Source of the DNA: Peptococcaceae bacterium BRH_c4b
GTDB lineage: Bacteria > Bacillota > Desulfotomaculia > Desulfotomaculales > Desulfocucumaceae
DNA: 64,000 nucleotides
Direction: 5' to 3'
Assembly (NCBI GenBank): GCA_000961595.1
Contig: LADO01000018.1
Span: 1-64,000, forward strand
A program made the translations under genes and the position numbers. Under the pieces are notes generated by a model that was given only the letters and a program-made list of their open reading frames with translations, did not search any database and was not told where the DNA came from. Positions 1 through 64,000 of this stretch are shown piece by piece (positions within the stretch are counted from its first letter, which is position 1; every line of letters starts with the position of its first letter).

Positions 1-2
1 TT

Positions 3-1166
3 AACATATTGGTACCCTATTTTAAAATGGGTCTAATGAACAATGAATTCTGTATGTGGGTTACGTCTGAACCAATCAACGCAAATGAGGCAATATTGCT
101 ATTGAAAACGTCTATTAGTAATTTTAACGAATACCTTGAAAGAAACCAAATTGAAATACTCTCGCACAAGGAATGGTACTTAAAATATGGTAAATTTGAT
201 TCCGAAAAGACATTACAGTTATGGATTAATAAAATCAACAAAGCCACGCAACAGGGATTCGAAGGAATTAGGATATCTGGAAATACTACCTGGTTAGAAA
301 AAAGGTACTGGAAAGATTTTCAAAGATATGAGGCCCTTGTTGAAAAGGAAATTAAGCAATTAAAAATGATTGCCATATGTACTTATAAACTTGATTCATG
401 TAATATTTACGAAATAACTGACATTGTAAATAACCATCAATTCACATTTATAAAAAGTCAATACAGCAAAGAGTTAACAGATACATTAACCAGATATGAT
501 CGCATAAATAAAGTTACTGAACTAGCTGCAAGTGTAGCTCACGAAGTAAAAAACCCTTTGACAACAGTGAGGGGATTTCTGCAATTATTTAAAAATAAAC
601 CTAAGTTAGAGGAGTATGATAATTATTTTAACCTTATGTTAGAAGAACTGGACAGGGTAAATAGTATTATTGATGAATATTTATCCTTAGCGAGAAACAA
701 AGTTTGCACTGTTGAGAGTAATAGTATTAATAATATTATTAACATGATTCTCCCGTTATTACAAAGCTTTGCAATTAAAGAAGATAAGAATATTAAGTTG
801 GAATTAGGGCAAACGCCTAGTTTGTTACTAAATAGTGAAGGGATTAGACAAATAATTATTAATCTTGTAATGAATGGTTTGGAAGCAATGTCTCCTGGTG
901 GGAATATAATATTGAGAACCTATACTGAAAACAATGAAGTAATATTTGAAGTACAGGATCAAGGATGTGGTATAGAACAAAATGTTTTAGATAAACTAGG
1001 TACACCATTTTTTACTACAAAAGCGAATGGAAATGGATTGGGTTTAGCAGTATGCTATAAAATAGCCTCACAAAACAATGCAGATATAACTTGCAAGACA
1101 AGTTCTTCTGGAACAACTTTTATTGTTAAATTCAAGCAAGAATTACAATTAGCAAATATACAATGA
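3..1166 (+). CDS. MEDS-domain sensor histidine kinase (5' end outside window)
   Basis: The reading frame is open to the left edge, so the N-terminus is missing. The first 140 or so visible residues resemble the MEDS/DcmR sensory domain (NNEFCMWVTSEP near the start, then a WYLKYGKFD segment). A HisKA domain follows, with phospho-acceptor His about residue 178 in AHEVKNPLTTVRGFLQ, counted from the TTG at 9. Next is an HATPase_c domain with an N box (NGLEAM, about 288), G1 (DQGCGI, about 317) and G2 (GNGLGLAV, about 341). The H-box resembles the kinases that feed the Spo0A phosphorelay, and the second kinase in this window is of the same type. It has no membrane segment, so it is probably cytosolic. 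MEDS domains are thought to sense small hydrocarbon-derived ligands; the ligand here is unknown. The gene is AT-rich compared with the central block. Confidence 0.88.
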   Translation, partial: NILVPYFKMGLMNNEFCMWVTSEPINANEAILLLKTSISNFNEYLERNQIEILSHKEWYLKYGKFDSEKTLQLWINKINKATQQGFEGIRISGNTTWLEKRYWKDFQRYEALVEKEIKQLKMIAICTYKLDSCNIYEITDIVNNHQFTFIKSQYSKELTDTLTRYDRINKVTELAASVAHEVKNPLTTVRGFLQLFKNKPKLEEYDNYFNLMLEELDRVNSIIDEYLSLARNKVCTVESNSINNIINMILPLLQSFAIKEDKNIKLELGQTPSLLLNSEGIRQIIINLVMNGLEAMSPGGNIILRTYTENNEVIFEVQDQGCGIEQNVLDKLGTPFFTTKANGNGLGLAVCYKIASQNNADITCKTSSSGTTFIVKFKQELQLANIQ

Positions 1167-1184
1167 AACGCCATAACATTCCTA

Positions 1185-1219
1185 TTCCGGCTTCCTGTCA
1201 TGGAAGCCGGAATTTTTTT
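1185..1219 (+). terminator. Rho-independent terminator after the histidine kinase
   Basis: An 11-bp perfect stem (1185-1195 with 1202-1212), a 6-nt loop and a run of seven T lie 18 nt past the kinase stop codon. Confidence 0.9.
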
Positions 1220-1248
1220 ATACTGTTGGGTGCTTCTCGCTTACAGTG

Positions 1249-1365
1249 TTAATGTCCGCAGCAACATCCCCCTTTGTTGTTCTTATTGGCCTCTGTTTTT
1301 TTCGTACCAATTTCAATTTCCTTTTCCTTTTTAGCATTATTATCCTTTATGGTATTTTCAGTCAA
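1249..1365 (-). CDS. 38-residue Lys/Asn-rich peptide ending GGCCCGH
   Basis: A short minus-strand frame starts at TTG (1363-1365). An AGGAGGTG ribosome-binding site lies about 7 nt upstream, and the frame stops at 1249-1251. The product is about 38 residues: a charged, low-complexity Lys/Glu/Asn segment ending GG-CCC-G-H. The terminal CCCGH cluster looks like a soft-metal binding tail. The gene is divergent from the copper ATPase, with about 200 bp between the two start codons, so a link to copper handling or chaperoning is plausible but only inferred. I do not recognise a named family. The strong ribosome-binding site and the clean Cys/His terminus argue that it is real. Confidence 0.62.
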   Translation of the reverse strand: MTENTIKDNNAKKEKEIEIGTKKTEANKNNKGGCCCGH

Positions 1366-1561
1366 TAAGTAACACCTCCTCGCCATTAGTTTGTATTAAT
1401 TCAATTAATATAGACGGGGTATCTTTTGTATATTTTGTTTGGCAGCAGGTAATTGTAGAATTAGCGAAACTCTGTTGTATGATGAAATATTAACAAATAA
1501 TGGCAATGCCTTATACCATGGCAATAAAAATATGATATTTGGCCAGGGGGATAAAAGAAAG

Positions 1562-4033
1562 TTGAATGTTAAAAAAATAACTATAAAAGTTCAAGGCATG
1601 GAATGCGCGGCTTGTGCTGCAAAAATAGAGCGCCAGTTGAAGAAAATAAATGGAGTGAAAGATGCAGTAGTTAATTTTGCTGTTGAAAAAGTAACTATCC
1701 AGTATGACAGGGAACAGGTCGGGGTGGATAACCTGGTGGCAACCATTACAGACCTGGGATACCGTGTATCAACAGAACGGGTGGATTTAAAAATAAGCGG
1801 TATGACCTGCGCGGCTTGCGCAGCAAGGATAGAAAAAACCTTAGGAGGCCTGGAGGGTGTTCTCCGGGCCAATGTGAATTTTGCTATGGAACGGGCTACA
1901 GTAGAATACAATCCTGCCCAGACAGGCTTGGAGGATTTGAAAAAGGCTGTAGCTGACGCGGGGTACGAGGCAGATGAAGGAGACAAACGTTTTGACGTTG
2001 ACAGTGAGAAACTTGAGAGACAAAAAGAAACAAGAAGACAGATTAATCTTTTAGTTTTGTCGATAGTGCTTTCTTTGCCCCTATTGGCAGTTATGTTTGC
2101 TGAACTTTTTAAATTTTACCTGCCGGCCCTTATGTATAACAAAGTTTTACAGTTTGCCCTTGCCACACCGGTGCAGTTTATTGCCGGGTATCAGTTTTAC
2201 CGGGGAGCTTACAAAGCTTTAAAACACGGCAGCGCGAACATGGATGTGCTGATTGCTCTGGGTACATCGGCCGCATATTTTTACAGCGTGGGCGCCACTT
2301 TTTTCTACCGGGGACACGTTTATTACGAAACGGCAACTATCATTATATCCCTGATTATTTTGGGACGGCTGCTTGAATCCATAGCCAAAGGCAGAACTTC
2401 CGAAGCTATTAAAAAACTCATTGGTCTTCAGGCTAAGACGGCCCGGGTAATCAGAGACGGGCAGGAAGTGGATATTCCTATAGAGGACGTTATGGTAGGG
2501 GATACTGTACTTGTTCGCCCCGGTGAAAAAGTACCGGTGGACGGGATAATCAGGGACGGATTCTCCGCTGTGGATGAATCTATGCTTACCGGGGAAAGCA
2601 TACCCGTGGACAAACGTGCCGGGGATGAGGTTATAGGTGGTACTATAAACAAACATGGTGTCTTCAAATTTGAGGCTACAAAAGTAGGGGCAGACACCGC
2701 CCTTGCACAAATTATAAAAATTGTAGAAGAAGCCCAGGGCTCTAAAGCTCCCATCCAACGCCTGGCTGATATAATTTCAGCATACTTTGTCCCGGTGGTT
2801 GTGGCCATAGCCATAATAACATTCCTGGCCTGGTATTTCATAGCCGATCCCGGTAATATGGCCAGGGCGCTTATAAACTTTACCGCAGTGCTTGTTATTG
2901 CCTGCCCGTGCGCTCTGGGTTTGGCCACTCCAACTTCCATCATGGTGGGTACCGGCCGGGGTGCAGAAAACGGCATACTTATAAAAGGGGGCGAGCACCT
3001 TGAGAAGGCCCACGCTATAAATACCATCATTCTGGACAAAACAGGTACCATTACAAGGGGGGAACCCTCACTGACCGATGTTTTCCCGGCAATGGATGAG
3101 CTTGGAGATAGCGAACTGCTACGCCTGGTGGCCTCTGCAGAACGGGCCTCAGAACACCCGCTGGCTGAGGCCATAATTAAAGGGGCCAGAGCAAAAGGCT
3201 TTGAGCTTGCGGAGCCCAATAGCTTCGAGGCCATACCGGGTAATGGCATCAGGGCAAATATAGATAATCAGGAACTTTTAGTTGGTAATCGACGTTTAAT
3301 GTTTTCCAGCGGTGTCAGGATAGAGAGCTTGGAGAATAAAGCTGCCTTATATGAAGGGGAAGGTAAAACAGCTATGCTGGTGGCGGTAAATGGTAAAGCG
3401 GCAGGTGTTGTGGGGGTTGCGGATACCGTCAAGGACACATCCGCAGAAGCCATAAGGGCCTTAAAAAAGATGGGCATTCAGACAATCATGATTACCGGTG
3501 ACAACCGGCAAACAGCCGAGGCTATCGCCCGTCAGGTAAGTATTTCTCCGGACAACGTCCTTGCTGAGGTACTCCCTCAAGATAAGGCCCGGGAAGTTAA
3601 CAGGCTTAAAGAGCAGGGCAAAGTGGTGGGCATGGTTGGCGATGGTATTAACGATGCTCCTGCACTGGCAACCGCAGATGTTGGTTTTGCCATTGGGACA
3701 GGCACTGACGTAGCTATGGAGGCAGCGGATATTACCCTCATGAAAGGTGATCTCCGGGGCATCGTCGCAAGTATAAAACTGAGCAGGGCAACGATGAAAA
3801 ACATTAAGCAGAACCTTTTCTGGGCCTTAATCTATAACTCACTTGGTATTCCTATTGCTGCGTTGGGTTTTCTTTCTCCAGTGCTGGCCGGAGCCGCCAT
3901 GGCCTTCAGCTCAGTCTCGGTGGTAACCAATTCTTTAAGGTTGAAGCGTTTTGACTCATATCGTGAGTTTCGTAGTATTGAAAAACCGTCTAAACGTCAG
4001 TTGATACCAGCGCCGGCTAGGCGTCCAAAGTAA
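1562..4033 (+). CDS. copA: Copper-translocating P1B-type ATPase
   Basis: Cu(I)-exporting P-type ATPase, about 823 residues from the TTG at 1562. I chose that start because it places the first metal-binding domain normally after a purine-rich AGGGGGATAAAAGAAAG leader; the frame is open upstream to a TTG at 1439. There are two N-terminal heavy-metal domains (GMECAACAA at about residue 12 and GMTCAACAA further on), TGES in the actuator, the CPC metal motif (about 448-450), the DKTGT phosphorylation site (Asp about 492), SEHPLAEA (the HP locus) and GDGINDAPA. The C-terminus runs about 25 residues past the usual end, with a basic, Pro-rich tail. The membrane transporter would pump Cu(I) out of the cytosol. 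The divergent CCCGH peptide may be a partner. No CsoR/CopZ gene is adjacent. Confidence 0.93.
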
Positions 4034-4067
4034 TAAACTATTAGAATAGCCGGGTGGAGGACAAACT

Positions 4068-4313
4068 ATGGAACAATTGTTGACGGTTTTCAACGGTGGC
4101 AAAGAAATTCCCCTCTGGGGGTTTGCACTGCGGGCTGCCTTGCTGTACTTTGCATTAATCATCGGCATCCGGTGGATGGGCCACCGTGAGGTGGGCATTC
4201 TGGCCGGCCATCACTACCTGGTGGCAGCGGGCATAATGAGCTTAGCGGCGGTACGGATGGTTAATGCCGAGGCTTCGCTAACAGCCGCCCTGCTGATTGT
4301 GTTTGCATACTAA
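4068..4313 (+). pseudogene. Truncated DUF421 (YetF-like) membrane protein
   Basis: This 81-residue frame has a good ribosome-binding site (GGTGGAGG) and begins like a DUF421/YetF protein: a first membrane segment (ALLYFALIIGI), then RWMGHREVGIL, which corresponds to the conserved R-x-MGKRQIG region, then a second hydrophobic stretch. DUF421 proteins are normally 150-230 residues with a soluble C-terminal domain. This frame stops at the point where an unrelated DUF1670-like frame begins, so the rest has been lost. It is probably a remnant, though a short membrane peptide could still be made. Confidence 0.6.
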
Positions 4314-4655
4314 CCACCTCCAGCGACAATAAAAAGCCAAGGCTGAGCCAGCGGGTCGAAGACTACAAAAATACCCGCATCTCCCTCCCACTTATCAGTG
4401 AAGAAGACCTCCAGATGTTGGTAAATATGACGAGTAGAGAGCGGGACAAAGCGAAGATCATCCGGCTAGTCAACTCCGCCTATGAGCAGGGGGGCCTGTT
4501 GACCATCGAAGAGCTTGCCCTAATGGTAAACAGGTCACCCATGTCCATATCCAAGCGGATTAAAGAATACCAGGAAGAGCACCATGTAGTTATACCAATC
4601 AAAGGCAACAAACTGGACATGGGTCCCGGAATCACCCACAAACGAATTATTCTTG
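4314..4655 (+). pseudogene. DUF1670-like remnant
   Basis: An open frame without its own start matches the interior of DUF1670 proteins: a helix-turn-helix-like part (LTIEELALMVNRSPMSISKR) and the typical GPGITHKRIIL stretch. It has no N-terminus where it meets the DUF421 fragment, and homology ends at about 4655, just beyond the 3' end of the opposing sigma-like gene. DUF1670 genes are commonly scattered with mobile DNA. This looks like the internal piece of a gene broken on both sides. Confidence 0.6.
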
Positions 4656-4665
4656 GGCGGTGGAC

Positions 4666-5067
4666 TCATCCAGGATATAATTTCTTCCTCAATCTGTTTA
4701 GCGCACGTTCCTTCATTTGGTGTACAGCCGGTTGCGACATTCCTAATTCCAAAGCAACTTCTCTTTCTGTTGCGCCTTTTATAATAGTTGCCATAATTAC
4801 CTTTTGTTGTTGAGACGTCAATGTTGAGAGCATATCATGAATGTATATGCTTTCCTCTGCTTCAGTAAAAGTATCAACAACCGCAGCAACGGTATCCACC
4901 ATAGCTATTCCGTCATTCTCAACATTCCATTTCACCGGTCCATCAAGAATCAATAATTCACGCTTCTTCAGCCGTCTGTGCTTCTTTGCCAGCCTATGAG
5001 CCTCACGACGCAAGCCGGTTAAAAACCAGGCCATTATTCTGGCATCTTCCGGATCGGCTTCATACAT
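4666..5067 (-). CDS. Sigma-70 region 4-like protein (split-sigma subunit candidate)
   Basis: 133 residues. The C-terminal 60 form a sigma region 4.2 helix-turn-helix (LTSQQQKVIMATIIKGATE, then EVALELGMSQPAVHQ and RALNRLRKKL). The N-terminal half is helical and basic (RREAHRLAKKHRRLKKRELL) and has no recognisable region 2. It is therefore a sigma-like protein that would bind a -35 element and need another subunit for the -10 element, as Bacillus subtilis SigO does with RsoA. It is the last gene of a minus-strand cassette behind a c-di-GMP riboswitch. The ATG at 5065-5067 has no good ribosome-binding site. Codons just upstream (PDAR) repeat the PEDAR found downstream, and a GGGGG plus ATG sits one frame away at about 5088, so the true start may be upstream, or a small frameshift may exist. 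Confidence 0.72.
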   Translation of the reverse strand: MYEADPEDARIMAWFLTGLRREAHRLAKKHRRLKKRELLILDGPVKWNVENDGIAMVDTVAAVVDTFTEAEESIYIHDMLSTLTSQQQKVIMATIIKGATEREVALELGMSQPAVHQMKERALNRLRKKLYPG

Positions 5068-5129
5068 TCTGGCGTCAGGTGTAATGTGTCATTGTATATA
5101 CCCCCTTGCCAACTTTGTTGTATGCCCCC

Positions 5130-5366
5130 TTACTTAGAAGAGAAAATAGAGGGCATTTTTGATAACCTTTTCGCCAAAAGTTGTTCAGCTAAATATCTGG
5201 GTAACGTTGAACAGTATTCAATTCCCCATAAAACTAAATTGGGCCAAAGACGATAATAGTGTTTTTTATTCGCAGGATTAAGCAGGTAAACCAGCTGAAA
5301 AAGAGAGTCCTTGTCACCGTTTTTAGCCTGGAAAATCAGTTTCCGAAGTTTCAGTTTTTCCTGAAT
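5130..5366 (-). CDS. 78-residue sigma region 2-like protein with an apparent ATT start
   Basis: This frame has no ATG, GTG or TTG near its beginning, so start-codon-based gene finding would miss it. An ATT codon (5364-5366) lies 9 nt after a GGGAGG ribosome-binding site, and the frame then stays open for 78 codons to TAA at 5130. It overlaps the end of the preceding membrane-protein gene by 16 bp, suggesting translational coupling. The product parallels the 93-residue first protein of the cassette: LRKLIFQAKNGDKDSL against LRELIARAKDGEEEAL, then P-x-x-KKH and LVLWGIE against LILWMIN. It is shorter in the middle by about 8 residues. I infer a paralogous sigma-region-2/HTH_16-like subunit. A degenerating copy is the alternative. 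Confidence 0.6.
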   Translation of the reverse strand: MQEKLKLRKLIFQAKNGDKDSLFQLVYLLNPANKKHYYRLWPNLVLWGIEYCSTLPRYLAEQLLAKRLSKMPSIFSSK

Positions 5367-5680
5367 AGAATTTTACCTCCCTTCGTATTGACGGAATTAT
5401 CAGTCAACCGGTCATGGATTATTTGAAAGCTTCCCACAAAAGCAGCCAATAATAAACCATTAAGGATACAAAGAGGAACATTTATAATTGTCAAACTTCC
5501 TGCAGCTAAGTTAGTAAAAAACACAATTCCTTCGGCTACTACCACTACAAGACACCGGGTGGAAAGCCGCTTAAGAGGTCCAACTTTTTTAATCAAATTG
5601 ACAACAAGCACGGTTGCGGCTACCGCGCCAGCCAGGGTGCCAAGAGGAGCGTATGTAAACAGATTTTGCATCTCCTGCAT
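5351..5680 (-). CDS. Holin-like small membrane protein
   Basis: 109 residues from ATG with a GGGAGGTG ribosome-binding site. Three hydrophobic segments lie at about residues 10-31, 43-60 and 66-88, with a basic loop (KKVGPLKRLSTR) between the first two and a charged tail (HDRLTDN...KKN-like). The size and topology resemble phage-type holins and other small membrane effectors encoded beside atypical sigma factors, but I recognise no named family. It lies 74 bp after the 93-residue sigma-like gene and overlaps the next gene. From the context, it could be the effector or membrane anchor of the cassette. Confidence 0.68.
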   Translation of the reverse strand: MQEMQNLFTYAPLGTLAGAVAATVLVVNLIKKVGPLKRLSTRCLVVVVAEGIVFFTNLAAGSLTIINVPLCILNGLLLAAFVGSFQIIHDRLTDNSVNTKGGKILFRKN

Positions 5681-5754
5681 AGCAATTCACCTCCCAGATA
5701 AAATATCTCCCACTACTATCGTCTTATTATATAAAGAGGAAAAATAGGGTTCGT

Positions 5755-6036
5755 TTAATAACCCCCTTGGAGAAATTTATTAATTATTTTTTTTTTGTCG
5801 CGTTTATTTAATAAAGTACATTCTATCTCTTCTTCGTCCAAGTTGGTATTTGGTCTATAATGACGGATAGTGTTTATCATCCATAAGATCAAATCTGAAT
5901 AGGCCCCATCGTAGCCCATGCGTTGGCCATGTTTTTTGACTATTGGCAGGACTCTTTCGAGTAGTAAGGCAAGGGCTTCCTCTTCGCCGTCTTTGGCTCT
6001 GGCAATCAATTCACGAAGTTTTGGTCTTTTAGGCAA
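5755..6036 (-). CDS. Sigma region 2-like / HTH_16-type protein (RsoA-like)
   Basis: 93 residues, starting at TTG (6034-6036) behind AAAGGAGG. The N-terminal 55 residues (LRELIARAKDGEEEALALL, then PIVKKHGQRMGY and SDLILWMINTIRHY) match the pattern of sigma region 2.1-2.2 and of the HTH_16 family. There is no region 4. B. subtilis RsoA is a similarly small region-2-like protein that works with SigO. This is the first gene of the four-gene minus-strand cassette. It lies about 160 nt after a terminator that follows a c-di-GMP-I aptamer, so its expression should respond to c-di-GMP. The function is inferred from architecture only. Confidence 0.72.
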   Translation of the reverse strand: MPKRPKLRELIARAKDGEEEALALLLERVLPIVKKHGQRMGYDGAYSDLILWMINTIRHYRPNTNLDEEEIECTLLNKRDKKKIINKFLQGGY

Positions 6037-6195
6037 CTTAATTGAGCCTCCTTTTCATTAGTAGGAGACAATGAATGTTTCACGTGTTAGTTTTTATGTC
6101 GGAAACTGCAAATAAGCCGTTTGAAAAGGGAAATGTTATAGATAAAGCTACTGTGCAATACGGAACAGTATGGTTTCCTGCTTTGTATGGGAAGC

Positions 6196-6224
6196 AAAAA
6201 CTGCCCTCAAGAAGAAAGGGGCAG
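6196..6224 (-). terminator. Riboswitch expression-platform terminator
   Basis: On the minus strand a 6-bp CTGCCC/GGGCAG stem (6219-6224 with 6201-6206) is followed by TTTTT (6196-6200). It lies 22 nt downstream of the c-di-GMP aptamer and upstream of the split-sigma cassette, which is where a transcription-controlling platform is expected. I cannot tell from sequence whether the ligand promotes or blocks termination. Confidence 0.75.
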
Positions 6225-6245
6225 GGAAGGTGTTGGTATTATGAT

Positions 6246-6321
6246 GGCAACCAGGCTGTCATAGTGCAGTCAGCACCTTAGACCCTGTAGCTTTGCGTCC
6301 CCGTCTTTCGGCGAGTTTGCC
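6246..6321 (-). promoter_or_regulatory. Cyclic di-GMP-I (GEMM-I) riboswitch aptamer
   Basis: Read on the minus strand, this begins GGCAAAC and continues with a GAAA-capped stem, GGGACGCAAAGC, an ACAGGGTCTAAGG segment, and ends AGCCTGGTTGCC. These are the invariant parts of the GEMM-I consensus: the GGCAAA/GGUUGCC closing helix, the GGACGCAAAGC three-way-junction strand, the CUAA segment and the tetraloop receptor. It precedes a terminator and then the minus-strand split-sigma/holin-like operon. c-di-GMP-I riboswitches usually control motility, surface, DNA-uptake or signalling genes. Confidence 0.93.
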
Positions 6322-6560
6322 TTTTTCTTTTTTATAACTTTATTACATAAGACGTATATATAAACATAATGTTCCTGTAATGGAAAAATATATTATATTA
6401 TATGCTAATAAATTTTTAATAGCAATATTTAATCCCCGAAAAGAAACCGAATCTAACGAATTGGGAAAGAGTGAAACTCCTCCCTGCTGCAAAGAGTCAT
6501 TAGATAAAACAGCCTATTTTATATATCACCAGGCCTGTTTATCTTTGAGGTATATATATA
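6322..6560. other. AT-rich intergenic region with no supported gene
   Basis: About 240 bp between the riboswitch (minus strand) and the glutamate dehydrogenase leader (plus strand). It should hold the minus-strand promoter of the cassette. TATA-rich stretches at about 6330-6365 are candidate -10 sites, but I cannot fix a -35. A 61-codon plus-strand frame here has no ribosome-binding site and no recognisable content. Confidence 0.5.
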
Positions 6561-6584
6561 TATAACTTAAATATGTAAGTTATA
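6561..6584. promoter_or_regulatory. Perfect 9-bp inverted repeat upstream of gdh (operator candidate)
   Basis: Two 9-bp arms (TATAACTTA and its exact complement) are separated by 6 bp, about 120 bp upstream of the glutamate dehydrogenase start. The symmetry and AT content fit a dimeric repressor site. The protein that would bind is unknown. Confidence 0.4.
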
Positions 6585-6705
6585 CTTGTTTCCATCCATA
6601 TTTTTATTTCTCGATGCTGCGGTGGGAAATAAATTTATCCGGCTTGTTAAGTTAATAATAGATTTAATAATTATTTCCACGACGCGGTGGGACGGGAGGT
6701 TTGAG

Positions 6706-7983
6706 ATGTCAATGACGACATCAGAAAATAATATTTGTAGCAAGAACACCCTTCTGGAAGAAACCATCCTACAGGTGGAAAAGGCGGTCCAGAGACTGGG
6801 ACTGGATTCCGGATACGTGAAAATACTTAAAGAGCCCAAACGGGTTTTATCGGTTTCCATACCCATTCGCATGGACAACGGGTCCATCGAGGTTTTCCGG
6901 GGCTTCAGGGTGCAGCACAATCTGGCCCGGGGCCCGGCCAAGGGAGGTATCCGCTACCATCCCGAGGTGGATATGGATGAGGTCACTGCCCTGGCCATGC
7001 TCATGACCTGGAAGTGCGCGGTGGTTAATATTCCATACGGCGGCGCCAAGGGGGGCGTCATCTGCAACCCCAAGGAACTCTCCCTGGGAGAGCTGGAGCG
7101 CCTGACCAGGCGGTTTGCCAGCGAGATCAGTATAATCATCGGCCCGGAAAAGGACATACCAGCCCCTGATGTTTACACCAACCCCCAGGTGATGGCCTGG
7201 ATAATGGACACCTTCAGCATGCACCAAGGCTTTTCGGTGCCGGCGGTGGTTACCGGCAAGCCCATTGAAATAGGCGGCTCCCAGGGAAGAAACGAGGCAA
7301 CCGGGCGGGGAGTGGTGTTCACCATCGAGGAAGCCGCCTCACGGCTGGAAATAAACCTGGACGAATCAACGGCGGCGATACAGGGTTATGGAAACGTGGG
7401 GTCCGTGGCTGCGGCTGATCTGTCAAATCTGGGCTGCCGGATAGTGGCTGTAAGCGATTCCAGGGGGGGGATCTACAGCGAGAAAGGGCTGGACCTGGAA
7501 AAATTAAACGCCTATAAGGCCAGTACCGGCAGCGTAGTGGGATACCCGGAAGTAAGACCAGTTTCCAACCAGGATCTGCTTACCCTGGATTGCGACGTAT
7601 TGGTTCCGGCCGCCCTGGAAAACCAGATTACCGGAGAAAATGCGCCTAAAATAAAGGCCAGACTGGTAGCCGAAGGGGCCAACGGTCCCATAACCCACAC
7701 GGCCGACCAGATTCTATTCGAAAGAGGAATCACTGTAATACCCGACATACTGGCCAACGCCGGCGGGGTGGTGGTGTCCTATTTCGAGTGGGTCCAGGAC
7801 CTGCAAAATTTCTACTGGACCAAGGACGAGGTAAACCGCCAGCTGCGCAGCAGGATGGTGGAGAGTTTCCGGGAGGTTTACCAGTTCAAGGAGCAGGATG
7901 GGGTAAGCATGCGGGAAGCGGCGTACATGCTGGCTCTCGGGAGAGTAGCCAGGGCCATGGAGTTTAGGGGGCTGTATCCGTAA
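6706..7983 (+). CDS. gdhA: Glutamate dehydrogenase (Glu/Leu/Phe/Val family)
   Basis: 425 residues from the ATG at 6706, which is preceded by GGGAGG. The frame extends 40 codons upstream, but that part is AT-rich leader. It catalyses reversible oxidative deamination of glutamate to 2-oxoglutarate with NAD(P). Visible motifs are GPAKGGIRYHP and the catalytic-lysine region (YGGAKGGV), the Rossmann glycine motif (GYGNVG) and NAGGVVVSYFEWVQ near the C-terminus, all standard for the family and of normal length. It is a single-gene unit. A 9-bp inverted repeat and a second imperfect stem lie in the leader. Leucine or valine dehydrogenase is unlikely because those proteins are shorter. Confidence 0.93.
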   Translation: MSMTTSENNICSKNTLLEETILQVEKAVQRLGLDSGYVKILKEPKRVLSVSIPIRMDNGSIEVFRGFRVQHNLARGPAKGGIRYHPEVDMDEVTALAMLMTWKCAVVNIPYGGAKGGVICNPKELSLGELERLTRRFASEISIIIGPEKDIPAPDVYTNPQVMAWIMDTFSMHQGFSVPAVVTGKPIEIGGSQGRNEATGRGVVFTIEEAASRLEINLDESTAAIQGYGNVGSVAAADLSNLGCRIVAVSDSRGGIYSEKGLDLEKLNAYKASTGSVVGYPEVRPVSNQDLLTLDCDVLVPAALENQITGENAPKIKARLVAEGANGPITHTADQILFERGITVIPDILANAGGVVVSYFEWVQDLQNFYWTKDEVNRQLRSRMVESFREVYQFKEQDGVSMREAAYMLALGRVARAMEFRGLYP

Positions 7984-8023
7984 ATAGGATTCATATAACA
8001 TAGTTTAAAACTACTTAGCGACG

Positions 8024-8061
8024 ATGAAGGAGCCCCGTCCGATTGGATGGGGCTCCTTCAT
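8024..8061. terminator. Long hairpin after gdh
   Basis: A 17-bp near-perfect stem (8024-8040 with 8045-8061) with a 4-nt loop starts 40 nt after the gdh stop. No T-run follows on the plus strand. It is a likely terminator or RNA 3'-end stabiliser. Confidence 0.6.
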
Positions 8062-8307
8062 CTGGGAAAGAGAATTGAGAGAAAGAGGGTTTGGGAAGTA
8101 AGCTATGTTACAGCCTGGTAATCGGCTTTACAGCCCTCCGGTGCCCGCCAGGAATAAACGGCTTTAATGGGTATAGGTAATTACTATTCTTTTAGTAGCA
8201 TTTATGATATATTTCCGTTTTATTCGTCGGGGTTGTATAATTTAAGATGATTTTCGCGATCTCCGGCGGAGGGCGATGCAAGCGGCGGGGGATAGGGGTA
8301 AAGGTTA
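8062..8307 (+). other. hydE leader / intergenic region
   Basis: No gene. A TATAAT-like -10 lies at about 8235, without a convincing -35. The 40 nt before hydE are G-rich (AGCGGCGGGGGATAGGGG). I found no known riboswitch. Confidence 0.4.
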
Positions 8308-9354
8308 ATGAGCTATGAAAATGCACTGAAAAAAATTATTAAAGACGGAAAATCTGCGACTGTGGGGGACGTCACAGCCCTTTTGGGTGCGGATGCGAAA
8401 AAAAGGTCACTGCTGTATGAGCTGGCAGATTCCGTGAGGTCGGACTTCATGGGTGATGAGGTCCATGTAAGGGGAATTATAGAGTTTTCCAGTTTTTGTT
8501 CGGAAAATTGTCTGTATTGCGGACTGCGGGCTGGTAACAGGGTGTTGCAGCGCTACCGCATGGAGCCCGGGGAAATTATAGCCGCAGCCCGGGATGCGGC
8601 GGGGGTGGGGATAAAAACAATAGTATTACAGAGTGGGCAGGATGTATATTATACAGCGGATGTTTTAGCCCGGATTGTATCGGAAATAAAAAGCAGCCTG
8701 GATGTGGCTGTCACGCTGTCCCTGGGCCTTCGTCCCCGTGGTGATCTGGAAGTGTTCAGAAAGGCCGGGGCGGACAGGTATCTTTTAAAGCACGAAACGG
8801 CGGACCCCGTACTGTTTGCCTGGCTGCGCCCGGGAACCACATTGAAGGAGCGCCTAAATTGCATCTACACCCTCAAGGAGCTTGGCTACCAGGTGGGTTC
8901 GGGCAATATGGTGGGGTTGCCGGGCCAGACCATAGTAACGCTGGCCAGGGACATAGTACTTTTGCGGGACCTGAAAGTGGAGATGGCGGGTATCGGTCCT
9001 TTTGTGCCGAATCCGGATACCCCGCTGGGAAATAGCGTTGGGGGCGATGTTGAGGCCACCCTTACTGTTCTGGCGGTGGCCCGTCTTTTACTTCCCAGGC
9101 TGCACCTGCCGGCTACCACGTCCCTGGGAACAATACATAAGCAGGGGCGCAGGATGGCCCTGAAATGCGGGGCCAATGTTATCATGCCCAATGTCACTCC
9201 GTTGCAGTACCGGAGGAACTATGCCATCTATCCCGGCAAGGCAGGCAGGGAACTGGAACCAGGCGCTAACGTCAGGGAAATACAATATCTGCTGGAGGAT
9301 ATGGGCCGCCGGATGGGAGAGGGCTACGGCCACAGTCCGGATTATATGGCATAG
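8308..9354 (+). CDS. hydE: [FeFe]-hydrogenase H-cluster maturation radical SAM enzyme HydE
   Basis: 348 residues. A radical SAM enzyme that acts on the HydG-derived iron-CO-cyanide synthon while the 2Fe subcluster of the H-cluster is being built. The CxxxCxxC motif for the SAM-binding 4Fe-4S cluster is at Cys64, Cys68 and Cys71 (CSENCLYC). QSGQD, LLKHETAD and GNMVGLPGQT stretches are typical of HydE, and the length is normal. It heads the hydE-aspA-hydF-hydG unit. Hydrogenase structural genes are not in this window. BioB- and PylB-type proteins are related, but the neighbours and residues favour HydE. Confidence 0.95.
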   Translation: MSYENALKKIIKDGKSATVGDVTALLGADAKKRSLLYELADSVRSDFMGDEVHVRGIIEFSSFCSENCLYCGLRAGNRVLQRYRMEPGEIIAAARDAAGVGIKTIVLQSGQDVYYTADVLARIVSEIKSSLDVAVTLSLGLRPRGDLEVFRKAGADRYLLKHETADPVLFAWLRPGTTLKERLNCIYTLKELGYQVGSGNMVGLPGQTIVTLARDIVLLRDLKVEMAGIGPFVPNPDTPLGNSVGGDVEATLTVLAVARLLLPRLHLPATTSLGTIHKQGRRMALKCGANVIMPNVTPLQYRRNYAIYPGKAGRELEPGANVREIQYLLEDMGRRMGEGYGHSPDYMA

Positions 9355-9452
9355 GCCGGTCACTGCGGAGTTTATAAGCAAGAGACAAACCACCGCACAG
9401 AGAACGGGATGTTACTGAACATTGTAATTTATTAAAACGGAGGAATACCGCT

Positions 9453-10895
9453 ATGGGTTACCGCGTGGAAAATGATTTTCTGGGGGAGATGGAGGTTCCC
9501 GAAGGCGCTTATTACGGCATACATACCGCCAGGGCGGCGGATAATTTCAGGGTGTCGGGGATAATCGCGCATCCAGTTCTGATCAGGGCCATGGCCCGGG
9601 TAAAGCAGGCCGCGGCCAGAGCCAATGTGAAGGCGGGCCTGCTGGACCCGGCCATAGGTGGGGCCATCGAAGAGGTTGCGGCCGGGGTGGCCGGCGGTAA
9701 ACTGGCCGGGGAGTTTATGGTGGATGCTTTCCAGGGCGGGGCAGGAACCTCCACCAATATGAATCTAAACGAAGTTATCGCTAATATGGCGATCGAATTG
9801 CTGGGGGGCGCCCGGGGAGATTACAGCCTGGTACACCCCCTGGAGCACGTCAACCTTTCCCAGTCCACCAATGACGTATATCCAACCGCCCTCAGGGTGG
9901 CGGCCATAGGCATGGTGCTGGAGCTCAGCGAATCACTGGCGGCGCTGCAGTCAGCCCTGCAGGAAAAAGAAGCGGAATTCGCCGGTATTATAAAGTTGGG
10001 GCGCACAGAAATGCAGGATGCGGTACCCGTTACCCTGGGGCAGGAATTCAGCGCCTACGCCGAGGCCGTGGCCAGGGATCGCTGGCGGTTGTACAAAGTG
10101 GAGGAGAGGTTGCGCCAGGTAAATATTGGCGGCACTGCGGTGGGCACCGGTCTTAATGCCGATATCAGATACATATATACGGTAACAGAGGAATTGCGGG
10201 AAATCACAGGCTACGGATTGTCCCGGGCAGAAAATACGGTGGACGTTACCCAGAACGCCGATGTTTTTGTGGAGGTCTCCGGACTATTAAAGGCGGCGGC
10301 GGTTAACCTGGCCAAGATCGCGGGGGATCTCAGGCTGATGTCGTCCGGCCCACGGGGGGGACTGGCGGAAATTAGACTGCCCCAATGCCAGGCGGGTTCA
10401 TCCATCATGCCGGGGAAGGTAAACCCGGTGATACCGGAGATGGTCACCCAGGTAGCCTATCAAGTAATGGGCAACGACCAGGTAATAGCCTGTGCCGCTG
10501 CCTCCGGCCAGCTTGAGCTTAACGCCTTTTTGCCCCTCATAGCCCATAACCTGCTGCAGTCATTGGAATTACTCAACAAAGCGGCGGTTATCTTCGACGC
10601 AAGGTGTATCCGGGGGATTAAAGCTGACAGGGAGAAGTGCGGGGGCTGGCTTGAAAACAGTTACGGTTTTATGACCGCCCTGGTGCCGTATCTTGGTTAT
10701 GACCGGGCCTCCGGATTGGTGAAAAAGGCGGCGGCCGGGGGAAAACAACTCAGGCAATTAATCCTGGATGAGAAGCTGTTCACGCTGGAGGAACTGGATG
10801 AAATCTTTTCTCCCGGCCGGCTGACCAGGCCGGGAGTTGCGGCTGAATTTTTAAAGAAAGCTGGTGATAGCCATGGGGGCGGGAACCATGAATGA
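9453..10895 (+). CDS. aspA: Aspartate ammonia-lyase
   Basis: 480 residues with a GGAGG site before the ATG. It belongs to the fumarase/aspartase superfamily and interconverts aspartate with fumarate plus ammonium. The superfamily signature GSSIMPGKVNP is at about residue 315. An STND stretch (about 138) and GRTEMQDAVPVTLGQE are present, and the length is normal. Its place between hydE and hydF, with an end that overlaps the start of hydF, puts it in the same transcript as the hydrogenase maturation genes. From that context it may supply ammonium for the dithiomethylamine bridge of the H-cluster. That role is inferred, not shown by the sequence. Confidence 0.93.
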   Translation: MGYRVENDFLGEMEVPEGAYYGIHTARAADNFRVSGIIAHPVLIRAMARVKQAAARANVKAGLLDPAIGGAIEEVAAGVAGGKLAGEFMVDAFQGGAGTSTNMNLNEVIANMAIELLGGARGDYSLVHPLEHVNLSQSTNDVYPTALRVAAIGMVLELSESLAALQSALQEKEAEFAGIIKLGRTEMQDAVPVTLGQEFSAYAEAVARDRWRLYKVEERLRQVNIGGTAVGTGLNADIRYIYTVTEELREITGYGLSRAENTVDVTQNADVFVEVSGLLKAAAVNLAKIAGDLRLMSSGPRGGLAEIRLPQCQAGSSIMPGKVNPVIPEMVTQVAYQVMGNDQVIACAAASGQLELNAFLPLIAHNLLQSLELLNKAAVIFDARCIRGIKADREKCGGWLENSYGFMTALVPYLGYDRASGLVKKAAAGGKQLRQLILDEKLFTLEELDEIFSPGRLTRPGVAAEFLKKAGDSHGGGNHE

Positions 10896-12111
10896 CACGC
10901 CCCGGGGCAGCAGGTTGCACATAGCCATCTTTGGGCGCAGGAATGCTGGTAAATCGAGTCTCATCAACGCTCTTACCAGGCAAGAAACTGCCATCGTATC
11001 CCCTGTGCCCGGCACCACCACCGACCCGGTGTTCAAATCGATGGAGATTTTGCCTGTGGGACCGGTGGTGGTCATTGATACGGCGGGTATAGATGATGTT
11101 GGGGAGCTGGGTGAGCTAAGGGTTAAAAAGACACTGGACGTACTGCACAAGTCTGATTTGATACTCCTGGTGATTGATCCCGGCCAGGGTGCCGGCCCTT
11201 ACGAAAAGGACTTGCTGGACAGTGCCCGGGAGCAGGGTGTGCCGGTGGTGGGGGTTATAAATAAAATTGACCTCCAGCCGGAACTGAGCCCCGTGGAACT
11301 GGAGGAGACCCTGGGCTCTGTCCTGGTACCGGTTAGCGCCGTTACCGGGGAGGGCATTGAGAGGTTGATAAGGGAGATCATCAAATCAGTCCCCCGTGAC
11401 TGGTCCGCTCCCACTATCATGGGTGACTTGATTAGCCCGGGGGACACAGTGGTGCTGGTGGTGCCAATAGACCTGGCGGCGCCGAAGGGAAGGCTTATTC
11501 TGCCTCAGGTGCAGACCATCAGGGATATTCTGGACAATGACGCCTGTGCCCTGGTGGTTAAGGAGAGGGAACTAAAAAAAGCCCTGGCCAGCCTAACAGG
11601 CAGTCCTAAAATTGTAGTGACTGATTCCCAGGCCTTTTTGAAGGTGGATGCGGATACTCCCAGGGATATAGCGCTGACCTCCTTTTCCATTCTATTTGCC
11701 CGTTACAAGGGGAATCTGGAAACACTGGTGACGGGAGCCCTGGCGGTGGACAAGTTAAGGCCCGGGGACAGGGTGCTTATCTCGGAGGCCTGCACTCACC
11801 ACAGGGTGGCGGACGATATAGGTACGGTAAAAATACCCCGCTGGCTGCGCCAAAGGGTGGGGGGAGAACTCTCCTTTGAGTGGTCCAGCGGCATTGATCT
11901 GCCGGGTGATTTGCAGCAGTATAAACTGATTGTGCACTGCGGCGCCTGTATGATCAACCGCAAGGAGATGCTGCACAGGCAGATGCAGGCTGCTGCCGCC
12001 GGGGTGCCGGTGGTGAATTACGGGGTGCTGATAGCCTATCTGCACGGCATATTAAGGAGGGCGCTGTCGCCCTTTCCGTCTGCCTTTCGCCTTCTCGAAG
12101 ACGCAAGGTGA
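10888..12111 (+). CDS. hydF: [FeFe]-hydrogenase maturation GTPase / scaffold HydF
   Basis: 407 residues from the ATG at 10888, which gives the usual N-terminus (MNDTPRGSRLHIAIFGRRN). The frame is open upstream to a GTG at 10864. It overlaps the end of aspA by 8 bp. An Era-type GTPase domain has a P-loop GRRNAGKSS at about 16-24, DTAGI, and NKID. The C-terminal cluster-binding domain has Cys302 (CTHHR) and the HCGAC pair, Cys351 and Cys354. It is the scaffold on which the 2Fe subcluster is assembled before transfer to apo-hydrogenase. Confidence 0.95.
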   Translation: MNDTPRGSRLHIAIFGRRNAGKSSLINALTRQETAIVSPVPGTTTDPVFKSMEILPVGPVVVIDTAGIDDVGELGELRVKKTLDVLHKSDLILLVIDPGQGAGPYEKDLLDSAREQGVPVVGVINKIDLQPELSPVELEETLGSVLVPVSAVTGEGIERLIREIIKSVPRDWSAPTIMGDLISPGDTVVLVVPIDLAAPKGRLILPQVQTIRDILDNDACALVVKERELKKALASLTGSPKIVVTDSQAFLKVDADTPRDIALTSFSILFARYKGNLETLVTGALAVDKLRPGDRVLISEACTHHRVADDIGTVKIPRWLRQRVGGELSFEWSSGIDLPGDLQQYKLIVHCGACMINRKEMLHRQMQAAAAGVPVVNYGVLIAYLHGILRRALSPFPSAFRLLEDAR

Positions 12112-12179
12112 TAGATGTTGCGGCTACAAACATAAAAGGGGGTAGAGAACGGCTCGGTTATGCGGTGAGCCGGGGTAAG

Positions 12180-13595
12180 ATGAAAAACAATTATGCAACT
12201 GATTATATCAATGACCAGGAGATCAATAGTCTGCTGGAAAGGAGTGTCGGGGCGACCAGAGAGGAAGTTAAAGCTATCATAGCCAGGGCGGGGGATGCAA
12301 AAGGACTTACTCCAGCTGAAGCGGCGGTGCTGCTGAACGTGGAGGATGAATTCCTGCTGGAGAGTATGTATGACACCGCCCGTTTCCTGAAGGAAAAGAT
12401 TTACGGCCGCCGGCTGGTGTTTTTTGCCCCGTTATATCTTAGTAACCACTGCGTCAACAATTGCGTGTATTGTGGCTATCGCTGCAGCAATGGCGGCATG
12501 GCCAGGCGTCGCCTGACCATGCCGGAAATAGAAGAGGAAATTAGAATACTGGAATCCCTGGGGCACAAGCGGCTGGCCGTGGAGTGCGGCGAACATTCCG
12601 CTGAGTGCCCCCTGGAATATGTACTGGAGGCCATCAAAACAATATACTCGGTCAAGGAGAAAAACGGGGATATTCGCCGGGTAAACATAAACATAGCCGC
12701 CGCCAGTGTGGCAGACTACCGCAAACTGAAAGACGCCGGTATCGGTACCTACATACTGTTTCAAGAGACCTATTACCGGGATACGTATAGGGCCATGCAC
12801 CCGCAGGGACCCAAATCCGACTACGATTATCACCTTACCGCCATGGACAGGGCCATGGAAGCTGGTATAGATGATGTGGGTATCGGTGTGCTTTACGGTC
12901 TCTATGATTATAAATACGAAGTCCTGGCCACCCTGATGCACGCCCTGCACCTGGAGGAAAAATTTGGCGTTGGCCCCCACACCATTTCAGTACCGCGTAT
13001 GAGGCCGGCGGATGGGGTAACCATGGGAAATTTCCCTCACCTGGTTCCGGATGGTGATTTCAAAAAACTTATCGCCGTGCTCAGACTGGCAGTGCCCTAC
13101 ACGGGAATGATACTTTCCACCAGGGAGAGAGCGGATTTCAGGGATGAGCTTTTGTCGGTGGGTATTTCCCAGCTTAGCGCCGGATCTTGCACCGGTGTGG
13201 GGGGATACAAAGAGGAATACGGTGGTGCACACCGCAGCGGGGTAAGCACGGCCCAATTCAACGTGGAAGACCACCGCAGTCCTGACGAGGTAGTGCAGAG
13301 CGTCTGTTCTTCCGGGTATATCCCAAGTTTCTGCACCGCCTGCTACCGCCAGGGACGCACCGGGGACAGGTTTATGGCGCTGGCGAAGTCAGGCCGGATA
13401 GGCGACATCTGCCAGCCCAACGCCATACTCACCTTCAAGGAGTATCTGGTGGACTACGCCTCACAGGACACCCGGGAGGCCGGGGAAAGGACGATTAAAG
13501 AACATCTCACACAGATATCCACCCCTGCCGTGCGCAGGGAAACTGAAGCGAGGGTTGAAAGGATAACGGGTGGCGAAAGGGATCTGTATTTCTAA
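12180..13595 (+). CDS. hydG: [FeFe]-hydrogenase maturation tyrosine lyase HydG
   Basis: 471 residues from the ATG at 12180, matching the usual HydG length. The frame is open back to a GTG at 12108 that overlaps the hydF stop, so a longer start is possible. It is a radical SAM enzyme that cleaves tyrosine to p-cresol and gives the CO and cyanide ligands as an Fe(CO)2(CN) synthon. SAM-cluster cysteines are Cys91, Cys95 and Cys98 (CVNNCVYC). The C-terminal dangler-iron 4Fe-4S cluster is marked by CTACYRQGRTG (Cys385, Cys388). ThiH shares the fold but lacks this C-terminal pattern. It is the last gene of the maturation unit. Confidence 0.95.
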   Translation: MKNNYATDYINDQEINSLLERSVGATREEVKAIIARAGDAKGLTPAEAAVLLNVEDEFLLESMYDTARFLKEKIYGRRLVFFAPLYLSNHCVNNCVYCGYRCSNGGMARRRLTMPEIEEEIRILESLGHKRLAVECGEHSAECPLEYVLEAIKTIYSVKEKNGDIRRVNINIAAASVADYRKLKDAGIGTYILFQETYYRDTYRAMHPQGPKSDYDYHLTAMDRAMEAGIDDVGIGVLYGLYDYKYEVLATLMHALHLEEKFGVGPHTISVPRMRPADGVTMGNFPHLVPDGDFKKLIAVLRLAVPYTGMILSTRERADFRDELLSVGISQLSAGSCTGVGGYKEEYGGAHRSGVSTAQFNVEDHRSPDEVVQSVCSSGYIPSFCTACYRQGRTGDRFMALAKSGRIGDICQPNAILTFKEYLVDYASQDTREAGERTIKEHLTQISTPAVRRETEARVERITGGERDLYF

Positions 13596-13720
13596 GAACT
13601 TGCTTGGCTCATGAGCCAAGGGGTAGGGCCATCGACTATCAGGGCTTACAAAAACGGCAAACAATGAGCTATATTTCTGGATATCGGTCAATACCAAAGG
13701 GAGGCCTTTTATAGTAATCT

Positions 13721-13755
13721 GCACGGGTAAATCAAAAGCCCGTGCATTTTTGTTT
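13721..13755 (+). terminator. Terminator of the hyd maturation unit
   Basis: A 7-bp GC-rich stem (13721-13727 with 13739-13745) is followed by ATTTTTGTTT. An 18-bp perfect palindrome (13603-13620) lies just after hydG. Confidence 0.8.
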
Positions 13756-13857
13756 CTATATAACAGGCATGGAAGACAAAGATCGGGTGGATAACCGTGG
13801 CGCCTCCGGCATAATTTACCATAACAGCAAATATAAATATTGCGAGGAGTGACTGTA

Positions 13858-14895
13858 ATGGACTGTGTACCGCTGACTGCCGGCCGGGTGGCCGGTGGAG
13901 TGCATCAATTGGAGGAAATACTGGCGGTGCTGCCACGGAATCTGCGCGCGATTATATCTTCCCTGCCCGGGGACATGCTGGGCTGCCTGGAGGAAATCCG
14001 CGTCCGGCGCAACCGGCCGCTGGTTCTGGTACTGGGTGGCTGCAACCGGTTTATCGACCGGCAGGGTGTCCCGGTTGAAAAATGCCATAACCCATACAAT
14101 GTTTCTGGAGAGGATATGGACAGGACGCTGCAAATGGTCAGCGGCTCGTCCATGTACGCACTGGAGGAGGAACTGAGAAACGGTTTTGTTACCATACCCG
14201 GCGGGCACAGGGTCGGCATTACCGGCAGGGTGGTGATGGACGGGGGAAAGATCAAGACCGTCAAATACATTGCGGGCATTAATATTCGCGTTTCCAGGGA
14301 GGTGCCCGGGGCAGCCGACCCGGTTTTGCCTCACATTATACGCCGGGAGGAGGGAACGGTGCTGCACACCATGATTTTTTCCCCTCCCGGCTGCGGCAAA
14401 ACAACAGTATTGAGGGATATCATCAGACAAATCAGCAGCGGGATACCGGCAATGGGATTTAGAGGTATCAATGTGGGGCTGGTGGACGAGCGTTCTGAAC
14501 TGGCTGGTTGTTACCGTGGCGTACCAACTATGGATGTGGGGATTAATACGGACGTGCTGGACGGCTGCCCCAAGGCGGAAGGCATGGTAATGCTGCTCCG
14601 TTCCATGGCACCCCGGGTAATCGCCACCGATGAAATAGGTAAAAGAGAAGATATATCCGCCCTGGAAGAGGTTTTAAACGCCGGGGTGAAGGTAATTTTT
14701 ACGGTGCACGGATCTTCCGTTGAAGAACTATCCGCCAGGCCGGCCCTAAATTACCTGTTTAAACTGGGCATGGTTGAAAAATACATTAAACTCGGCAGGT
14801 CCGGGGGGGTGGGAACGGTGGAAAAAGTATTTAACCGGGTAAATATCCCCGTGCCGGAGGTGGGAAAATGCTTAAGCTTGCGGGAGCACTATTGA
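13858..14895 (+). CDS. spoIIIAA: Stage III sporulation ATPase SpoIIIAA
   Basis: 345 residues from the ATG at 13858, chosen because a GAGGAG site lies 8 nt upstream and would be inside the gene if an earlier start were used. It is the cytosolic ATPase of the SpoIIIA-SpoIIQ channel that links mother cell and forespore. The Walker A motif is GCGKTT (Gly178-Thr183), the Walker B-like region is RVIATDEIGKRED, and the family GGHRVGITGRV stretch is present. First of eight genes in order AA-AH, with a 28-bp overlap into spoIIIAB. Expression is probably sigma-E dependent, as in Bacillus. I did not identify a clear sigma-E promoter. Confidence 0.95.
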   Translation: MDCVPLTAGRVAGGVHQLEEILAVLPRNLRAIISSLPGDMLGCLEEIRVRRNRPLVLVLGGCNRFIDRQGVPVEKCHNPYNVSGEDMDRTLQMVSGSSMYALEEELRNGFVTIPGGHRVGITGRVVMDGGKIKTVKYIAGINIRVSREVPGAADPVLPHIIRREEGTVLHTMIFSPPGCGKTTVLRDIIRQISSGIPAMGFRGINVGLVDERSELAGCYRGVPTMDVGINTDVLDGCPKAEGMVMLLRSMAPRVIATDEIGKREDISALEEVLNAGVKVIFTVHGSSVEELSARPALNYLFKLGMVEKYIKLGRSGGVGTVEKVFNRVNIPVPEVGKCLSLREHY

Positions 14896-15386
14896 TCATT
14901 GTGGCCGGCGGCGCGGCCGGAATAATCAGGGCCAGGGAATATATGCGCCGGCCCGGTGAACTGAAGTCTATACTGGCTTCCCTGCAGATGCTGGAAACGG
15001 AGATAACCTATGCTGCCACACCTCTGGCTGAGGCGCTGGAAAGGGTTGCGGCGGCAGGCGGGCGGGAAATGGGGGGGCTGTTTGCCGGGGCAGCGGCTGA
15101 GCTGCGGGCCATGAGTGGCTGTACAGCCGCCGAAGCCTGGCAAAAATCGCTGCAAAGCTTTTACCCTGCCAGCGCCCTGAGGGAGAGCGACCTGTCCATT
15201 TTATACAATTTGGGTAGCGCTCTGGGTATATCAGACCGTCAGGATCAGAGCAAGCACCTGCGGCTGGCTTCAGAGCAGTTAAAGCTGGAAGCCGCCAGGG
15301 CCGGGGATGAGGCCACCAGAAACGTAAAGATGTGGAATTGCATGGGTTTTTGCGGGGCTGCGGCGCTGGTATTTCTTATTTATTAA
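14868..15386 (+). CDS. spoIIIAB: Stage III sporulation protein SpoIIIAB
   Basis: 172 residues, with GGAGGTG inside the end of spoIIIAA. It has an N-terminal membrane anchor (residues 4-20), a helical soluble domain with the family EITYAATPLAEALE stretch, and a hydrophobic C-terminus (GAAALVFLIY). This resembles GspF-type secretion proteins in architecture. It overlaps spoIIIAA and is probably translationally coupled. Confidence 0.93.
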   Translation: MLKLAGALLIIVAGGAAGIIRAREYMRRPGELKSILASLQMLETEITYAATPLAEALERVAAAGGREMGGLFAGAAAELRAMSGCTAAEAWQKSLQSFYPASALRESDLSILYNLGSALGISDRQDQSKHLRLASEQLKLEAARAGDEATRNVKMWNCMGFCGAAALVFLIY

Positions 15387-15407
15387 TCGTTTAAGGAGGG
15401 AAAATCA

Positions 15408-15608
15408 TTGGGGGATATAGACCTTATTTTTAAAATTGCGGGAGTGGGCATATTGGTGGCCGCCGCCCACTGGGTGCTGAAGAGTTCGGGTAAGGAGGAT
15501 TATGCTTTTATCACCACGGTGGGAGGGGTGGCGGTGGTTCTGGTCTGGGTTATACAGCAACTGGGAACCCTATTTGACCAGGTTAAATCAGTGTTCAAAC
15601 TTTTCTGA
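15408..15608 (+). CDS. spoIIIAC: Stage III sporulation protein SpoIIIAC
   Basis: 66 residues from TTG after AAGGAGGG. It is a small protein with two membrane helices (residues 6-25 and 34-57) and the typical DLIFKIAGVGI start. It is thought to be an export-gate or channel base component with SpoIIIAD. An unusual 149-bp gap separates it from spoIIIAD. Confidence 0.93.
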   Translation: MGDIDLIFKIAGVGILVAAAHWVLKSSGKEDYAFITTVGGVAVVLVWVIQQLGTLFDQVKSVFKLF

Positions 15609-15682
15609 GCTACAGGCAAATAACTACACTCTTTTGCAGCATTCGTCATGAATGACTTGCGGGGCGGTGCCGGGAGCATTTT

Positions 15683-15711
15683 GTGCGCTGGAGAGCGATA
15701 TGGTAGCGCAC
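15683..15711 (+). other. Hairpin in the spoIIIAC-spoIIIAD gap
   Basis: A 7-bp GC-rich inverted repeat (15683-15689 with 15705-15711) lies in a 149-bp gap (15609-15757) without a gene, inside an operon that is otherwise overlapping or nearly so. A smaller CATTC/GAATG hairpin is at about 15642. Confidence 0.5.
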
Positions 15712-15757
15712 AGTTGCTGTATACTCATCAATTAGTCCATAAAGAGGGGGTGACGCC

Positions 15758-16144
15758 TTGGAGATTATACAAATTGTCGGGCTTGGCATAGTAGCCACTG
15801 TGCTGGCGGTGGTGTTGCGCCACAACAAGCCTGAAATGGCAGTATTCCTCAGCATTTCGGTGGGTGTCATGCTCTTCTTGCTAATGCTGGGCAAAATAGG
15901 GGCGGTCATCGATGTGCTAAAAGAGCTTTCGGCCAGGGCGAACCTCAGTATGGTATACCTGGGCACTATACTTAAAATAGTGGGCATTGCCTATGTTGCA
16001 GACTTCGGCTCCCAGATTTGCCGTGATGCCGGGGAGGGCGCGGTAGCTTCAAAAATTGAATTTGCGGCCAAAATTCTGGTGCTGGTGCTGGCGGTACCCA
16101 TAGTGGTAGCAGTTCTTAACTCTTTGCTGAAACTGGTTCCGTGA
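15758..16144 (+). CDS. spoIIIAD: Stage III sporulation protein SpoIIIAD
   Basis: 128 residues from TTG with an AGAGGGGGTG site. It has three to four membrane segments and the family start EIIQIVGLGIVATVL. The YVADFGSQICRDAGEGAVASK stretch is typical. It is the channel partner of SpoIIIAC. Confidence 0.93.
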   Translation: MEIIQIVGLGIVATVLAVVLRHNKPEMAVFLSISVGVMLFLLMLGKIGAVIDVLKELSARANLSMVYLGTILKIVGIAYVADFGSQICRDAGEGAVASKIEFAAKILVLVLAVPIVVAVLNSLLKLVP

Positions 16145-16154
16145 GGTGATGGGC

Positions 16155-17330
16155 ATGACCCGCTTAACATTATTATTATTTCTAGCAGCACTGCTTTTCT
16201 TGATCCCTGGACAGGCCATGGCAGAAACAGAGCAGCCCGTTCCGGCGCCTGGGCTGGATGAACAGATGCATAAACTGGACATGGAGGAGATAGACAGATT
16301 TATCAATTCTATGGATGAGGAAACCCAAAAGTCAATACCAGGGGGTTTCAGTGAAATAGTATCCAAACTGGTGCACAGAGATTTTGACTGGAAGCCCGCT
16401 GACGTGTTCCGAAGTATTATGGCCGGCTTCTTCCGGGAAATTGTAGCTAATTCGGCACTGCTGGGCAAGCTGGTGGTCCTGGCCATAATTTGTGCCGTGC
16501 TGCAAAACCTCTCTTCCGCTTTTGAGCGGGGTGGGGCCGGGCAGCTAACTTATATGGTGACATATCTGGTGCTGGTAGTCCTGGCCATGGGGTCTTTTGC
16601 CCTGGCGGTGAACGCCAGCCGGGAAGTGGTGGACAAGATGGTTACCTTTATGCAGGCGCTGCTGCCGGTTTTGCTGACACTGCTGGTGGCGGTGGGGGGA
16701 TTTGCCTCGGCGGCTATTTTTCAGCCGGTGCTCTTTGTTAGCCTCACTGTTATCGGAACGCTGATTAAAAACATCGTTCTCCCACTGATTTTTTTGGCCG
16801 CTGTGCTGGGCATCGCGGGGAACCTTTCACCCAGGCTAAAATTGTCCAACATGGCCGGGCTGCTGAAAACTGTGGCCATGGGTATACTCGGCATATTTAC
16901 CACCGTTTTCCTGGGGCTGCTGGCCATTCAGGGTGTAGCCGGGGCGGTGGGTGACGGCGTGACTTTGAGAGTAATCAAATTTTCCACCGACGCTTTCATC
17001 CCCGTGGTGGGAGGCATGTTTTCCGACGCCCTGGAGGCCATAGTCAGTTCCTCCCTGTTGATTAAGAATGCCGTGGGTATAGCCGGGGTGGTGGTGGTAG
17101 TAATGTTGATGGCACTGCCGCTGCTGAAAATTCTGTGCCTGGCCTTTATCTACAAGTTGGCCGGGGCCATGATTCAGCCGGTGGGGGACGGGCAGGTGGT
17201 GGATTGCCTGAATGACCTGGGCAGCAGCCTTATTTCAGTATTTGCCGCAGTGTCGGTGGTGGGGCTCATGTTCTTTTTTGCCATCACCGTGGTGGTGGCG
17301 GTGGGCAATTTTACTGTTATGTTGAGATAA
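16155..17330 (+). CDS. spoIIIAE: Stage III sporulation protein SpoIIIAE
   Basis: 391 residues from the ATG at 16155, chosen because a GAGGTGAT site precedes it and it gives a clean signal peptide (hydrophobic 5-18, cleavage after about Ala-Met-Ala). An N-terminal extracytoplasmic helical region is followed by about seven membrane segments in the C-terminal 280 residues. It is a polytopic component of the mother cell-to-forespore feeding channel. The length is normal. Confidence 0.93.
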   Translation: MTRLTLLLFLAALLFLIPGQAMAETEQPVPAPGLDEQMHKLDMEEIDRFINSMDEETQKSIPGGFSEIVSKLVHRDFDWKPADVFRSIMAGFFREIVANSALLGKLVVLAIICAVLQNLSSAFERGGAGQLTYMVTYLVLVVLAMGSFALAVNASREVVDKMVTFMQALLPVLLTLLVAVGGFASAAIFQPVLFVSLTVIGTLIKNIVLPLIFLAAVLGIAGNLSPRLKLSNMAGLLKTVAMGILGIFTTVFLGLLAIQGVAGAVGDGVTLRVIKFSTDAFIPVVGGMFSDALEAIVSSSLLIKNAVGIAGVVVVVMLMALPLLKILCLAFIYKLAGAMIQPVGDGQVVDCLNDLGSSLISVFAAVSVVGLMFFFAITVVVAVGNFTVMLR

Positions 17331-17384
17331 CGCACAAAATCCTGTTTCAGCATAGCTGAGATATAGCCGGGGTGGTGATACAGG

Positions 17385-18044
17385 TTGGAAACGTTGCGAC
17401 TACTGGTGCAAAACCTGATTGTGATCGCGGTGCTGGCCGTTTTTCTGGATATGTTGCTCCCCGCCAGCCAATTGCGCAGCTATGTGAAGATGGTGATGGG
17501 GCTTTTGATTATTGTGGCCGTGCTGCAAACTGCCGGCAATGTAATCAAAGGCGACTGGCTGGCCGGTTTGCCCGCATTCACCGTTCCGGAAGATCAAGCA
17601 GGGGCTGGTATCAGCGACATCATTGAGGGTGGAAAAAAGCTCACCGAGGGCAATACTGCCAGGGCCGTGGAGGAATATAGAAAGGGCATATCCCGCCAGA
17701 TTTCTGCCCTGGTGGGGCTGGACGGCAACGTCGCGGTAATAAGTGCCGATGTTGTTGTGCAGGAGGACCGCTCGGCGCAGGATTTCGGCCAGGTGCAAGA
17801 AGTCAGGCTGCTGGTAGGCAGGCAGGGCACTGAAAAAAACGGCTCTATAGTGGTTCAGCCCGTGAAACCGGTTACAGTAGGACCGGCGGCTGAAGGAGGA
17901 GTGGATGGCGGGGAGTCAGGGATACCTTCCGAGTTACGCCCGTCGGTGGAAAAATTGAGTTCCACCGTGGCTAATTTTTATAATCTCCCGCCGGAGCGGG
18001 TGAAGGTTATATACCAGAATAACGATAAGGGGGGTAAAGGATGA
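17385..18044 (+). CDS. spoIIIAF: Stage III sporulation protein SpoIIIAF
   Basis: 219 residues from TTG. Two N-terminal membrane segments (about 7-25 and 33-48) are followed by a soluble ring-building-motif-like domain near the C-terminus (SSTVANFYNLPPERVKVIY). It ends in an ATGA overlap with spoIIIAG. The sequence between the two parts is charged and poorly conserved, as usual for the family. Confidence 0.92.
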   Translation: METLRLLVQNLIVIAVLAVFLDMLLPASQLRSYVKMVMGLLIIVAVLQTAGNVIKGDWLAGLPAFTVPEDQAGAGISDIIEGGKKLTEGNTARAVEEYRKGISRQISALVGLDGNVAVISADVVVQEDRSAQDFGQVQEVRLLVGRQGTEKNGSIVVQPVKPVTVGPAAEGGVDGGESGIPSELRPSVEKLSSTVANFYNLPPERVKVIYQNNDKGGKG

Positions 18045-18667
18045 TCAACTTTAGGGATTTATTACAGAAGTTTAAGCAAACAGAAGCCGGCAGCGGGGGC
18101 AAGCTGTCCAGGAAAAAAATATGGTGGATGGCCGGGCTGATGGCCCTGGGAGCGCTGTTGGTGATGGTGGGCAGCGGTGGAGATAATAAGGACACTACGG
18201 GCCAGGATAATGCGCAGAAAAAAATGGCTATTCCCTCGGAGGTCGCTGCCAGAAGCGCTATGGAGAGGGAGGAGGATTCCCTGGCGGGCAAACTCCAGGA
18301 CATGCTGAGCCAGATCGAGGGGGCTGGCATGGTAAAAGTTACAGTAAAGCTGGCCGCCTCAACCCGGGAGGATTATGCTATTAACACAACTGCCGGGAGC
18401 AAGACCACCCAGGAAAAGGACCAGGGTGGCGGCACCAGGGTTACCACTGAAAACACCGACACCAATCAACTGGTATTAATAAGGGAAGGCAGTGGGGAAA
18501 ACCCTGTGGTGGAGCAGGAGCAGGCGGCAAAGGTGGCCGGTGTGCTGGTGGTGGCGGACGGGGCCGGCAATCCGGAAGTTAAGGCCAATCTGTTTCAGGC
18601 CGTGCGTGTCTCGCTTGGGGTGGAGCCCCAGAAGATTGTCATATTACCCTCCAGGAAAGGGGAATAA
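18041..18667 (+). CDS. spoIIIAG: Stage III sporulation protein SpoIIIAG
   Basis: 208 residues. A short cytosolic N-terminus, one membrane segment (about 30-46, WWMAGLMALGALLVMVG) and a large extracytoplasmic domain with the ring-building fold (LQDMLSQIEGAGMVKVTVKL; VVVADGAGNPEVKANL). It forms the large ring of the SpoIIIA-Q complex. It overlaps spoIIIAF by 4 bp and is followed 2 bp later by spoIIIAH. Confidence 0.94.
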   Translation: MINFRDLLQKFKQTEAGSGGKLSRKKIWWMAGLMALGALLVMVGSGGDNKDTTGQDNAQKKMAIPSEVAARSAMEREEDSLAGKLQDMLSQIEGAGMVKVTVKLAASTREDYAINTTAGSKTTQEKDQGGGTRVTTENTDTNQLVLIREGSGENPVVEQEQAAKVAGVLVVADGAGNPEVKANLFQAVRVSLGVEPQKIVILPSRKGE

Positions 18668-18669
18668 GC

Positions 18670-19254
18670 ATGTCAATTTTTATTAAGAAGCGTACCGCCT
18701 TTGCATTCTGTATGTTCTGCCTGGGTCTTGGGGCGTTATTCCTGGGATTCAGCGGCCTGCCCGGTGAGTTCCAGCCGGCTAAAAGCACCACCGGGCAAAC
18801 AGATGAGACCAAACTGCCTTCATTTGCCGGTGGCGGTGCGGACAGCGAAGTAGACAGTGTGTCTGCCGGAAAATTTATGGCCAGGGACAGCGGGGATGCT
18901 GAGTCGTTTTTTGTGGAATACCGTCTGGAGCGGGAGCGTGCCCGGGGGCAGCAACTGGAAATGTTGCGAGAAGTTATAAGCAGTTCCGGTTCCGGTTCCG
19001 GTTCGGAAACGGGGCAGCAGGCCCAGGAGCAACTGCTGGCCATCAGCCAGAGCATGGCTAGGGAGTCAGAGGTAGAGAATCTGGTCAGGGCCAGGGGCTA
19101 TAAGGATGCAGCCGCTTATATGGACCGCAAGGGAGTTACCGTAATTGTCCGGACAGATGATCTTTCTACAGAGGACGCCTCACGCATCAGAGAGTTAGTG
19201 GCCAGGTGTACTGGGGCAAGCGGGGAGCAGATTATGATCATACCCAAAAACTGA
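18670..19254 (+). CDS. spoIIIAH: Stage III sporulation protein SpoIIIAH
   Basis: 194 residues. It has one N-terminal membrane anchor (about 8-27) and a C-terminal YscJ/FliF-like domain (ENLVRARGYKDAAAYMDRKG, then VTVIVRTDDLS) that in Bacillus docks with forespore SpoIIQ. A Ser/Gly-Ser run (SSSGSGSGSE) sits in the linker. It is the last gene of the operon and ends 25 bp from a convergent HD-GYP-like gene. Confidence 0.94.
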   Translation: MSIFIKKRTAFAFCMFCLGLGALFLGFSGLPGEFQPAKSTTGQTDETKLPSFAGGGADSEVDSVSAGKFMARDSGDAESFFVEYRLERERARGQQLEMLREVISSSGSGSGSETGQQAQEQLLAISQSMARESEVENLVRARGYKDAAAYMDRKGVTVIVRTDDLSTEDASRIRELVARCTGASGEQIMIIPKN

Positions 19255-19279
19255 TTTTAATTAAACCAATAACCAACAA

Positions 19280-20353
19280 TTAGCTGTAATTTTGGTGGTC
19301 TCTGGAAAGAATCGATTCAATCCATATTTCCGGCTCAAACTTTAAATTTATGATGCAGCCGTCAGTTAGTTGAATCATTGGCCTGGAAGGATAAACCGGA
19401 TTTATGAACACCACCATGCCGTCCCGCCCGTCGTTTAGTCTGATGGTTTCGCCCAAATAGCACTCGGCTATCCTGTTCAGGAAAGTCATTAATATCCTTA
19501 TATCCAGCGACCCAAGGCAATTATACTGAAACTCCTCCATCACCTTAAACGGGCAGATTTTACCCCGGTATGGCCGGTCTGCGGTCATGGCGTCGTACAT
19601 ATCGGCTATGGAAACTATTTTGGCGGCGACTGGTATATATGGACCGGTGAGTCCGTTGGGATAACCATAGCCGTCTTCGCGTTCATGGTGATATAACACA
19701 CCCTTGCTCACGTTACCCGGGGTGCTGGCCCCTACCAGTATCTGGTAGCCATAAATGGTGTGCTTTTTTATTTCCTCCCATTCCTGTGTTGCCAGGCGGC
19801 CACGCTTTTTTAAAATAGCCTGGTTAATCCTGGTTTTTCCGATATTGTGTAGTAGCCCGGCTACAACGGCGTCCCTGGTGACATCTGCAGGCAGGTTCAG
19901 CCACTGGCAGAGCAGGCTGCAGATAAGTGATACATTAATGCAGTGCCCGTAGGTATGATCATCCAGCCTGGTTACCATGCTCATATAGGCAAACAAATCA
20001 CTGTGTGAACCAAAATCCTTTAATATGGAGCGGGGTATGCAGTTGGCGTGTTCAATATCTATATTATTACCATCGCTGATGTACCTTACCAGCCTGATTA
20101 CCTCATCCCTGGACTCCTGGTAGCTTTTTTGGAAATGCAGAAATTTAGGATCCAGGTGTAATAATTTTTCACTGGAGCAGTTTTCAGTTTCTTTTATACT
20201 AACATCCTTGTAACCAAGCCTTTTGATAATCTGTATTTTTTCCACGCATAAAACGGCTCCACTGGCTAAAAGGAGTATACTATCCCTGTTATATATATCC
20301 TCATTCAGTACCATGCCCGGTACCAGTTCTTCGGTAAGGCGGCGCAATGCCAA
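19280..20353 (-). CDS. HD-GYP-type protein with degenerate HD dyad (HN)
   Basis: 357 residues from TTG after GGGGGGAT. An N-terminal domain of about 110 residues starts like many HD-GYP proteins (LTEELVPGMVLNEDIYN). An HD-GYP phosphodiesterase-like domain follows, with HHEREDGYGYPNG and AAKIVSIADMYDAMT intact. The metal-binding dyad reads LLHNIGK: His169 then Asn170 in place of Asp (codon AAT). HD-GYP enzymes break down c-di-GMP using the HD pair, so activity here may be lost or altered. A C-terminal PilZ-like beta stretch (GETIRLNDGRDGMVVFINP) may sense or bind a ligand. The gene is convergent with spoIIIAH and upstream of a histidine kinase on the same strand. Confidence 0.88.
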   Translation of the reverse strand: MALRRLTEELVPGMVLNEDIYNRDSILLLASGAVLCVEKIQIIKRLGYKDVSIKETENCSSEKLLHLDPKFLHFQKSYQESRDEVIRLVRYISDGNNIDIEHANCIPRSILKDFGSHSDLFAYMSMVTRLDDHTYGHCINVSLICSLLCQWLNLPADVTRDAVVAGLLHNIGKTRINQAILKKRGRLATQEWEEIKKHTIYGYQILVGASTPGNVSKGVLYHHEREDGYGYPNGLTGPYIPVAAKIVSIADMYDAMTADRPYRGKICPFKVMEEFQYNCLGSLDIRILMTFLNRIAECYLGETIRLNDGRDGMVVFINPVYPSRPMIQLTDGCIINLKFEPEIWIESILSRDHQNYS

Positions 20354-20453
20354 GGTTCATCCCCCCAGATAGAAATACTGTGATATGTAAGGTGGCTGCG
20401 GTAACAGCCGGGAATACCGGATCGTGTGGATAGTGAAGTTGCGCAAGGGGACG

Positions 20454-22034
20454 CTATGTCTTGAAGCGCACATAAAAGGTTGTGCCATCGGGTCTGCTAA
20501 CTAGTGAAATGTCGGCGTTGTGGCGACCGGCGATACTTTCGCAGATGGCCAGGCCCAATCCCGTTCCCTGTTCCTTGGTGGTAAAAAAGGGAGTGCCTAT
20601 CTGATCGATTATAGCAGTATCAATGCCTTTGCCCTGATCGGTTATTTCCAGAACAGCCACCCCGCTGTCTGTAAAGGTTCTGATGGTGAGATTGCCCCCC
20701 GGAAGCATAGCTTCCATGCCATTGCGCACAATGTTGAGAATAAGCTGGCGGATTTCCTTATCATTCAGCATCAGGTCTGGTACATCTTCCAGTTGCACGT
20801 TTACATTTTTGTTGGAGTTCCTGGCATCTGCTTCGATTAAAGGCTGCAGGGTATTTATTATGTCGTTCAGATTAAGAAGCTTAAGCTGGTTGGGCTTGTT
20901 CTTAGCCATAGAGAGAAACTCGGTAATTATCGAATTAGCCCTGTCCAGTTCCTCGATCATAAGGTTGAAGTATTTCCGGTAATTGATGCAATCCTCTTTG
21001 TCCATCAGTATCTGCAGAAAGCCGCGTATGGATGTCATGGGATTACGTATCTCGTGTCCAATACCGGCAGCCATTTGCCCCATCAAGTTGAGCCGGTCCA
21101 GACGGGCCATCTCTTTTTCTATCCGTTTACGTTCGGTAATGTCGGTGATTATGCTTAAGATGCATTTCTCACCGTTGACTATAATTGACTCGGCGGATAA
21201 GAGTACCACGTACTGCTGCCCTGTTTTCCCCTGCAGGCTAATTTCCTGGTTTGTAATACCGCCCTTCTTGTACAGGGCCTTTAGCATATTGTGGAAGTCC
21301 TTCGGGTTTGGAATAAGGTTCAGGCTGGCCACCGTATTGTCCGCTATTTCACTGCGGCTGTACCCGGTAATTTTTTCAAAGCTGTCGTTAACCGAGATGA
21401 AATGCCCGTCTCTGAACCTGTTAATGGCCATCGGGTTGGGGCTGGCGTTAAACATTTTGGCAAACCGTTCCTCCGCCATCTGCAATGCCATATCTGCCTG
21501 CCGTTTGCTGTTGAACAAGCTTATTTTTTGAATGGCGATGGTCACCAGTCCGGCCACCGAACGCAAGAAGTCAAACTCCTCTTCCCGCCAGCGGCGAGTC
21601 TTGCGTTGGCTGAAAACCAGGCAGTAAAAGCCTTTGTCGCTGAATATAAATGGATAGCAAAGCATGTTTAATGCCTTTGCCTGCCGGAAGAATAATTCGG
21701 CGGATAAATCCATAGAAGCGGAGGGTATTTCCAGCCAAATTTGCTTTTCCCACATAAATTTTATGCCTTTACCGAAAGCATCAAGGTTGTACATGTCCGC
21801 CGACCCGGCAGCATTTTCTAATTGCGGGTCAATCCATTCACACAGCCCAAGCAGCAGGTTCCTTTCCATGTCCACATCATAAATCAGGCAGCGGTCGGTT
21901 GCCAGGGCATTCCCGGCTGTAGCGGCTATGGCCTGCATTATTTCCCGGGTGTTGTCTTTATTTATAATAGCTTCGGTAATGGTGTCAATGGCGCGGGAAA
22001 AAGTAAGTCCCGCATCTTTATCTGCTATTTCCAT
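20454..22034 (-). CDS. GAF-PAS sensor histidine kinase, sporulation-kinase type
   Basis: 526 residues. A GAF domain (about 1-170), a PAS domain (about 185-310, ending TDITERKRIEKE), HisKA with His327 in GHEIRNPMTSIRGFLQIL, and HATPase_c with NGMEAM, DQGKGID and GTGLGLAI. It has no membrane segment, so it is cytosolic. The H-box is the type seen in KinA/KinE-like kinases that feed the Spo0A phosphorelay, and Spo0A is encoded in this window. No response regulator is adjacent, which fits an orphan phosphorelay kinase. The ATG start is preceded by GGGGGAAC. Confidence 0.9.
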   Translation of the reverse strand: MEIADKDAGLTFSRAIDTITEAIINKDNTREIMQAIAATAGNALATDRCLIYDVDMERNLLLGLCEWIDPQLENAAGSADMYNLDAFGKGIKFMWEKQIWLEIPSASMDLSAELFFRQAKALNMLCYPFIFSDKGFYCLVFSQRKTRRWREEEFDFLRSVAGLVTIAIQKISLFNSKRQADMALQMAEERFAKMFNASPNPMAINRFRDGHFISVNDSFEKITGYSRSEIADNTVASLNLIPNPKDFHNMLKALYKKGGITNQEISLQGKTGQQYVVLLSAESIIVNGEKCILSIITDITERKRIEKEMARLDRLNLMGQMAAGIGHEIRNPMTSIRGFLQILMDKEDCINYRKYFNLMIEELDRANSIITEFLSMAKNKPNQLKLLNLNDIINTLQPLIEADARNSNKNVNVQLEDVPDLMLNDKEIRQLILNIVRNGMEAMLPGGNLTIRTFTDSGVAVLEITDQGKGIDTAIIDQIGTPFFTTKEQGTGLGLAICESIAGRHNADISLVSRPDGTTFYVRFKT

Positions 22035-22230
22035 AATAGTTCCCCCTTGGGAAGAAGGCTAAAGTATGTAAGTAAAGTTATATATTATGCAGAATAAAAA
22101 AATATCCTTCAATTTTCTAAATTTGGCAGAAATATTATACATTAAAGTGGCCTGTAATACTCTTATTGCCATATTGGAATTTTTTTCTATCCCCAGACGC
22201 AAAATATAACAAAAAATCGGGGGGATGTAA

Positions 22231-23115
22231 ATGACAGAAAAGGGCATGTATGACATAGCCATCGTGGGAGGGGGGCCGGCTGGCCTCTCAGCCGCCATCA
22301 ACACTGCTGCAAGAAAGAAGAAGACAATACTTTTTTACGGGGACAACGATAGCCAGAAGATGAGTAAAGCCCCCAAGGTGGATAATTATCCCGGCATTCC
22401 CGGGGTGGAGGGAAAGGATTTACGGCAGAAATTTCTGGACCACGTTAGGGAGTTCGATACGGAACTGGTGCAGAAAAAAGTGCAAAACGTTTTCCCGTTG
22501 GACCAGGGTTTTCAACTGCTGGTTAAAGATGGTTTTTATAGCGCCCGGGTGGTAATTCTGGCCACCGGCGTGACTGTGCAAAAGATGCTGGAAGGCGAGG
22601 AGGGACTTATAGGCAGGGGGGTCAGCTACTGCGCAACCTGCGACGGGCTTTTATTCAAAGATAAAACACTGGCACTCATTGACCATACCAGAGAGGGTGT
22701 GGATGAGGCCGGGTTTCTGTCTAAAGTTTGTACGAAGATATTCTATTTTTGCATGTATGACGATCCCCCTTCTTTCGGGGAGGGCAATATAGAAGTGGTG
22801 ACGGGCGAGGAGCCTATAAAAATAGTTGGTGACGGTTCCGTTTCAGCATTGCAGACAGACAAGCGAACCATTGCCGCCGACGGGGTTTTTTTGTTCCGGG
22901 AAACTTATCCTCCCGGCGAATTGGTAACGGGATTGGAAATTGACGAAAATGAAATAAAGGTGAACAGGCAACTGGAAACCAATATAAAGGGTCTTTTTGC
23001 CGCTGGTGACTGCACTGGAAAGCCATACCAGATGGCCAAGGCAGCGGGAGAGGGACAGTCTGCCGCACTGAACGCTGTAGCCTATATTGACTCTTTACAG
23101 GAATGCGGAGATTAA
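22231..23115 (+). CDS. Thioredoxin reductase-like flavoprotein lacking the NADPH motif
   Basis: 294 residues. The FAD-binding GGGPAGLSAA motif is at about residues 11-20. The redox-active CATC pair is at Cys134 and Cys137. The C-terminal FAD motif GLFAAGDCTGKPYQMAKAAGEG is intact. The canonical NADPH motif after the CxxC (GGGxSAxEEA) is replaced by LIDHTREGVDEAGFLSK, with no glycine cluster, and the later basic NADPH contacts are also absent. Clostridial ferredoxin-dependent flavin thioredoxin reductases show the same loss. I infer ferredoxin or another donor instead of NADPH. The gene stands alone with its own terminator. Confidence 0.85.
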   Translation: MTEKGMYDIAIVGGGPAGLSAAINTAARKKKTILFYGDNDSQKMSKAPKVDNYPGIPGVEGKDLRQKFLDHVREFDTELVQKKVQNVFPLDQGFQLLVKDGFYSARVVILATGVTVQKMLEGEEGLIGRGVSYCATCDGLLFKDKTLALIDHTREGVDEAGFLSKVCTKIFYFCMYDDPPSFGEGNIEVVTGEEPIKIVGDGSVSALQTDKRTIAADGVFLFRETYPPGELVTGLEIDENEIKVNRQLETNIKGLFAAGDCTGKPYQMAKAAGEGQSAALNAVAYIDSLQECGD

Positions 23116-23203
23116 TAAATTAAGGCCGTCGGCAACACCGGCGGCAGGCCGTTGATGTCATTAACCGGGCTATGCCTGAATGCTGATATCTGGCAGTATA
23201 AGA

Positions 23204-23238
23204 AACCATGTTCTTAAAGTAGAAGGACATGGTTTTTT
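23204..23238 (+). terminator. Terminator after the thioredoxin reductase-like gene
   Basis: An AACCATG/CATGGTT stem (23204-23210 with 23228-23234), extended by imperfect pairing, is followed by TTTT. Confidence 0.7.
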
Positions 23239-23541
23239 GCATCAGGCTACTCGCCGCAGGAACAAGTAATACGTAAAATTCGTCCATAAATTATAAAGCA
23301 TCTAGCCCCCCCTTCATAAAAAGTGGTATAAAGAAATTATTCAACAGTAGAAAGCCTTGTCCATTAACGGCTTAACTTATATATAATAAAATTGTAAGGA
23401 ATATAATCCAGTAATTTGACGGAAATATTAAGCCATAATGCTTATGTAATATTTTAATAATGTTGTATAATATTAACATTATATAATCAGTATTACAAAA
23501 CAAGCGGTTTTGCCGCAGGGAGGAATAGGGAGGAATTAGGA
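23239..23541. other. AT-rich leader of the GerMN gene
   Basis: No gene. TATA-rich promoter candidates lie at about 23375-23390 and 23463-23490, and TTGACG is at 23416. AGGGAGGAATAGGGAGGAATTAGGA just before the next gene contains a duplicated ribosome-binding-site-like unit. Confidence 0.4.
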
Positions 23542-24120
23542 ATGCATAATTTTGGAGCAGCACGGAGGAAGAAAAGATATTCGGCCTTGCTTTGGACGGG
23601 CCTGCTAATGCTGGTATTGCTAGCGGCGGGCTGCGGCGGCAGGGATGACGCCAAGAAACCGGCGGATGCCGATAAACCGCCCATCGTAGCTGCTGAAAAA
23701 CCGGTTATGGTTACGCTTTATTTTGCAGATAGCCAGGCTGAAAAACTGCTTCCCGAGGAAAGGGAAGTACTAGTTGAGAATGGAAAAAGTTTGGGAGAAG
23801 TTGTGGTTAGTGAATTAATCAAGGGACCACGGCAAGAGGGGTTGACCAAAACAATTCCGGAAAGCGCAAAATTATTATCGCTTAATGTGGTTGATGGTGT
23901 GGCCAACGTGAATTTTTCCAAAGAAATACAGACCAAACATTGGGGCGGCTCCGCCGGTGAAACCATGACAGTCTATTCAATCACCAACTCCCTGGCGAAA
24001 CTGGACGGTATTAAAAAGGTTCAGTTCCTGGTGGAGGGGAAAAAGGTGGAAAGCCTGCTGGGTCACATGGACACCAGCGAGCCGGTGGAACCCGGAATGG
24101 ACCTGGTTGAAAGTAAATAA
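23542..24120 (+). CDS. GerMN-domain lipoprotein
   Basis: 192 residues. A basic N-terminus, a hydrophobic segment and a lipobox LLAAGC (lipidation Cys31) show export and membrane anchoring. One GerMN domain fills the rest (VMVTLYFADSQAEKLLPEER, VVSELIKGP, VVDGVANVNFSKE, YSITNSLAKLDGIKKVQFLVEG). B. subtilis GerM has two such domains and is used in spore cortex formation and germination. This is the shorter single-domain form common in clostridia. The exact role is unknown. Confidence 0.9.
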   Translation: MHNFGAARRKKRYSALLWTGLLMLVLLAAGCGGRDDAKKPADADKPPIVAAEKPVMVTLYFADSQAEKLLPEEREVLVENGKSLGEVVVSELIKGPRQEGLTKTIPESAKLLSLNVVDGVANVNFSKEIQTKHWGGSAGETMTVYSITNSLAKLDGIKKVQFLVEGKKVESLLGHMDTSEPVEPGMDLVESK

Positions 24121-24263
24121 GACGGCTATTTGTACTCTTGCAGGGTGTCACCAGCGGCCTGAATAGATATGTTTGCATCAATACGCACGCATTATTTCGG
24201 GAGGAGTTTTCAGTCTGTATGTGATTCTGATGTCAAAGATATTTCAATAAAAGTGATTCGTAA

Positions 24264-24299
24264 AAAACAGAGGGCATGCTGAAGTGCCCTCTGTTTTTG
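24264..24299 (+). terminator. Terminator after the GerMN gene
   Basis: A perfect stem of about 14 bp (AAAACAGAGGGCA and its complement, 24264-24277 with about 24285-24299) ends in TTTTT. Confidence 0.85.
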
Positions 24300-24390
24300 C
24301 ACCGTTGCTACCGGTTTGTTATGAATTTTGTAAAAAAAGGACGATAAAAGTATTTGGGATGATTCATAACGGTGAGTGTATGCCAGAGAG

Positions 24391-24415
24391 TGCGACAGCG
24401 AGAGCCGTCCCCTGT
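24391..24415 (+). repeat. 25-bp direct repeat, copy 1 (CCGTCCC-core)
   Basis: Identical over 25 bp to 24824-24848. The two copies flank the ferritin-like gene. The CCGTCCC core recurs in the palindrome at 59508-59571. Confidence 0.85.
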
Positions 24416-24484
24416 AACTGATATCGTATAATTTCTGCTATCTAAACTAAGAATAAAAGAAATCTGTTAATGGGGTGGGTTATA

Positions 24485-24799
24485 ATGGCGCTTTTAGGCA
24501 ATCCCTTTGTGGCAAACGTACCAAGGCAATTGTCTGCTGAAGAATTGGTACAGGCCCTTCGTGTTGATATGGCCGGCGAGCTGGAGGCAATAATTGGATA
24601 TGAGGCACATGCGATGGCTACAACCGATGCGAGGGTTAAAAAGGTTCTTTATCATATTGCCAATGAGGAAAGACAGCATGTGGGCGAATTACAACAACTT
24701 ATTTATTTGCTTGATCCAGAAGAGCAACAGTATGTTGAAAAAGGGAAGCAGGAAATTATTCAACAGCAGAATCAGGGGTTTCAACAACCAATGCAGTAA
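24485..24799 (+). CDS. Small ferritin-like (encapsulated-ferritin type) protein
   Basis: 104 residues from the ATG at 24485, which has GGGGTGGG upstream. Two helices carry a di-iron-like pattern: DMAGELEAIIGYEAHA (Glu, Glu, His) and HIANEERQHVGELQQLIY (Glu-Glu-x-x-His). A Gln-rich tail follows (QQQNQGFQQPMQ). The arrangement and size parallel encapsulated ferritin-like proteins, but no encapsulin shell gene is in the window and the tail is not an obvious cargo peptide. It lies between two identical 25-bp repeats and has its own terminator, so it may have arrived as a unit. A rubrerythrin-like oxidative-stress role is possible. Confidence 0.78.
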   Translation: MALLGNPFVANVPRQLSAEELVQALRVDMAGELEAIIGYEAHAMATTDARVKKVLYHIANEERQHVGELQQLIYLLDPEEQQYVEKGKQEIIQQQNQGFQQPMQ

Positions 24800-24823
24800 G
24801 GCTATAATGAGTGCGGCAGTGAA

Positions 24824-24848
24824 TGCGACAGCGAGAGCCGTCCCCTGT
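24824..24848 (+). repeat. 25-bp direct repeat, copy 2 (CCGTCCC-core)
   Basis: Second exact copy of 24391-24415, starting 25 bp after the ferritin-like gene. Confidence 0.85.
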
Positions 24849-24865
24849 CATAAAGATCTCCTGTC

Positions 24866-24912
24866 GCAAAGAAGCGCCGCAAGCTCCTTTGGAGGTTGCG
24901 GCGCTTCTTTGC
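24866..24912. terminator. Bidirectional terminator
   Basis: A perfect 17-bp GC-rich stem (24866-24882 with 24896-24912) with a 13-nt loop lies between the convergent ferritin-like and SLH-protein genes. T-rich sequence is present on both outer sides. Confidence 0.85.
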
Positions 24913-24920
24913 TTTATAAT

Positions 24921-26558
24921 TTACCACGTACCCATTTTGTTTCTCATTTTAGGTGCAGAGTTGATGACTACCGCCGCCAGTTCCTCCCAGGTGACGTTGT
25001 CCGAGGGCTTAAAAAGCCCTGTTTCATCGCCCCGCATAATGCCCAGACCCTGGGCCAGGCCTATATAGTTCCTGTCGGTTGCGGAAAGTGAAGCGATGTC
25101 CTTGTATGAAGATGTGATGTTATTGTTGATTTTCGTCACCTCGGCGTAGCCCATAGCGTTTACCATCCAGCGGGCCAGGGTCAGCCTGGTGACCGGCTGA
25201 TCCGGGTTGAAATTTCCGCCCTTGTCATATACACCCTGTAAAGCTCCGGCCTGGATGGCGTTAAAATCGGGATCTTCCGGGTTTATGTCCTGGAACTGTT
25301 TGTCGATATTTTCGTCATTATCGTAATATTTGCTCATGGCAGCTGTCATCAGCCTGGCAGCATCCCTCTTTTTGACGGCGTCTGTGGGGCTGAATTGATC
25401 CGGAGGCGGCAAAATGCTGCTGCCCGCCAGTATTTCAAGATACTGGGTAGCCCAGCTCTGTTTAAAGTCATAACCGTTTCCGGAGGTTTTATTGGCCGGC
25501 AGGCCGTCGTAGGCAACAGGTTTTCCGGTTAGAGCGTCAATGGTGCTAAATCCGTTGTAATCCGGGCGGTAGACCAGTATGGCCTGGTTGCTCTGTTTTT
25601 CTTTTCCTTCCTCCCGGGGGAAGAAATAGGCCAGTTGAAGAGGTGAAAGCTCCAGCCATTTGCGGGCTGCATCCTCCGGAGTAACAACATTCTGGGTTTC
25701 GGGGAAAGTTACCTTGTGCCATTCGCAGTCATAGTGTCTGATTTTGCCGTCACTGCTAATTACTATGTGTATTCCGTCCTGGGGAAAGGGAATGCCGTTT
25801 ACCACCCGGTAAAAATGAAAATTGTAACCCTGCTCTTTTTCGCCCCCGTACCATTCCACCGAAGATTTCTCCGGGGCCAGGTAAGGGCTGTATTCAGGGG
25901 CCACTTTTTTAATGAATTCGCCTGCTTTGGCCAGGGCTTCTTCCTGGGTGATTTTTGAGGATCCGTCGTCAGCCTGAATTTCAGGGTCGAATTCGTGATA
26001 ATTTATAATCCGGCCGCTGATTTGGTCAATACCCACATCCGTTCCGTGGTAGTGCCTGCTACTGTCATTTGGTTCAATACTGAAACTCCAGAATTCCTGG
26101 TCTCCCAGGGGGCCGCTGCTGGAGCCGCCACCTGTCTTTTTTACTTCGCCTTCAACACTAAGGGAACGGAAAAATTTTTCAGCTGTTCCCCTGGCTTTTT
26201 CCATGGTTATCCTTTGCCCGGAGAAAGCGGGCGGGTTGTTAAAGCCGGTTATCTTCGGAATGTCTTCAAACATCCTGATATCTTTCATTTCCTTTTCCTT
26301 GCCATGGTAATCTACGGCCTTGCCGTTAGAGGCATTAAACATCAGTTCCTGGGTATTGAGCTGATATATAAGCTTGGCTTCCGGAGCCTTGCCGGCGTAA
26401 TTGCGGTAGGGTACCTGGTATATCAATGCCATGCCCAGTTCGTTAGTGGCCTTTTCAGTAAGCTCCTTGACCGGAACCGGTGTTCCTGTAGCGGGTATTT
26501 TCACGTCAGGTCGCCAGTTCATGTCGTAACTGGTAACCTGGCCCGAAAGGGCGTCCAC
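24921..26558 (-). pseudogene. 5'-truncated YcdB/PepSY-type protein with SLH domains
   Basis: 545 codons, opening in the middle of a domain and lacking a signal peptide. A TAA lies 24 nt upstream of the first usable codon (GTG). The visible protein has repeated YcdB/PepSY-like units (DALSGQVTSYDMNW, SSDGKIRHYDCEWHKV, DALTGKPVAYDG) and two to three C-terminal S-layer homology segments (VKKRDAARLMTAAMSKYY, VTRLTLARWMVNAMGYAEV, VTWEELAAVVINSAPK). Such proteins are exported and bound to the cell wall. An unrelated short frame with a GGAGGTGT site (ATG at about 26616) runs into it out of frame. I conclude that a deletion removed the 5' part. Confidence 0.75.
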
Positions 26559-26740
26559 GGAAGGAATGTCTCCAATTGAGTCTTAATTGGTTCAATCATG
26601 GACATATTCTGCTGAATCATACACCTCCGTTCCGTGTGCGGGCATAAATATTCATATTAATAAGACGAGTGGGAAAAGATTTTTGTTGCACGTTCATAAT
26701 AAAAATTTCATATTTTGCCATGACCTGACCAAAAACAAAA

Positions 26741-26817
26741 ACGGGAGGCAGATCATGACTGATCCCTCCCGGAGAATAAAAAAGACAGTTCGTCCCGCTT
26801 TAGTAAACGGGACGGGA
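26741..26817 (-). terminator. Two consecutive minus-strand terminators
   Basis: Read on the minus strand: a CGTCCCG/CGGGACG stem (about 26791-26816) followed by a T-rich tract, then a CGGGAGG/CCTCCCG stem with GATCA-rich loop (about 26743-26772) followed by TTTTTGTTTTT. Both lie downstream of the livK-like remnant. Confidence 0.75.
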
Positions 26818-26832
26818 AAAATCAAGGTTTGT

Positions 26833-27843
26833 TTAAGGTGTTACTTGGGTGTAATATGAAAATATACCGTCATCTATTTGTATTATAGTTACAGGTTTTA
26901 ATGGATCGCCGTTGGCGTCAAAACTTACTTTGCCGGACAGGGTGGGGAAATCTTTAATATTCATCAGGGTCTCGTTGATTTTGACCGGATCGGCGGAATT
27001 TGCATTGGTCAGAGCCTGCAGTAGTATCTTTGTGGCGTCGTAGGACAGCGCGGCAATGGCATCAGGTTCCGTGCCGTATTTATTTTTATAACCGTCAACC
27101 CACTGCTGCATCTCGGGACGGGGGTCGTCCAGAGCAAAATGGTTGGTAAAATAGCCCCCCTCCAGGGCGTCCATGTCCAGGTTGTCGGAATTCCAGCCGT
27201 CGCTGCCTAAAAAGACCGCTTTCATGCCCTTTGCCCTGGCCTGTTTGGCTATATCACTTACTTTTAGATAATAATCGGGCAGGTAGATAAGGTCAGGTTT
27301 TAACCCTGCCATTTTGTCCAGTAGCGCAGAGAAATCCGTATCCGTGGACTGATATCCTTCGTAAAGCAGTAACTGGCTACTGTTTTTAGTGAAATAATCC
27401 CTGAATTTTTCAGCCAGTGCAAAAGAATAGTCATTGCCCTTATCGTATAGTACCGCGGCAGTTTTTAATTTAAGGTTTTCCATGGCAAATATAGCTGCGG
27501 CTGTTCCCTGGTAAGGGTCCACAAAGCAGGCCCGGTAAACGTAGTCTCTGTGGGCGCCGTTATTAACCGTCACTTTTTCTTTGCTGGCGGTGGGGGTAAT
27601 CATGGGTATTTTGTTTTGGCTGGCCACTTCCGCTACGGTTATGGCGCATTTTGAGGTAAGCGGGCCCACCAGGGCGCTGACCTTGTCGATGGTAATCAGT
27701 TTCTTAGCTGCAGCTGCGGCTTCCTGCGGGTCATTACGGTCATCGGCAGTGACAAATTCAATCTTGTAATCACCCGCTTTGTTATTGCTGTCTTCCACCG
27801 CCATCCGGAAGGCATTGAAAGCTATATTGCCATATGTACTCAA
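26833..27843 (-). pseudogene. 5'-truncated branched-chain amino-acid ABC binding protein (LivK-like)
   Basis: 336 codons of a periplasmic-binding-protein type I fold (GDLSTYGNIAFNAFRMAVED, SALVGPLTSKCAITVAEVAS, YVYRACFVDPYQGTAAA, LGSDGWNSD, LSYDATKILLQAL). These solute-binding proteins are usually about 380-390 residues with a signal peptide and the first beta strand. Here the match begins at SGDLSTYG, so about 45 residues are lost, and a TGA stop lies 14 codons upstream. A foreign short frame (27864-27938) with a good ribosome-binding site abuts it. No permease or ATPase genes accompany it. Confidence 0.78.
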
Positions 27844-27863
27844 GTCGCCGCTGGATGACGCCT

Positions 27864-27938
27864 CTAACTGTGGTCTTCACTTCGGACATCTCCCCAAAAC
27901 CTGTATAGCCTACCCAATAATTTTGTTAATTTAACCAT
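27864..27938 (-). pseudogene. 5' stub of an unidentified gene
   Basis: A 24-codon frame with AAGGAG 7 nt before its ATG (27936-27938). The product starts MVKLTKLLGRLYRFWG and stops at TAG where it meets the LivK-like remnant. It looks like the first part of another gene left by the deletion that removed the 5' end of the LivK-like gene. Confidence 0.4.
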
Positions 27939-27990
27939 TGACACCACTCCTTACCATTATTCTAACAAAACATGTGTTTGTGTCAATGGT
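27934..27990. promoter_or_regulatory. 11-bp inverted repeat around the start of the minus-strand unit
   Basis: Arms 27934-27944 and 27980-27990 are perfect 11-bp complements. Between them lie the ribosome-binding site of the stub gene and an AACAAAACATGTGTTTGT near-palindrome, suggesting an operator or a leader hairpin. Confidence 0.45.
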
Positions 27991-28248
27991 TTGTTCGTAT
28001 AATGTTTGTTGATAAATGTTTAGTTATATTTATCTATTTTGTAGCAGTTGCTAACCTCCTTAAAATAATAGTCATAACGACAAACAAAAACACTAATATA
28101 TAGACGTTTGAACAGGCTTTTTTGTTGCAATTTTTTAAGTAATCAATCTATCTGCCCATAATGCTTTGATTGACGGGCAATAATGAGATGATATAATTAT
28201 TGTTAATTATTGGAATTGGTTAAAACCGCAGTAGAAGGAGCGCTTGTT

Positions 28249-28678
28249 ATGTCTCAGCTCGTCCGGGCCGACGTTGAACTGATAGCCCAGAATAGCACTG
28301 AACGACTTTTCTCAGGTGGCCGGCGCTTATCTTTTTGGTTCTATTTTAGGGCCGTGCCGCTTTGATAGCGATGTGGATCTGGGAATTATACTGGAGCAAG
28401 GGATTAGGCCTGACAGTACCGAAGCATATAATCTGGAAGCGGATATTTCTATCTTGCTGACTCACATTGACGGACATATTTTTGACATAGTAATGGTTGA
28501 TTCGGACAAACCGCTTTTTGCATTTAAAATTATCAAGGGAAAACAAATATACTGTAAAAACCGGGAGCGGGTGTTGGATGTGGTTGAATTCGTAAGCAGG
28601 TGCTATGCGGATTTATATCCCAGGTACCGGCGGGCATTAGAAGAGGTTTTTAAAGAGGTGCTTATTGATGGGCATTGA
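28249..28678 (+). pseudogene. MNT-type nucleotidyltransferase with an internal frameshift
   Basis: A gene start with AAGGAGCG and ATG (28249) opens MSQLVRADVELIAQ. The catalytic part lies in another frame: VAGAYLFGSILG, then DSDVDLGIILE, the GSx10DxD nucleotidyltransferase motif, continuing to 28678. The two frames join only through a one-base shift between about 28285 and 28315. This is the antitoxin-type MNT partner of a HEPN toxin, and a HepT-like start follows with an 11-bp overlap. It is probably inactive unless a start near GTG 28316 is used. Confidence 0.75.
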
Positions 28679-28808
28679 TACGGAAAGAGTTTTGGCAAAA
28701 ACAGCTTTTATCCGTGAGCAGTTTGATGTGTCGGTTAGGTGGTATACAATGCCCGGATTATGGAAAAATGTTTGTAAACGGTGTAATAAACATCGAATGA
28801 ATTCTTGA
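28668..28808 (+). pseudogene. HepT-like (HEPN) toxin remnant
   Basis: 46 codons. The first 20 (GIDTERVLAKTAFIREQFD) resemble the N-terminal helix of HepT/DUF86 ribonuclease toxins. The rest is unrelated and the frame stops early, so the RX4HXY catalytic motif is missing. It overlaps the MNT gene end, as in intact MNT-HepT pairs. The module is decayed. Confidence 0.6.
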
Positions 28809-28860
28809 GCGCGTACACTGATTGAAATTATTCATGTTCTTATGAAAGGAAGCGAAAAAA

Positions 28861-29581
28861 TTGAATTACATGCTAATAATACTGTCCATCGGCTTATTAA
28901 TAACTGTACACGAACTGGGTCACCTTATCGCTGCCCTGCGCTGGGGCATACCTGTGAAAAGGTTCTCGGTGGGGTTCGGGCCCGCCCAGGCTTTTCGGTA
29001 TGAAACGGGGAGGGGTTGATTATTGCGTTTCTCTAATCCCCTTGGGCGGGTACGTACTGCCTGCTGTTGAGGATGAAGACGAATTTTTCGCTATACCGCC
29101 TGGAAAAAGAATTATTTTCGCCCTTGGCGGGCCGCTGGCCAATGTTGTTTTTGGTATTTTCCTGTTTTCCCTGGCCAATGTGCTTAAAGCCGGCCCTTCA
29201 TTATATGCCATATTTGTCCTGCCCTTTAAGCAGGTATCATATCTGATCGTGGCTATTGTGGGGACCATTCCCCAGCTATTTACCCATACTGACCAAATGT
29301 CGGGCATTGTGGGCATTGTGGCCCAGGGGGGAGATATAATCCGGTCCGGCTTTGCCAGTCTGGTGGTGTTTAATGCCTTTATGAGCATTAATTTCACCAT
29401 ATTCAACTTTCTACCCCTGCCGGTGCTGGACGGCGGCCAAGTTTTGCTTACCATGCTGGAGAAGATAAATCCCCGGTTGACAAAAATAAGAATACCCCTG
29501 GCCATAACCGGCTGGCTGGTGATGATTGCCCTGATGATTTATGTGACCACCCAGGATATTATCAGAATTACTGCTGCTTAG
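28861..29581 (+). pseudogene. Site-2 protease (RIP, M50 family) split by a frameshift
   Basis: The first frame (TTG 28861 to TGA 29017) encodes a membrane helix with the zinc motif HELGH and KRFSVGFGPA. The second frame (from 29000) continues with SLIPLGGYVLP, FALGGPLANVVFGIFLF and LPVLDGGQVLL, the other conserved M50 elements. The two join at an ACGGGGAGGGG tract near 29006-29016, where one extra G would explain the break. A complete product would be about 240 residues, without a PDZ domain. Either a pseudogene or a sequencing error in the G run. Confidence 0.82.
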
Positions 29582-29614
29582 CATATAAAATGAAACCATA
29601 AAGAAGGTACGGGG

Positions 29615-30583
29615 ATGAAAAGAGAATTCCTGGGTAGTAGCGACCCCAGAGTACTGATTGCCTATATAACGGTTTGTATAGTCTGGGGTTCGACTTATCT
29701 GGCCATCCGGGTGGGAGTGACCAACCTCCCGCCCGCTTTATTTGCGGGCATCAGGTTTATTATCGCCGGGCTGATTCTTCTAGCCTTCGCCAGGCTCAGG
29801 GGCATGAAGATGCCGGAAACATGGCGTGATGTAATGGTTTCGGCCATTGTAGGTATTTTTTTGCTGTTTGGCGGTAACGGCCTGGTGGTGTGGGCGGAAC
29901 AATGGATAACCTCCGGTTTGGCGGCTTTGCTGATAGCTACCGTTCCCCTTAATATGGCTATGCTGGATACGCTAATTCCCGGCGGCAGGGGCATCGACAG
30001 GCTGGGCTGGATTGGGCTGCTGGTGGGTTTTTCCGGGGTGGCGCTGCTAATGTCACCGGGCATTAAGGATGGCGGAAACAATTTAACCGGCCTGATAGGT
30101 ATCTTATCCGCTTCATTTTTATGGGCCTGCGGTTCGGTCTATTCTTCCCGCAGACAGGTTACTGGCTCAATTGTGTATAACATAGCCATACAATCCATGG
30201 CCGGAGGCCTTGCCCTTACTTTGACGGGGCTGCTGGCCGGCGAAACCGCGCTTTTCCATTTAAACACCGCCGGTATTGGCGCTTTGTTTTATTTGATCGT
30301 GTTTGGTTCCCTGGCCGGTTACAGTGCTTACATATTTATTCTAAAAGCTATGCCTCCTGCCAAAGCAGCCACCTATGCCTACGTCAACCCGGTGGTGGCA
30401 GTGTTCCTTGGTTATATTATCCTCGGTGAGCCGGTCACAATAAGAATGCTGGTCGCGGCTGTGGTTATCCTTGGCGGGGTGGTGCTGGTGCAGATGTCCA
30501 GGACGAAGAAAGCGGTGTTGGATGTTACGGAGGACACCGGTCTCGTCGAATTGACTACGGGTCCTGCCGGTCGGGGAAGCTGA
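29615..30583 (+). CDS. EamA/DMT-superfamily transporter
   Basis: 322 residues, about ten membrane segments in two EamA repeats (IVWGSTYLAIRVG early, GYSAYIFILKAMPPAKAATYAYVNPVVAVFLG late). Such proteins export metabolites or amino acids; the substrate cannot be told. The C-terminus carries a hydrophilic tail of about 25 residues. It follows the broken protease by 33 bp and has its own GGGG-ATG start context. Confidence 0.9.
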   Translation: MKREFLGSSDPRVLIAYITVCIVWGSTYLAIRVGVTNLPPALFAGIRFIIAGLILLAFARLRGMKMPETWRDVMVSAIVGIFLLFGGNGLVVWAEQWITSGLAALLIATVPLNMAMLDTLIPGGRGIDRLGWIGLLVGFSGVALLMSPGIKDGGNNLTGLIGILSASFLWACGSVYSSRRQVTGSIVYNIAIQSMAGGLALTLTGLLAGETALFHLNTAGIGALFYLIVFGSLAGYSAYIFILKAMPPAKAATYAYVNPVVAVFLGYIILGEPVTIRMLVAAVVILGGVVLVQMSRTKKAVLDVTEDTGLVELTTGPAGRGS

Positions 30584-30705
30584 CAACTAAACAACTAATT
30601 GTATGTATATTTCAGATGGGTGCCTTAGTCCACGAGTTTAAACGACAACAACTCGTTTTCACAGCAAAGATAAGCATGGCATATTTCTATGACATAATGT
30701 TTTGC

Positions 30706-30735
30706 GACCGTCCAGATCCCGGGACGGTCTTTTGT
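30706..30735 (+). terminator. Terminator after the EamA gene
   Basis: An 8-bp stem GACCGTCC/GGACGGTC (30706-30713 with 30722-30729) followed by TTTTGTT. It again contains the CCGTCC motif. Confidence 0.8.
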
Positions 30736-30790
30736 TAGGAGCACATCTGTTGTTCATTTTGTGCAACATTAAAACTGCGGGGGCGAGTAT

Positions 30791-31672
30791 ATGAAAAAGA
30801 TATTTTTTATTATGATTGTATATGTGTTAGCCTGTATTGGTTGTTATATCCTGCTGGAAAAGGATAAAATCGTTGCAACTCAATATCTTAACAGCAAGAG
30901 ATACAGGATTATCGCTTATGCAGGTAACTTAAAATTTAAACTGACCGAGGACATGTTAATCAAATCACCTCATATGGGCGGCTGGGTCGTACAAAATGAA
31001 GAACCTAACAAATACATTGGTAAAACAGTCGATGTTGAAAAATTCCTTGTAACCAATCATCCCCTGGATAAGTGGGAATCAAAAGCAAGAATAAGAGACA
31101 TAAGGTCAAAGGGAAAGACCAAGCTCGTCGTATGGATTGTTGATGGTAAGGCAATTGGAGGGTTATCCGCGCCGTTTTTGGGTAAAGAATCGTTGATTGG
31201 GGCAATCTGGTCCCTGGATGGAAAAACATTCAAGGAAATTCATCCTGACTTGGATTATTATGAGTTCAGAGCTTACTGGATTAGCAGATTTTATAAGCCA
31301 CCGGTTTATAACGATGAAAATTCTCTAACCTTCCAAAATGATTATGACGCGTTAAAAAAAGAATTGATCTATGCCCGCATCATTGTTGAGGAAAGTGATG
31401 GCACAAGTAAAACCGTCAGGATAATTAGAGATAAGGGGCGCTTGGTTCAAATGGTCCGGGAATTTGACAGGCTGAATTCCAGGGCCATAACAAAGGAAAA
31501 ATATCCTGAACCGGACGAGTTTACCACATATACTATCAACATCTGGAGAGAAGGGACTTCTAAGAGTTATATTGTGTTAAATTATAATTCAACCTTTTAC
31601 TACGAGGAAAGACCCATAATGATTGTAAAAAGGATGCCTGACAGTCTTATAGAACTGCTTGGATTTAGATGA
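30791..31672 (+). CDS. Hypothetical membrane-anchored or secreted protein
   Basis: 293 residues with GGGGGCG before the ATG. An N-terminal hydrophobic helix (residues 3-22, FFIMIVYVLACIGCYIL) looks like an anchor or an uncleaved signal. The rest is soluble, charged and rich in Lys and Tyr. I recognise no domain. Codon use is more AT-rich than the neighbouring housekeeping block, which fits an accessory gene. Confidence 0.65.
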   Translation: MKKIFFIMIVYVLACIGCYILLEKDKIVATQYLNSKRYRIIAYAGNLKFKLTEDMLIKSPHMGGWVVQNEEPNKYIGKTVDVEKFLVTNHPLDKWESKARIRDIRSKGKTKLVVWIVDGKAIGGLSAPFLGKESLIGAIWSLDGKTFKEIHPDLDYYEFRAYWISRFYKPPVYNDENSLTFQNDYDALKKELIYARIIVEESDGTSKTVRIIRDKGRLVQMVREFDRLNSRAITKEKYPEPDEFTTYTINIWREGTSKSYIVLNYNSTFYYEERPIMIVKRMPDSLIELLGFR

Positions 31673-31826
31673 TTTTAACAATTTCAAAATTAATGTTTTG
31701 ATAATTGGTCCAATATCATAAAACATTCTACAAACTTCTTTGAAATTAGCTGGAATGTCTTGGTGCTTTTTGATATATTTACATCATATACGTTAAACAG
31801 TAATAATACTCCGGGAGGGGATGTGT

Positions 31827-32042
31827 TTGTTTAATCCTGCCAGAACAGTTAAAATACGCAAGAAAAGGCTATCTACAAATCTGCTGGTTAATCAAGTGTA
31901 TTCCAAGGAACACCTTATCGGCGAATTGCAAACACTCACGGAGGAGATCAGAAAGCGGTCAGAGGATCATTTTCTGGTTAGATTCAACATTATGCCGTGC
32001 CTGAATATAGAGCTTACATCTTACGAGGAGATTGGGAAGTAA
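31827..32042 (+). CDS. Small basic hypothetical protein
   Basis: 71 residues from TTG 31827, where GGGAGGGG is correctly spaced; an in-frame ATG at 31821 is too close to the site. The N-terminus is basic (RTVKIRKKRLS) and the middle helical (EHLIGELQTLTEEIRKR). No family is recognised. It stands alone. Confidence 0.5.
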   Translation: MFNPARTVKIRKKRLSTNLLVNQVYSKEHLIGELQTLTEEIRKRSEDHFLVRFNIMPCLNIELTSYEEIGK

Positions 32043-32161
32043 AGAATGAAGTTATTAACGATGCCTGGGGATGACGCACCGGTTGTTTTATTGTTTTCAT
32101 CATAGATTGTGCCAGTATGGGCATTGGGGTTTAGTGCGGGGTGAAGAACCGATAGTTCTGA

Positions 32162-32182
32162 GGGGCGGTAGCCCCTTTTTTT
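32162..32182 (+). terminator. Terminator upstream of asp23
   Basis: A GGGGC/GCCCC stem with a GGTA loop, followed by seven T. Confidence 0.75.
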
Positions 32183-32330
32183 GTCTGTGAGCGGCTATAT
32201 GATGGCAGGTAAGGTTTTAGCAATGAAGGAATCTTAGTAATGACGCAGGTTGCGGCGTTATTTTTATTCTGTTATAATATATGGACAGCCTTTGCAGGTA
32301 AAATATAGAAAAATAATGGGAGGCGAAAAG

Positions 32331-32732
32331 ATGAATGGTAACGATGTCGTAATCCGGGAAGAACATACCAATCTCGGTTCGATTAGAATAGCTGATGAAG
32401 TAGTAAAAATAATCGCGGGGCTGGCCGCTACCGAAGTGCCCGGTGTTGCCGGCATGAGCGGCGGCGTGGTGGGCGGCATCACCGAGATGCTGGGCCGCAA
32501 AAACCTCTCCAAGGGGGTTAAGGTGGAGGTTGGCGAAAAGGAAGCAGCGGTGGACATGTTTGTAATCGTTGATTTCGGTTCACGCATACCAGATGTGGCT
32601 GCCAAGATACAGGAAAGCGTAAAAAAAGCCATCGAATCAATGACCGGGCTGACCGTGGTGGAAGTTAATGTTAATATCCAGGGGGTTACCTTTTCCCAGG
32701 AGCCAAGGGATGAGGAACACAGGGTAAAATAA
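32331..32732 (+). CDS. Asp23/Gls24 family envelope stress protein
   Basis: 133 residues from the ATG at 32331 with GGGAGG upstream. It is a typical Asp23 domain (LGSIRIADEVVKIIAGLAATEVPGV, then VDMFVIVDFGSRIPDVAAKIQESVK, VVEVNVNIQGV). Asp23 proteins sit at the cytosolic face of the membrane through AmaP and affect cell-wall homeostasis. amaP and a DUF2273 gene follow, completing the usual module before nusB. It is probably cytosolic and abundant. Confidence 0.92.
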   Translation: MNGNDVVIREEHTNLGSIRIADEVVKIIAGLAATEVPGVAGMSGGVVGGITEMLGRKNLSKGVKVEVGEKEAAVDMFVIVDFGSRIPDVAAKIQESVKKAIESMTGLTVVEVNVNIQGVTFSQEPRDEEHRVK

Positions 32733-32814
32733 CAGACCAGCTGTAAAACGCATATGAGCAGGTTTGCGTAAGCAAAGTTTGTGAGACTATTCCTAAGGCT
32801 CGGGTGTCATATAA

Positions 32815-32883
32815 AGGCCGTTCAAAAGCAAGCATGGCGCGAACGGCGAGACTGACAAAGTCAGGTGCAGTTTTGGGAGCGGC
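32815..32883 (-). repeat. Short copy of the GGCCGTT inverted-repeat element
   Basis: This matches the reverse complement of both ends of the 121-bp element at 45345-45465 (AGGCCGTTCAAAA, CAAGCATGGCGC, CTGACAAAGTCAGG, GCAGTTTT), but the central part with the GTACTTCCAGTAC hairpin is absent. It lies between asp23 and amaP. Confidence 0.7.
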
Positions 32884-32903
32884 ATCCTGGGGGGTAGATT
32901 TTT

Positions 32904-33434
32904 ATGAATCCTTTCGACCGGGTTTTAATGGTGGTTTATGCTCTAATTACAACTATATTATTGGTATTTTCCGTACTGCTGCTTGTAGGCTGGCAGCTAT
33001 TGGCGTCAATTTTACTGGATATATACAGCCGCCCATTTTTCATAGAGACCATTTTTGTGCTGATAGGACTTTATATTTTGGTGGGACTCAGGTTTATCTG
33101 GTTTGGCATCCGTCCTGCAGCCAAACAGGCTGTAGTTAGTGATGGGAAACTGGGACAGGTGCGCATAGCCCTAACGGCCATTGAAGATTTGGTGGATAAA
33201 ATTGTCTCCCAGAACAGCGGGATCAAAGAAGTTAAATCAAAGGTTGTCAGAGTTCCCGAGGGAGTTGGCATTAATGTAAAGGCCTCGGTGACACCGGATG
33301 TACAGATTCCGCAAATATCTGAAATTATTCAGCAACAGGTCCGGGAAAGTGTGCTGGAGGTTACCGGTATGCCGGTGCAGGATGTGCGGATACTGGTAAA
33401 CAGTATAACAGCCCATAAACCTCGGGTGGAATAG
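32904..33434 (+). CDS. amaP: Alkaline shock membrane-anchor protein AmaP
   Basis: 176 residues. Two membrane helices (about 6-34 and 43-67) form a hairpin, and the remaining 105 residues are a cytosolic Asp23-like domain (QVRIALTAIEDLVDKIVSQ, VQIPQISEIIQQQVRESV). It anchors Asp23 proteins to the membrane. The start is ATG after GGGGGG. It is followed 12 bp later by the DUF2273 gene. Confidence 0.92.
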   Translation: MNPFDRVLMVVYALITTILLVFSVLLLVGWQLLASILLDIYSRPFFIETIFVLIGLYILVGLRFIWFGIRPAAKQAVVSDGKLGQVRIALTAIEDLVDKIVSQNSGIKEVKSKVVRVPEGVGINVKASVTPDVQIPQISEIIQQQVRESVLEVTGMPVQDVRILVNSITAHKPRVE

Positions 33435-33446
33435 AGGAGGCCGTGC

Positions 33447-33665
33447 ATGGATCTCCGTTTGATACTGGAGCTTATTGAAAAAAACCGCGGCAAGGTTGCA
33501 GGCGTGGCGCTGGGGCTTATATTCGGCTGGTTCGCCATAACCTACGGGGTTATTAAAGCCATATTCGTATCGTTATGTGTTATTGCCGGGTATTACATCG
33601 GTAAAAAGTTGGATGAACAGGTTGGTTTTAAGGACATACTTTCCGGGTGGTTCAGGGAAAAATAG
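33447..33665 (+). CDS. DUF2273 small membrane protein
   Basis: 72 residues with a GAGGAGG site. Two close hydrophobic helices (residues 17-34 and 35-50) and a conserved GLIFGWFAITYG stretch. This family is nearly always next to AmaP/Asp23. The function is unknown; it is probably part of the same membrane assembly. Confidence 0.88.
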   Translation: MDLRLILELIEKNRGKVAGVALGLIFGWFAITYGVIKAIFVSLCVIAGYYIGKKLDEQVGFKDILSGWFREK

Positions 33666-33691
33666 CGACAAAGGCGCTACGGAGGTAATCT

Positions 33692-34141
33692 ATGGGCAGG
33701 AGACAGTCGCGGGAGGTTGCCCTGCAAGCACTTTTTCAGGTGGATGTGGGCAAGGCGGACCCGGAATATGCCGTAAATTATCTGGCCCTGGACGGTGGGG
33801 CCAGAAAGGATGACATTGATTTTGCCAGGGAACTGGTTATGGGCACCCTGGCTAATCTCCAGGAGATCGATCGTATCATTGCTTTATTCAGCAAGGACTG
33901 GCAGATGGAGCGCATGGCCCGGGTGGATCGCAATATTATGCGCATTTCCGTTTACGAGCTAATGCACAGGGACGATATACCTCCGGGCGTCTCGGTTAAC
34001 GAGGCGGTGGAACTGGCCAAGTTGTTCGGCGGTGAGGATTCGGCTAAGTTCGTGAACGGCATATTGGGCCAAGTGGTTACATTGCCCGGGGCCACCGGGG
34101 ATAAAGAAGATAGTGAAGTTGTACAGAGAACTGAAACATAG
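33692..34141 (+). CDS. nusB: Transcription antitermination factor NusB
   Basis: 149 residues. All-helical RNA-binding protein that works with NusE (S10) at boxA in rRNA antitermination. Motifs: RRQSREVALQALFQVD at the N-terminus, MARVDRNIMRISVYELMHR, and PPGVSVNEAVELAKLFG with KFVNGILGQV. The length is normal. The end of the gene overlaps its terminator. Confidence 0.94.
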   Translation: MGRRQSREVALQALFQVDVGKADPEYAVNYLALDGGARKDDIDFARELVMGTLANLQEIDRIIALFSKDWQMERMARVDRNIMRISVYELMHRDDIPPGVSVNEAVELAKLFGGEDSAKFVNGILGQVVTLPGATGDKEDSEVVQRTET

Positions 34142-34155
34142 CAGTTCTCTTTTTT
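34125..34155 (+). terminator. Terminator overlapping the nusB 3' end
   Basis: A perfect 9-bp stem AGAGAACTG/CAGTTCTCT (34125-34133 with 34142-34150) followed by a T run. The left arm lies in the last codons of nusB. Confidence 0.88.
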
Positions 34156-34320
34156 ACGCGTTTACGTTTAATTATTTTTTCTGATAAAATGAATATTCCG
34201 TTTTGATATAAAATTTTGTCCATTATATGCTTTCGGGCAGGAATCGAGCCTGTTTTCGAGAAATAATAAGTTTAATATTTTATAAATATCAGAGGGATTT
34301 AGGGAGGGAGAAGGTTTTCT

Positions 34321-35166
34321 ATGTTCAAAATCTTGGAGAAAGAAGTATTCTCTCCGATCATCAAGCTAATGGTAGTCGAGGCTCCGAAGGTGGCCAAAAG
34401 TTGCCAGGCCGGGCAGTTTATCATTCTTCGGATCCACGAGGAAGGCGAAAGAATTCCGCTTACCATTGCTGATTTTGACCGAGAGAGAGGCACCATCACC
34501 ATCGTGTTCCAGGAGGTGGGTAAAACCACCGTGCAACTTGGCAGGATGGAGGCCGGCGACTATATCAAGGATTTCGTAGGCCCGCTGGGAGAGGCCACCC
34601 ATATTGAGAAACTGGGCAATGTGCTGGTGGTTGGCGGCGGCGTAGGTGTGGCACCTGTTCATCCTATCGCCAGGGCTCTGAAGGAAGCCGGTAACCATGT
34701 CATCGGAATTATAGGGTCCCGCACCAAGGATCTCCTTTTCTGGGAGGATAAAATGAGGGCTGCCTGCAGTGAACTGCTGGTTACCACCGATGACGGCTCC
34801 TATGTCCGCAAGGGATTTGTAACTGACGTTATGAAAGAGGTTATTGAGGCCAAAGGCAAGGAAAACATTCCCCTTTGCATAGCCATCGGCCCGCAGCCCA
34901 TGATGCGCGCCTGCAGCAACCTTACCAAAGAATACGGCATCAAGACCATCGTCAGCCTGAACGCCCTGATGGTGGACGGTACCGGCATGTGCGGCTGCTG
35001 CCGGGTATCGGTAGGCGGCGAAACCAAATTTGTCTGTGTGGATGGCCCTGATTTCGATGCACACCAGGTGGACTGGCTGGAACTGGGGCGCCGGGGTGCC
35101 TATTTCCGTGCGGAAGAGAATAAGGCTACAGAGCATCATACCTGCAAGTGCGGAGGTGGTAAATAA
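34321..35166 (+). CDS. nfnA: NADH-dependent ferredoxin:NADP+ oxidoreductase, small subunit NfnA
   Basis: 281 residues. A ferredoxin-NADP reductase-like FAD/NAD-binding domain (IPLTIADFDRERG, GGGVGVAPVHPIARALKEAG) with a C-terminal [2Fe-2S] cysteine set beginning Cys224, Cys226, Cys227 (GMCGCCRVS), then VCVDGPDFDAH. It forms the electron-bifurcating NfnAB complex with the next gene, coupling reduced ferredoxin plus NADH to NADP+ reduction. The TAA and ATG of the two genes overlap by one base. Sulfide dehydrogenase subunit SudB is an older name for the same family. Confidence 0.92.
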   Translation: MFKILEKEVFSPIIKLMVVEAPKVAKSCQAGQFIILRIHEEGERIPLTIADFDRERGTITIVFQEVGKTTVQLGRMEAGDYIKDFVGPLGEATHIEKLGNVLVVGGGVGVAPVHPIARALKEAGNHVIGIIGSRTKDLLFWEDKMRAACSELLVTTDDGSYVRKGFVTDVMKEVIEAKGKENIPLCIAIGPQPMMRACSNLTKEYGIKTIVSLNALMVDGTGMCGCCRVSVGGETKFVCVDGPDFDAHQVDWLELGRRGAYFRAEENKATEHHTCKCGGGK

Positions 35167-36587
35167 TGACCGATACACCGAAAGCAAAGAAGGAAATTAA
35201 ACCGACTAAAAACCCTATGCCGGCTCAGGATCCCTTAGTACGGGCCAGGAATTTCAGTGAGGTGGCCACCGGCTATACAAAGGAAATGGCCGTTGACGAA
35301 GCCAAGCGCTGCATGCAGTGCAAAAAGGAGCCCTGCCGCCAGGGGTGCCCGGTGGAGGTATATATTCCCCAGTTTATCAAGCTGGTGGCCGAGGGCAATT
35401 TCCCCGGCGCCGTTGCCAAACTCAAGGAAAAGAACGCACTTCCCGCCGTTTGTGGTAGGGTTTGCCCCCAGGAGGCCCAGTGCGAGAAATACTGCACCCT
35501 GGGCAAAAAATACGAGCCCGTGGGCATTGGACGCATTGAGCGATTTTGCGCGGACTGGGAGCTGAATAGCGGTGTAACTATTCCGGAAGTGGCTCCGTCC
35601 ACCGGATTTAAAGTGGCCGTGGTAGGTTCAGGCCCTGCCGGCCTCACCTGCGCCGCGGATCTTGCCAAACTGGGTCATAAAGTTACCGTTTTCGAGGCTC
35701 TGCATGTGGCCGGCGGAGTGCTGATGTACGGTATTCCCGAGTTTCGTCTGCCCAAAGCAGTGGTGCAGGCCGAGGTGGAGAACCTCAAGAAACTGGGTGT
35801 TGAGATAGAAGTAAACTCTGTGGTGGGTAAATTCTCCACTGTAGATGAACTGATGGAAGAAGGCGGATTTGACGCTGTGTTTATCGGTACAGGCGCCGGA
35901 CTCCCCTACTTTATGAAAATACCCGGCGAAAACCTTTGTGGAGTATACTCCGCCAACGAATTCCTGACCAGGACCAATTTGATGAAGGCGTACAAATTCC
36001 CGGACTGGGATACACCCATCAAAATAGGTAAAAAGGTGGCTGTGCTGGGTGGCGGCAACGTGGCCATGGACGGTGCCCGCACCGCGTTACGCCTGGGTGC
36101 GGATGAGTCATGGATTGTCTACCGCCGCTCGGAAAATGAGCTGCCCGCCCGTCACGAAGAGGTGGAGCACGCCCATGAAGAGGGTGTTAAATTTGCCCTG
36201 CTGACCAGCCCCGTGGAAATTGTCGCAGATGAAAACGGCTGGGTCAAAGGAATGAAATGTATTAAATATGAACTGGGCGAGCCCGATGCCTCCGGACGCC
36301 GCAGCCCCGTTGCCATCCCTGGCTCCGAATATGTGATGGACGTGGACACTGTGGTGGTGGCCATCGGCCAGGGCCCCAACCCGCTGGTGCCCAGGACCAC
36401 CAAGGGACTGGAATGCAACAAGAAGGGCAACATTGTGGCCGACCCGGCCACCGGCGCCACCTCCAAACCTGGCGTTTATGCCGGTGGGGACGTAGTCACC
36501 GGGGCCGCAACCGTTATTCTGGCCATGGGTGCTGGCAAGGTCGGAGCCAGATCCATCAACGAGTATCTCAACAGCAAGAAAGCATAA
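35166..36587 (+). CDS. nfnB: NADPH-dependent bifurcating oxidoreductase, large subunit NfnB (GltA-type)
   Basis: 473 residues. An N-terminal [4Fe-4S] domain (AKRCMQCKKEPCRQGCPVEV, GRVCPQEAQCEKYC) is followed by FAD-binding (GSGPAGLTCAADLAKLGHKV) and NADPH-binding (LGGGNVAMDGARTALRLG) domains, and ends with GVYAGGDVVTGAATVILAMGAGK. This architecture is shared with glutamate synthase small subunits. The pairing with nfnA and the absence of a large GltB gene mark it as NfnB. It carries the bifurcating FAD. Confidence 0.94.
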   Translation: MTDTPKAKKEIKPTKNPMPAQDPLVRARNFSEVATGYTKEMAVDEAKRCMQCKKEPCRQGCPVEVYIPQFIKLVAEGNFPGAVAKLKEKNALPAVCGRVCPQEAQCEKYCTLGKKYEPVGIGRIERFCADWELNSGVTIPEVAPSTGFKVAVVGSGPAGLTCAADLAKLGHKVTVFEALHVAGGVLMYGIPEFRLPKAVVQAEVENLKKLGVEIEVNSVVGKFSTVDELMEEGGFDAVFIGTGAGLPYFMKIPGENLCGVYSANEFLTRTNLMKAYKFPDWDTPIKIGKKVAVLGGGNVAMDGARTALRLGADESWIVYRRSENELPARHEEVEHAHEEGVKFALLTSPVEIVADENGWVKGMKCIKYELGEPDASGRRSPVAIPGSEYVMDVDTVVVAIGQGPNPLVPRTTKGLECNKKGNIVADPATGATSKPGVYAGGDVVTGAATVILAMGAGKVGARSINEYLNSKKA

Positions 36588-36612
36588 TTCAAGTTTACTA
36601 TGCAGTCAGAAT

Positions 36613-36642
36613 CAGGGGTTGCGGGTATTTCCGCAACCCCTG
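36613..36642 (+). terminator. Hairpin after nfnAB
   Basis: A perfect 12-bp GC-rich stem (36613-36624 with 36631-36642) with a 6-nt loop. There is no strong T tract. Confidence 0.65.
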
Positions 36643-36707
36643 CCTGACGGTATATTGTCATATTTAGTGTTATAAAACGGCGGGGGTATTTTTCGGGAGT
36701 AATTTTA

Positions 36708-37922
36708 ATGAAGCTTTTGTCTGTAAGGGAATTAACCCTTTACATAAAAGACATAATGGAAAATGACCGCCTGCTTACCAACCTGTGGGTAAAGGGCGAG
36801 CTGTCCAACTTCAAGCGGGCCTCCAGCGGGCATATGTATTTTACCCTGAAGGACGGTTACAGCTGCATCAGGTCGGTAATGTTCAGTTCCAGGGCCAGAA
36901 CACTGGTTTTTAAGCCGGAAGACGGCATGTCGGTAAGGGTTCGCGGTTACGTTTCACTGTACGAGAGGGACGGCAACTACCAGCTTTACGTACAGGAAAT
37001 GGAGCCGGACGGAGTGGGAGCATTATACCTGGCCTTTGAGCAGTTAAAGGAAAAGCTGTCCCGGGAGGGCATCTTTGATGCCAGGCATAAACAGAGACTT
37101 CCCCTGCTGCCGGGCTGCATCGGCATAGTGACCTCACCTACCGGCGCGGTAATCAGGGACATGGTGAACATCATCGGCAGGAGATGGCCGGGGGTGAAAA
37201 TAGTACTGGTCCCTGTGGCGGTGCAGGGCAACGCCGCACCCGGTGAGGTGGCGGAGGGACTCAGGAAGTTGAACAAACTGGGCGGCGTGGACATTATTAT
37301 CGCCGGCCGGGGCGGGGGTTCCCTGGAGGAACTTTGGGCATTCAACACCGAAATCGTTGCCCGGGCTATTTTCGCCTCCCGCATACCAGTAGTTTCTGCT
37401 GTAGGCCATGAAACCGACTATACCATTGCGGACATGGTGGCGGATCTAAGAGCGCCTACCCCTTCCGCAGCCGCCGAAATGGTGGTGCCGGTAAAAAAGG
37501 AAACGGACAGGTACATCAGCACCCAGCAGGACAGGCTGAGGAGAGCCCTGGATGACTATTTGACACGCTGTCGCGTCAGGCTGGACAGGTACTGCCAGAG
37601 TCCGGTATTTCGCAGGCCGGCGGACAGAATTACCGGCACCAGAAAAATGCACCTGGATTTTCTGAACCGGCGTTTGGAGGACATAATTAAGAACAATATT
37701 AATCGCCACAAAGGCAATCTGGCTACCATAGCCGGTAGGCTTAACGCGTTAAGCCCGCTATCCACTCTGGTGAGGGGATATTCCATCTGCGTGAGCGAGG
37801 AAACCGGGGAAGTTCTGAAAAATGCGTCGGATGCCAGGCCGGGTGACGGCGTAAAGGTACGGCTGCATCGGGGGACGCTGCTCTGCCATATTGAAAAGAC
37901 ATTGCCGGAAAGCGATTTATGA
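36708..37922 (+). CDS. xseA: Exodeoxyribonuclease VII large subunit
   Basis: 404 residues. An N-terminal OB fold (LWVKGELSNFKRASSGHMYFTLKD) and a catalytic domain (GCIGIVTSPTGAVIRDMVNI, IAGRGGGSLEELWAFN, PVVSAVGHETDYTIADMVADLRAPTPSAAAE), then a coiled-coil. It degrades single-stranded DNA with XseB, which is here about 6 kb downstream because accessory genes lie between the two. Confidence 0.95.
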   Translation: MKLLSVRELTLYIKDIMENDRLLTNLWVKGELSNFKRASSGHMYFTLKDGYSCIRSVMFSSRARTLVFKPEDGMSVRVRGYVSLYERDGNYQLYVQEMEPDGVGALYLAFEQLKEKLSREGIFDARHKQRLPLLPGCIGIVTSPTGAVIRDMVNIIGRRWPGVKIVLVPVAVQGNAAPGEVAEGLRKLNKLGGVDIIIAGRGGGSLEELWAFNTEIVARAIFASRIPVVSAVGHETDYTIADMVADLRAPTPSAAAEMVVPVKKETDRYISTQQDRLRRALDDYLTRCRVRLDRYCQSPVFRRPADRITGTRKMHLDFLNRRLEDIIKNNINRHKGNLATIAGRLNALSPLSTLVRGYSICVSEETGEVLKNASDARPGDGVKVRLHRGTLLCHIEKTLPESDL

Positions 37923-37993
37923 GAAGATATACATTATTACAGCCAAGTAAGGTAGACATTTAAATAAATATTTACTGGGGAGGAATGAGAAAA

Positions 37994-38848
37994 ATGGCTA
38001 CATTGATTGATGGCAAAAAAGTAGCTGCATCTATCAGGGAAGAGGTCAAAGCCGAAGTTGCCCAGCTAAGGGAGAAGGGGATCGCTCCCAAACTTTCCGT
38101 GGTGCTGGCCGGGGACGATCCCGCCTCGGTGGTTTATGCCAGATCTAAAGAGAAGTCCTGCTCCAACATAGGCATCGATTTTGAACTGTTCACTTTGCCC
38201 GGCACCGCTTCCGAAGATGAAGTGCTGGTACTGGTGGACAAACTCAACAAAGACGATAAAGTGCACGGAATTATGATTGAGCTTCCGCTGCCCAAGCACA
38301 TGGACAAGAAGAAAATACTGGAAGCCGTTGACCCCAAAAAGGACGTTGACGGTGTTCACCCCATCAACCGCGGTTACATTCTTAGTGGCGGCGAGGGACT
38401 GTTCCCGGCCACCCCGGAAAGCTGCATCGAAATTATGCTGCGCAGCGGCATTGAACTGAAGGGCAAAAACACCGTTATTGTCGGCCGCGGCGAGACCGTA
38501 GGCAAGCCCCTGGTTTTCATGTTGCTGAATCAGAACGCTACCATCACCGTATGCCATACCAAGACCGTCGATTTAGCCTATCATACCAAACAGGCCGATA
38601 TTATCGTGGCTGCAGTGGGCCGGGCTAAAATGATCAAGGCTGATATGATCAAGCCGGGCGCAGTTGTGGTTGACGCCGGTATCAACGCAGTTGAGGGCGG
38701 CGGTATCTGCGGCGACGTGGACTTTGAAAACGCCGAAAAAGTGGCCGGAGCCATTTCACCCGTTCCCGGCGGCGTGGGCAGCCTCACCACGGTACTGATT
38801 CAGAGGAACGTGCTGAAGGCTATCAAGCTGCAGCAAAAGAATAAATAA
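37994..38848 (+). CDS. folD: Methylenetetrahydrofolate dehydrogenase / methenyl-THF cyclohydrolase FolD
   Basis: 284 residues from the ATG at 37994, with GGGGAGG upstream at a proper distance; an ATG at 37985 is too close to it. The bifunctional enzyme links methylene-, methenyl- and formyl-THF. Motifs: VVYARSKEKSCSNIGI, IELPLPKHMD, DPKKDVDGVHP, VGRGETVGKPL and PGGVGSLTTVLI. It is paired with fchA 16 bp later, which fits the methyl branch of the acetyl-CoA pathway or purine C1 metabolism. Confidence 0.95.
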   Translation: MATLIDGKKVAASIREEVKAEVAQLREKGIAPKLSVVLAGDDPASVVYARSKEKSCSNIGIDFELFTLPGTASEDEVLVLVDKLNKDDKVHGIMIELPLPKHMDKKKILEAVDPKKDVDGVHPINRGYILSGGEGLFPATPESCIEIMLRSGIELKGKNTVIVGRGETVGKPLVFMLLNQNATITVCHTKTVDLAYHTKQADIIVAAVGRAKMIKADMIKPGAVVVDAGINAVEGGGICGDVDFENAEKVAGAISPVPGGVGSLTTVLIQRNVLKAIKLQQKNK

Positions 38849-38864
38849 AGGGGAGTGTTTATAT

Positions 38865-39497
38865 ATGAGTGATATGTTCGATCAAACCTTTCGCAAGGTT
38901 CTGGCCGTGTCCGCCTCTGACGCTCCCACCCCGGGCGGCGGCAGCGTTTCGGCCATGGTAGGCACCCTGGGTGTAGCCATGACCGCCATGGTAGGTAACC
39001 TCACCATCGGCAAGCCCAAATATGTTGAGGTGGAGCCCGAGGTCAAGGAAATCACTGCCAAGGCCTACTATATTATCAACCGTCTGGAGAAGCTGGTGGC
39101 TGCCGATATCGCCGCCTTTGGTAAATTCATGGATGTATACAGACTGCCCAAAAACACAGACGAGGAGAAGGCCAAGCGTGAAGAGGCCATGCAAAAGGCC
39201 CTGAAAACCGCCACCAACGAGCCCATGGAAATCGCCCGGACTCTGCTTGAAGCCCTGGTGGTAACCGAGCAGCTGTCCAAGATAGGGAATACCATGGCCA
39301 TAAGTGACGCCGGCGTAGCCGCCTACGTTTGCGAAGCCGCCATCAACTCCGTGCTGCTCAGCGCCGACATCAACATCCCCATGGTCAAGGATCAGGATTT
39401 TGTTAACGGCGTAGTGGCGGAGAAGAATAAAATAGTAGCTGAAGCCAAGCGGCTCAAGGATCTGGCCGTGGCAACGGTGAATGAGAGAATGAAATAA
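38865..39497 (+). CDS. fchA: Cyclodeaminase/cyclohydrolase family protein
   Basis: 210 residues, all helical. TPGGGSVSAMVGTLGVAMTAMV near the N-terminus is the family signature. The family contains formimidoyl-THF cyclodeaminase and methenyl-THF cyclohydrolase (FchA). Next to folD it most likely acts as the second cyclohydrolase of the methyl branch or in glycine/histidine-derived C1 entry. Confidence 0.9.
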   Translation: MSDMFDQTFRKVLAVSASDAPTPGGGSVSAMVGTLGVAMTAMVGNLTIGKPKYVEVEPEVKEITAKAYYIINRLEKLVAADIAAFGKFMDVYRLPKNTDEEKAKREEAMQKALKTATNEPMEIARTLLEALVVTEQLSKIGNTMAISDAGVAAYVCEAAINSVLLSADINIPMVKDQDFVNGVVAEKNKIVAEAKRLKDLAVATVNERMK

Positions 39498-39521
39498 ATT
39501 TAAAAGTAATAAGTCTGAACG

Positions 39522-39560
39522 AAAACAAGGGGCTCCCCGCTGGAGAGCCCCTTGTTTTTT
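39522..39560 (+). terminator. Terminator after fchA
   Basis: A stem of about 13 bp (AAAACAAGGGGCT and its complement) with a short loop and a T run. Confidence 0.92.
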
Positions 39561-40025
39561 AGTTTCGGCCCAACATATAAGAAGAAGCCATGAACCCCCC
39601 GGCCTCCTTTACATATTAACACCTTATGCCAAATCTTTATTTAAACGTAAAACTCAATAATTACAGGCTACTTACCAAAATATTACATTTTTATTAAAAG
39701 TATTTATTGTATTGAATTTAATAAAACCTTAAGCTTTTAGTAAATTTATGTTAAGATTTCTTTTCTATAATGCAACTATGATAATATAATTCAATATAGT
39801 TGGCTGGCGGATGCAGAGCTCCGGTTGGAGAAGTTCGAACTGGTGGATCTCTCCATGCTTGAAACGGACGAAGAGAAAACTGTCACAATTTGACCCATGA
39901 ATACATAAAGAACAGCGGATTTTTTCGGTCTGTGTTCTTGCTTTATTTTTAAATCGACAAAATACGACAATATGTATAAAATAAGTATAATGCTTAATAA
40001 ATATTTATGAAAGGGGGCAAATATA
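39561..40025. other. AT-rich intergenic region before the chemoreceptor gene
   Basis: It contains a GC-richer coding remnant (39801-39893), an AAGAACAG/CTGTGTTCTT hairpin (about 39908-39940), and AT-rich promoter-like sequence (TATAAT-like at about 39979-39995) before the AAAGGGGGCAA ribosome-binding region of the next gene. No complete gene is seen. Confidence 0.5.
39801..39893 (+). pseudogene. C-terminal coding remnant
   Basis: Thirty open codons without a start, ending in TGA (WLADAELRLEKFELVDL, then acidic). GC content and codon use differ from the AT-rich surroundings, so it looks like the tail of a lost gene. The family is not recognised. Confidence 0.35.
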
Positions 40026-41210
40026 ATGATTTCTATTTTTACCTCTGCTCATTCAAAAAGAAATGCTATTGAAGAAGAAAGCAAGGCGAGAGCTGATTTT
40101 ATGGCTGCCATTGCTAGTTTCTCTCTTGCTCACAATGAACTAATTGCATTCAGTGCTTCTTTACAAGTTCAGGAGATTGCCCAAAAGGCAGCTGATTTAG
40201 CGGCCATGGCCGAAGAAATGTCCGCAACGGCTGAAGAAACATCAGCGTCAACTCAACAAATCAGTGCCGGAATGCAGATGGTAAAAGCGGGCGAGCAGGA
40301 AAGCTGTATAAAGACAAACACTTTTGCTGAACTGGCGAAAGATGCAGGATTAATTCTTAATAATATGGTAGGCACTGTAAACCAATTGGTGGATCAGATT
40401 GAAGTTATAGATCGCATAAGTAAGAATGTTTCTGAGATCGCCGACCAGACAAACCTATTATCTCTAAATGCTGCAATCGAAGCCGCACGCGCTGGCGATC
40501 ACGGTAGGGGGTTTTCGGTGGTGGCAGAAGAAGTTCGTAAACTGGCTGACCAAACCAAGATTGCAGTAAAAGAAGTAAAAAGTATATCTGACCAGATGAA
40601 TTCAAAAGCTATAAATACTGTTGAAGCAGTGGCAAGTGTAAAGCAAACTTTTGGGCAATATATAGCTGACACCACAATAGTTTCCGAGATAATGCATGAA
40701 AACATGAGGTTGGTTGAGGAATCTGCCAACACAGTAGATAACATAGCAAAGGCAACCCAGCAGCAGGCGTTAGCTACTGAAAATCTGGCGAAAGTTTCCG
40801 AAGAACTGTTGGCCGGCGTGGATTTCGGTGATGCTATAAAGGCTGAGGCAAAAAATTTGAGTACGGTCATTAACCCATACATAAAGTTATCAGAGAGTAA
40901 CCTGCTTTTGAGTATCCTCGCTGCCAGACTAAATGATCACGCCAATTTCTTGAGAAACCTTACTGAAAACGCTGGAAAAGGCTTGAAAACAAACAACCAC
41001 AAAGAATGTGCCTTTGGTAAGTGGTATGAGAAAGAATATGAAAAATATAAAAATATTAAGGAATTTGTAGCTATAGACGAGCCTCACAGGCGATTCCATG
41101 ATGCTGCTGAAGCCATCTCCAAGACGCCTAGCCTGGTTAATATCGAAAAAATTCTTAAAGCTTCAGTAGATATTCTAGACTCTTTCCTAAAGCTATCTAT
41201 GGCAATCTAA
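40026..41210 (+). CDS. Soluble chemoreceptor (MCP) with C-terminal CZB zinc-binding domain
   Basis: 394 residues without membrane segments. The signalling hairpin tip is [20 protein letters not shown] followed by [18 protein letters not shown]. The C-terminal 110 residues fit a chemoreceptor zinc-binding (CZB) domain: His in [18 protein letters not shown], and two His in [14 protein letters not shown] receptors sense zinc or oxidants such as hypochlorous acid and feed CheA. There are no che genes nearby. Start ATG after AAAGGGGG. The gene is more AT-rich than the folate and isoprenoid genes on either side, suggesting an insertion into the conserved block. Confidence 0.9.
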
Positions 41211-41325
41211 ATGCAGGGATGCTAGGTCAATTCAGAAATTGTTCTTGAAGGGAGCAATCGGAAGTTTCGCTCGAAGAAAAGGCTCAACTCGGGATATTCG
41301 CTGCCTGTATAATAAGTCTTGCATA

Positions 41326-41359
41326 AAAACGAGGGCTCCCGCCGGGGAGCCCTCGTTTT
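41326..41359 (+). terminator. Terminator after the chemoreceptor gene
   Basis: A perfect stem of about 15 bp (AAAACGAGGGCTCCC and its complement) with a short loop, ending in TTTT. Confidence 0.9.
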
Positions 41360-41558
41360 ATATTCGAGTGAAATCGGAATGACTAGCACGACAATAATAT
41401 ACTACCGGTTGCGGAGGGAAAATGTATTCAGCTTGGAGAGGGCTTTTTCTACCATATAAACATCACCTGTTTACTGATTCTATTTTTTTCCTGTCCATCC
41501 TTCTTTCATCCATTCATCCAGGGTTAATTTTTATATCTTTAATTATAACTCATACCAT
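41360..41558. other. Intergenic region downstream of the methyltransferase gene
   Basis: No supported gene. A 17-codon minus-strand frame (41402-41455, MVEKALSKLNTFSLRNR) has AGGTGATG ahead of its ATG, but it is too short to call. Confidence 0.3.
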
Positions 41559-42278
41559 CTACTTTGCCGCGCCGCTGCCTTTCACGCATACGTAAACATT
41601 AATGCAGTTTTCCATCTGATATATATTTTCTATAACAAAACCTGCCCTGGTGAGCATGCCTTCCATAACCCAGTCAAGGGTGGAGTATTCGTCCCGAATG
41701 TGCCTTTCGACGTTGGCAGCAAATCCCTCGTCGGCCATTTTTTTTATGCCGTCTATCCAGCTGGTAAAATATTCTTCATAGTTTTCCACCGCAGAGGAAA
41801 AGACCACATCCCGCAAATAAAATTTTCCGCCTGTTTTCAGCATCCCGTATATGTTGCGCAGGGCCGTGAACTTCCAGAAGTCGGGTAGATGATGAAGGGC
41901 CAATTGGGTAACCACGGCATCCAGTGGTTCATCCCGGTGTTCGTAGGTCAGAAATCCGGCCTGATGATAGGTTATATTGCCCTGACCCCGGGATTCAGCT
42001 TTTTGCCTGGCGTAATCCAGCATAACTGCTGAAATGTCCAGGGCGTAAATTTTTTTGCATTTTCCGGCGGCGGCTATGGCGAATTCTCCGGTGCCAGTGC
42101 CAAATTCCAATACAGTATGGCCGGGACCTGTATTAATGGCGTTCAGAATATGTTCAATTTCCTTTTTGACGTCCCTTATTTTCTGCATGCGCCGGTCGTA
42201 TTCCCGCACCTCATCGATGCTGAAGTAGTCGGTGCCTATTTGGCGCATTTCATTATATACCCATGGCTGGTTCAGCAT
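41559..42278 (-). CDS. Class I SAM-dependent methyltransferase
   Basis: 239 residues with GAGGGGG before the ATG. The SAM-binding motif I is VLEFGTGTGEFAIAAA, with Asp in IYALDIS and the post-motif TQLALHHLPDF. The N-terminus (NEMRQIGTDYFSIDEV) and C-terminus are unspecific. The substrate is unknown. It is 69 bp downstream of a regulator on the same strand and may be co-transcribed with it. Confidence 0.85.
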   Translation of the reverse strand: MLNQPWVYNEMRQIGTDYFSIDEVREYDRRMQKIRDVKKEIEHILNAINTGPGHTVLEFGTGTGEFAIAAAGKCKKIYALDISAVMLDYARQKAESRGQGNITYHQAGFLTYEHRDEPLDAVVTQLALHHLPDFWKFTALRNIYGMLKTGGKFYLRDVVFSSAVENYEEYFTSWIDGIKKMADEGFAANVERHIRDEYSTLDWVMEGMLTRAGFVIENIYQMENCINVYVCVKGSGAAK

Positions 42279-42347
42279 TTTATAACCCCCTCATATTTAA
42301 TATAGATTAACAGTATTACCTCACAGTAAACCTGTAGGGTATAAAAA

Positions 42348-42899
42348 TCACGGGCATATTATGGATAGGTATTCTACCTTTTGCCCCGGCAAAGGGAGCG
42401 GGCCGTGGATATTTTCCGCATTGAAATATAGGGCATCACCTTCGGAAATAAAGTGCTTTTCATTCCCGTAAAGATAATTCATACTTCCCTCCAGCACCAG
42501 GATAAATTCATGACCCGGGTGGTTGTAAAATTTGCTTTTATAGCCGCCATTACCGTCTATGGTAACCATCAGCGGCTCAATTTTTTGCCTGTAATAGCCG
42601 CTAACCAGTGATTCAATAATCGGCCCGCTGGTGTGGCTTTCGGGGTTTAAGCGGATTCTCTGTTCCTTCCTCACAATTTTAATCTGGTAAGTATCAGAAG
42701 GAACAAAAAGGTCACCCAGGGATACACCCAAAGCCCCGGCTACCTTGACCAGGGTGGAAACCGGAGGGGAAACTTTATTGTTCTCAATCTTGGAAATAAG
42801 CCCCTTGGTGAAGCCCGTCCTGTTAGCCACTTCTTCCAGGGTGAAGCCTTTTTCCATCCTTATTTTTTTAATCCTCTGAGCGATTAGCGTCTCTTCCAT
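42348..42899 (-). CDS. XRE-family regulator with C-terminal cupin domain
   Basis: 183 residues from the ATG at 42897-42899 (GGCAGGTG ahead). The frame continues upstream without a better start. An N-terminal HTH_3 domain (IAQRIKKIRMEKGFTLEEV, TGFTKGLISKIENNKVSPPV) is joined to a cupin fold (YNHPGHEFILVLEGSMNYLYG). This PuuR/MerR-like arrangement is common in regulators of amino-acid, polyamine or methyl-group metabolism. It may control the adjacent methyltransferase gene. Confidence 0.88.
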   Translation of the reverse strand: MEETLIAQRIKKIRMEKGFTLEEVANRTGFTKGLISKIENNKVSPPVSTLVKVAGALGVSLGDLFVPSDTYQIKIVRKEQRIRLNPESHTSGPIIESLVSGYYRQKIEPLMVTIDGNGGYKSKFYNHPGHEFILVLEGSMNYLYGNEKHFISEGDALYFNAENIHGPLPLPGQKVEYLSIICP

Positions 42900-43075
42900 G
42901 CCAGCACCTGCCATGTATTTATAGGAAACATTGTAAACCGTGAATAAACCAGGCGTCAAGTGGCAATTTAGTATTTGGAATAACATTCCGTGGCAGGGAT
43001 AAAAATATTACCATTTATAAAGTTGTTATTGTATAATTTACCATAATATAAACGAATTTCACCGGGGTGCAGATT

Positions 43076-44020
43076 ATGATGACAGGGGCCCGCTATAACG
43101 TTTATTCCGAACATCTCGCCCGCAAATTTGGCGGCAAGGTTTACAAACTTCCAGTTAATTTGCCGGGAACCTGCCCGAATCGGGACGGCAAAGTGGGCCA
43201 AGGCGGGTGTATTTTTTGCGACGGGGAAGGCTCGGGCTTTCAGTGCCTGCCCAATTCATACTCAGTAAGCAGGCAATTGGAGGAAAACAGAGAATACTTT
43301 AAGAAAAGATTTAACGCCAATAAATATATCGCCTATTTTCAGGCCTTCACCAATACCTATGTTTCATTTGAGCAGTTTAGGGAGAACATACTGGCCGCTT
43401 GCCGGGAGGATATAGTTGGTATTTCTGTATCCACGCGGCCGGACTGCCTCAACGATCAATACCTTGACTTTTTACTGGAAGTGAAGAATGAAAAAGAACT
43501 GGACATAAATATAGAACTGGGTCTACAGACGGTCAACTACCATACCCTGCTAAAGATCAACCGTGGACATACCCTGGCGGAATTTGTGGATGCGGTGCTG
43601 ATGACCCACCAGAGGGGATTCGATGTCTGCGCTCATTTGATACTCAACCTGCCCGGGGATGATAGGATAGACGTGGTGGAAAATGCCAAGCTACTATCCG
43701 CCCTGAGAGTGAAGTATGTGAAACTGCATTCCCTCTACGTGGTTGAAGGCACCGTGCTGGGAGAAATGTTCAAGCGCGGTGAGATAGAAATGATCACCAT
43801 GGATGAATATGTCCGGAGGGTTATTACCTTCATGGAGTACCTGGACCCGGGCATGGTTATACAGAGACTGGTGGGGAAGGGGCCGGCGGAAAGCCTGCTG
43901 TTTTCCAACTGGGGCGTTAGCTGGTGGAAAATTAAACAGATGATTGAGGAAAAGATGGAGGAAATGGATATTCGTCAGGGTAGCCGGTTTAATTACCTGA
44001 ACGGCAGCGCCCTCAGGTAG
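43076..44020 (+). CDS. ytqA: TIGR01212-family radical SAM protein (YtqA-like)
   Basis: 314 residues from the ATG at 43076 (CCGGGGTG upstream). Its cysteine motif for the radical SAM cluster is of the CPNRDG...GCIFC type. Typical stretches: FQAFTNTYVSFEQFRENI, STRPDCLNDQYLDFL, ELGLQTVNYHTLLKINRGH. Its biochemical role is not established. In B. subtilis ytqA adjoins ytqB; here the ytqB homolog is 6.6 kb away. A TTACCA-16-TATAAT promoter candidate lies at 43009-43036. Confidence 0.9.
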   Translation: MMTGARYNVYSEHLARKFGGKVYKLPVNLPGTCPNRDGKVGQGGCIFCDGEGSGFQCLPNSYSVSRQLEENREYFKKRFNANKYIAYFQAFTNTYVSFEQFRENILAACREDIVGISVSTRPDCLNDQYLDFLLEVKNEKELDINIELGLQTVNYHTLLKINRGHTLAEFVDAVLMTHQRGFDVCAHLILNLPGDDRIDVVENAKLLSALRVKYVKLHSLYVVEGTVLGEMFKRGEIEMITMDEYVRRVITFMEYLDPGMVIQRLVGKGPAESLLFSNWGVSWWKIKQMIEEKMEEMDIRQGSRFNYLNGSALR

Positions 44021-44061
44021 AGTTCCTTTTTATGTAAAATTGTTCATACTGCGGAGGTTTT

Positions 44062-44295
44062 ATGAAAACCAAAAAGCAAACCTTTGAAGACGCCCTAACC
44101 AAGCTGGAAGAAGTTGTCCGCGAACTGGAAGACGGTAACATCACCCTGGAGAAATCTCTGGCGCTGTTTGCCGAGGGCATTACTTTGAGCAAATTTTGCC
44201 ACCGGGCGCTGGGAGAGGCGGAAACCCGTATAGCGGTGCTCACAGAGGATAAAAACGGCGAGCTTTTCTTGAAAGAATTGCCGTCCAGGGAGTAA
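44062..44295 (+). CDS. xseB: Exodeoxyribonuclease VII small subunit
   Basis: 77 residues, helical: TFEDALTKLEEVVRELEDGN and LEKSLALFAEGITLSKFCH are the family signature. It binds XseA in the exonuclease VII complex. It is followed by a 7-bp-periodic repeat region and ispA. Confidence 0.92.
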   Translation: MKTKKQTFEDALTKLEEVVRELEDGNITLEKSLALFAEGITLSKFCHRALGEAETRIAVLTEDKNGELFLKELPSRE

Positions 44296-44392
44296 AATAT
44301 CAGGTAAATGCTAAAATCATTTCTTACTATCCTTGTAGTCAGAATTCAGCAGTCAGTATCTTTTAAAGTCCAAAGTATAATGTTTCAGGCTT

Positions 44393-44431
44393 TCATTGAC
44401 TTTTGACCTTTGACTTTTGACATTAGACTTT
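44393..44431 (+). repeat. 7-bp periodic repeats upstream of ispA
   Basis: Successive heptamers TTTTGAC, CTTTGAC, TTTTGAC, ATTAGAC and related units, in phase, immediately before the ispA region. A related array is at 48841-48925 before tlyA. Confidence 0.75.
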
Positions 44432-44456
44432 TATGCGCAGTCTGGAGGGACCAAAT

Positions 44457-45344
44457 TTGGATTTCATCAGGGAATTAAAAGCAAGGGCCGCCCTGGTAGA
44501 CAGGGCGTTGGAAGAATACCTTCCCACTGACGGAACTCATCCCGCCGTTATACACGAAGCTATGCGCTATAGCCTATTTGCCGGCGGTAAGAGGTTGCGG
44601 CCGGTGCTGGCACTGTCTGCATCAGAGGTGGCCGGGGGCAGCGTGGAAAAAATAATGCCTGCCGCCTGCGCACTGGAACTCATACACACCTACTCCCTAA
44701 TTCACGATGACCTGCCCGCCATGGATGATGATGATTTCCGCAGGGGCAGGCCCACCTGCCATAAAAAATATGGTGAGGCCATGGCCATACTGGCCGGTGA
44801 CGCCTTGCTGACCATGGCCTTTGAGTTGCTGACCAGTGGAGCCCTGACAGGGGCACTGCCGGCACGTGAGTCTCTAGCGGTTATTTCAGAAGTGGCCGTA
44901 GCAGCCGGCAGTAGGGGACTTGTCGGCGGGCAGGTGGTGGACATAATCTCCGATGACTCAGTGGATCCTGCCACCCTGGAATATATACACAGGCACAAAA
45001 CCGGGGCACTTTACAGGGGGTCCGTGAGGCTGGGGGCCATATTAAGCGGGGCAGAGCGGCACACTCTGGACCGGCTCACTGTATATGCGGAACACCTGGG
45101 GCTGGCCTTTCAAATTGCTGATGACATACTGGATGTAACCGGGGATGAAGAAAAAATAGGCAAGCCGCTAAAGAGCGATGTGAAAAACAAAAAAGCTACC
45201 TATCCGGCGCTATATGGACTGGCGGCTGCCAGGGCCAAGGCGTATGATTGCCGGGACAGGGCTTTGACTCAGTTGGAAGCATTTGGTCCGGAGGCTGATT
45301 TTTTACGCGAGTTGGTAAGGTTTGTGGTTGACAGGGACCACTGA
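44457..45344 (+). CDS. ispA: Polyprenyl (farnesyl/geranylgeranyl) diphosphate synthase
   Basis: 295 residues from TTG 44457, which is correctly spaced from CTGGAGGGA; an ATG at 44433 lies ahead of that site. The first aspartate-rich motif is LIHDDLPAMDDDD and the second is QIADDILDVTGDE. GGKRLRPVLAL and VGGQVVDI are conserved. It condenses IPP with allylic diphosphates for quinone, carotenoid or undecaprenyl precursors. It sits next to the OLE RNA and dxs, the usual isoprenoid context. Confidence 0.93.
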   Translation: MDFIRELKARAALVDRALEEYLPTDGTHPAVIHEAMRYSLFAGGKRLRPVLALSASEVAGGSVEKIMPAACALELIHTYSLIHDDLPAMDDDDFRRGRPTCHKKYGEAMAILAGDALLTMAFELLTSGALTGALPARESLAVISEVAVAAGSRGLVGGQVVDIISDDSVDPATLEYIHRHKTGALYRGSVRLGAILSGAERHTLDRLTVYAEHLGLAFQIADDILDVTGDEEKIGKPLKSDVKNKKATYPALYGLAAARAKAYDCRDRALTQLEAFGPEADFLRELVRFVVDRDH

Positions 45345-45465
45345 GAGGCCGTTGAAAAACTGCGCCTGGCTTTGTCAGGCTCGCCGTCCAGTGCTCACGT
45401 ACTTCCAGTACGCTCCGCGCTGTCCGGCTTCTCCTTCCGCGCCATGCTTGTTTTTGAACGGCCTC
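45345..45465 (+). repeat. 121-bp inverted-repeat element (MITE-like), full copy
   Basis: Ends GAGGCCGTTGAAAAAC and GTTTTTGAACGGCCTC are inverted repeats of 16 bp with one mismatch. Inside are CTGGCTTTGTCAGG and CGTACTTCCAGTACG hairpins. A shorter copy in the opposite orientation is at 32815-32883. It starts at the ispA stop codon. Confidence 0.78.
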
Positions 45466-45689
45466 AGGATATCTCTCGAAACTAATGCGGAGGCTCATTA
45501 AATTTGTATTCGTAACCTAGACTGACCTAAAGTCGGGCGAAGATGAGAGATTTTGTCTATTGGTTCGTATAACGCAGCCAGCCAACGATTCTGCATTATA
45601 CTCTTTAATAGTCATCTTATCCTGGCTGAGGGTGATTAAACAAGCACAGACAGCGGTTTAACACGCTTATAATAATATGATATAATATT
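45466..45689 (+). other. Spacer between the repeat element and OLE RNA
   Basis: No gene. It probably holds the OLE promoter; a TATAAT-like sequence (ATGATATAATATT) lies at about 45677-45689. Confidence 0.4.
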
Positions 45690-46310
45690 CTCTCGGTGTA
45701 AAAGTTTTTGTTCGGTGATACAGTATCCTAGTCGGGAAGGGATTTTCTGAAGGCGGGCCTAAAAATCCGTCAAAGGGCACAGCGATGAAGTTCCTGGTGC
45801 TGGCCTTCAACGCCCAGTTGGGGGCTGGTACTGGGAGTTAAGGGGGTGGGGCGACCTGCAATGGCATGTGGGCGTTGACCCCGCCCCCGTGGAGACCCAA
45901 GTGCGTGGGGAAATTCCAATTGGGATAAACTATGGCTTGGGGTTAAAACCTGCTCGTGGTGAAAAGCTGCGTGCAGCGTAGCCTGCCTTGAGTGGTGGCG
46001 GTGGATTCCGGAATATTGCCCGCTTTTTACATGGGCCCGTGGATTAAGCCGGCAGGTTGAAACCGTTATTGCAAAAGAGGCTAGGAAAAACCCGCACCTG
46101 TTGAGGAAAACTCCTAGGCTGTCCTATTTAGGGGCGGCCCGGGGATTGCAGTGTGGACTAAACGGTAATCCAGTCCCGGTACCGGTAACGGTCCGGATAT
46201 ATCTTTAAAGGGAAACCGCCGGTTTGGCGACAGCCGGTGGGTATATGGGAAAACCAACTGGACCTAAGCCACAATATTTACCCGGGCAGCTGTCACCGGC
46301 ATAAAATATA
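45690..46310 (+). ncRNA. ole: OLE RNA (ornate, large, extremophilic)
   Basis: About 620 bp with no reading frame, G-rich and full of local helices, between ispA and a gene for an OapA-like membrane protein, followed by dxs. This is the known location of OLE RNA in Firmicutes. Conserved-looking blocks are GGGGCGACCTGCAATGGCAT, GACCCCGCCCCCGTGGAGAC, GGATAAACTATGGCTTGGGG and the 3' CCGCCGG...CCGGTGGG and CAGCTGTCACCGGC segments. OLE RNAs form a membrane ribonucleoprotein with OapA and are linked to growth under stress. The exact ends are estimates. My recognition rests on context and remembered sequence character. Confidence 0.85.
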
Positions 46311-46325
46311 TTTTTGAGGTGTCTA

Positions 46326-46913
46326 TTGGGTAATAACAAATCTACCGTTTCCAGCAAGTACGTTTTAGGGGTGTCGCTAACCTCATTCACCCTGGCTGTG
46401 TTTTTCTTTTGGTTATCAGATATAGTGGCCGATAAAATACAAAGCCTAGTGATATCCTTTGTTTTTTTATTGATTATTATACTTGTAGGCATAATGGCCG
46501 ATATCATAGGTGTTTCGGTAACAGCAGCCCATGAAGCCCCCCTGCATGCCCGGGCCGCCAAGAAGGTGGCCGGCGCCCAGGAGGGTGTATATCTTATAAG
46601 GAATGCGGACAGGGTGGCTAATATAATGAACGATGTGGTGGGGGACATTGCCGGTACTGTCAGCGGGGCTCTGGGTATAGCCCTGGCGTTGCAGTTAATG
46701 ACCCGCTGGAAAGATTTCAGCCACCTGATTTTAAATATGGTTATTACAGCCTTAATTGCCGCACTGACAGTGGGTGGCAAGGCGGCGGGAAAAAGAATCG
46801 CCCTTACCAGAGCCAACGACGTAATTTTTGGTGCCGGCAAGGTTATGGCCGGTTTTAGCAGGATTACCGGCATCGATATAACTGGAAAGAATAAACGAAA
46901 CAGCTCCAGATAG
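46326..46913 (+). CDS. oapA: OLE RNA-associated membrane protein OapA
   Basis: 195 residues from TTG 46326, which is spaced 6 nt from GAGGTG. Four hydrophobic helices (about 10-30, 37-62, 107-127, 136-155) and a hydrophilic segment rich in Ala, His and charged residues between helices 2 and 3 (AAHEAPLHARAAKKVAG, RNADRVANIMNDVVGD). It lies just downstream of OLE RNA and 12 bp upstream of dxs. OapA binds OLE RNA and anchors it to the membrane in Bacillus halodurans. Confidence 0.85.
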   Translation: MGNNKSTVSSKYVLGVSLTSFTLAVFFFWLSDIVADKIQSLVISFVFLLIIILVGIMADIIGVSVTAAHEAPLHARAAKKVAGAQEGVYLIRNADRVANIMNDVVGDIAGTVSGALGIALALQLMTRWKDFSHLILNMVITALIAALTVGGKAAGKRIALTRANDVIFGAGKVMAGFSRITGIDITGKNKRNSSR

Positions 46914-46925
46914 GAGTGTGAAGCA

Positions 46926-48836
46926 TTGAGCCTGCTGGCAAATATCAGCTCGCCTGCCGATATCCGGGGGTTGGACAACTCCCAGATGCAGAAGCTGGCT
47001 GAAGAGATCAGACGGGAGATAATTGAGACTGTAGCAAAAAACGGAGGGCACCTGGCCCCCAACCTGGGGGTGGTGGAACTCACCCTGGCCCTGCACAGCG
47101 TTTTTGAAACCCCCCGGGATAAAATTGTCTGGGACGTGGGACACCAGTGCTATGTGCACAAGTTGCTTACCGGCAGGCGGGCGAAATTCGGCACACTCAG
47201 GAAGTACAACGGGCTGAGTGGCTTCCCCAGACCCGAGGAATGTCCTCACGACTCCTTTGCTACCGGTCACAGCAGTACCTCCATCTCGGCAGCCACGGGC
47301 ATGGCCCTGGCCAGGGATCTAAAGGGAGAGCATCATTCCGTGGTGGCGGTTATTGGCGACGGCGCCATGACCGGGGGGATGGCTTTTGAAGCGCTCAACC
47401 ACGCTGGTCACCTGAAAAAGGACATGATCGTGGTTTTAAACGATAATGAGATGTCCATTGCGGAAAATGTTGGGGGGATGGCCAGATACCTGGGGAGGCT
47501 CAGGACTGACCCCAAATATTCCAGGGGCAAGGAAGAAATTGAGCAGATACTGAAAAAGATACCATCTATAGGACCCACAGTTTTGAAATTTGCCGACAGG
47601 CTTAAGGATAGCTTTAAATATCTGGTGGTTCCGGGCATGTTCTTTGAGGAATTGGGGTTTGTGTACCTGGGGCCCATAGACGGGCACAACGTTCAGGATA
47701 TGATTAAAGTACTGCGTCAGGCCAAATCGATCAAAGAACCCGTAATCGTACACGTTATTACCAAAAAGGGCCTGGGTTACGCCCCGGCGGAAAAAAACCC
47801 CGACAAATTTCATGGTATCGGACCTTTTGATATAAAAACCGGTGAAACAGTGAAAAACACCATCAAGCCATCGTACACGGAGGTTTTTGGCAATACCGCT
47901 GTAAAGCTGGCTGCCCGGGACGATTCCATCGTGGCCATAACTGCGGCCATGCCCGGTGGGACAGGGCTTAACCTTTTCGCCAAAGCGTTCCCGCACAGGT
48001 TTTTTGACGTGGGGATTGCCGAGCAGCATGCGGTTACCATGTCCGCCGGACTTGCCGCCAGTGGCTTGAAACCGCTGCTGGCCATATACTCCACCTTTCT
48101 GCAGCGGGCTTATGATCAGCTACTGCATGATGTTTGCCTGCAATCCCTGCCGGTCACCCTGGCCATTGACAGGGCAGGCCTGGTGGGAGATGACGGTCCA
48201 ACTCATCACGGCCTGTTTGACCTTTCGTATTTGAGGCAGATGCCCAATATGGTGGTAATGGCGCCCAGGGATGAAAATATGCTGCAGCATATGCTGCATA
48301 CCGCTCTGGAGTATCCCGGGCCGGCCGCATTACGCTACCCCAGGGGTATTGCCACAGGCTGCCCGCTGGATGCTGAGCCACTAAGCATACCAATAGGGAA
48401 GGCGGAGGTATTACGCGAGGGTAGAGATATTACTCTTCTGGCCATTGGCACCACGGTGGAAATTGCTTATAATGCCGCCACTGCCCTGGCTGCTGAAGGT
48501 GTTTCGGCCACAGTAGTCGATGCCCGGTTTATAAAACCGCTGGATGAAGAATGTATCATCAATCAGATATTGCAAACCAGGACGGTTATTACCCTGGAAG
48601 AAAATGTGCTAAGCGGGGGATTCGGCAGCGCTGTAATGGAATTGCTGAATGCCAGGGGCATATTCGGGATAAAGATACTCAGCATAGGCTTTCCCGATTC
48701 CTTTGTGGAACACGGGGATAAAAACCTTTTGCTGGCTCGCTACGGTTTAACTGTTGACAACGTTTGCAGCAGCGTTTTAACAATGCTGGGGGCCAGGAGA
48801 AAAGGAAAAAAAATGCCGGCGGCCAGGAGCAGCTAG
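46926..48836 (+). CDS. dxs: 1-deoxy-D-xylulose-5-phosphate synthase
   Basis: 636 residues from TTG after AGGAGTG. Thiamine-diphosphate enzyme that condenses pyruvate with glyceraldehyde 3-phosphate to start the MEP isoprenoid pathway. [17 protein letters not shown], the [18 protein letters not shown] ThDP-binding motif, and [20 protein letters not shown] are present. The length is normal. It is co-oriented with ispA and oapA, so isoprenoid supply and OLE share a region. Confidence 0.96.
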
Positions 48837-48840
48837 AGAG

Positions 48841-48925
48841 TCAAATGTCAAATGTCGAAAGTCCTTTTAGATGAATATAGCTTTGGTCTTTAGACCTTTG
48901 ACTTTAGACCTTAGACTTTAGACTG
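48841..48925 (+). repeat. 7-bp periodic repeats with dyad symmetry upstream of tlyA
   Basis: The left part has GTCAAAT, GTCAAAT, GTCGAAA in 7-bp steps. The right part has CTTTAGA, CCTTTGA, CTTTAGA, CCTTAGA, CTTTAGA in 7-bp steps, the opposite sense. The two halves could pair. Related to 44393-44431. Confidence 0.75.
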
Positions 48926-48948
48926 TTATTTTAGCGGAGGTTAATAAT

Positions 48949-49752
48949 TTGTCCGGTACTAAAACCAGGCTGGATGTAATGCTACACGAAAAAGGGTTGT
49001 TTGAGAGCAGGGAGAAAGCCCGGGCCGCCATCATGGCCGGGCAAATAACAGTGGACGGCGCAAAGGCACAAAAGCCCGGCCAGGCAACTGATCCCGAAGC
49101 GAAAATAGAAATACGCGGGAGCCTGCCCTATGTAAGCCGGGGCGGGTTAAAACTGGAAAAAGCAATCAAAGTTTTTAACATAGATCTTTCAGACCTGATG
49201 GTGCTGGATGTAGGGGCATCCACCGGCGGTTTTACAGACTGCGCTCTGCAGCACGGTGCTGCACGGGTTATCGCAGTGGATGTGGGTTACGGCCAACTGG
49301 CCTGGAAACTAAGGTGCGACCCCAGGGTCGCCGTACTGGAAAGGACCAATATAAGAAATTTAACACCCGGCTCCATATCTGAAAGGCCGGATTTTTTCAC
49401 CGTGGACGTCTCCTTCATCTCACTGACTAAGGTATTGCCTCCCATTGCTGCCCTGGTGGCCCCAGAGACCAGGGGAGTCGCCCTGATTAAGCCGCAATTT
49501 GAGGCGGGCAGGGAAAATGTGGGGAAGAAGGGCGTAGTCAGGGAGCCCGGGGTGCACAGGCAGGTGCTGGGTGCTATTTGTTCCTTTATCCACAAATCCG
49601 GATGGGGCCTAGCCGGCCTGGATTATTCCCCGGTGCGGGGACCGGAGGGCAATATCGAATACCTTGCCTATATTGATTTAACCGGCGGCGATATTCCCGG
49701 CGAAAACGAAATAGCAAACCTAGTAGAAGATGCCAGGGGGGTAAAGGTATGA
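48949..49752 (+). CDS. tlyA: TlyA family rRNA 2'-O-methyltransferase (S4 + FtsJ domains)
   Basis: 267 residues from TTG after GCGGAGG. An S4 RNA-binding domain (RLDVMLHEKGLFESREKARA, YVSRGGLKLEKAI) is followed by an FtsJ-like methyltransferase domain (LDVGASTGGFTDCALQHGA, AVDVGYGQL). TlyA methylates 16S and 23S rRNA 2'-OH positions. It overlaps nadK by 4 bp. Confidence 0.93.
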   Translation: MSGTKTRLDVMLHEKGLFESREKARAAIMAGQITVDGAKAQKPGQATDPEAKIEIRGSLPYVSRGGLKLEKAIKVFNIDLSDLMVLDVGASTGGFTDCALQHGAARVIAVDVGYGQLAWKLRCDPRVAVLERTNIRNLTPGSISERPDFFTVDVSFISLTKVLPPIAALVAPETRGVALIKPQFEAGRENVGKKGVVREPGVHRQVLGAICSFIHKSGWGLAGLDYSPVRGPEGNIEYLAYIDLTGGDIPGENEIANLVEDARGVKV

Positions 49753-50615
49753 ACGCCGTCGGGATAGTGGTAAATACCGGGAAAGAAAAGGTTTCCGGAC
49801 TGATTGAAATAATTATTAAATGGCTACATAATAACGGCGTCCGGGTAATGATGAACCGTGAGGCTTCTCAATTACTGGACAAGCCCGAATTTTACCGTCC
49901 CATGGAAGAAATAACGGAATCATGCGGCTGCATACTGGTGCTGGGCGGTGACGGCACCATGCTGAATACCGCCAGGGTGGCAGCACCCTCCGGGATTCCG
50001 CTGCTGGGCATAAATCTGGGCAGACTGGGTTTTTTGTCGGAGTTGGACATACCGGATATTATTCCCGGACTGGAAAAACTTGTGAGCGGGAATTACAGGA
50101 TAGAGGAGCGCATGATGCTAAAATCCCAGGTTATCCGGCAGGGCAGGGTCATGGAAACGGCCATCGCCTTGAATGATGCGGTAATAACCAAAGGAGCCTT
50201 TGCCAGACTGATCAGGCTGAAAACCAACATTGACGGGGAGCATATCGGCACCTATCCTGCGGACGGCATCATTGTGGCCAGTCCCACCGGCTCCACGGCC
50301 TATTCACTTTCCGCCGGGGGTCCGGTGGTTACGCCTGAGATGGAATTGATGCTGATTACGCCCATCTGTCCCCATTCCCTGTGGGCCAGGCCGCTGGTTA
50401 TTTCCAGCAGGAGCGGGGTTGAGGTCGAACTTTTATCGGACAACGCAGAAGTCATGTTGACAATGGACGGCCAGCACGCTTTCAGACTGGAGAAAAATGA
50501 TGCCGTGCTGATTACCAGGGCGCCACGTACGGCCAGGTTTATCAGACTTAACAAGCGCAGCTTTTACTCTATACTGCACAGCAAACTAAATGAAGGTGAT
50601 TTGAGAAATGGTTAA
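49749..50615 (+). CDS. nadK: NAD kinase
   Basis: 288 residues. The LGGDGTMLNTAR catalytic motif is at about residue 64, with NLGRLGFLSELD and the PTGSTAYSLSAGGPVV loop downstream. It phosphorylates NAD to NADP, supplying substrate for NfnAB and others. ATGA overlap with tlyA, and its end overlaps mnmM by 8 bp, so the three genes are coupled. Confidence 0.95.
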   Translation: MNAVGIVVNTGKEKVSGLIEIIIKWLHNNGVRVMMNREASQLLDKPEFYRPMEEITESCGCILVLGGDGTMLNTARVAAPSGIPLLGINLGRLGFLSELDIPDIIPGLEKLVSGNYRIEERMMLKSQVIRQGRVMETAIALNDAVITKGAFARLIRLKTNIDGEHIGTYPADGIIVASPTGSTAYSLSAGGPVVTPEMELMLITPICPHSLWARPLVISSRSGVEVELLSDNAEVMLTMDGQHAFRLEKNDAVLITRAPRTARFIRLNKRSFYSILHSKLNEGDLRNG

Positions 50616-51210
50616 CCGTCCCGCCAGCGCTGTGGAATGGGCCAGATCCTTCGTCGCTCCCGCCCTTAAGGAAGGATCCGTGGCGGTGGACGCCACTGCC
50701 GGCAAGGGAAATGACACCCTATTCCTGGCTGAGTCGGTGGGCTCCACGGGAAAGGTATTTGCTTTCGACATTCAGGAGCAGGCTCTGCAAAAAACCAGGG
50801 AAAAATTGCATTTGGCCGGTGTTGCGGACAGAGTAGTGCTGTTGATGGAAAATCACCGCCAGATGAAAAATTTTATATCTCTTCCTCTGGATGCAGTGAT
50901 GTTTAACCTGGGTTATCTGCCCGGCAGTGACCGGTCCGTCGTAACCGAGCCTGCCAATACTGTGGAGGCTATGGTGTCGGCGCTGGAAATGCTGTCTGCC
51001 GGGGGCAGGATGAGCGTAGTAGTTTATACCGGCCACCCTGGAGCTGCCGCCGAGGCCAGGTCGGTGGCAGTGCTGGCGGCAACACTTGACAGTAGCTTCA
51101 CTGTATTAAAGACCACTTTCTGGAACGGTCCTTTACATTCACCGAAGATTTATTTTTTTGCCAGGGCGGGTGAAGCTTTTGAAAATCTACCGGCAGAAAA
51201 AAATAGCTGA
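50608..51210 (+). CDS. mnmM: Class I methyltransferase YtqB / MnmM-type
   Basis: 200 residues. [19 protein letters not shown] is the SAM-binding motif and [17 protein letters not shown] is the family active-site region. B. subtilis YtqB (MnmM) methylates the nm5 group of the tRNA wobble uridine; assignment rests on the family pattern. The start overlaps nadK, and the end overlaps argR by about 32 bp. Confidence 0.85.
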
Positions 51211-51634
51211 ACTGATCCGGAGCCGGAGCATAGAGACTCAGGATGATTTGGCCGCAGCCCTCAGGGAAGCGGGTTTTTCCGTTACCCAGGCCACGGTATC
51301 CAGAGATATCAAGGAAATGGGCCTGGTTAAAATACCCGGCGAAAACAATACCTCCTATTATGCTATACCTGGCAGGGAGACTGTGCGTTATAGCGAGGAC
51401 AGAATGAAAAGGCTGTTTGCAGCTTCCGTGCAGTTTATAGATTCCAGTGAAAATTTGATTATCATAAAAACCCTGCCCGGCGAGGCCCAGGGTGTGGCTT
51501 CGGCCATAGACCATTCCGGCTGGCCGGAAATAATCGGCACTGTGGCCGGGGATGACACCATCATAGTAGTGGTTAAGCCCAAAAGCATGACTGCGGTGTT
51601 GCAGAAGAGATTTCACCATATGGCCGGAGGTTAG
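51179..51634 (+). CDS. argR: Arginine repressor ArgR
   Basis: 151 residues from TTG 51179 ([12 protein letters not shown]), giving the usual length; TTG 51158 and GTG 51170 are alternatives. An N-terminal winged helix ([21 protein letters not shown]) and a C-terminal oligomerisation/arginine-binding domain ([23 protein letters not shown]). The arg genes it would control are not in the window. The argR-recN pairing is standard in Firmicutes. Confidence 0.93.
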
Positions 51635-51637
51635 TCT

Positions 51638-53317
51638 ATGTTAATCAACCTTTTCGTGAAAGATTTTGGCCTTATTGAACAGACGGAAATCAGTTTCGGA
51701 ATGGGTTTTAACGTACTGACAGGGGAAACTGGCGCCGGCAAATCCATTATTCTGGAGGCGCTGCAGGTTGTTCTTGGCGGAAGGGCGTCCGGGGATTATA
51801 TACGTACCGGCTCGGACCGGGCCATCATTCAGAGCACATTTGACATCAGCGGACTTTCCCAGGTGGTGGAAAAACTTAATGGAGCGGGTATGATACCTGA
51901 CGAGGACGGCATGCTTCTGCTGTCCAGAGAGATCAACAGCAGCGGCAGAAACATATGCAGGGTCAATGGACAAATAGCACCTCTGGCCCAGTACAGGCTA
52001 ATAGGAGGTTTGCTGGTGGACATGCAGGGCCAGCACGAACAGCATACCCTGCTGCATGCCGAACATCAGCTTGACTTGCTGGACAGCTTTGGCGGGGCAG
52101 GACAGAGGGACGCGTTGGAACAACTGGCCAGTACCTACCGGCTCTGGAAAAATATTGGCAACGAACTGTCCGCCTGCCAGAGCCGGATAGCCGGTATGGA
52201 AAGGCGTCTTGAGTTCATTAAATATCAGCTGGAGGAGATAGACTCGGCCAACTTAAGCCCCGGGGAATATGAAGAGCTGTCGAGAGAGCGCAGCATACTG
52301 GCCAACGCAGAAAAAATAAAGCGCCTGACTGCCGAATGTCATGCCGTATTGCACAGCGGGGAAGGTGGGATAGTGCCGGCAGTGGATTTGCTGGCCAGGG
52401 CCTGCCGTGCCGTGGAGCAACTGGCTGGCATGGATGCCGGGCTTGTATCATTGAAGGATACCCTGGCGGGGTGTCTTTACCAGGTAGAGGATGTGGCCAG
52501 GGAACTGTCCGGTTACCTGGACTCGCTGGATTTCAATCCTGCACGCCTGGAGGCCGCCGAGAGCAGACTGGCGAAAATTGAGAGTTTGGTAAAAAAATAC
52601 GGGGGTTCAGTGGAGGAGGCAATAAAATACCGTTCGGAAATTGCAGCGGAGATGGATGACTGCGAAAACAGCGGGGAGAAGATTGCTTTACTGGAAAGGG
52701 AAAAGGCTGCTTGCCTGGACCAATGGTCAAAGGCGGCAGACATGCTGACTAAAATGCGCCAAAATACAGCGCAACAACTGGAAAAGGCTGTGGCCGGGGA
52801 ACTTGCCGAATTAGAAATGGCCAAAGTAAAATTCAGGGTGGAATTTAGCAATACCGTAGAAATATCTGAAAAGGGCAGGGAAAGGGTGGAATACAATATC
52901 TCGCCCAATCCCGGGGAATCTCTCCGGCCGCTGGCCAGGATAGCCTCCGGTGGGGAACTCTCCCGGATTATGCTGGCTTTAAAGACCATACTGGCGGAGA
53001 ATGAGGATGTGCCAACCCTGGTCTTTGACGAGGTGGAGTCCGGTATCGGCGGCAGGGCGCTCCAGGCGGTGGCTGAAAAACTGGCTGCCCTGGGCCGCAA
53101 AAGACAGGTTATCTGCGTGACCCACGCTGCGGCTGTGGCTGCCCGGGCCGATATCCACTATCATATCTATAAAGAGGAATACCTGGAGCGAACCGTCACC
53201 AGGGTGAAAGGCCTCACCGGGGAAGAACGGGTTGAGGAACTGGCCCGGATGCTGGGCGGGCGGGATTATGAGGGTGTTGCGATGGAACATGCCAGGCAAA
53301 TGATTAAAAACGCCTGA
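51638..53317 (+). CDS. recN: DNA repair ATPase RecN
   Basis: 559 residues, SMC-like. Walker A GETGAGKS at residues 29-36, a coiled-coil centre, the signature region LARIASGGELSRIMLALK and Walker B PTLVFDEVESGIGG, then VTHAAAVAARADIHY. It acts early in double-strand-break repair. It is 3 bp after argR and ends in a clear terminator. Confidence 0.95.
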   Translation: MLINLFVKDFGLIEQTEISFGMGFNVLTGETGAGKSIILEALQVVLGGRASGDYIRTGSDRAIIQSTFDISGLSQVVEKLNGAGMIPDEDGMLLLSREINSSGRNICRVNGQIAPLAQYRLIGGLLVDMQGQHEQHTLLHAEHQLDLLDSFGGAGQRDALEQLASTYRLWKNIGNELSACQSRIAGMERRLEFIKYQLEEIDSANLSPGEYEELSRERSILANAEKIKRLTAECHAVLHSGEGGIVPAVDLLARACRAVEQLAGMDAGLVSLKDTLAGCLYQVEDVARELSGYLDSLDFNPARLEAAESRLAKIESLVKKYGGSVEEAIKYRSEIAAEMDDCENSGEKIALLEREKAACLDQWSKAADMLTKMRQNTAQQLEKAVAGELAELEMAKVKFRVEFSNTVEISEKGRERVEYNISPNPGESLRPLARIASGGELSRIMLALKTILAENEDVPTLVFDEVESGIGGRALQAVAEKLAALGRKRQVICVTHAAAVAARADIHYHIYKEEYLERTVTRVKGLTGEERVEELARMLGGRDYEGVAMEHARQMIKNA

Positions 53318-53369
53318 TTTGTTGAAGTAATGATAAGTTTTTTTAAAATTTTTAGTTTGTTTATACAAA

Positions 53370-53401
53370 AGAAGTAACATTTTTGTTACTTCTTTTTTTA
53401 T
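53370..53401 (+). terminator. Terminator after recN
   Basis: AGAAGTAAC/GTTACTTCT stem with an ATTTTT loop and a T run. Confidence 0.9.
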
Positions 53402-53589
53402 TCTGCAAAACCATATAACTTTTTTCTAAATCGATAGAAGTATTGTTGTGATTGATAATGGTAATGTGAGGCATAGTTAGGCAGAATAAAAACATTCAAT
53501 CGGGGTTAATTTAAGATAGTACAGATAAGTAAATAATATTACCACAAAGTGAACATTAAAAATTTAAAACAGGAAATGGGGGTGTGTTA

Positions 53590-54933
53590 TTGGAAAAAGA
53601 AGCTTATAGCAGACCCATGGTAATTCCATTTATAGTAATGGTATTTGTGGTAATGCTTATAAGTTTCGTTTTAAAAACAAACATATATGAGCCGGTACTA
53701 AATATCAGCGTCGGTGATACGGTAAGTCCGGAAATGTTTTTTCCGGGTTTTATGACCGGAAATATTAGTTACAGCGTAGGTGAAACAGATGCTGTCAGCG
53801 GTGATCATAAAGCGGTCAACGAAATGAGCTGTGACGCAGGCAGCAGCTCCGCAGTATTTAAATATCCCGGCAAGAGGCTTTTGGAATTTAAGCTTTTCGG
53901 ATTTATCCCCTTAAGCAATATAGTGATAAATGTGGTGGACCCGGTTAAAGTTATACCTGGCGGCCAGTCTATCGGTGTCATGCTACACTCGAAAGGTGTC
54001 ATGGTGGTGGGCATGTCTCCTGTAACCGACAGGGCAGGGAAAAGAATAAATCCTGCAGCGGATGCAGGTATCATGGTGGGAGACGTAATACTTAGCATCG
54101 ACGGTATCATGGTAAAAAGCGATGAACAGGTCAAGGCACTGGTTAGTTTGGGTAAGGAAAATACCTTGACAATAGTTCTAAAGCGGGGCAGTAATAATAT
54201 AAAGGTTACGGTCAAACCAGTTATTTGCAGTGAAACCGGCAGCTATCGAATTGGCCTGTATGTTCGCGACGGAACTGCCGGAGTTGGCACCTTAAGCTTT
54301 TATCACACGTCGAGCAGGTGTTACGGAGCCCTCGGGCACGTAATCAACGATGCGGATACAGCCATGAAAATCGACATGGCCGAAGGAAAAATTGTGGGGG
54401 CCAGTGTAAAGGGAATCCATCCAGGCCGGAAAGGCAAACCCGGGGAAAAGGTAGGCATGTTTAACGGATCCAGGGATATAACGGGGAGCATAGTAAAAAA
54501 CACGCCTTTTGGAATTTTTGGTGAACTGGATAAACCCGTGGTCAACCCTTTTTACAAGGAAGCGCTGCCGGTGGCTTTTAGTTATCAGATCAAAAAGGGC
54601 CCGGCTGAAATCATGACCGTCCTGGAGGATAACAGGGTGGAAAAGTATAATATTGAAATTCAGGAAATACTGAGTCCCCCTGTCCGGGACGGAAAGGGTC
54701 TGATTATAAAGGTAACGGACAAAAAATTGTTACAGAAAAGTGGGGGCATAATACAGGGCATGAGCGGCAGTCCCATAATTCAAAACGGCATGCTAGTGGG
54801 CGCAGTTACCCATGTAATCGTAAACGATCCCACCCGGGGCTACGGTGTTCTGGCGGAATGGATGCTGCAGGAAGCCGGAATCTTGCATGCGGATGTTAAT
54901 CAAGGTACAGGAATCAGGCAAAAAGCGGCCTGA
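53590..54933 (+). CDS. spoIVB: SpoIVB peptidase (S55 family)
   Basis: 447 residues from TTG 53590; GTG 53584 is too close to the GGGGG site. An N-terminal membrane helix (about 10-28) acts as anchor or signal. A PDZ domain (AADAGIMVGDVILSIDGIMV) is followed by the S55 serine-protease domain, with His250 in GALGHVIND and the nucleophile region GMSGSPIIQ at about 391-398. It is secreted from the forespore and signals sigma-K activation in the mother cell. It precedes spo0A, the usual order. Confidence 0.93.
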   Translation: MEKEAYSRPMVIPFIVMVFVVMLISFVLKTNIYEPVLNISVGDTVSPEMFFPGFMTGNISYSVGETDAVSGDHKAVNEMSCDAGSSSAVFKYPGKRLLEFKLFGFIPLSNIVINVVDPVKVIPGGQSIGVMLHSKGVMVVGMSPVTDRAGKRINPAADAGIMVGDVILSIDGIMVKSDEQVKALVSLGKENTLTIVLKRGSNNIKVTVKPVICSETGSYRIGLYVRDGTAGVGTLSFYHTSSRCYGALGHVINDADTAMKIDMAEGKIVGASVKGIHPGRKGKPGEKVGMFNGSRDITGSIVKNTPFGIFGELDKPVVNPFYKEALPVAFSYQIKKGPAEIMTVLEDNRVEKYNIEIQEILSPPVRDGKGLIIKVTDKKLLQKSGGIIQGMSGSPIIQNGMLVGAVTHVIVNDPTRGYGVLAEWMLQEAGILHADVNQGTGIRQKAA

Positions 54934-55080
54934 TTCCTTTTTTATAAATTTTTTTCGAATTTGTTTGCAAATGTTCAAAAAAACGTCAGAAATGGCGATA
55001 TATTTATGGTTTTTATAATTTTTTGAATAAATCAAACAGTAACAATATGTAAATGATGGAAAAAATTAATTTTTTTGATA

Positions 55081-55108
55081 GAAGGACTTTTATAAAGTAC
55101 CGTCGAAT
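55081..55108 (+). promoter_or_regulatory. Sigma-H-type promoter of spo0A
   Basis: GAAGGACTT, 12 nt, then GTCGAAT. This matches the sigma-H consensus RnAGGAwWW-N11-12-RnnGAAT except for one base in the -35 element. It lies 62 bp before the spo0A start, as with the sporulation promoter of B. subtilis spo0A. Confidence 0.75.
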
Positions 55109-55169
55109 GAATTGGGTATTAATTCCTATATAGATAAAAAGAGAAAAATATTCAGGAGGCGGGAATCTA

Positions 55170-55940
55170 ATGATGCGAAAGTTAATTAAATTGGTTATCG
55201 CGGACGATAACCGGGAATTTTGCGAGTTGCTTAAAGAATTTATTGCCCAGCAGGATGATCTCGCGCTGGCGGGAATTGCTGGCAATGGTCTGGAAGCACT
55301 GGATCTCATCGAGCAGCATAATCCTGATATTGTGGTCTTAGATATCATTATGCCCCATCTCGACGGGATTGGCGTACTGGAAAGACTTGCTTCCGGCAAT
55401 ATGCCTCAGCGGCCTAGGGTAATCATGCTTACTGCCTTTGGGCAGGAGACAGTGACTCAGCGTGCGGTGGAACTTGGGGCGGATTATTATATACTTAAAC
55501 CATTTGATTTTTCCGTTCTGGCTACCAGGATTCGCCAATTGGCTGAAGGTCTGAACGTTTCCAGTTATATTAATACGGTAAAACCCAAAAATCTGGATGT
55601 AGCTGTAACTAATATTATACATGAGATGGGCGTGCCAGCTCATATTAAAGGCTATCATTACCTTCGGGACGCTATCCTGATGGTTGTAAACGAGGTAAAT
55701 CTATTGGGCGCAGTAACCAAGGAGCTTTATCCCATGATCGCCATGAAATACCAAACTACCCCCAGCAGGGTGGAAAGGGCCATCCGCCACGCCATTGAAC
55801 TGGCCTGGGACAGGGGCAACGTGGAGATGATGACCAAATTTTTCGGCTACACTATTAATCTGGAGCGCGGCAAGCCCACCAACTCGGAATTCATCGCGAT
55901 GGTGGCGGACAAGCTAAGGATTGAGGCAAAAGTAAGCTAG
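55170..55940 (+). CDS. spo0A: Sporulation response regulator Spo0A
   Basis: 256 residues with AGGAGGCGGG ahead of two adjacent ATG codons. A receiver domain with acidic pocket (IADDN), phospho-acceptor Asp58 ([12 protein letters not shown]), Thr in MLTAFG and Lys in ILKPFD. The C-terminal Spo0A DNA-binding domain contains [20 protein letters not shown] and the recognition helix region [18 protein letters not shown]. It is the master switch into sporulation and receives phosphate from kinases like the two in this window. Confidence 0.97.
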
Positions 55941-55983
55941 CCCCAAAGGATTTGGTACACATAGAATTCTTTTAATGCTGCTT

Positions 55984-56037
55984 AACACCGAGAGTTTATT
56001 GGTTTATTATAATCAATAAGCTCGGAGGTGTTTTTTA
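55984..56037 (+). terminator. Terminator after spo0A
   Basis: A long, imperfect stem (AACACCGAG... with ...CTCGGAGGTGTT) followed by TTTTTT. Confidence 0.7.
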
Positions 56038-56067
56038 TTTAAAACAAAATACCGCGTAGGTGAATAA

Positions 56068-56532
56068 ATGATCATTATCAACAACGGAAATTTTTTTACT
56101 AATGAGCAGATAGAAAAGATTATCAAGCTTTTAGGCCGGGATTATAAACCGAATAAAATGGTAATTTATGAAACCAGGCTTGACATGCTAAGGCATTTCT
56201 TTAAATGCTATAATTTTTCATTAGAAGAATTCCGGGGCAAACTGGAGGGCAGTTACGATGAATCTACTGATACCGTTTATGTTTGTATATTCGCGCAAAC
56301 TGACGACGGCGACGATTTCCACAGCAAACAGCTGTATTCATTGCATGCCATGGTTCATGAGTTAAGACACAGGTACCAGGCCGTGCGGGACATGTATACC
56401 TCCAGTGCTGCTGAAGAAAAATCCGAAGACGACGCTGACAGATATGCAACGGATATAGTCAACCGTAAATCCGCTAGGATTAAAGAAATTATGGGCTGGC
56501 AGGAGGAATGGTTTGTTGAAGAGGAGGACTAA
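56068..56532 (+). CDS. DUF3920-like putative zinc metallopeptidase
   Basis: 154 residues with GTAGGTG ahead of the ATG. The motif HAMVHELRHRYQ contains HExxH, and EDDADRYATDIV about 25 residues later could give the third ligand. This resembles DUF3920/ImmA-type small metallopeptidases of the cytosol. It has no signal peptide or partner regulator next to it, so a role in stress or sporulation is only a guess. Confidence 0.65.
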   Translation: MIIINNGNFFTNEQIEKIIKLLGRDYKPNKMVIYETRLDMLRHFFKCYNFSLEEFRGKLEGSYDESTDTVYVCIFAQTDDGDDFHSKQLYSLHAMVHELRHRYQAVRDMYTSSAAEEKSEDDADRYATDIVNRKSARIKEIMGWQEEWFVEEED

Positions 56533-56744
56533 AATTTTTAATAGCTGTGAATTATAATAATGGTTTTAAATATAAAAATCTGATTTAATTAATGATCTTT
56601 ATATGCAATGGCGAGATTTGTCGAGTGGACCTTTGTTAAGTTGCGCACATGTTATAATTCGCCGTTTATCACGTCTTTATACGACAGGAGTTATCTTGAC
56701 TGCCATTCACAATAAATGTAAAATGTTTAGTATGTGTAAAGGCG

Positions 56745-57875
56745 GTGTTAAAAATGCACTATAAAGGCACGGTTAGGGTGGACAAGCGCACCAAGAATCT
56801 GGTTAAACGTCTGTCTCCCAACGAGATAGCCATCATCGACCACAGTGAACTGGACGATGTGGCGGCCCGGGCGCTTCTCGCCGGCAGGGTCAAAGTAGTG
56901 GTAAATGCCGCCCGGTCCCTCAGCGATAAATATCCCAACCCCGGCCCATTGACCCTGGTAAAGGCCGGGGTAGTGCTGCTGGACAATGTGGGTGAACAGG
57001 TGATGGATGCTGTCCGTGAGGGGCAAACGGTGGAGATAATTAATGAAGAAATATATTGTGAGGGCCTCCCGGTGGCCTCGGGCAAGTTACTGACCCTTAG
57101 GGAAATTGAGCAGAAAATGGAACAGGTCAGAAGTAATATGCAGGAGGTTATTTCTGATTTTGTGGTCAACACCCTGGATTATGCCAGGACTGAAATCGGC
57201 CTGATTAACGGTGAATATAAAATCCCTCCGGTAACCACCGCCTTTCAGGGAAGACATGCCCTGATCGTGGTGCGGGGGCAAAACTATAAGGAAGATTTAA
57301 ACGCTATTAAATCATACATCGATGATGTCAGGCCGGTACTGGTGGGTGTGGACGGCGGAGCCGACGCATTGTGGGAATTCGGTTATAAACCGGATATCAT
57401 CGTGGGTGATATGGACAGTGTATCGGATAACGTGCTACAGGACGGTTCCGAACTTGTGGTACATGCTTATCAGAACGGCAAGGCGCCGGGACTGGAAAGG
57501 GTCAAATCCCTTGGTCTTAGTGCCAGGGTTTTTGCGGCTCCGGGGACCAGCGAGGATATCGCCATGCTGCTAGCCTATGAATATGGTGCCGAGCTGATAG
57601 TGGCCGTGGGTACCCACTCCAACGTGCAGGATTTTTTAGAAAAAGGCAGAAAAGGTATGGCCAGTACCTTTTTAGTCAGGCTAAAGGTCGGGACGAAGCT
57701 GGTGGACGCCAAAGGCGTGAGCAAACTATACCGGAACCGGGTTAAGGCCCGCTATCTGGCCCAGATTGTACTGGCCGCGCTCTTACCGGTGGCGGTGATT
57801 GTAATGATTACCCCATCTACCAGGCAGCTTTTCAGGTTATTATATTTGCAATTTAAACTTTTATTCGCTACATAA
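56745..57875 (+). CDS. steA: SteA-like cytokinetic ring protein
   Basis: 376 residues. The N-terminal half (GTVRVDKRTKNLVKRLSPNE, IAIIDHSELDDVAARALL) is typical of SteA. The central domain is thiamine pyrophosphokinase-like (VLVGVDGGADALWEFGYKPD, IIVGDMDSVSD). A C-terminal membrane helix (about 339-360) anchors it. ATG at 56745 or an ATG at 56754 could be used. In corynebacteria SteA acts with SteB at the septum with peptidoglycan turnover. Here it is followed by a SteB-like gene, two glycosyltransferases and no other division genes. Confidence 0.88.
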   Translation: MLKMHYKGTVRVDKRTKNLVKRLSPNEIAIIDHSELDDVAARALLAGRVKVVVNAARSLSDKYPNPGPLTLVKAGVVLLDNVGEQVMDAVREGQTVEIINEEIYCEGLPVASGKLLTLREIEQKMEQVRSNMQEVISDFVVNTLDYARTEIGLINGEYKIPPVTTAFQGRHALIVVRGQNYKEDLNAIKSYIDDVRPVLVGVDGGADALWEFGYKPDIIVGDMDSVSDNVLQDGSELVVHAYQNGKAPGLERVKSLGLSARVFAAPGTSEDIAMLLAYEYGAELIVAVGTHSNVQDFLEKGRKGMASTFLVRLKVGTKLVDAKGVSKLYRNRVKARYLAQIVLAALLPVAVIVMITPSTRQLFRLLYLQFKLLFAT

Positions 57876-57918
57876 TCCCGGGGACGGGCAATCCCCGCTT
57901 TTTTCTGGGGGTGCTAAA

Positions 57919-58851
57919 GTGTTTTTCAACCTAAGGTATCATATAGCTTCGCTAGTTGCCGTATTCCTGGCCCTGGGCATAGGTATACTGATTGGCAGTA
58001 CACTGCCTGGCAACGATGCCCTGATGAAACAGCAAAAACAGCTCAGTGACCATCTGGAGGTCCAACTGGATTCGTTGCTAAAGAGGAACGAGGCAGTGCA
58101 AGTAAGAGCCAGCAGCCTGGAAATGGATAACAATATACAAAGGCAGTTTGAAAAACAGATTTTACCGGCGCTTATAGCCGGAAAGCTTCAGGGCCACAAT
58201 ATAGCCCTCATTGAAACCAACGGTTACGGTTTTCCCGAGGATCTTACCCAGACGCTGCAGGCCGCCGGCGCCAGTGTGCAGTCGGTTACCACCATACTGA
58301 ACGGCCTTGAGGTGGGGGATAAAAATAAGTTGCTTACTGCATTGAACTGGCAAGACATGAAAGATGAAGACATTGCTCCGCGCCTTGCGGCGGAAATGGC
58401 CAGATCGGTGGCAGAGGGGGACGGGAAAAAGATTTTGGCTACACTGGCCCAGTTAGAAATGATTAAAACCCAGGGCACATATGGCATACCCCTGAGCGAT
58501 GTGGTAATCGTCGGCGGCAGCGTGGACGAAAGTATGATTAAAGCCGAGAGTGTTGACATTCCCATCATAGATTATTTTCAAGGCAAAAAAATTACCGTTT
58601 TCGGTACGGAACAGTCCGGGGTCATGCATTCCTATATGAAGGATTACCAGAAAAAAAGGATTAGCACGGTGGACAATGTTGAATCCATCCCGGGCCAGGT
58701 GGCCCTGGTGCTGGCCATATCCGGCAAGCCCGGCCATTACGGCATAAAATCCACCGCCCAGAAATTGCTGCCCGCGCTGGATGATGCGGAGGGTGTTGTA
58801 AGTGGAGGAAAGACAACCAAAGCGGGTGTCGGTACTAATACCCGCTCATAA
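57919..58851 (+). CDS. SteB/MctB-like protein (copper transporter family annotation)
   Basis: 310 residues. An N-terminal membrane helix (about 9-27, VAVFLALGIGILIGSTLPG), then a coiled-coil (QQKQLSDHLEVQLDSLLKRNE) and an alpha/beta extracytoplasmic domain. The family is often annotated as copper transporter MctB, but no metal motif is visible. Placement after steA supports a SteB role in cell division or envelope. The end overlaps the glycosyltransferase start. Confidence 0.85.
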   Translation: MFFNLRYHIASLVAVFLALGIGILIGSTLPGNDALMKQQKQLSDHLEVQLDSLLKRNEAVQVRASSLEMDNNIQRQFEKQILPALIAGKLQGHNIALIETNGYGFPEDLTQTLQAAGASVQSVTTILNGLEVGDKNKLLTALNWQDMKDEDIAPRLAAEMARSVAEGDGKKILATLAQLEMIKTQGTYGIPLSDVVIVGGSVDESMIKAESVDIPIIDYFQGKKITVFGTEQSGVMHSYMKDYQKKRISTVDNVESIPGQVALVLAISGKPGHYGIKSTAQKLLPALDDAEGVVSGGKTTKAGVGTNTRS

Positions 58852-59482
58852 TGAGGAAGACAGTATTTTTGATACAGTAACCGCTGCTTTTGCCCTGCCT
58901 GGCGTAAGTCAGGTGGTGGTGGTGGACGACGCCTCATCCGACCGTACATCCGAAATGGCGGAAAAAGCCGGTGCAACGGTGAAAGTGTTGCAGGTCAACG
59001 GTGGTAAGGGGGCTGCCATGAACGCTGGAGCCTCGCTGGTGGATGGCGACGTAGTGCTCCTGCTGGACGGCGACCTGGGGTCTTCCGCTGACGGGGCTGC
59101 TCCATTACTGGAACCGGTGTTGGACGGAGAGGCCGACATGACGGTGGCGGTTTTTCCCAGGACTGGTAGAAAAGGCGGCTTCGGCCTGGTGAAGGGCCTT
59201 GCCCGGGGTGGTATCAAGTATTATACCGGGCTTGAAATGACGGCGCCACTTTCCGGGCAGCGGGCTATGAACCGTCAGGCCTTTGAGGCGGTCCTGCCCT
59301 TCGCCGAAGGTTACGGAGTTGAGGTGGCGCTTACGGTTAAGGCCGCCGCTAGTGGTTTCAGGGTGAAGGAAGTTCCGGTTATCATGACCCACAAGGAAAC
59401 GGGCAGGGATTTGAAGGGCTTCATACACCGGGGCAGGCAGTTTAACGATGTATTAAGAACCCTGCTAAGTATAAGGAAATAA
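58802..59482 (+). CDS. Glycosyltransferase family 2 protein
   Basis: 226 residues from GTG, with GGAGGGTG ahead and a 50-bp overlap with the SteB-like gene. GT-A fold: VSVLIPAHNEEDSI, VVVDDASSDRTSEM, and a metal-binding DGDLG (VLLLDGDLG). There is no membrane segment. It may transfer a sugar to a polyprenyl phosphate or a wall polymer. The overlap makes co-expression with steA/steB likely. Confidence 0.9.
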   Translation: MEERQPKRVSVLIPAHNEEDSIFDTVTAAFALPGVSQVVVVDDASSDRTSEMAEKAGATVKVLQVNGGKGAAMNAGASLVDGDVVLLLDGDLGSSADGAAPLLEPVLDGEADMTVAVFPRTGRKGGFGLVKGLARGGIKYYTGLEMTAPLSGQRAMNRQAFEAVLPFAEGYGVEVALTVKAAASGFRVKEVPVIMTHKETGRDLKGFIHRGRQFNDVLRTLLSIRK

Positions 59483-59507
59483 AACCAAAAACAGTATAGC
59501 TACATAT

Positions 59508-59571
59508 GGAAATCTAGGGACGGTTCTTGAATTGAATCTAGATTCAATTCAAGAACCGTCCCTAGATTTCC
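59508..59571. repeat. 64-bp perfect palindrome within 11-bp direct repeats
   Basis: Arms 59508-59539 and 59540-59571 are exact complements with no loop. They contain TAGGGACGGTTCTTGAA. The sequence TAGCTACATAT flanks the region at 59497-59507 and 59601-59611, as a target duplication would. The GGGACGG core matches the repeats near 24.4 and 24.8 kb. Confidence 0.9.
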
Positions 59572-59631
59572 GATTTCCAATAATATTTTCAATAACACTG
59601 TAGCTACATATTAAACCGGGGTGTGCGTTGA

Positions 59632-60477
59632 TTGAACAGTTACCACTTGCAGGATAATGTTCTCCTGTATACCGCAGTATTTTTTGCCGGGGGCTGGCTG
59701 TTCTGCCGCCTGACTGTAAAGGCAGTAATGAATATGATAGCCGAAGCCGGATTTGTCCGGCCCAATTACAGGGGCGATGAAATTCCGGTGGGGGCAGGTC
59801 TGGTTTTTTTTCTGAGCGCCCTTGCCGTGTATACAGCGGCCTTTATTTTTCTTCCAGATGATTTTCAGTACAAAATATTTAGCAACCTGCTGGCTCTGGC
59901 CTGTTTTACCCTGCTGGGGCTGATTGACGATGTTTGGGGCAGCAGGTCGGTAACGGGGATCAAAGGGCACCTGCTGAGTTTGTGCAGGGGACGGCTTACC
60001 ACCGGGGGGTTGAAAGCTGCAGGCGGTGGTGTGATGGGTCTGTTGCTGGCGGCTTCCGCCGGTGATTGGACTTTGATACCGCTAAATGCACTGATTATTG
60101 CTTTATCCGTAAATAGCATCAATCTGATGGATCTCCGTCCGGGCCGGGCGGGGAAGGTGTTTTTGCTGTTGTGGCTGGTGTTGCTGGCGGCCATGCCCGG
60201 CAGGGTGGAAATGATCCTGACGGCGGTTGTAGCCGGTGCTCTAATGGCCTATTTGCCCTATGACATGAAAGCCCGTGCCATGATGGGCGACACCGGCGCC
60301 AACGCCCTGGGCGCTTGCCTGGGTATGGCCGTGGTCTGGCTGCTGGAAACCCCTTATAAGGTTGTTTACCTTTTGCTGCTCATTGCTTTTCATATTTTCA
60401 CCGAAAAGTATTCTCTCACCAGGATTATCGCCGAAAATCGCTTGCTTAATTATCTGGATGAGCTGGGCAGGGGTTAA
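59632..60477 (+). CDS. MraY/WecA-like polyprenyl-phosphate glycosylphosphotransferase
   Basis: 281 residues from TTG. About nine membrane helices. Family motifs GLIDDVWGSRSVTGIKGHL (Asp-Asp), NSINLMDLRPGRAGK and MMGDTGANALG. Enzymes of this family move a sugar-phosphate onto undecaprenyl phosphate. The usual NLTDGLDG is changed to NLMDLRPGRAG, so the donor may differ from that of MraY or WecA. It follows the steA/steB/GT2 genes, which suggests a shared envelope pathway. Confidence 0.88.
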   Translation: MNSYHLQDNVLLYTAVFFAGGWLFCRLTVKAVMNMIAEAGFVRPNYRGDEIPVGAGLVFFLSALAVYTAAFIFLPDDFQYKIFSNLLALACFTLLGLIDDVWGSRSVTGIKGHLLSLCRGRLTTGGLKAAGGGVMGLLLAASAGDWTLIPLNALIIALSVNSINLMDLRPGRAGKVFLLLWLVLLAAMPGRVEMILTAVVAGALMAYLPYDMKARAMMGDTGANALGACLGMAVVWLLETPYKVVYLLLLIAFHIFTEKYSLTRIIAENRLLNYLDELGRG

Positions 60478-60517
60478 TATACTGAATAAATTAATAATTT
60501 AGTGTCAAAACATTTAT

Positions 60518-60555
60518 AAAACAAGGCCAGAAATGATTTCTGGCCTTGTTTTATG
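60518..60555 (+). terminator. Terminator before the kor operon
   Basis: A near-perfect 16-bp stem (AAACAAGGCCAGAAAT and its complement) followed by TTTTATG. Confidence 0.85.
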
Positions 60556-60681
60556 TTTAATAAAGGCGGGCTGGTCAATAATATTAATCTAGGCAGGGAT
60601 ACAGATATACAGAAGGTACTCTACGCTCAAAATTGTATCGGAAGGCAACAGATAAACCGTTTTATCAGGGGAGGGACTTTG

Positions 60682-60909
60682 TTGGGACGTGTAACATTCA
60701 GGGAAAACCGCTGCAAGGGCTGTGAGCTGTGCAAGGCTTTTTGCCCCAAGGGAATTATTGTTATGGCTAGCCGGATTAACAGTATGGGTTTCCACCCGGC
60801 CACAGTGGAGGAAGAAGATATGAACAAATGCACAGGGTGTGCTATCTGCGCCCGGATGTGTCCCGACCTGGTGATCGAAGTGGAGAAGGAGGAGAAAAAG
60901 GTTGGCTAA
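60682..60909 (+). CDS. korD: 2-oxoacid:ferredoxin oxidoreductase, ferredoxin-like delta subunit
   Basis: 75 residues from TTG 60682, correctly placed after GGGGAGGGAC; TTG 60679 is an alternative, and the frame is open further up. Two [4Fe-4S] motifs: CKGCELCKAFCPKG and CTGCAICARMCPD. It carries electrons from the catalytic subunits to ferredoxin. The end overlaps the alpha-subunit start by 8 bp. Confidence 0.92.
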   Translation: MGRVTFRENRCKGCELCKAFCPKGIIVMASRINSMGFHPATVEEEDMNKCTGCAICARMCPDLVIEVEKEEKKVG

Positions 60910-61966
60910 GATGTTGATGAAAGGTAATGAGGCCATCGGCGAGGGCGCCATCAGGGCCGGCTGCCGCTATTTCTTCGGCTATCCCATCACACCTCAGAGT
61001 GAACTGCCCCACTATCTGGCCAAAAAGATGCCGGAAGTGGGTGGTCTTTACCTGCAGGCAGAGAGCGAGACTGCTTCCATCAATATGGTCTTCGGCGCGG
61101 CAGGGGCCGGGGCCAGGGTAATGACCTCTTCCTCCGGACCGGGCATCAGCCTTATGCAGGAGGGTATTTCCTACCTGGCCGGGGCGGAACTGCCCTGTGT
61201 AATTGTTAATATTATCCGGGGTGGCCCCGGGTTGGGCAATATTGCCCCCGCCCAGTCCGACTACTTTCAGGCTGTTAAAGGCGGCGGTCACGGGGATTAC
61301 AGGTTAATAGTGCTGGCCCCGGCCTCGGTGCAGGAAATTATCGACCTCATGGGGGACGCCTTTGACCTGGCGGACAAATACCGTAACCCGGTAATGCTTA
61401 TGGGTGACGGGGTGCTGGGCCAGATGATGGAGCCTGTGGAACTGGCCGGAGAAAAGGAAATTACCATTCCTAAAAAGCCCTGGGCCTCCACCGGACGCAT
61501 GGGACGTAAGGATAAAAGGCTGATTAGCTCGTTGCAAATCGTACCCGAAAACTGTGAAAAGCACAATATAAAACTCTTCGAAAAATACGCCGTGGCCGGG
61601 CAGAATGAGCAACGCTGGGAAGAATACTGCCTGGAAGACGCGGAACTGGTACTGGTGGCCTTCGGCACCGCGGCCAGGATTTGTAAGGCTGTGGTAGATA
61701 CCTGCCGGGCAGAGGGCAGGGCGGTGGGCCTGTTAAGGCCGGTTACCCTGTGGCCGTTCCCGGTAAAAGCTTTTGAAAAAACCATTGCCACAGCCAAACG
61801 CTATCTCTCCGTGGAAATGAGTATGGGCCAGATGGTGGAAGACGTCAGGCTGGCGGTAAACGGGCGCAGGCCGGTGAGTTTTTACGGCCGGGTGGGCGGC
61901 ATGCTGCCCGTGGCCAGGGACATATACAATGAGGTTCAAAAATTATTAGCCCGGGGTAAAGCATAA
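60902..61966 (+). CDS. korA: 2-oxoacid:ferredoxin oxidoreductase alpha subunit (KorA/VorB type)
   Basis: 354 residues from TTG. The N-terminal pyrimidine-binding domain begins KGNEAIGEGAIRAGCRYFFG and includes the YPITPQSE and TSSSGPGISLMQEG stretches. The C-terminal domain (VAFGTAARICKAVV) is the usual domain II. It is very close in pattern to subunits annotated as VorB (3-methyl-2-oxobutanoate oxidoreductase) or KorA (2-oxoglutarate). The substrate cannot be fixed by sequence reading. The gene order D-A-B-C is standard. Confidence 0.92.
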   Translation: MAKMLMKGNEAIGEGAIRAGCRYFFGYPITPQSELPHYLAKKMPEVGGLYLQAESETASINMVFGAAGAGARVMTSSSGPGISLMQEGISYLAGAELPCVIVNIIRGGPGLGNIAPAQSDYFQAVKGGGHGDYRLIVLAPASVQEIIDLMGDAFDLADKYRNPVMLMGDGVLGQMMEPVELAGEKEITIPKKPWASTGRMGRKDKRLISSLQIVPENCEKHNIKLFEKYAVAGQNEQRWEEYCLEDAELVLVAFGTAARICKAVVDTCRAEGRAVGLLRPVTLWPFPVKAFEKTIATAKRYLSVEMSMGQMVEDVRLAVNGRRPVSFYGRVGGMLPVARDIYNEVQKLLARGKA

Positions 61967-62712
61967 TGGAAAAGGTATTCACACGGCCTAATTCGCTTAA
62001 AGATATGCCCATGCATTACTGCCCGGGCTGCACCCACGGCATTGTGCACCGGCTGGTGGCGGAAGTGATAGACGAAATGGATATGTTTGACCGGGCCATT
62101 GCCGTGGCGTCGGTGGGCTGCTCCGTTTTTGCCTACGAGTATTTTTACTGCGACGCCTACCAGGCTTCTCACGGCAGGGCGCCTGCGGTGGCCACGGGTA
62201 TCAAGAGGGTGTTGCCGGACCGCCTGGTATTTACCTACCAGGGAGACGGCGATTTGGCTTCCATCGGTACGGGCGAGGTTGTGCATGCCGCTGCCCGGGG
62301 CGAAAAATTTACTGCTATTTATATAAATAATGCCATATATGGCATGACCGGCGGGCAGATGGCCCCTACCTCACTGATGGGACAGGTTACCATCACCACC
62401 CCTTATGGCCGGGACAGGGAAAATAACGGCTTCCCGGTGCGCATGAGCGAAATGCTGGCATTGCTGGACGGCAGCGCCTACGTGACCAGGGTGTCGGTGC
62501 ACAGCCCGGCCAGCGTGGGCAAGGCCAAAAAGGCAATCAGAAAGGCCTTTGAGGTGCAAATGGCGGGTCTGGGCTTTTCCATTGTGGAAGTGCTTTCCTC
62601 CTGCCCCACCAACTGGGGCCTGCCTCCACTAAAAGCACTGAAGTGGCTGGAGGAAAACATGATACCCTATTACCCGCTGGGTGAATTAAAAATAGCTGCG
62701 GAGGTGGTATAA
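61966..62712 (+). CDS. korB: 2-oxoacid:ferredoxin oxidoreductase beta subunit (thiamine-diphosphate domain)
   Basis: 248 residues. YCPGCTHGIVHRL contributes the [4Fe-4S]/ThDP region, and YQGDGDLASIGTGEVVHAA plus NNAIYGMTGGQMAP form the ThDP-Mg motif. The start overlaps the stop of the alpha gene by one base. It catalyses oxidative decarboxylation to the acyl-CoA. Confidence 0.93.
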   Translation: MEKVFTRPNSLKDMPMHYCPGCTHGIVHRLVAEVIDEMDMFDRAIAVASVGCSVFAYEYFYCDAYQASHGRAPAVATGIKRVLPDRLVFTYQGDGDLASIGTGEVVHAAARGEKFTAIYINNAIYGMTGGQMAPTSLMGQVTITTPYGRDRENNGFPVRMSEMLALLDGSAYVTRVSVHSPASVGKAKKAIRKAFEVQMAGLGFSIVEVLSSCPTNWGLPPLKALKWLEENMIPYYPLGELKIAAEVV

Positions 62713-63276
62713 ATGTTTGAAGGTATACTGATTGCAGGTTTCGGCGGCCAGGGTGTGCTTTCCACAGGCCAATTGCTGGCCTATGCAGGCATGCTGGAGA
62801 ACAGGCACGTGGCCTGGATACCGTCCTACGGCCCGGAAATGAGGGGCGGCACCGCCAACTGCGGCATTTCCATATCGGATAAACTCATCAGCTCGCCGGT
62901 GGTCAGTGAGCCTACGGTGCTGATTGCCATGAACAGGCCATCCCTGGAGAAATTTGAAAAGACCGTAGAGCCCGGCGGTATTATTTTTGTCAACAGCTCT
63001 CTGATAGAAATTAAAGCCACCAGAAAGGATGTAAGTGTGTTTTACATTCCGGCCAATAACATAGCCGAGGAACTGGGTAACGCCAAGGTGGCCAACAACA
63101 TAATCCTGGGTGCCCTGCTGGAACTCACCGGGGTGGTGACCCCTGACACGGTGGAGGAGTCCCTGCGCAAGGTGCTGCCGCCGCATTACCACAAACTCAT
63201 ACCCATCAACCGGAAGGCCCTGGAGACCGGTGCCGAGTTAGTGAAAAACGGCAACTCATCCAGTATGGCGGGGTAA
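62713..63276 (+). CDS. korC: 2-oxoacid:ferredoxin oxidoreductase gamma subunit
   Basis: 187 residues. GFGGQGVLSTGQLLAYAGM and SYGPEMRGGTANC are the gamma-subunit signature. It binds coenzyme A. It starts at the base after the beta-gene stop, completing the korDABC operon. Confidence 0.93.
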   Translation: MFEGILIAGFGGQGVLSTGQLLAYAGMLENRHVAWIPSYGPEMRGGTANCGISISDKLISSPVVSEPTVLIAMNRPSLEKFEKTVEPGGIIFVNSSLIEIKATRKDVSVFYIPANNIAEELGNAKVANNIILGALLELTGVVTPDTVEESLRKVLPPHYHKLIPINRKALETGAELVKNGNSSSMAG

Positions 63277-63510
63277 GAATGCACGCGCCACCTTGGCTAT
63301 GCCAAGGACAGGACCAGGAAACTTGCTAATAGGCCTGATCCGTCTTCTCACGTCTGAGTTGCTGCTCAAGCTTGATATGAGTATATTCGCGTCATCTGGT
63401 ACGATTAGTCCAGTCAGCTCTCAGCGCACAATAAAAAGCCTTGACAATCCACATGTGTTGTTTTATAGTATACAATATTAAAATATAAACTATTGGGTAG
63501 TGATCTAATT
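63277..63510. other. Intergenic region before the MarR-type gene
   Basis: No gene. A CCTTGGC/GCCAAGG hairpin lies at 63291-63307. TTGACA at 63440-63445 with TATAGTATA at about 63465 is a good promoter candidate for the next gene. GC content drops sharply after about 63420. Confidence 0.55.
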
Positions 63511-63945
63511 TTGGCAGAGTTCATGAATTTGATGTGCTTTAAAATCGGTTTAGCAGCTAGAAAAATACAAAAATATAATAATAACAAATTTGCAGAATAT
63601 GGAATAACTATTGCCCAGTCTTTCATTCTTTTTTCTTTATTAGAAAGCGATGGATTAAATGTTAAAAATCTCGCTGAATGCTTATGTATCGATAGTTCAG
63701 CTATAACAGCTTTAGTTGATCGTCTTGAAAAAGAACACCTTATAGAAAGACGTATTGATCCTGAAGATAGGAGAGCTTTGCGTATTTTTTTAACAGATAA
63801 AGGAAGAGATTTGGCAAAAGTAGTTTATCCTATTGCTATAGCATCTAATGAAGAGCTGAAACACAATTTAAAACAAGAGGAAAGAGATACTATAGACAAT
63901 TTCCTGAATAATTTAAAAAATAATGGGAACATAAATGAAGGATAA
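63511..63945 (+). CDS. MarR-family transcriptional regulator
   Basis: 144 residues from TTG 63511, placed after GTGATC; TTG 63493 is possible. A winged helix-turn-helix (GLNVKNLAECLCIDSSAITAL, VDRLEKEHLIERRIDPEDRR) and flanking dimer helices (MCFKIGLAARKIQKY, EERDTIDNFLNNL). AT-rich composition unlike kor suggests it begins an accessory region. A short ATG frame (63949 onward) follows to the window edge, but it stops after 14 codons. Confidence 0.88.
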   Translation: MAEFMNLMCFKIGLAARKIQKYNNNKFAEYGITIAQSFILFSLLESDGLNVKNLAECLCIDSSAITALVDRLEKEHLIERRIDPEDRRALRIFLTDKGRDLAKVVYPIAIASNEELKHNLKQEERDTIDNFLNNLKNNGNINEG

Positions 63946-64000
63946 TCATGAATGAAATTTATAATAGAGGGCGTATCATAAATTTTTTTTGAATTTATAG

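Follow-up and report, generated by a model that had tools for sequence, protein, structure and literature searches.

OLE RNAs are among the largest bacterial RNAs whose job is not known. The known OLE and oapA systems (Rfam RF01071) include those of H. halodurans, C. acetobutylicum, and C. botulinum. In other species, dimerisation of OLE RNAs was found to involve the A-loops of P4, the loops of P5.1 and P6.1, and the palindromic loops of P9. In the cryo-EM structures of the dimer, the P9.3 loop forms the symmetric kissing contact, named bridge B3 (PMC12286853; PMC12265935). Published work on other species also showed that OapA, bound near P2 and P4a, anchors the OLE particle at the membrane, that OapC binds the k-turn of OLE, and that growth under stress from cold, alcohol, Mg2+, or poor carbon sources is supported by the particle. 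The P12.2 and P13 regions of OLE are bound by OapB, and the ole and oapA genes were found almost always in tandem (PMC9723947). The presence of OLE and OapA was reported to be almost completely mutually inclusive, and the MpfA exporter was found to anticorrelate with OLE across the published survey (PMC11332333).

The window analysed here is a stretch of 64,000 nucleotides from contig LADO01000018.1 of Peptococcaceae bacterium BRH_c4b (assembly GCA_000961595.1), the genome of which is designated G000. The original prediction had placed a structured non-coding OLE RNA starting at 45690, followed by a four-helix OapA-like gene, between ispA and dxs in the isoprenoid locus of a sporulating anaerobe. 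The Infernal check proposed with it, run as cmscan against Rfam, returned an overwhelming match rather than none, as the RNA (OLE1, Table 1) was found to match the RF01071 model over its full length (model positions 1-616 of 616) with a score of 517.8 bits and an E-value of 5.6e-149, the gathering score being 50 bits. The Pfam and NCBIfam matches of the neighbouring genes bore out the isoprenoid locus, the four hydrophobic segments of the product and its full-length alignment to OapA agreed with the predicted protein, and the host type was judged to be right, the sporulation genes spoIVB and spo0A being present further downstream in the window. The predicted start at 45690 did not coincide with the start of the model match and was found to lie 9 nt before it. 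The consensus scan found 3 promoter-like sites against 0.9 expected, and the site listed in Table 1 ends at 45686, 12 nt 5′ of the model start, making a transcript start near 45690-45699 plausible, a range in which the predicted position is included.

Table 1. Features of the OLE1 locus, the second OLE RNA, and the partner genes (positions without a prefix are those of the window).
Feature	Description	Position	Strand	Evidence
ispA	farnesyl diphosphate synthase, upstream neighbour	44433..45344	+	Pfam, NCBIfam
OLE1 promoter-like site	TTAACA-17-TATAAT, TG before -10, 11/12	45658..45686	+	consensus scan, position relative to the 5′ end of the OLE model
OLE1	full-length canonical-type OLE RNA	45699..46312	+	Rfam RF01071 covariance model
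P4 A-rich loop of OLE1	CTAAAAAT, dimer contact B1	45759..45766	+	alignments; role PMC12286853, PMC12265935
P5.1 loop of OLE1	GCCCA, kisses P6.1 loop GGC in the dimer	45812..45816	+	alignments; role PMC12265935
P9.3 palindromic loop of OLE1	GGGCCC, symmetric kissing loop, bridge B3	46033..46038	+	alignment; role PMC12286853
P13 hairpin of OLE1	GGCGAC loop, OapB-bound region	46217..46239	+	alignment; OapB site PMC9723947
oapA	OapA, 195 aa, TTG start	46326..46913	+	alignments, profile search, membrane segments, AlphaFold2 model
dxs	1-deoxy-D-xylulose-5-phosphate synthase, downstream neighbour	46926..48836	+	TIGR00204, 872.7 bits
OLE2	full-length OLE RNA	G000:C26:6893-7488 (also L002:1501-2096)	-	RF01071, 407.2 bits, model 1-616
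oapB		L150:7421-7744	-	map-infA operon position; PDB 7k9b match, E 8e-10
oapC/YbxF		L151:2075-2383	-	rpoC-rpsL interval; PDB 4lck/3v7e, E about 1e-14

At the sequence level, the alignment showed that OLE1 carries all the dimer-contact elements, namely the P4 A-loop, the P5.1 GCC and P6.1 GGC loops, and the palindromic P9 loop, together with the k-turn strands and P13. No terminator was detected on the strand of OLE1, which reads into oapA. A GAGGTG ribosome-binding site was found at 46316-46321, followed by the TTG start at 46326 and a stop codon ending at 46913. OapA was found to contain four hydrophobic segments and the conserved core of the family, fitting a four-helix membrane protein of about 21 kDa, and its full-length alignments with the OapA proteins from other OLE loci gave 45-68% identity. 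Searches of Pfam and NCBIfam with OapA returned no match, and the PDB sequence search with its profile gave nothing meaningful. The AlphaFold2 model showed a mean pLDDT of 73, and its best structural matches were the CNNM transporters MtCorB and TpCorC, which were weak (E 0.67, probability 0.97) and agree with the likeness of OapA to CNNM transporters claimed in published work. In contrast to the MpfA/CNNM Mg2+ exporters, OapA contained neither a CBS nor a CorC domain and had no CNNM Pfam match.

The OLE1 and oapA locus is an ordinary one, typical of its class. In the class sample of 113 genomes, for which class and order yield the identical set, an OLE match was found in 101 genomes and oapA in 101, and the two were adjacent in 89 of the 97 genomes having both, which makes OLE1 a standard member. 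The gene order xseB-ispA-OLE-oapA-dxs was found in the loci inspected. OLE1 resembles the known OLE and oapA systems in its full-length match, in the oapA gene downstream, and in the isoprenoid context, and differs from them only in a weak P9.3 stem and in the missing exact CCUCC in P6. At -15.5 kcal/mol, the P9.3 stem is less stable than that of most relatives (median -23.7 kcal/mol), so that OLE1 could be starting to decay. The CCUCC anti-Shine-Dalgarno core reported in P6 of the H. halodurans OLE was absent in its exact form from OLE1, from the second OLE described below, and from 79 of the 90 OLEs compared, and the exact mimic is therefore not general in the class.

The order xseB-ispA-OLE-oapA-dxs was also observed in a record named as Armatimonadetes bacterium HOT.MB2.58 (JAIMBK010000027.1). 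A distant transfer was rejected, as the OLE and OapA of this record stood at zero branch length to those of a class genome (G079), and the taxonomic name of the record looks wrong. The interval between ispA and the OLE1 promoter was found to contain a palindromic, MITE-like dispersed repeat of 124 bp (window 45345-45468), with a single-strand DNA fold z-score of -5.3. The BLAST search gave 57 matches of this repeat in G000, of which about 16 were near full length at 93-98% identity, followed by 15 matches in a genome of the same genus and 3 in one other genome of the family.

A second full-length OLE RNA (OLE2, Table 1) was found in G000, showing 69% identity to OLE1 over the aligned positions. 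It is placed on the opposite strand, with rpmA on one side and, on the other, a Spo0B-type gene and then obg. No oapA was found at this locus, the sole oapA of G000 being on contig C13. The two RNAs lie on different contigs (C13 and C26) of a draft of 66 contigs, an arrangement that would also be expected if they came from two organisms through contamination or a chimeric assembly. We consider this origin extremely improbable. The 124-bp repeat was found on both contigs at 93-98% identity, plus on many other contigs, the only full-length dxs of the genome adjoins OLE1 on C13, and the contamination estimate is 0.5%, from which C13 and C26 are taken to belong to one genome. The OLE2 gene and its rpmA and Spo0B-type neighbours also match the same-genus genome G004.

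No other genome with two full-length OLEs was found among the 113 class genomes, in which up to seven candidates were scored per genome. The phylum sample of 398 genomes, 289 of them with OLE, contained no genome with two full OLEs, two candidates having been scored per genome, a limit under which a second copy may have escaped detection. The genomes with several matches, five in the phylum sample (G223, G280, G310, G328, and G355) and two in the class (G016 and G083), were rejected as they contained weak, split matches only. No report of two OLEs in one genome was found in the literature search, subscription papers and supplements being outside it. The new observation is an OLE RNA that lacks the P9.3 kissing hairpin, has a promoter and a terminator of its own, is unlinked to oapA, and occurs beside a canonical OLE in one genome, whereas the OLE1-oapA type of locus and the shortened P9, the latter from the published variant 1, are already known.

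In the tree of 90 OLE sequences, of which 9 were OLE2s and 81 were others, the OLE2 of G000 fell into one clade with the OLEs of the seven other genomes of its family and of G069, which belongs to a different, sister family (sequences labelled f1 and f10), each of these eight genomes having a single OLE. One further sequence, f6_G039, was placed near OLE2 in the tree and was rejected as a member; its P5.1 loop was canonical and its P9 loop read GGGCCC, and its position was taken as long-branch attraction. The GGCC of the P9.3 loop was present in all 81 canonical OLEs and in none of the nine OLE2s, and a P5.1 loop shortened by 2 nt was present in all nine OLE2s and in none of the 81 others. Almost the whole P9.3 arm was gone in six or seven OLE2s, and those of G005 and G007 were found to contain a shorter, different hairpin. 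The P4 A-loop, the P5.1 GCC and P6.1 GGC loops, both k-turn strands, and the P13 loop were found in the alignment to be kept in OLE2. The P4-P5.1 sequence pattern of OLE2 was found in two of the 398 phylum genomes, namely G000 and G069.

The much shortened P9 of OLE2 is shared with the OLE variant 1 of TANB77 and other clades (Fernando and Breaker 2024, PMC11332333), so the missing P9 loop marks OLE2 as a variant and does not exclude it from OLE. By the published description, variant 1 often lacks the P13 loop region, which is present in OLE2, and P7 and P8 of OLE2 are, when set against it, only mildly shortened. The hosts of variant 1 are largely without oapB and oapC whereas G000 contains both, and OLE2, set beside variant 1, lies apart from oapA.

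Each OLE2 of the family was found to have a TTTTACA-N17/18-extended -10 promoter directly 5′ of the RNA, a site that was harder to make out in G069. A hairpin-T terminator stood directly 3′ of the RNA, AAGCAACCC..GGGTTGCTT in the family and another hairpin in f10. Although its promoter and terminator are conserved, the gene occupies three different places. It is located at rpmA/spo0B in the genus of G000, other genera have it beside a TetR-type regulator, and in G069 it is flanked by an MFS transporter region and by an AraC-type response regulator. In the OLE2 alignment, 96.6% of the cells were paired. Changes on both sides were found in 38 of the 168 OLE2 pairs against 14.3 ± 2.7 in 500 shuffles, which keep the column make-up and not the relatedness, the structure having been predicted from the same alignment and being thereby favoured over slid versions. 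This excess points to selection on the structure of the OLE2 RNA.

The covariance-model score of OLE2 is lower than that of OLE1 (407 against 518 bits), and OLE2 has lost P9.3 and the P12 loop and carries inserted sequence in its P6 region, as might be seen in a decaying duplicate with OLE1 doing the work. Such decay appears quite improbable to us, since the pairs of OLE2 are kept with compensatory changes above the shuffles, its promoter and its terminator are conserved between genera that carry the gene at different sites, and six relatives (G001, G002, G003, G006, G007, and G069) showed no OLE other than OLE2.

In these six genomes, oapA was still located between ispA and dxs, and OLE was gone from the ispA-oapA gap, of which about 25 to 290 bp were left. 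The five family loci showed no remnant of an OLE in this gap. In the OLE2 relatives, OLE and oapA therefore share the genome and not the locus. The same six account for most of the eight class genomes in which OLE and oapA were found apart, the other two being G078 and G083, where the OLE match was at a contig edge or broken up. An OLE without OapA in G004 and G005 was considered and rejected, as G004 is without the dxs region and a contig edge cuts through dxs in G005.

The OapA of G000 was found to group in the tree with OapA of the OLE2-only relatives, indicating that oapA descends vertically. The presence of OLE1 in G000 was read as retention, and OLE1 could instead have been lost in the ancestor of the family and its sister family and then re-acquired in this species by recombination between ispA and oapA. 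OLE1 stood near family f4 in the OLE tree, a weakly supported position (72), and no other member of the family shows OLE1, both of which would fit re-acquisition. We nevertheless regard re-acquisition as unlikely. The grouping of OapA with its own family means that only the RNA would have moved, retention requires two losses against one loss and one precise gain for re-acquisition, and more genomes retaining OLE1 may exist, since G004 is without the locus and that of G005 is cut.

The genome search for oapB and oapC, which had been suggested for following up the prediction, found both genes by gene order and PDB matches (Table 1). The Pfam KOW model was discarded as a means of finding OapB, its two matches in G000 fitting L24 and NusG, and YlxQ, a paralog of OapC, was found to be encoded separately on contig C44. 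MpfA, the Mg2+ exporter that elsewhere tends to take the place of the OLE complex, is a CNNM-CBS-CorC protein, and none of this type was found in G000, in agreement with the published anticorrelation (PMC11332333). Among the family genomes, a CNNM match was found only in G005, and none was found in the six others except for OapA itself (weak, in G006). The small G005 genome (1.6 Mb), in which oapA was apparently lacking, dxs being cut at the edge of a contig, contained OLE2 and a full CNNM-CBS-CorC MpfA-like protein (L156:1925-3208).

Taken jointly, it is likely that the canonical OLE1 reads into oapA and that OLE2 works through OapA in trans and has replaced OLE1 in the relatives, with G000 running both. 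OLE1, from its own promoter, would read through into oapA and, by analogy with the published systems, would act as a dimer held at the membrane by OapA and folded with OapB and OapC. It may thereby aid Mg2+ and general stress tolerance, including the Mg2+ task done by MpfA elsewhere. OLE2 would be a working OLE RNA from its own gene, using the single OapA in trans, and it may dimerise without the P9 arch or pair with OLE1 through the remaining contacts. In the close relatives, OLE1 would have been lost from the ispA-oapA gap by deletion, and OLE2 would then have taken over wholly.

It is conceivable, if somewhat doubtful, that two OLE particles share OapA, OapB, and OapC in one cell, the P9 arch being present in OLE1 and absent from OLE2, and that P9 serves specificity or regulation as an option and is not required. 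Mixed OLE1-OLE2 dimers may form, since P9 is the only contact that OLE2 lacks and those of P4 and P5.1/P6.1 look compatible between the two RNAs. If this were true, P9 would be an optional module rather than a requirement for OLE function. G000 and its relatives provide a natural experiment in which the same OapA is present with a P9-arch OLE, with a P9-less OLE, or with both, and the comparison of these hosts bears on the need for the P9 kissing loop, and for dimerisation through it, in membrane docking and in Mg2+ and stress tolerance.

In a separate part of the window, a c-di-GMP-I riboswitch (RF01051) was found at 6331-6243 on the minus strand with a score of 79.4 bits.
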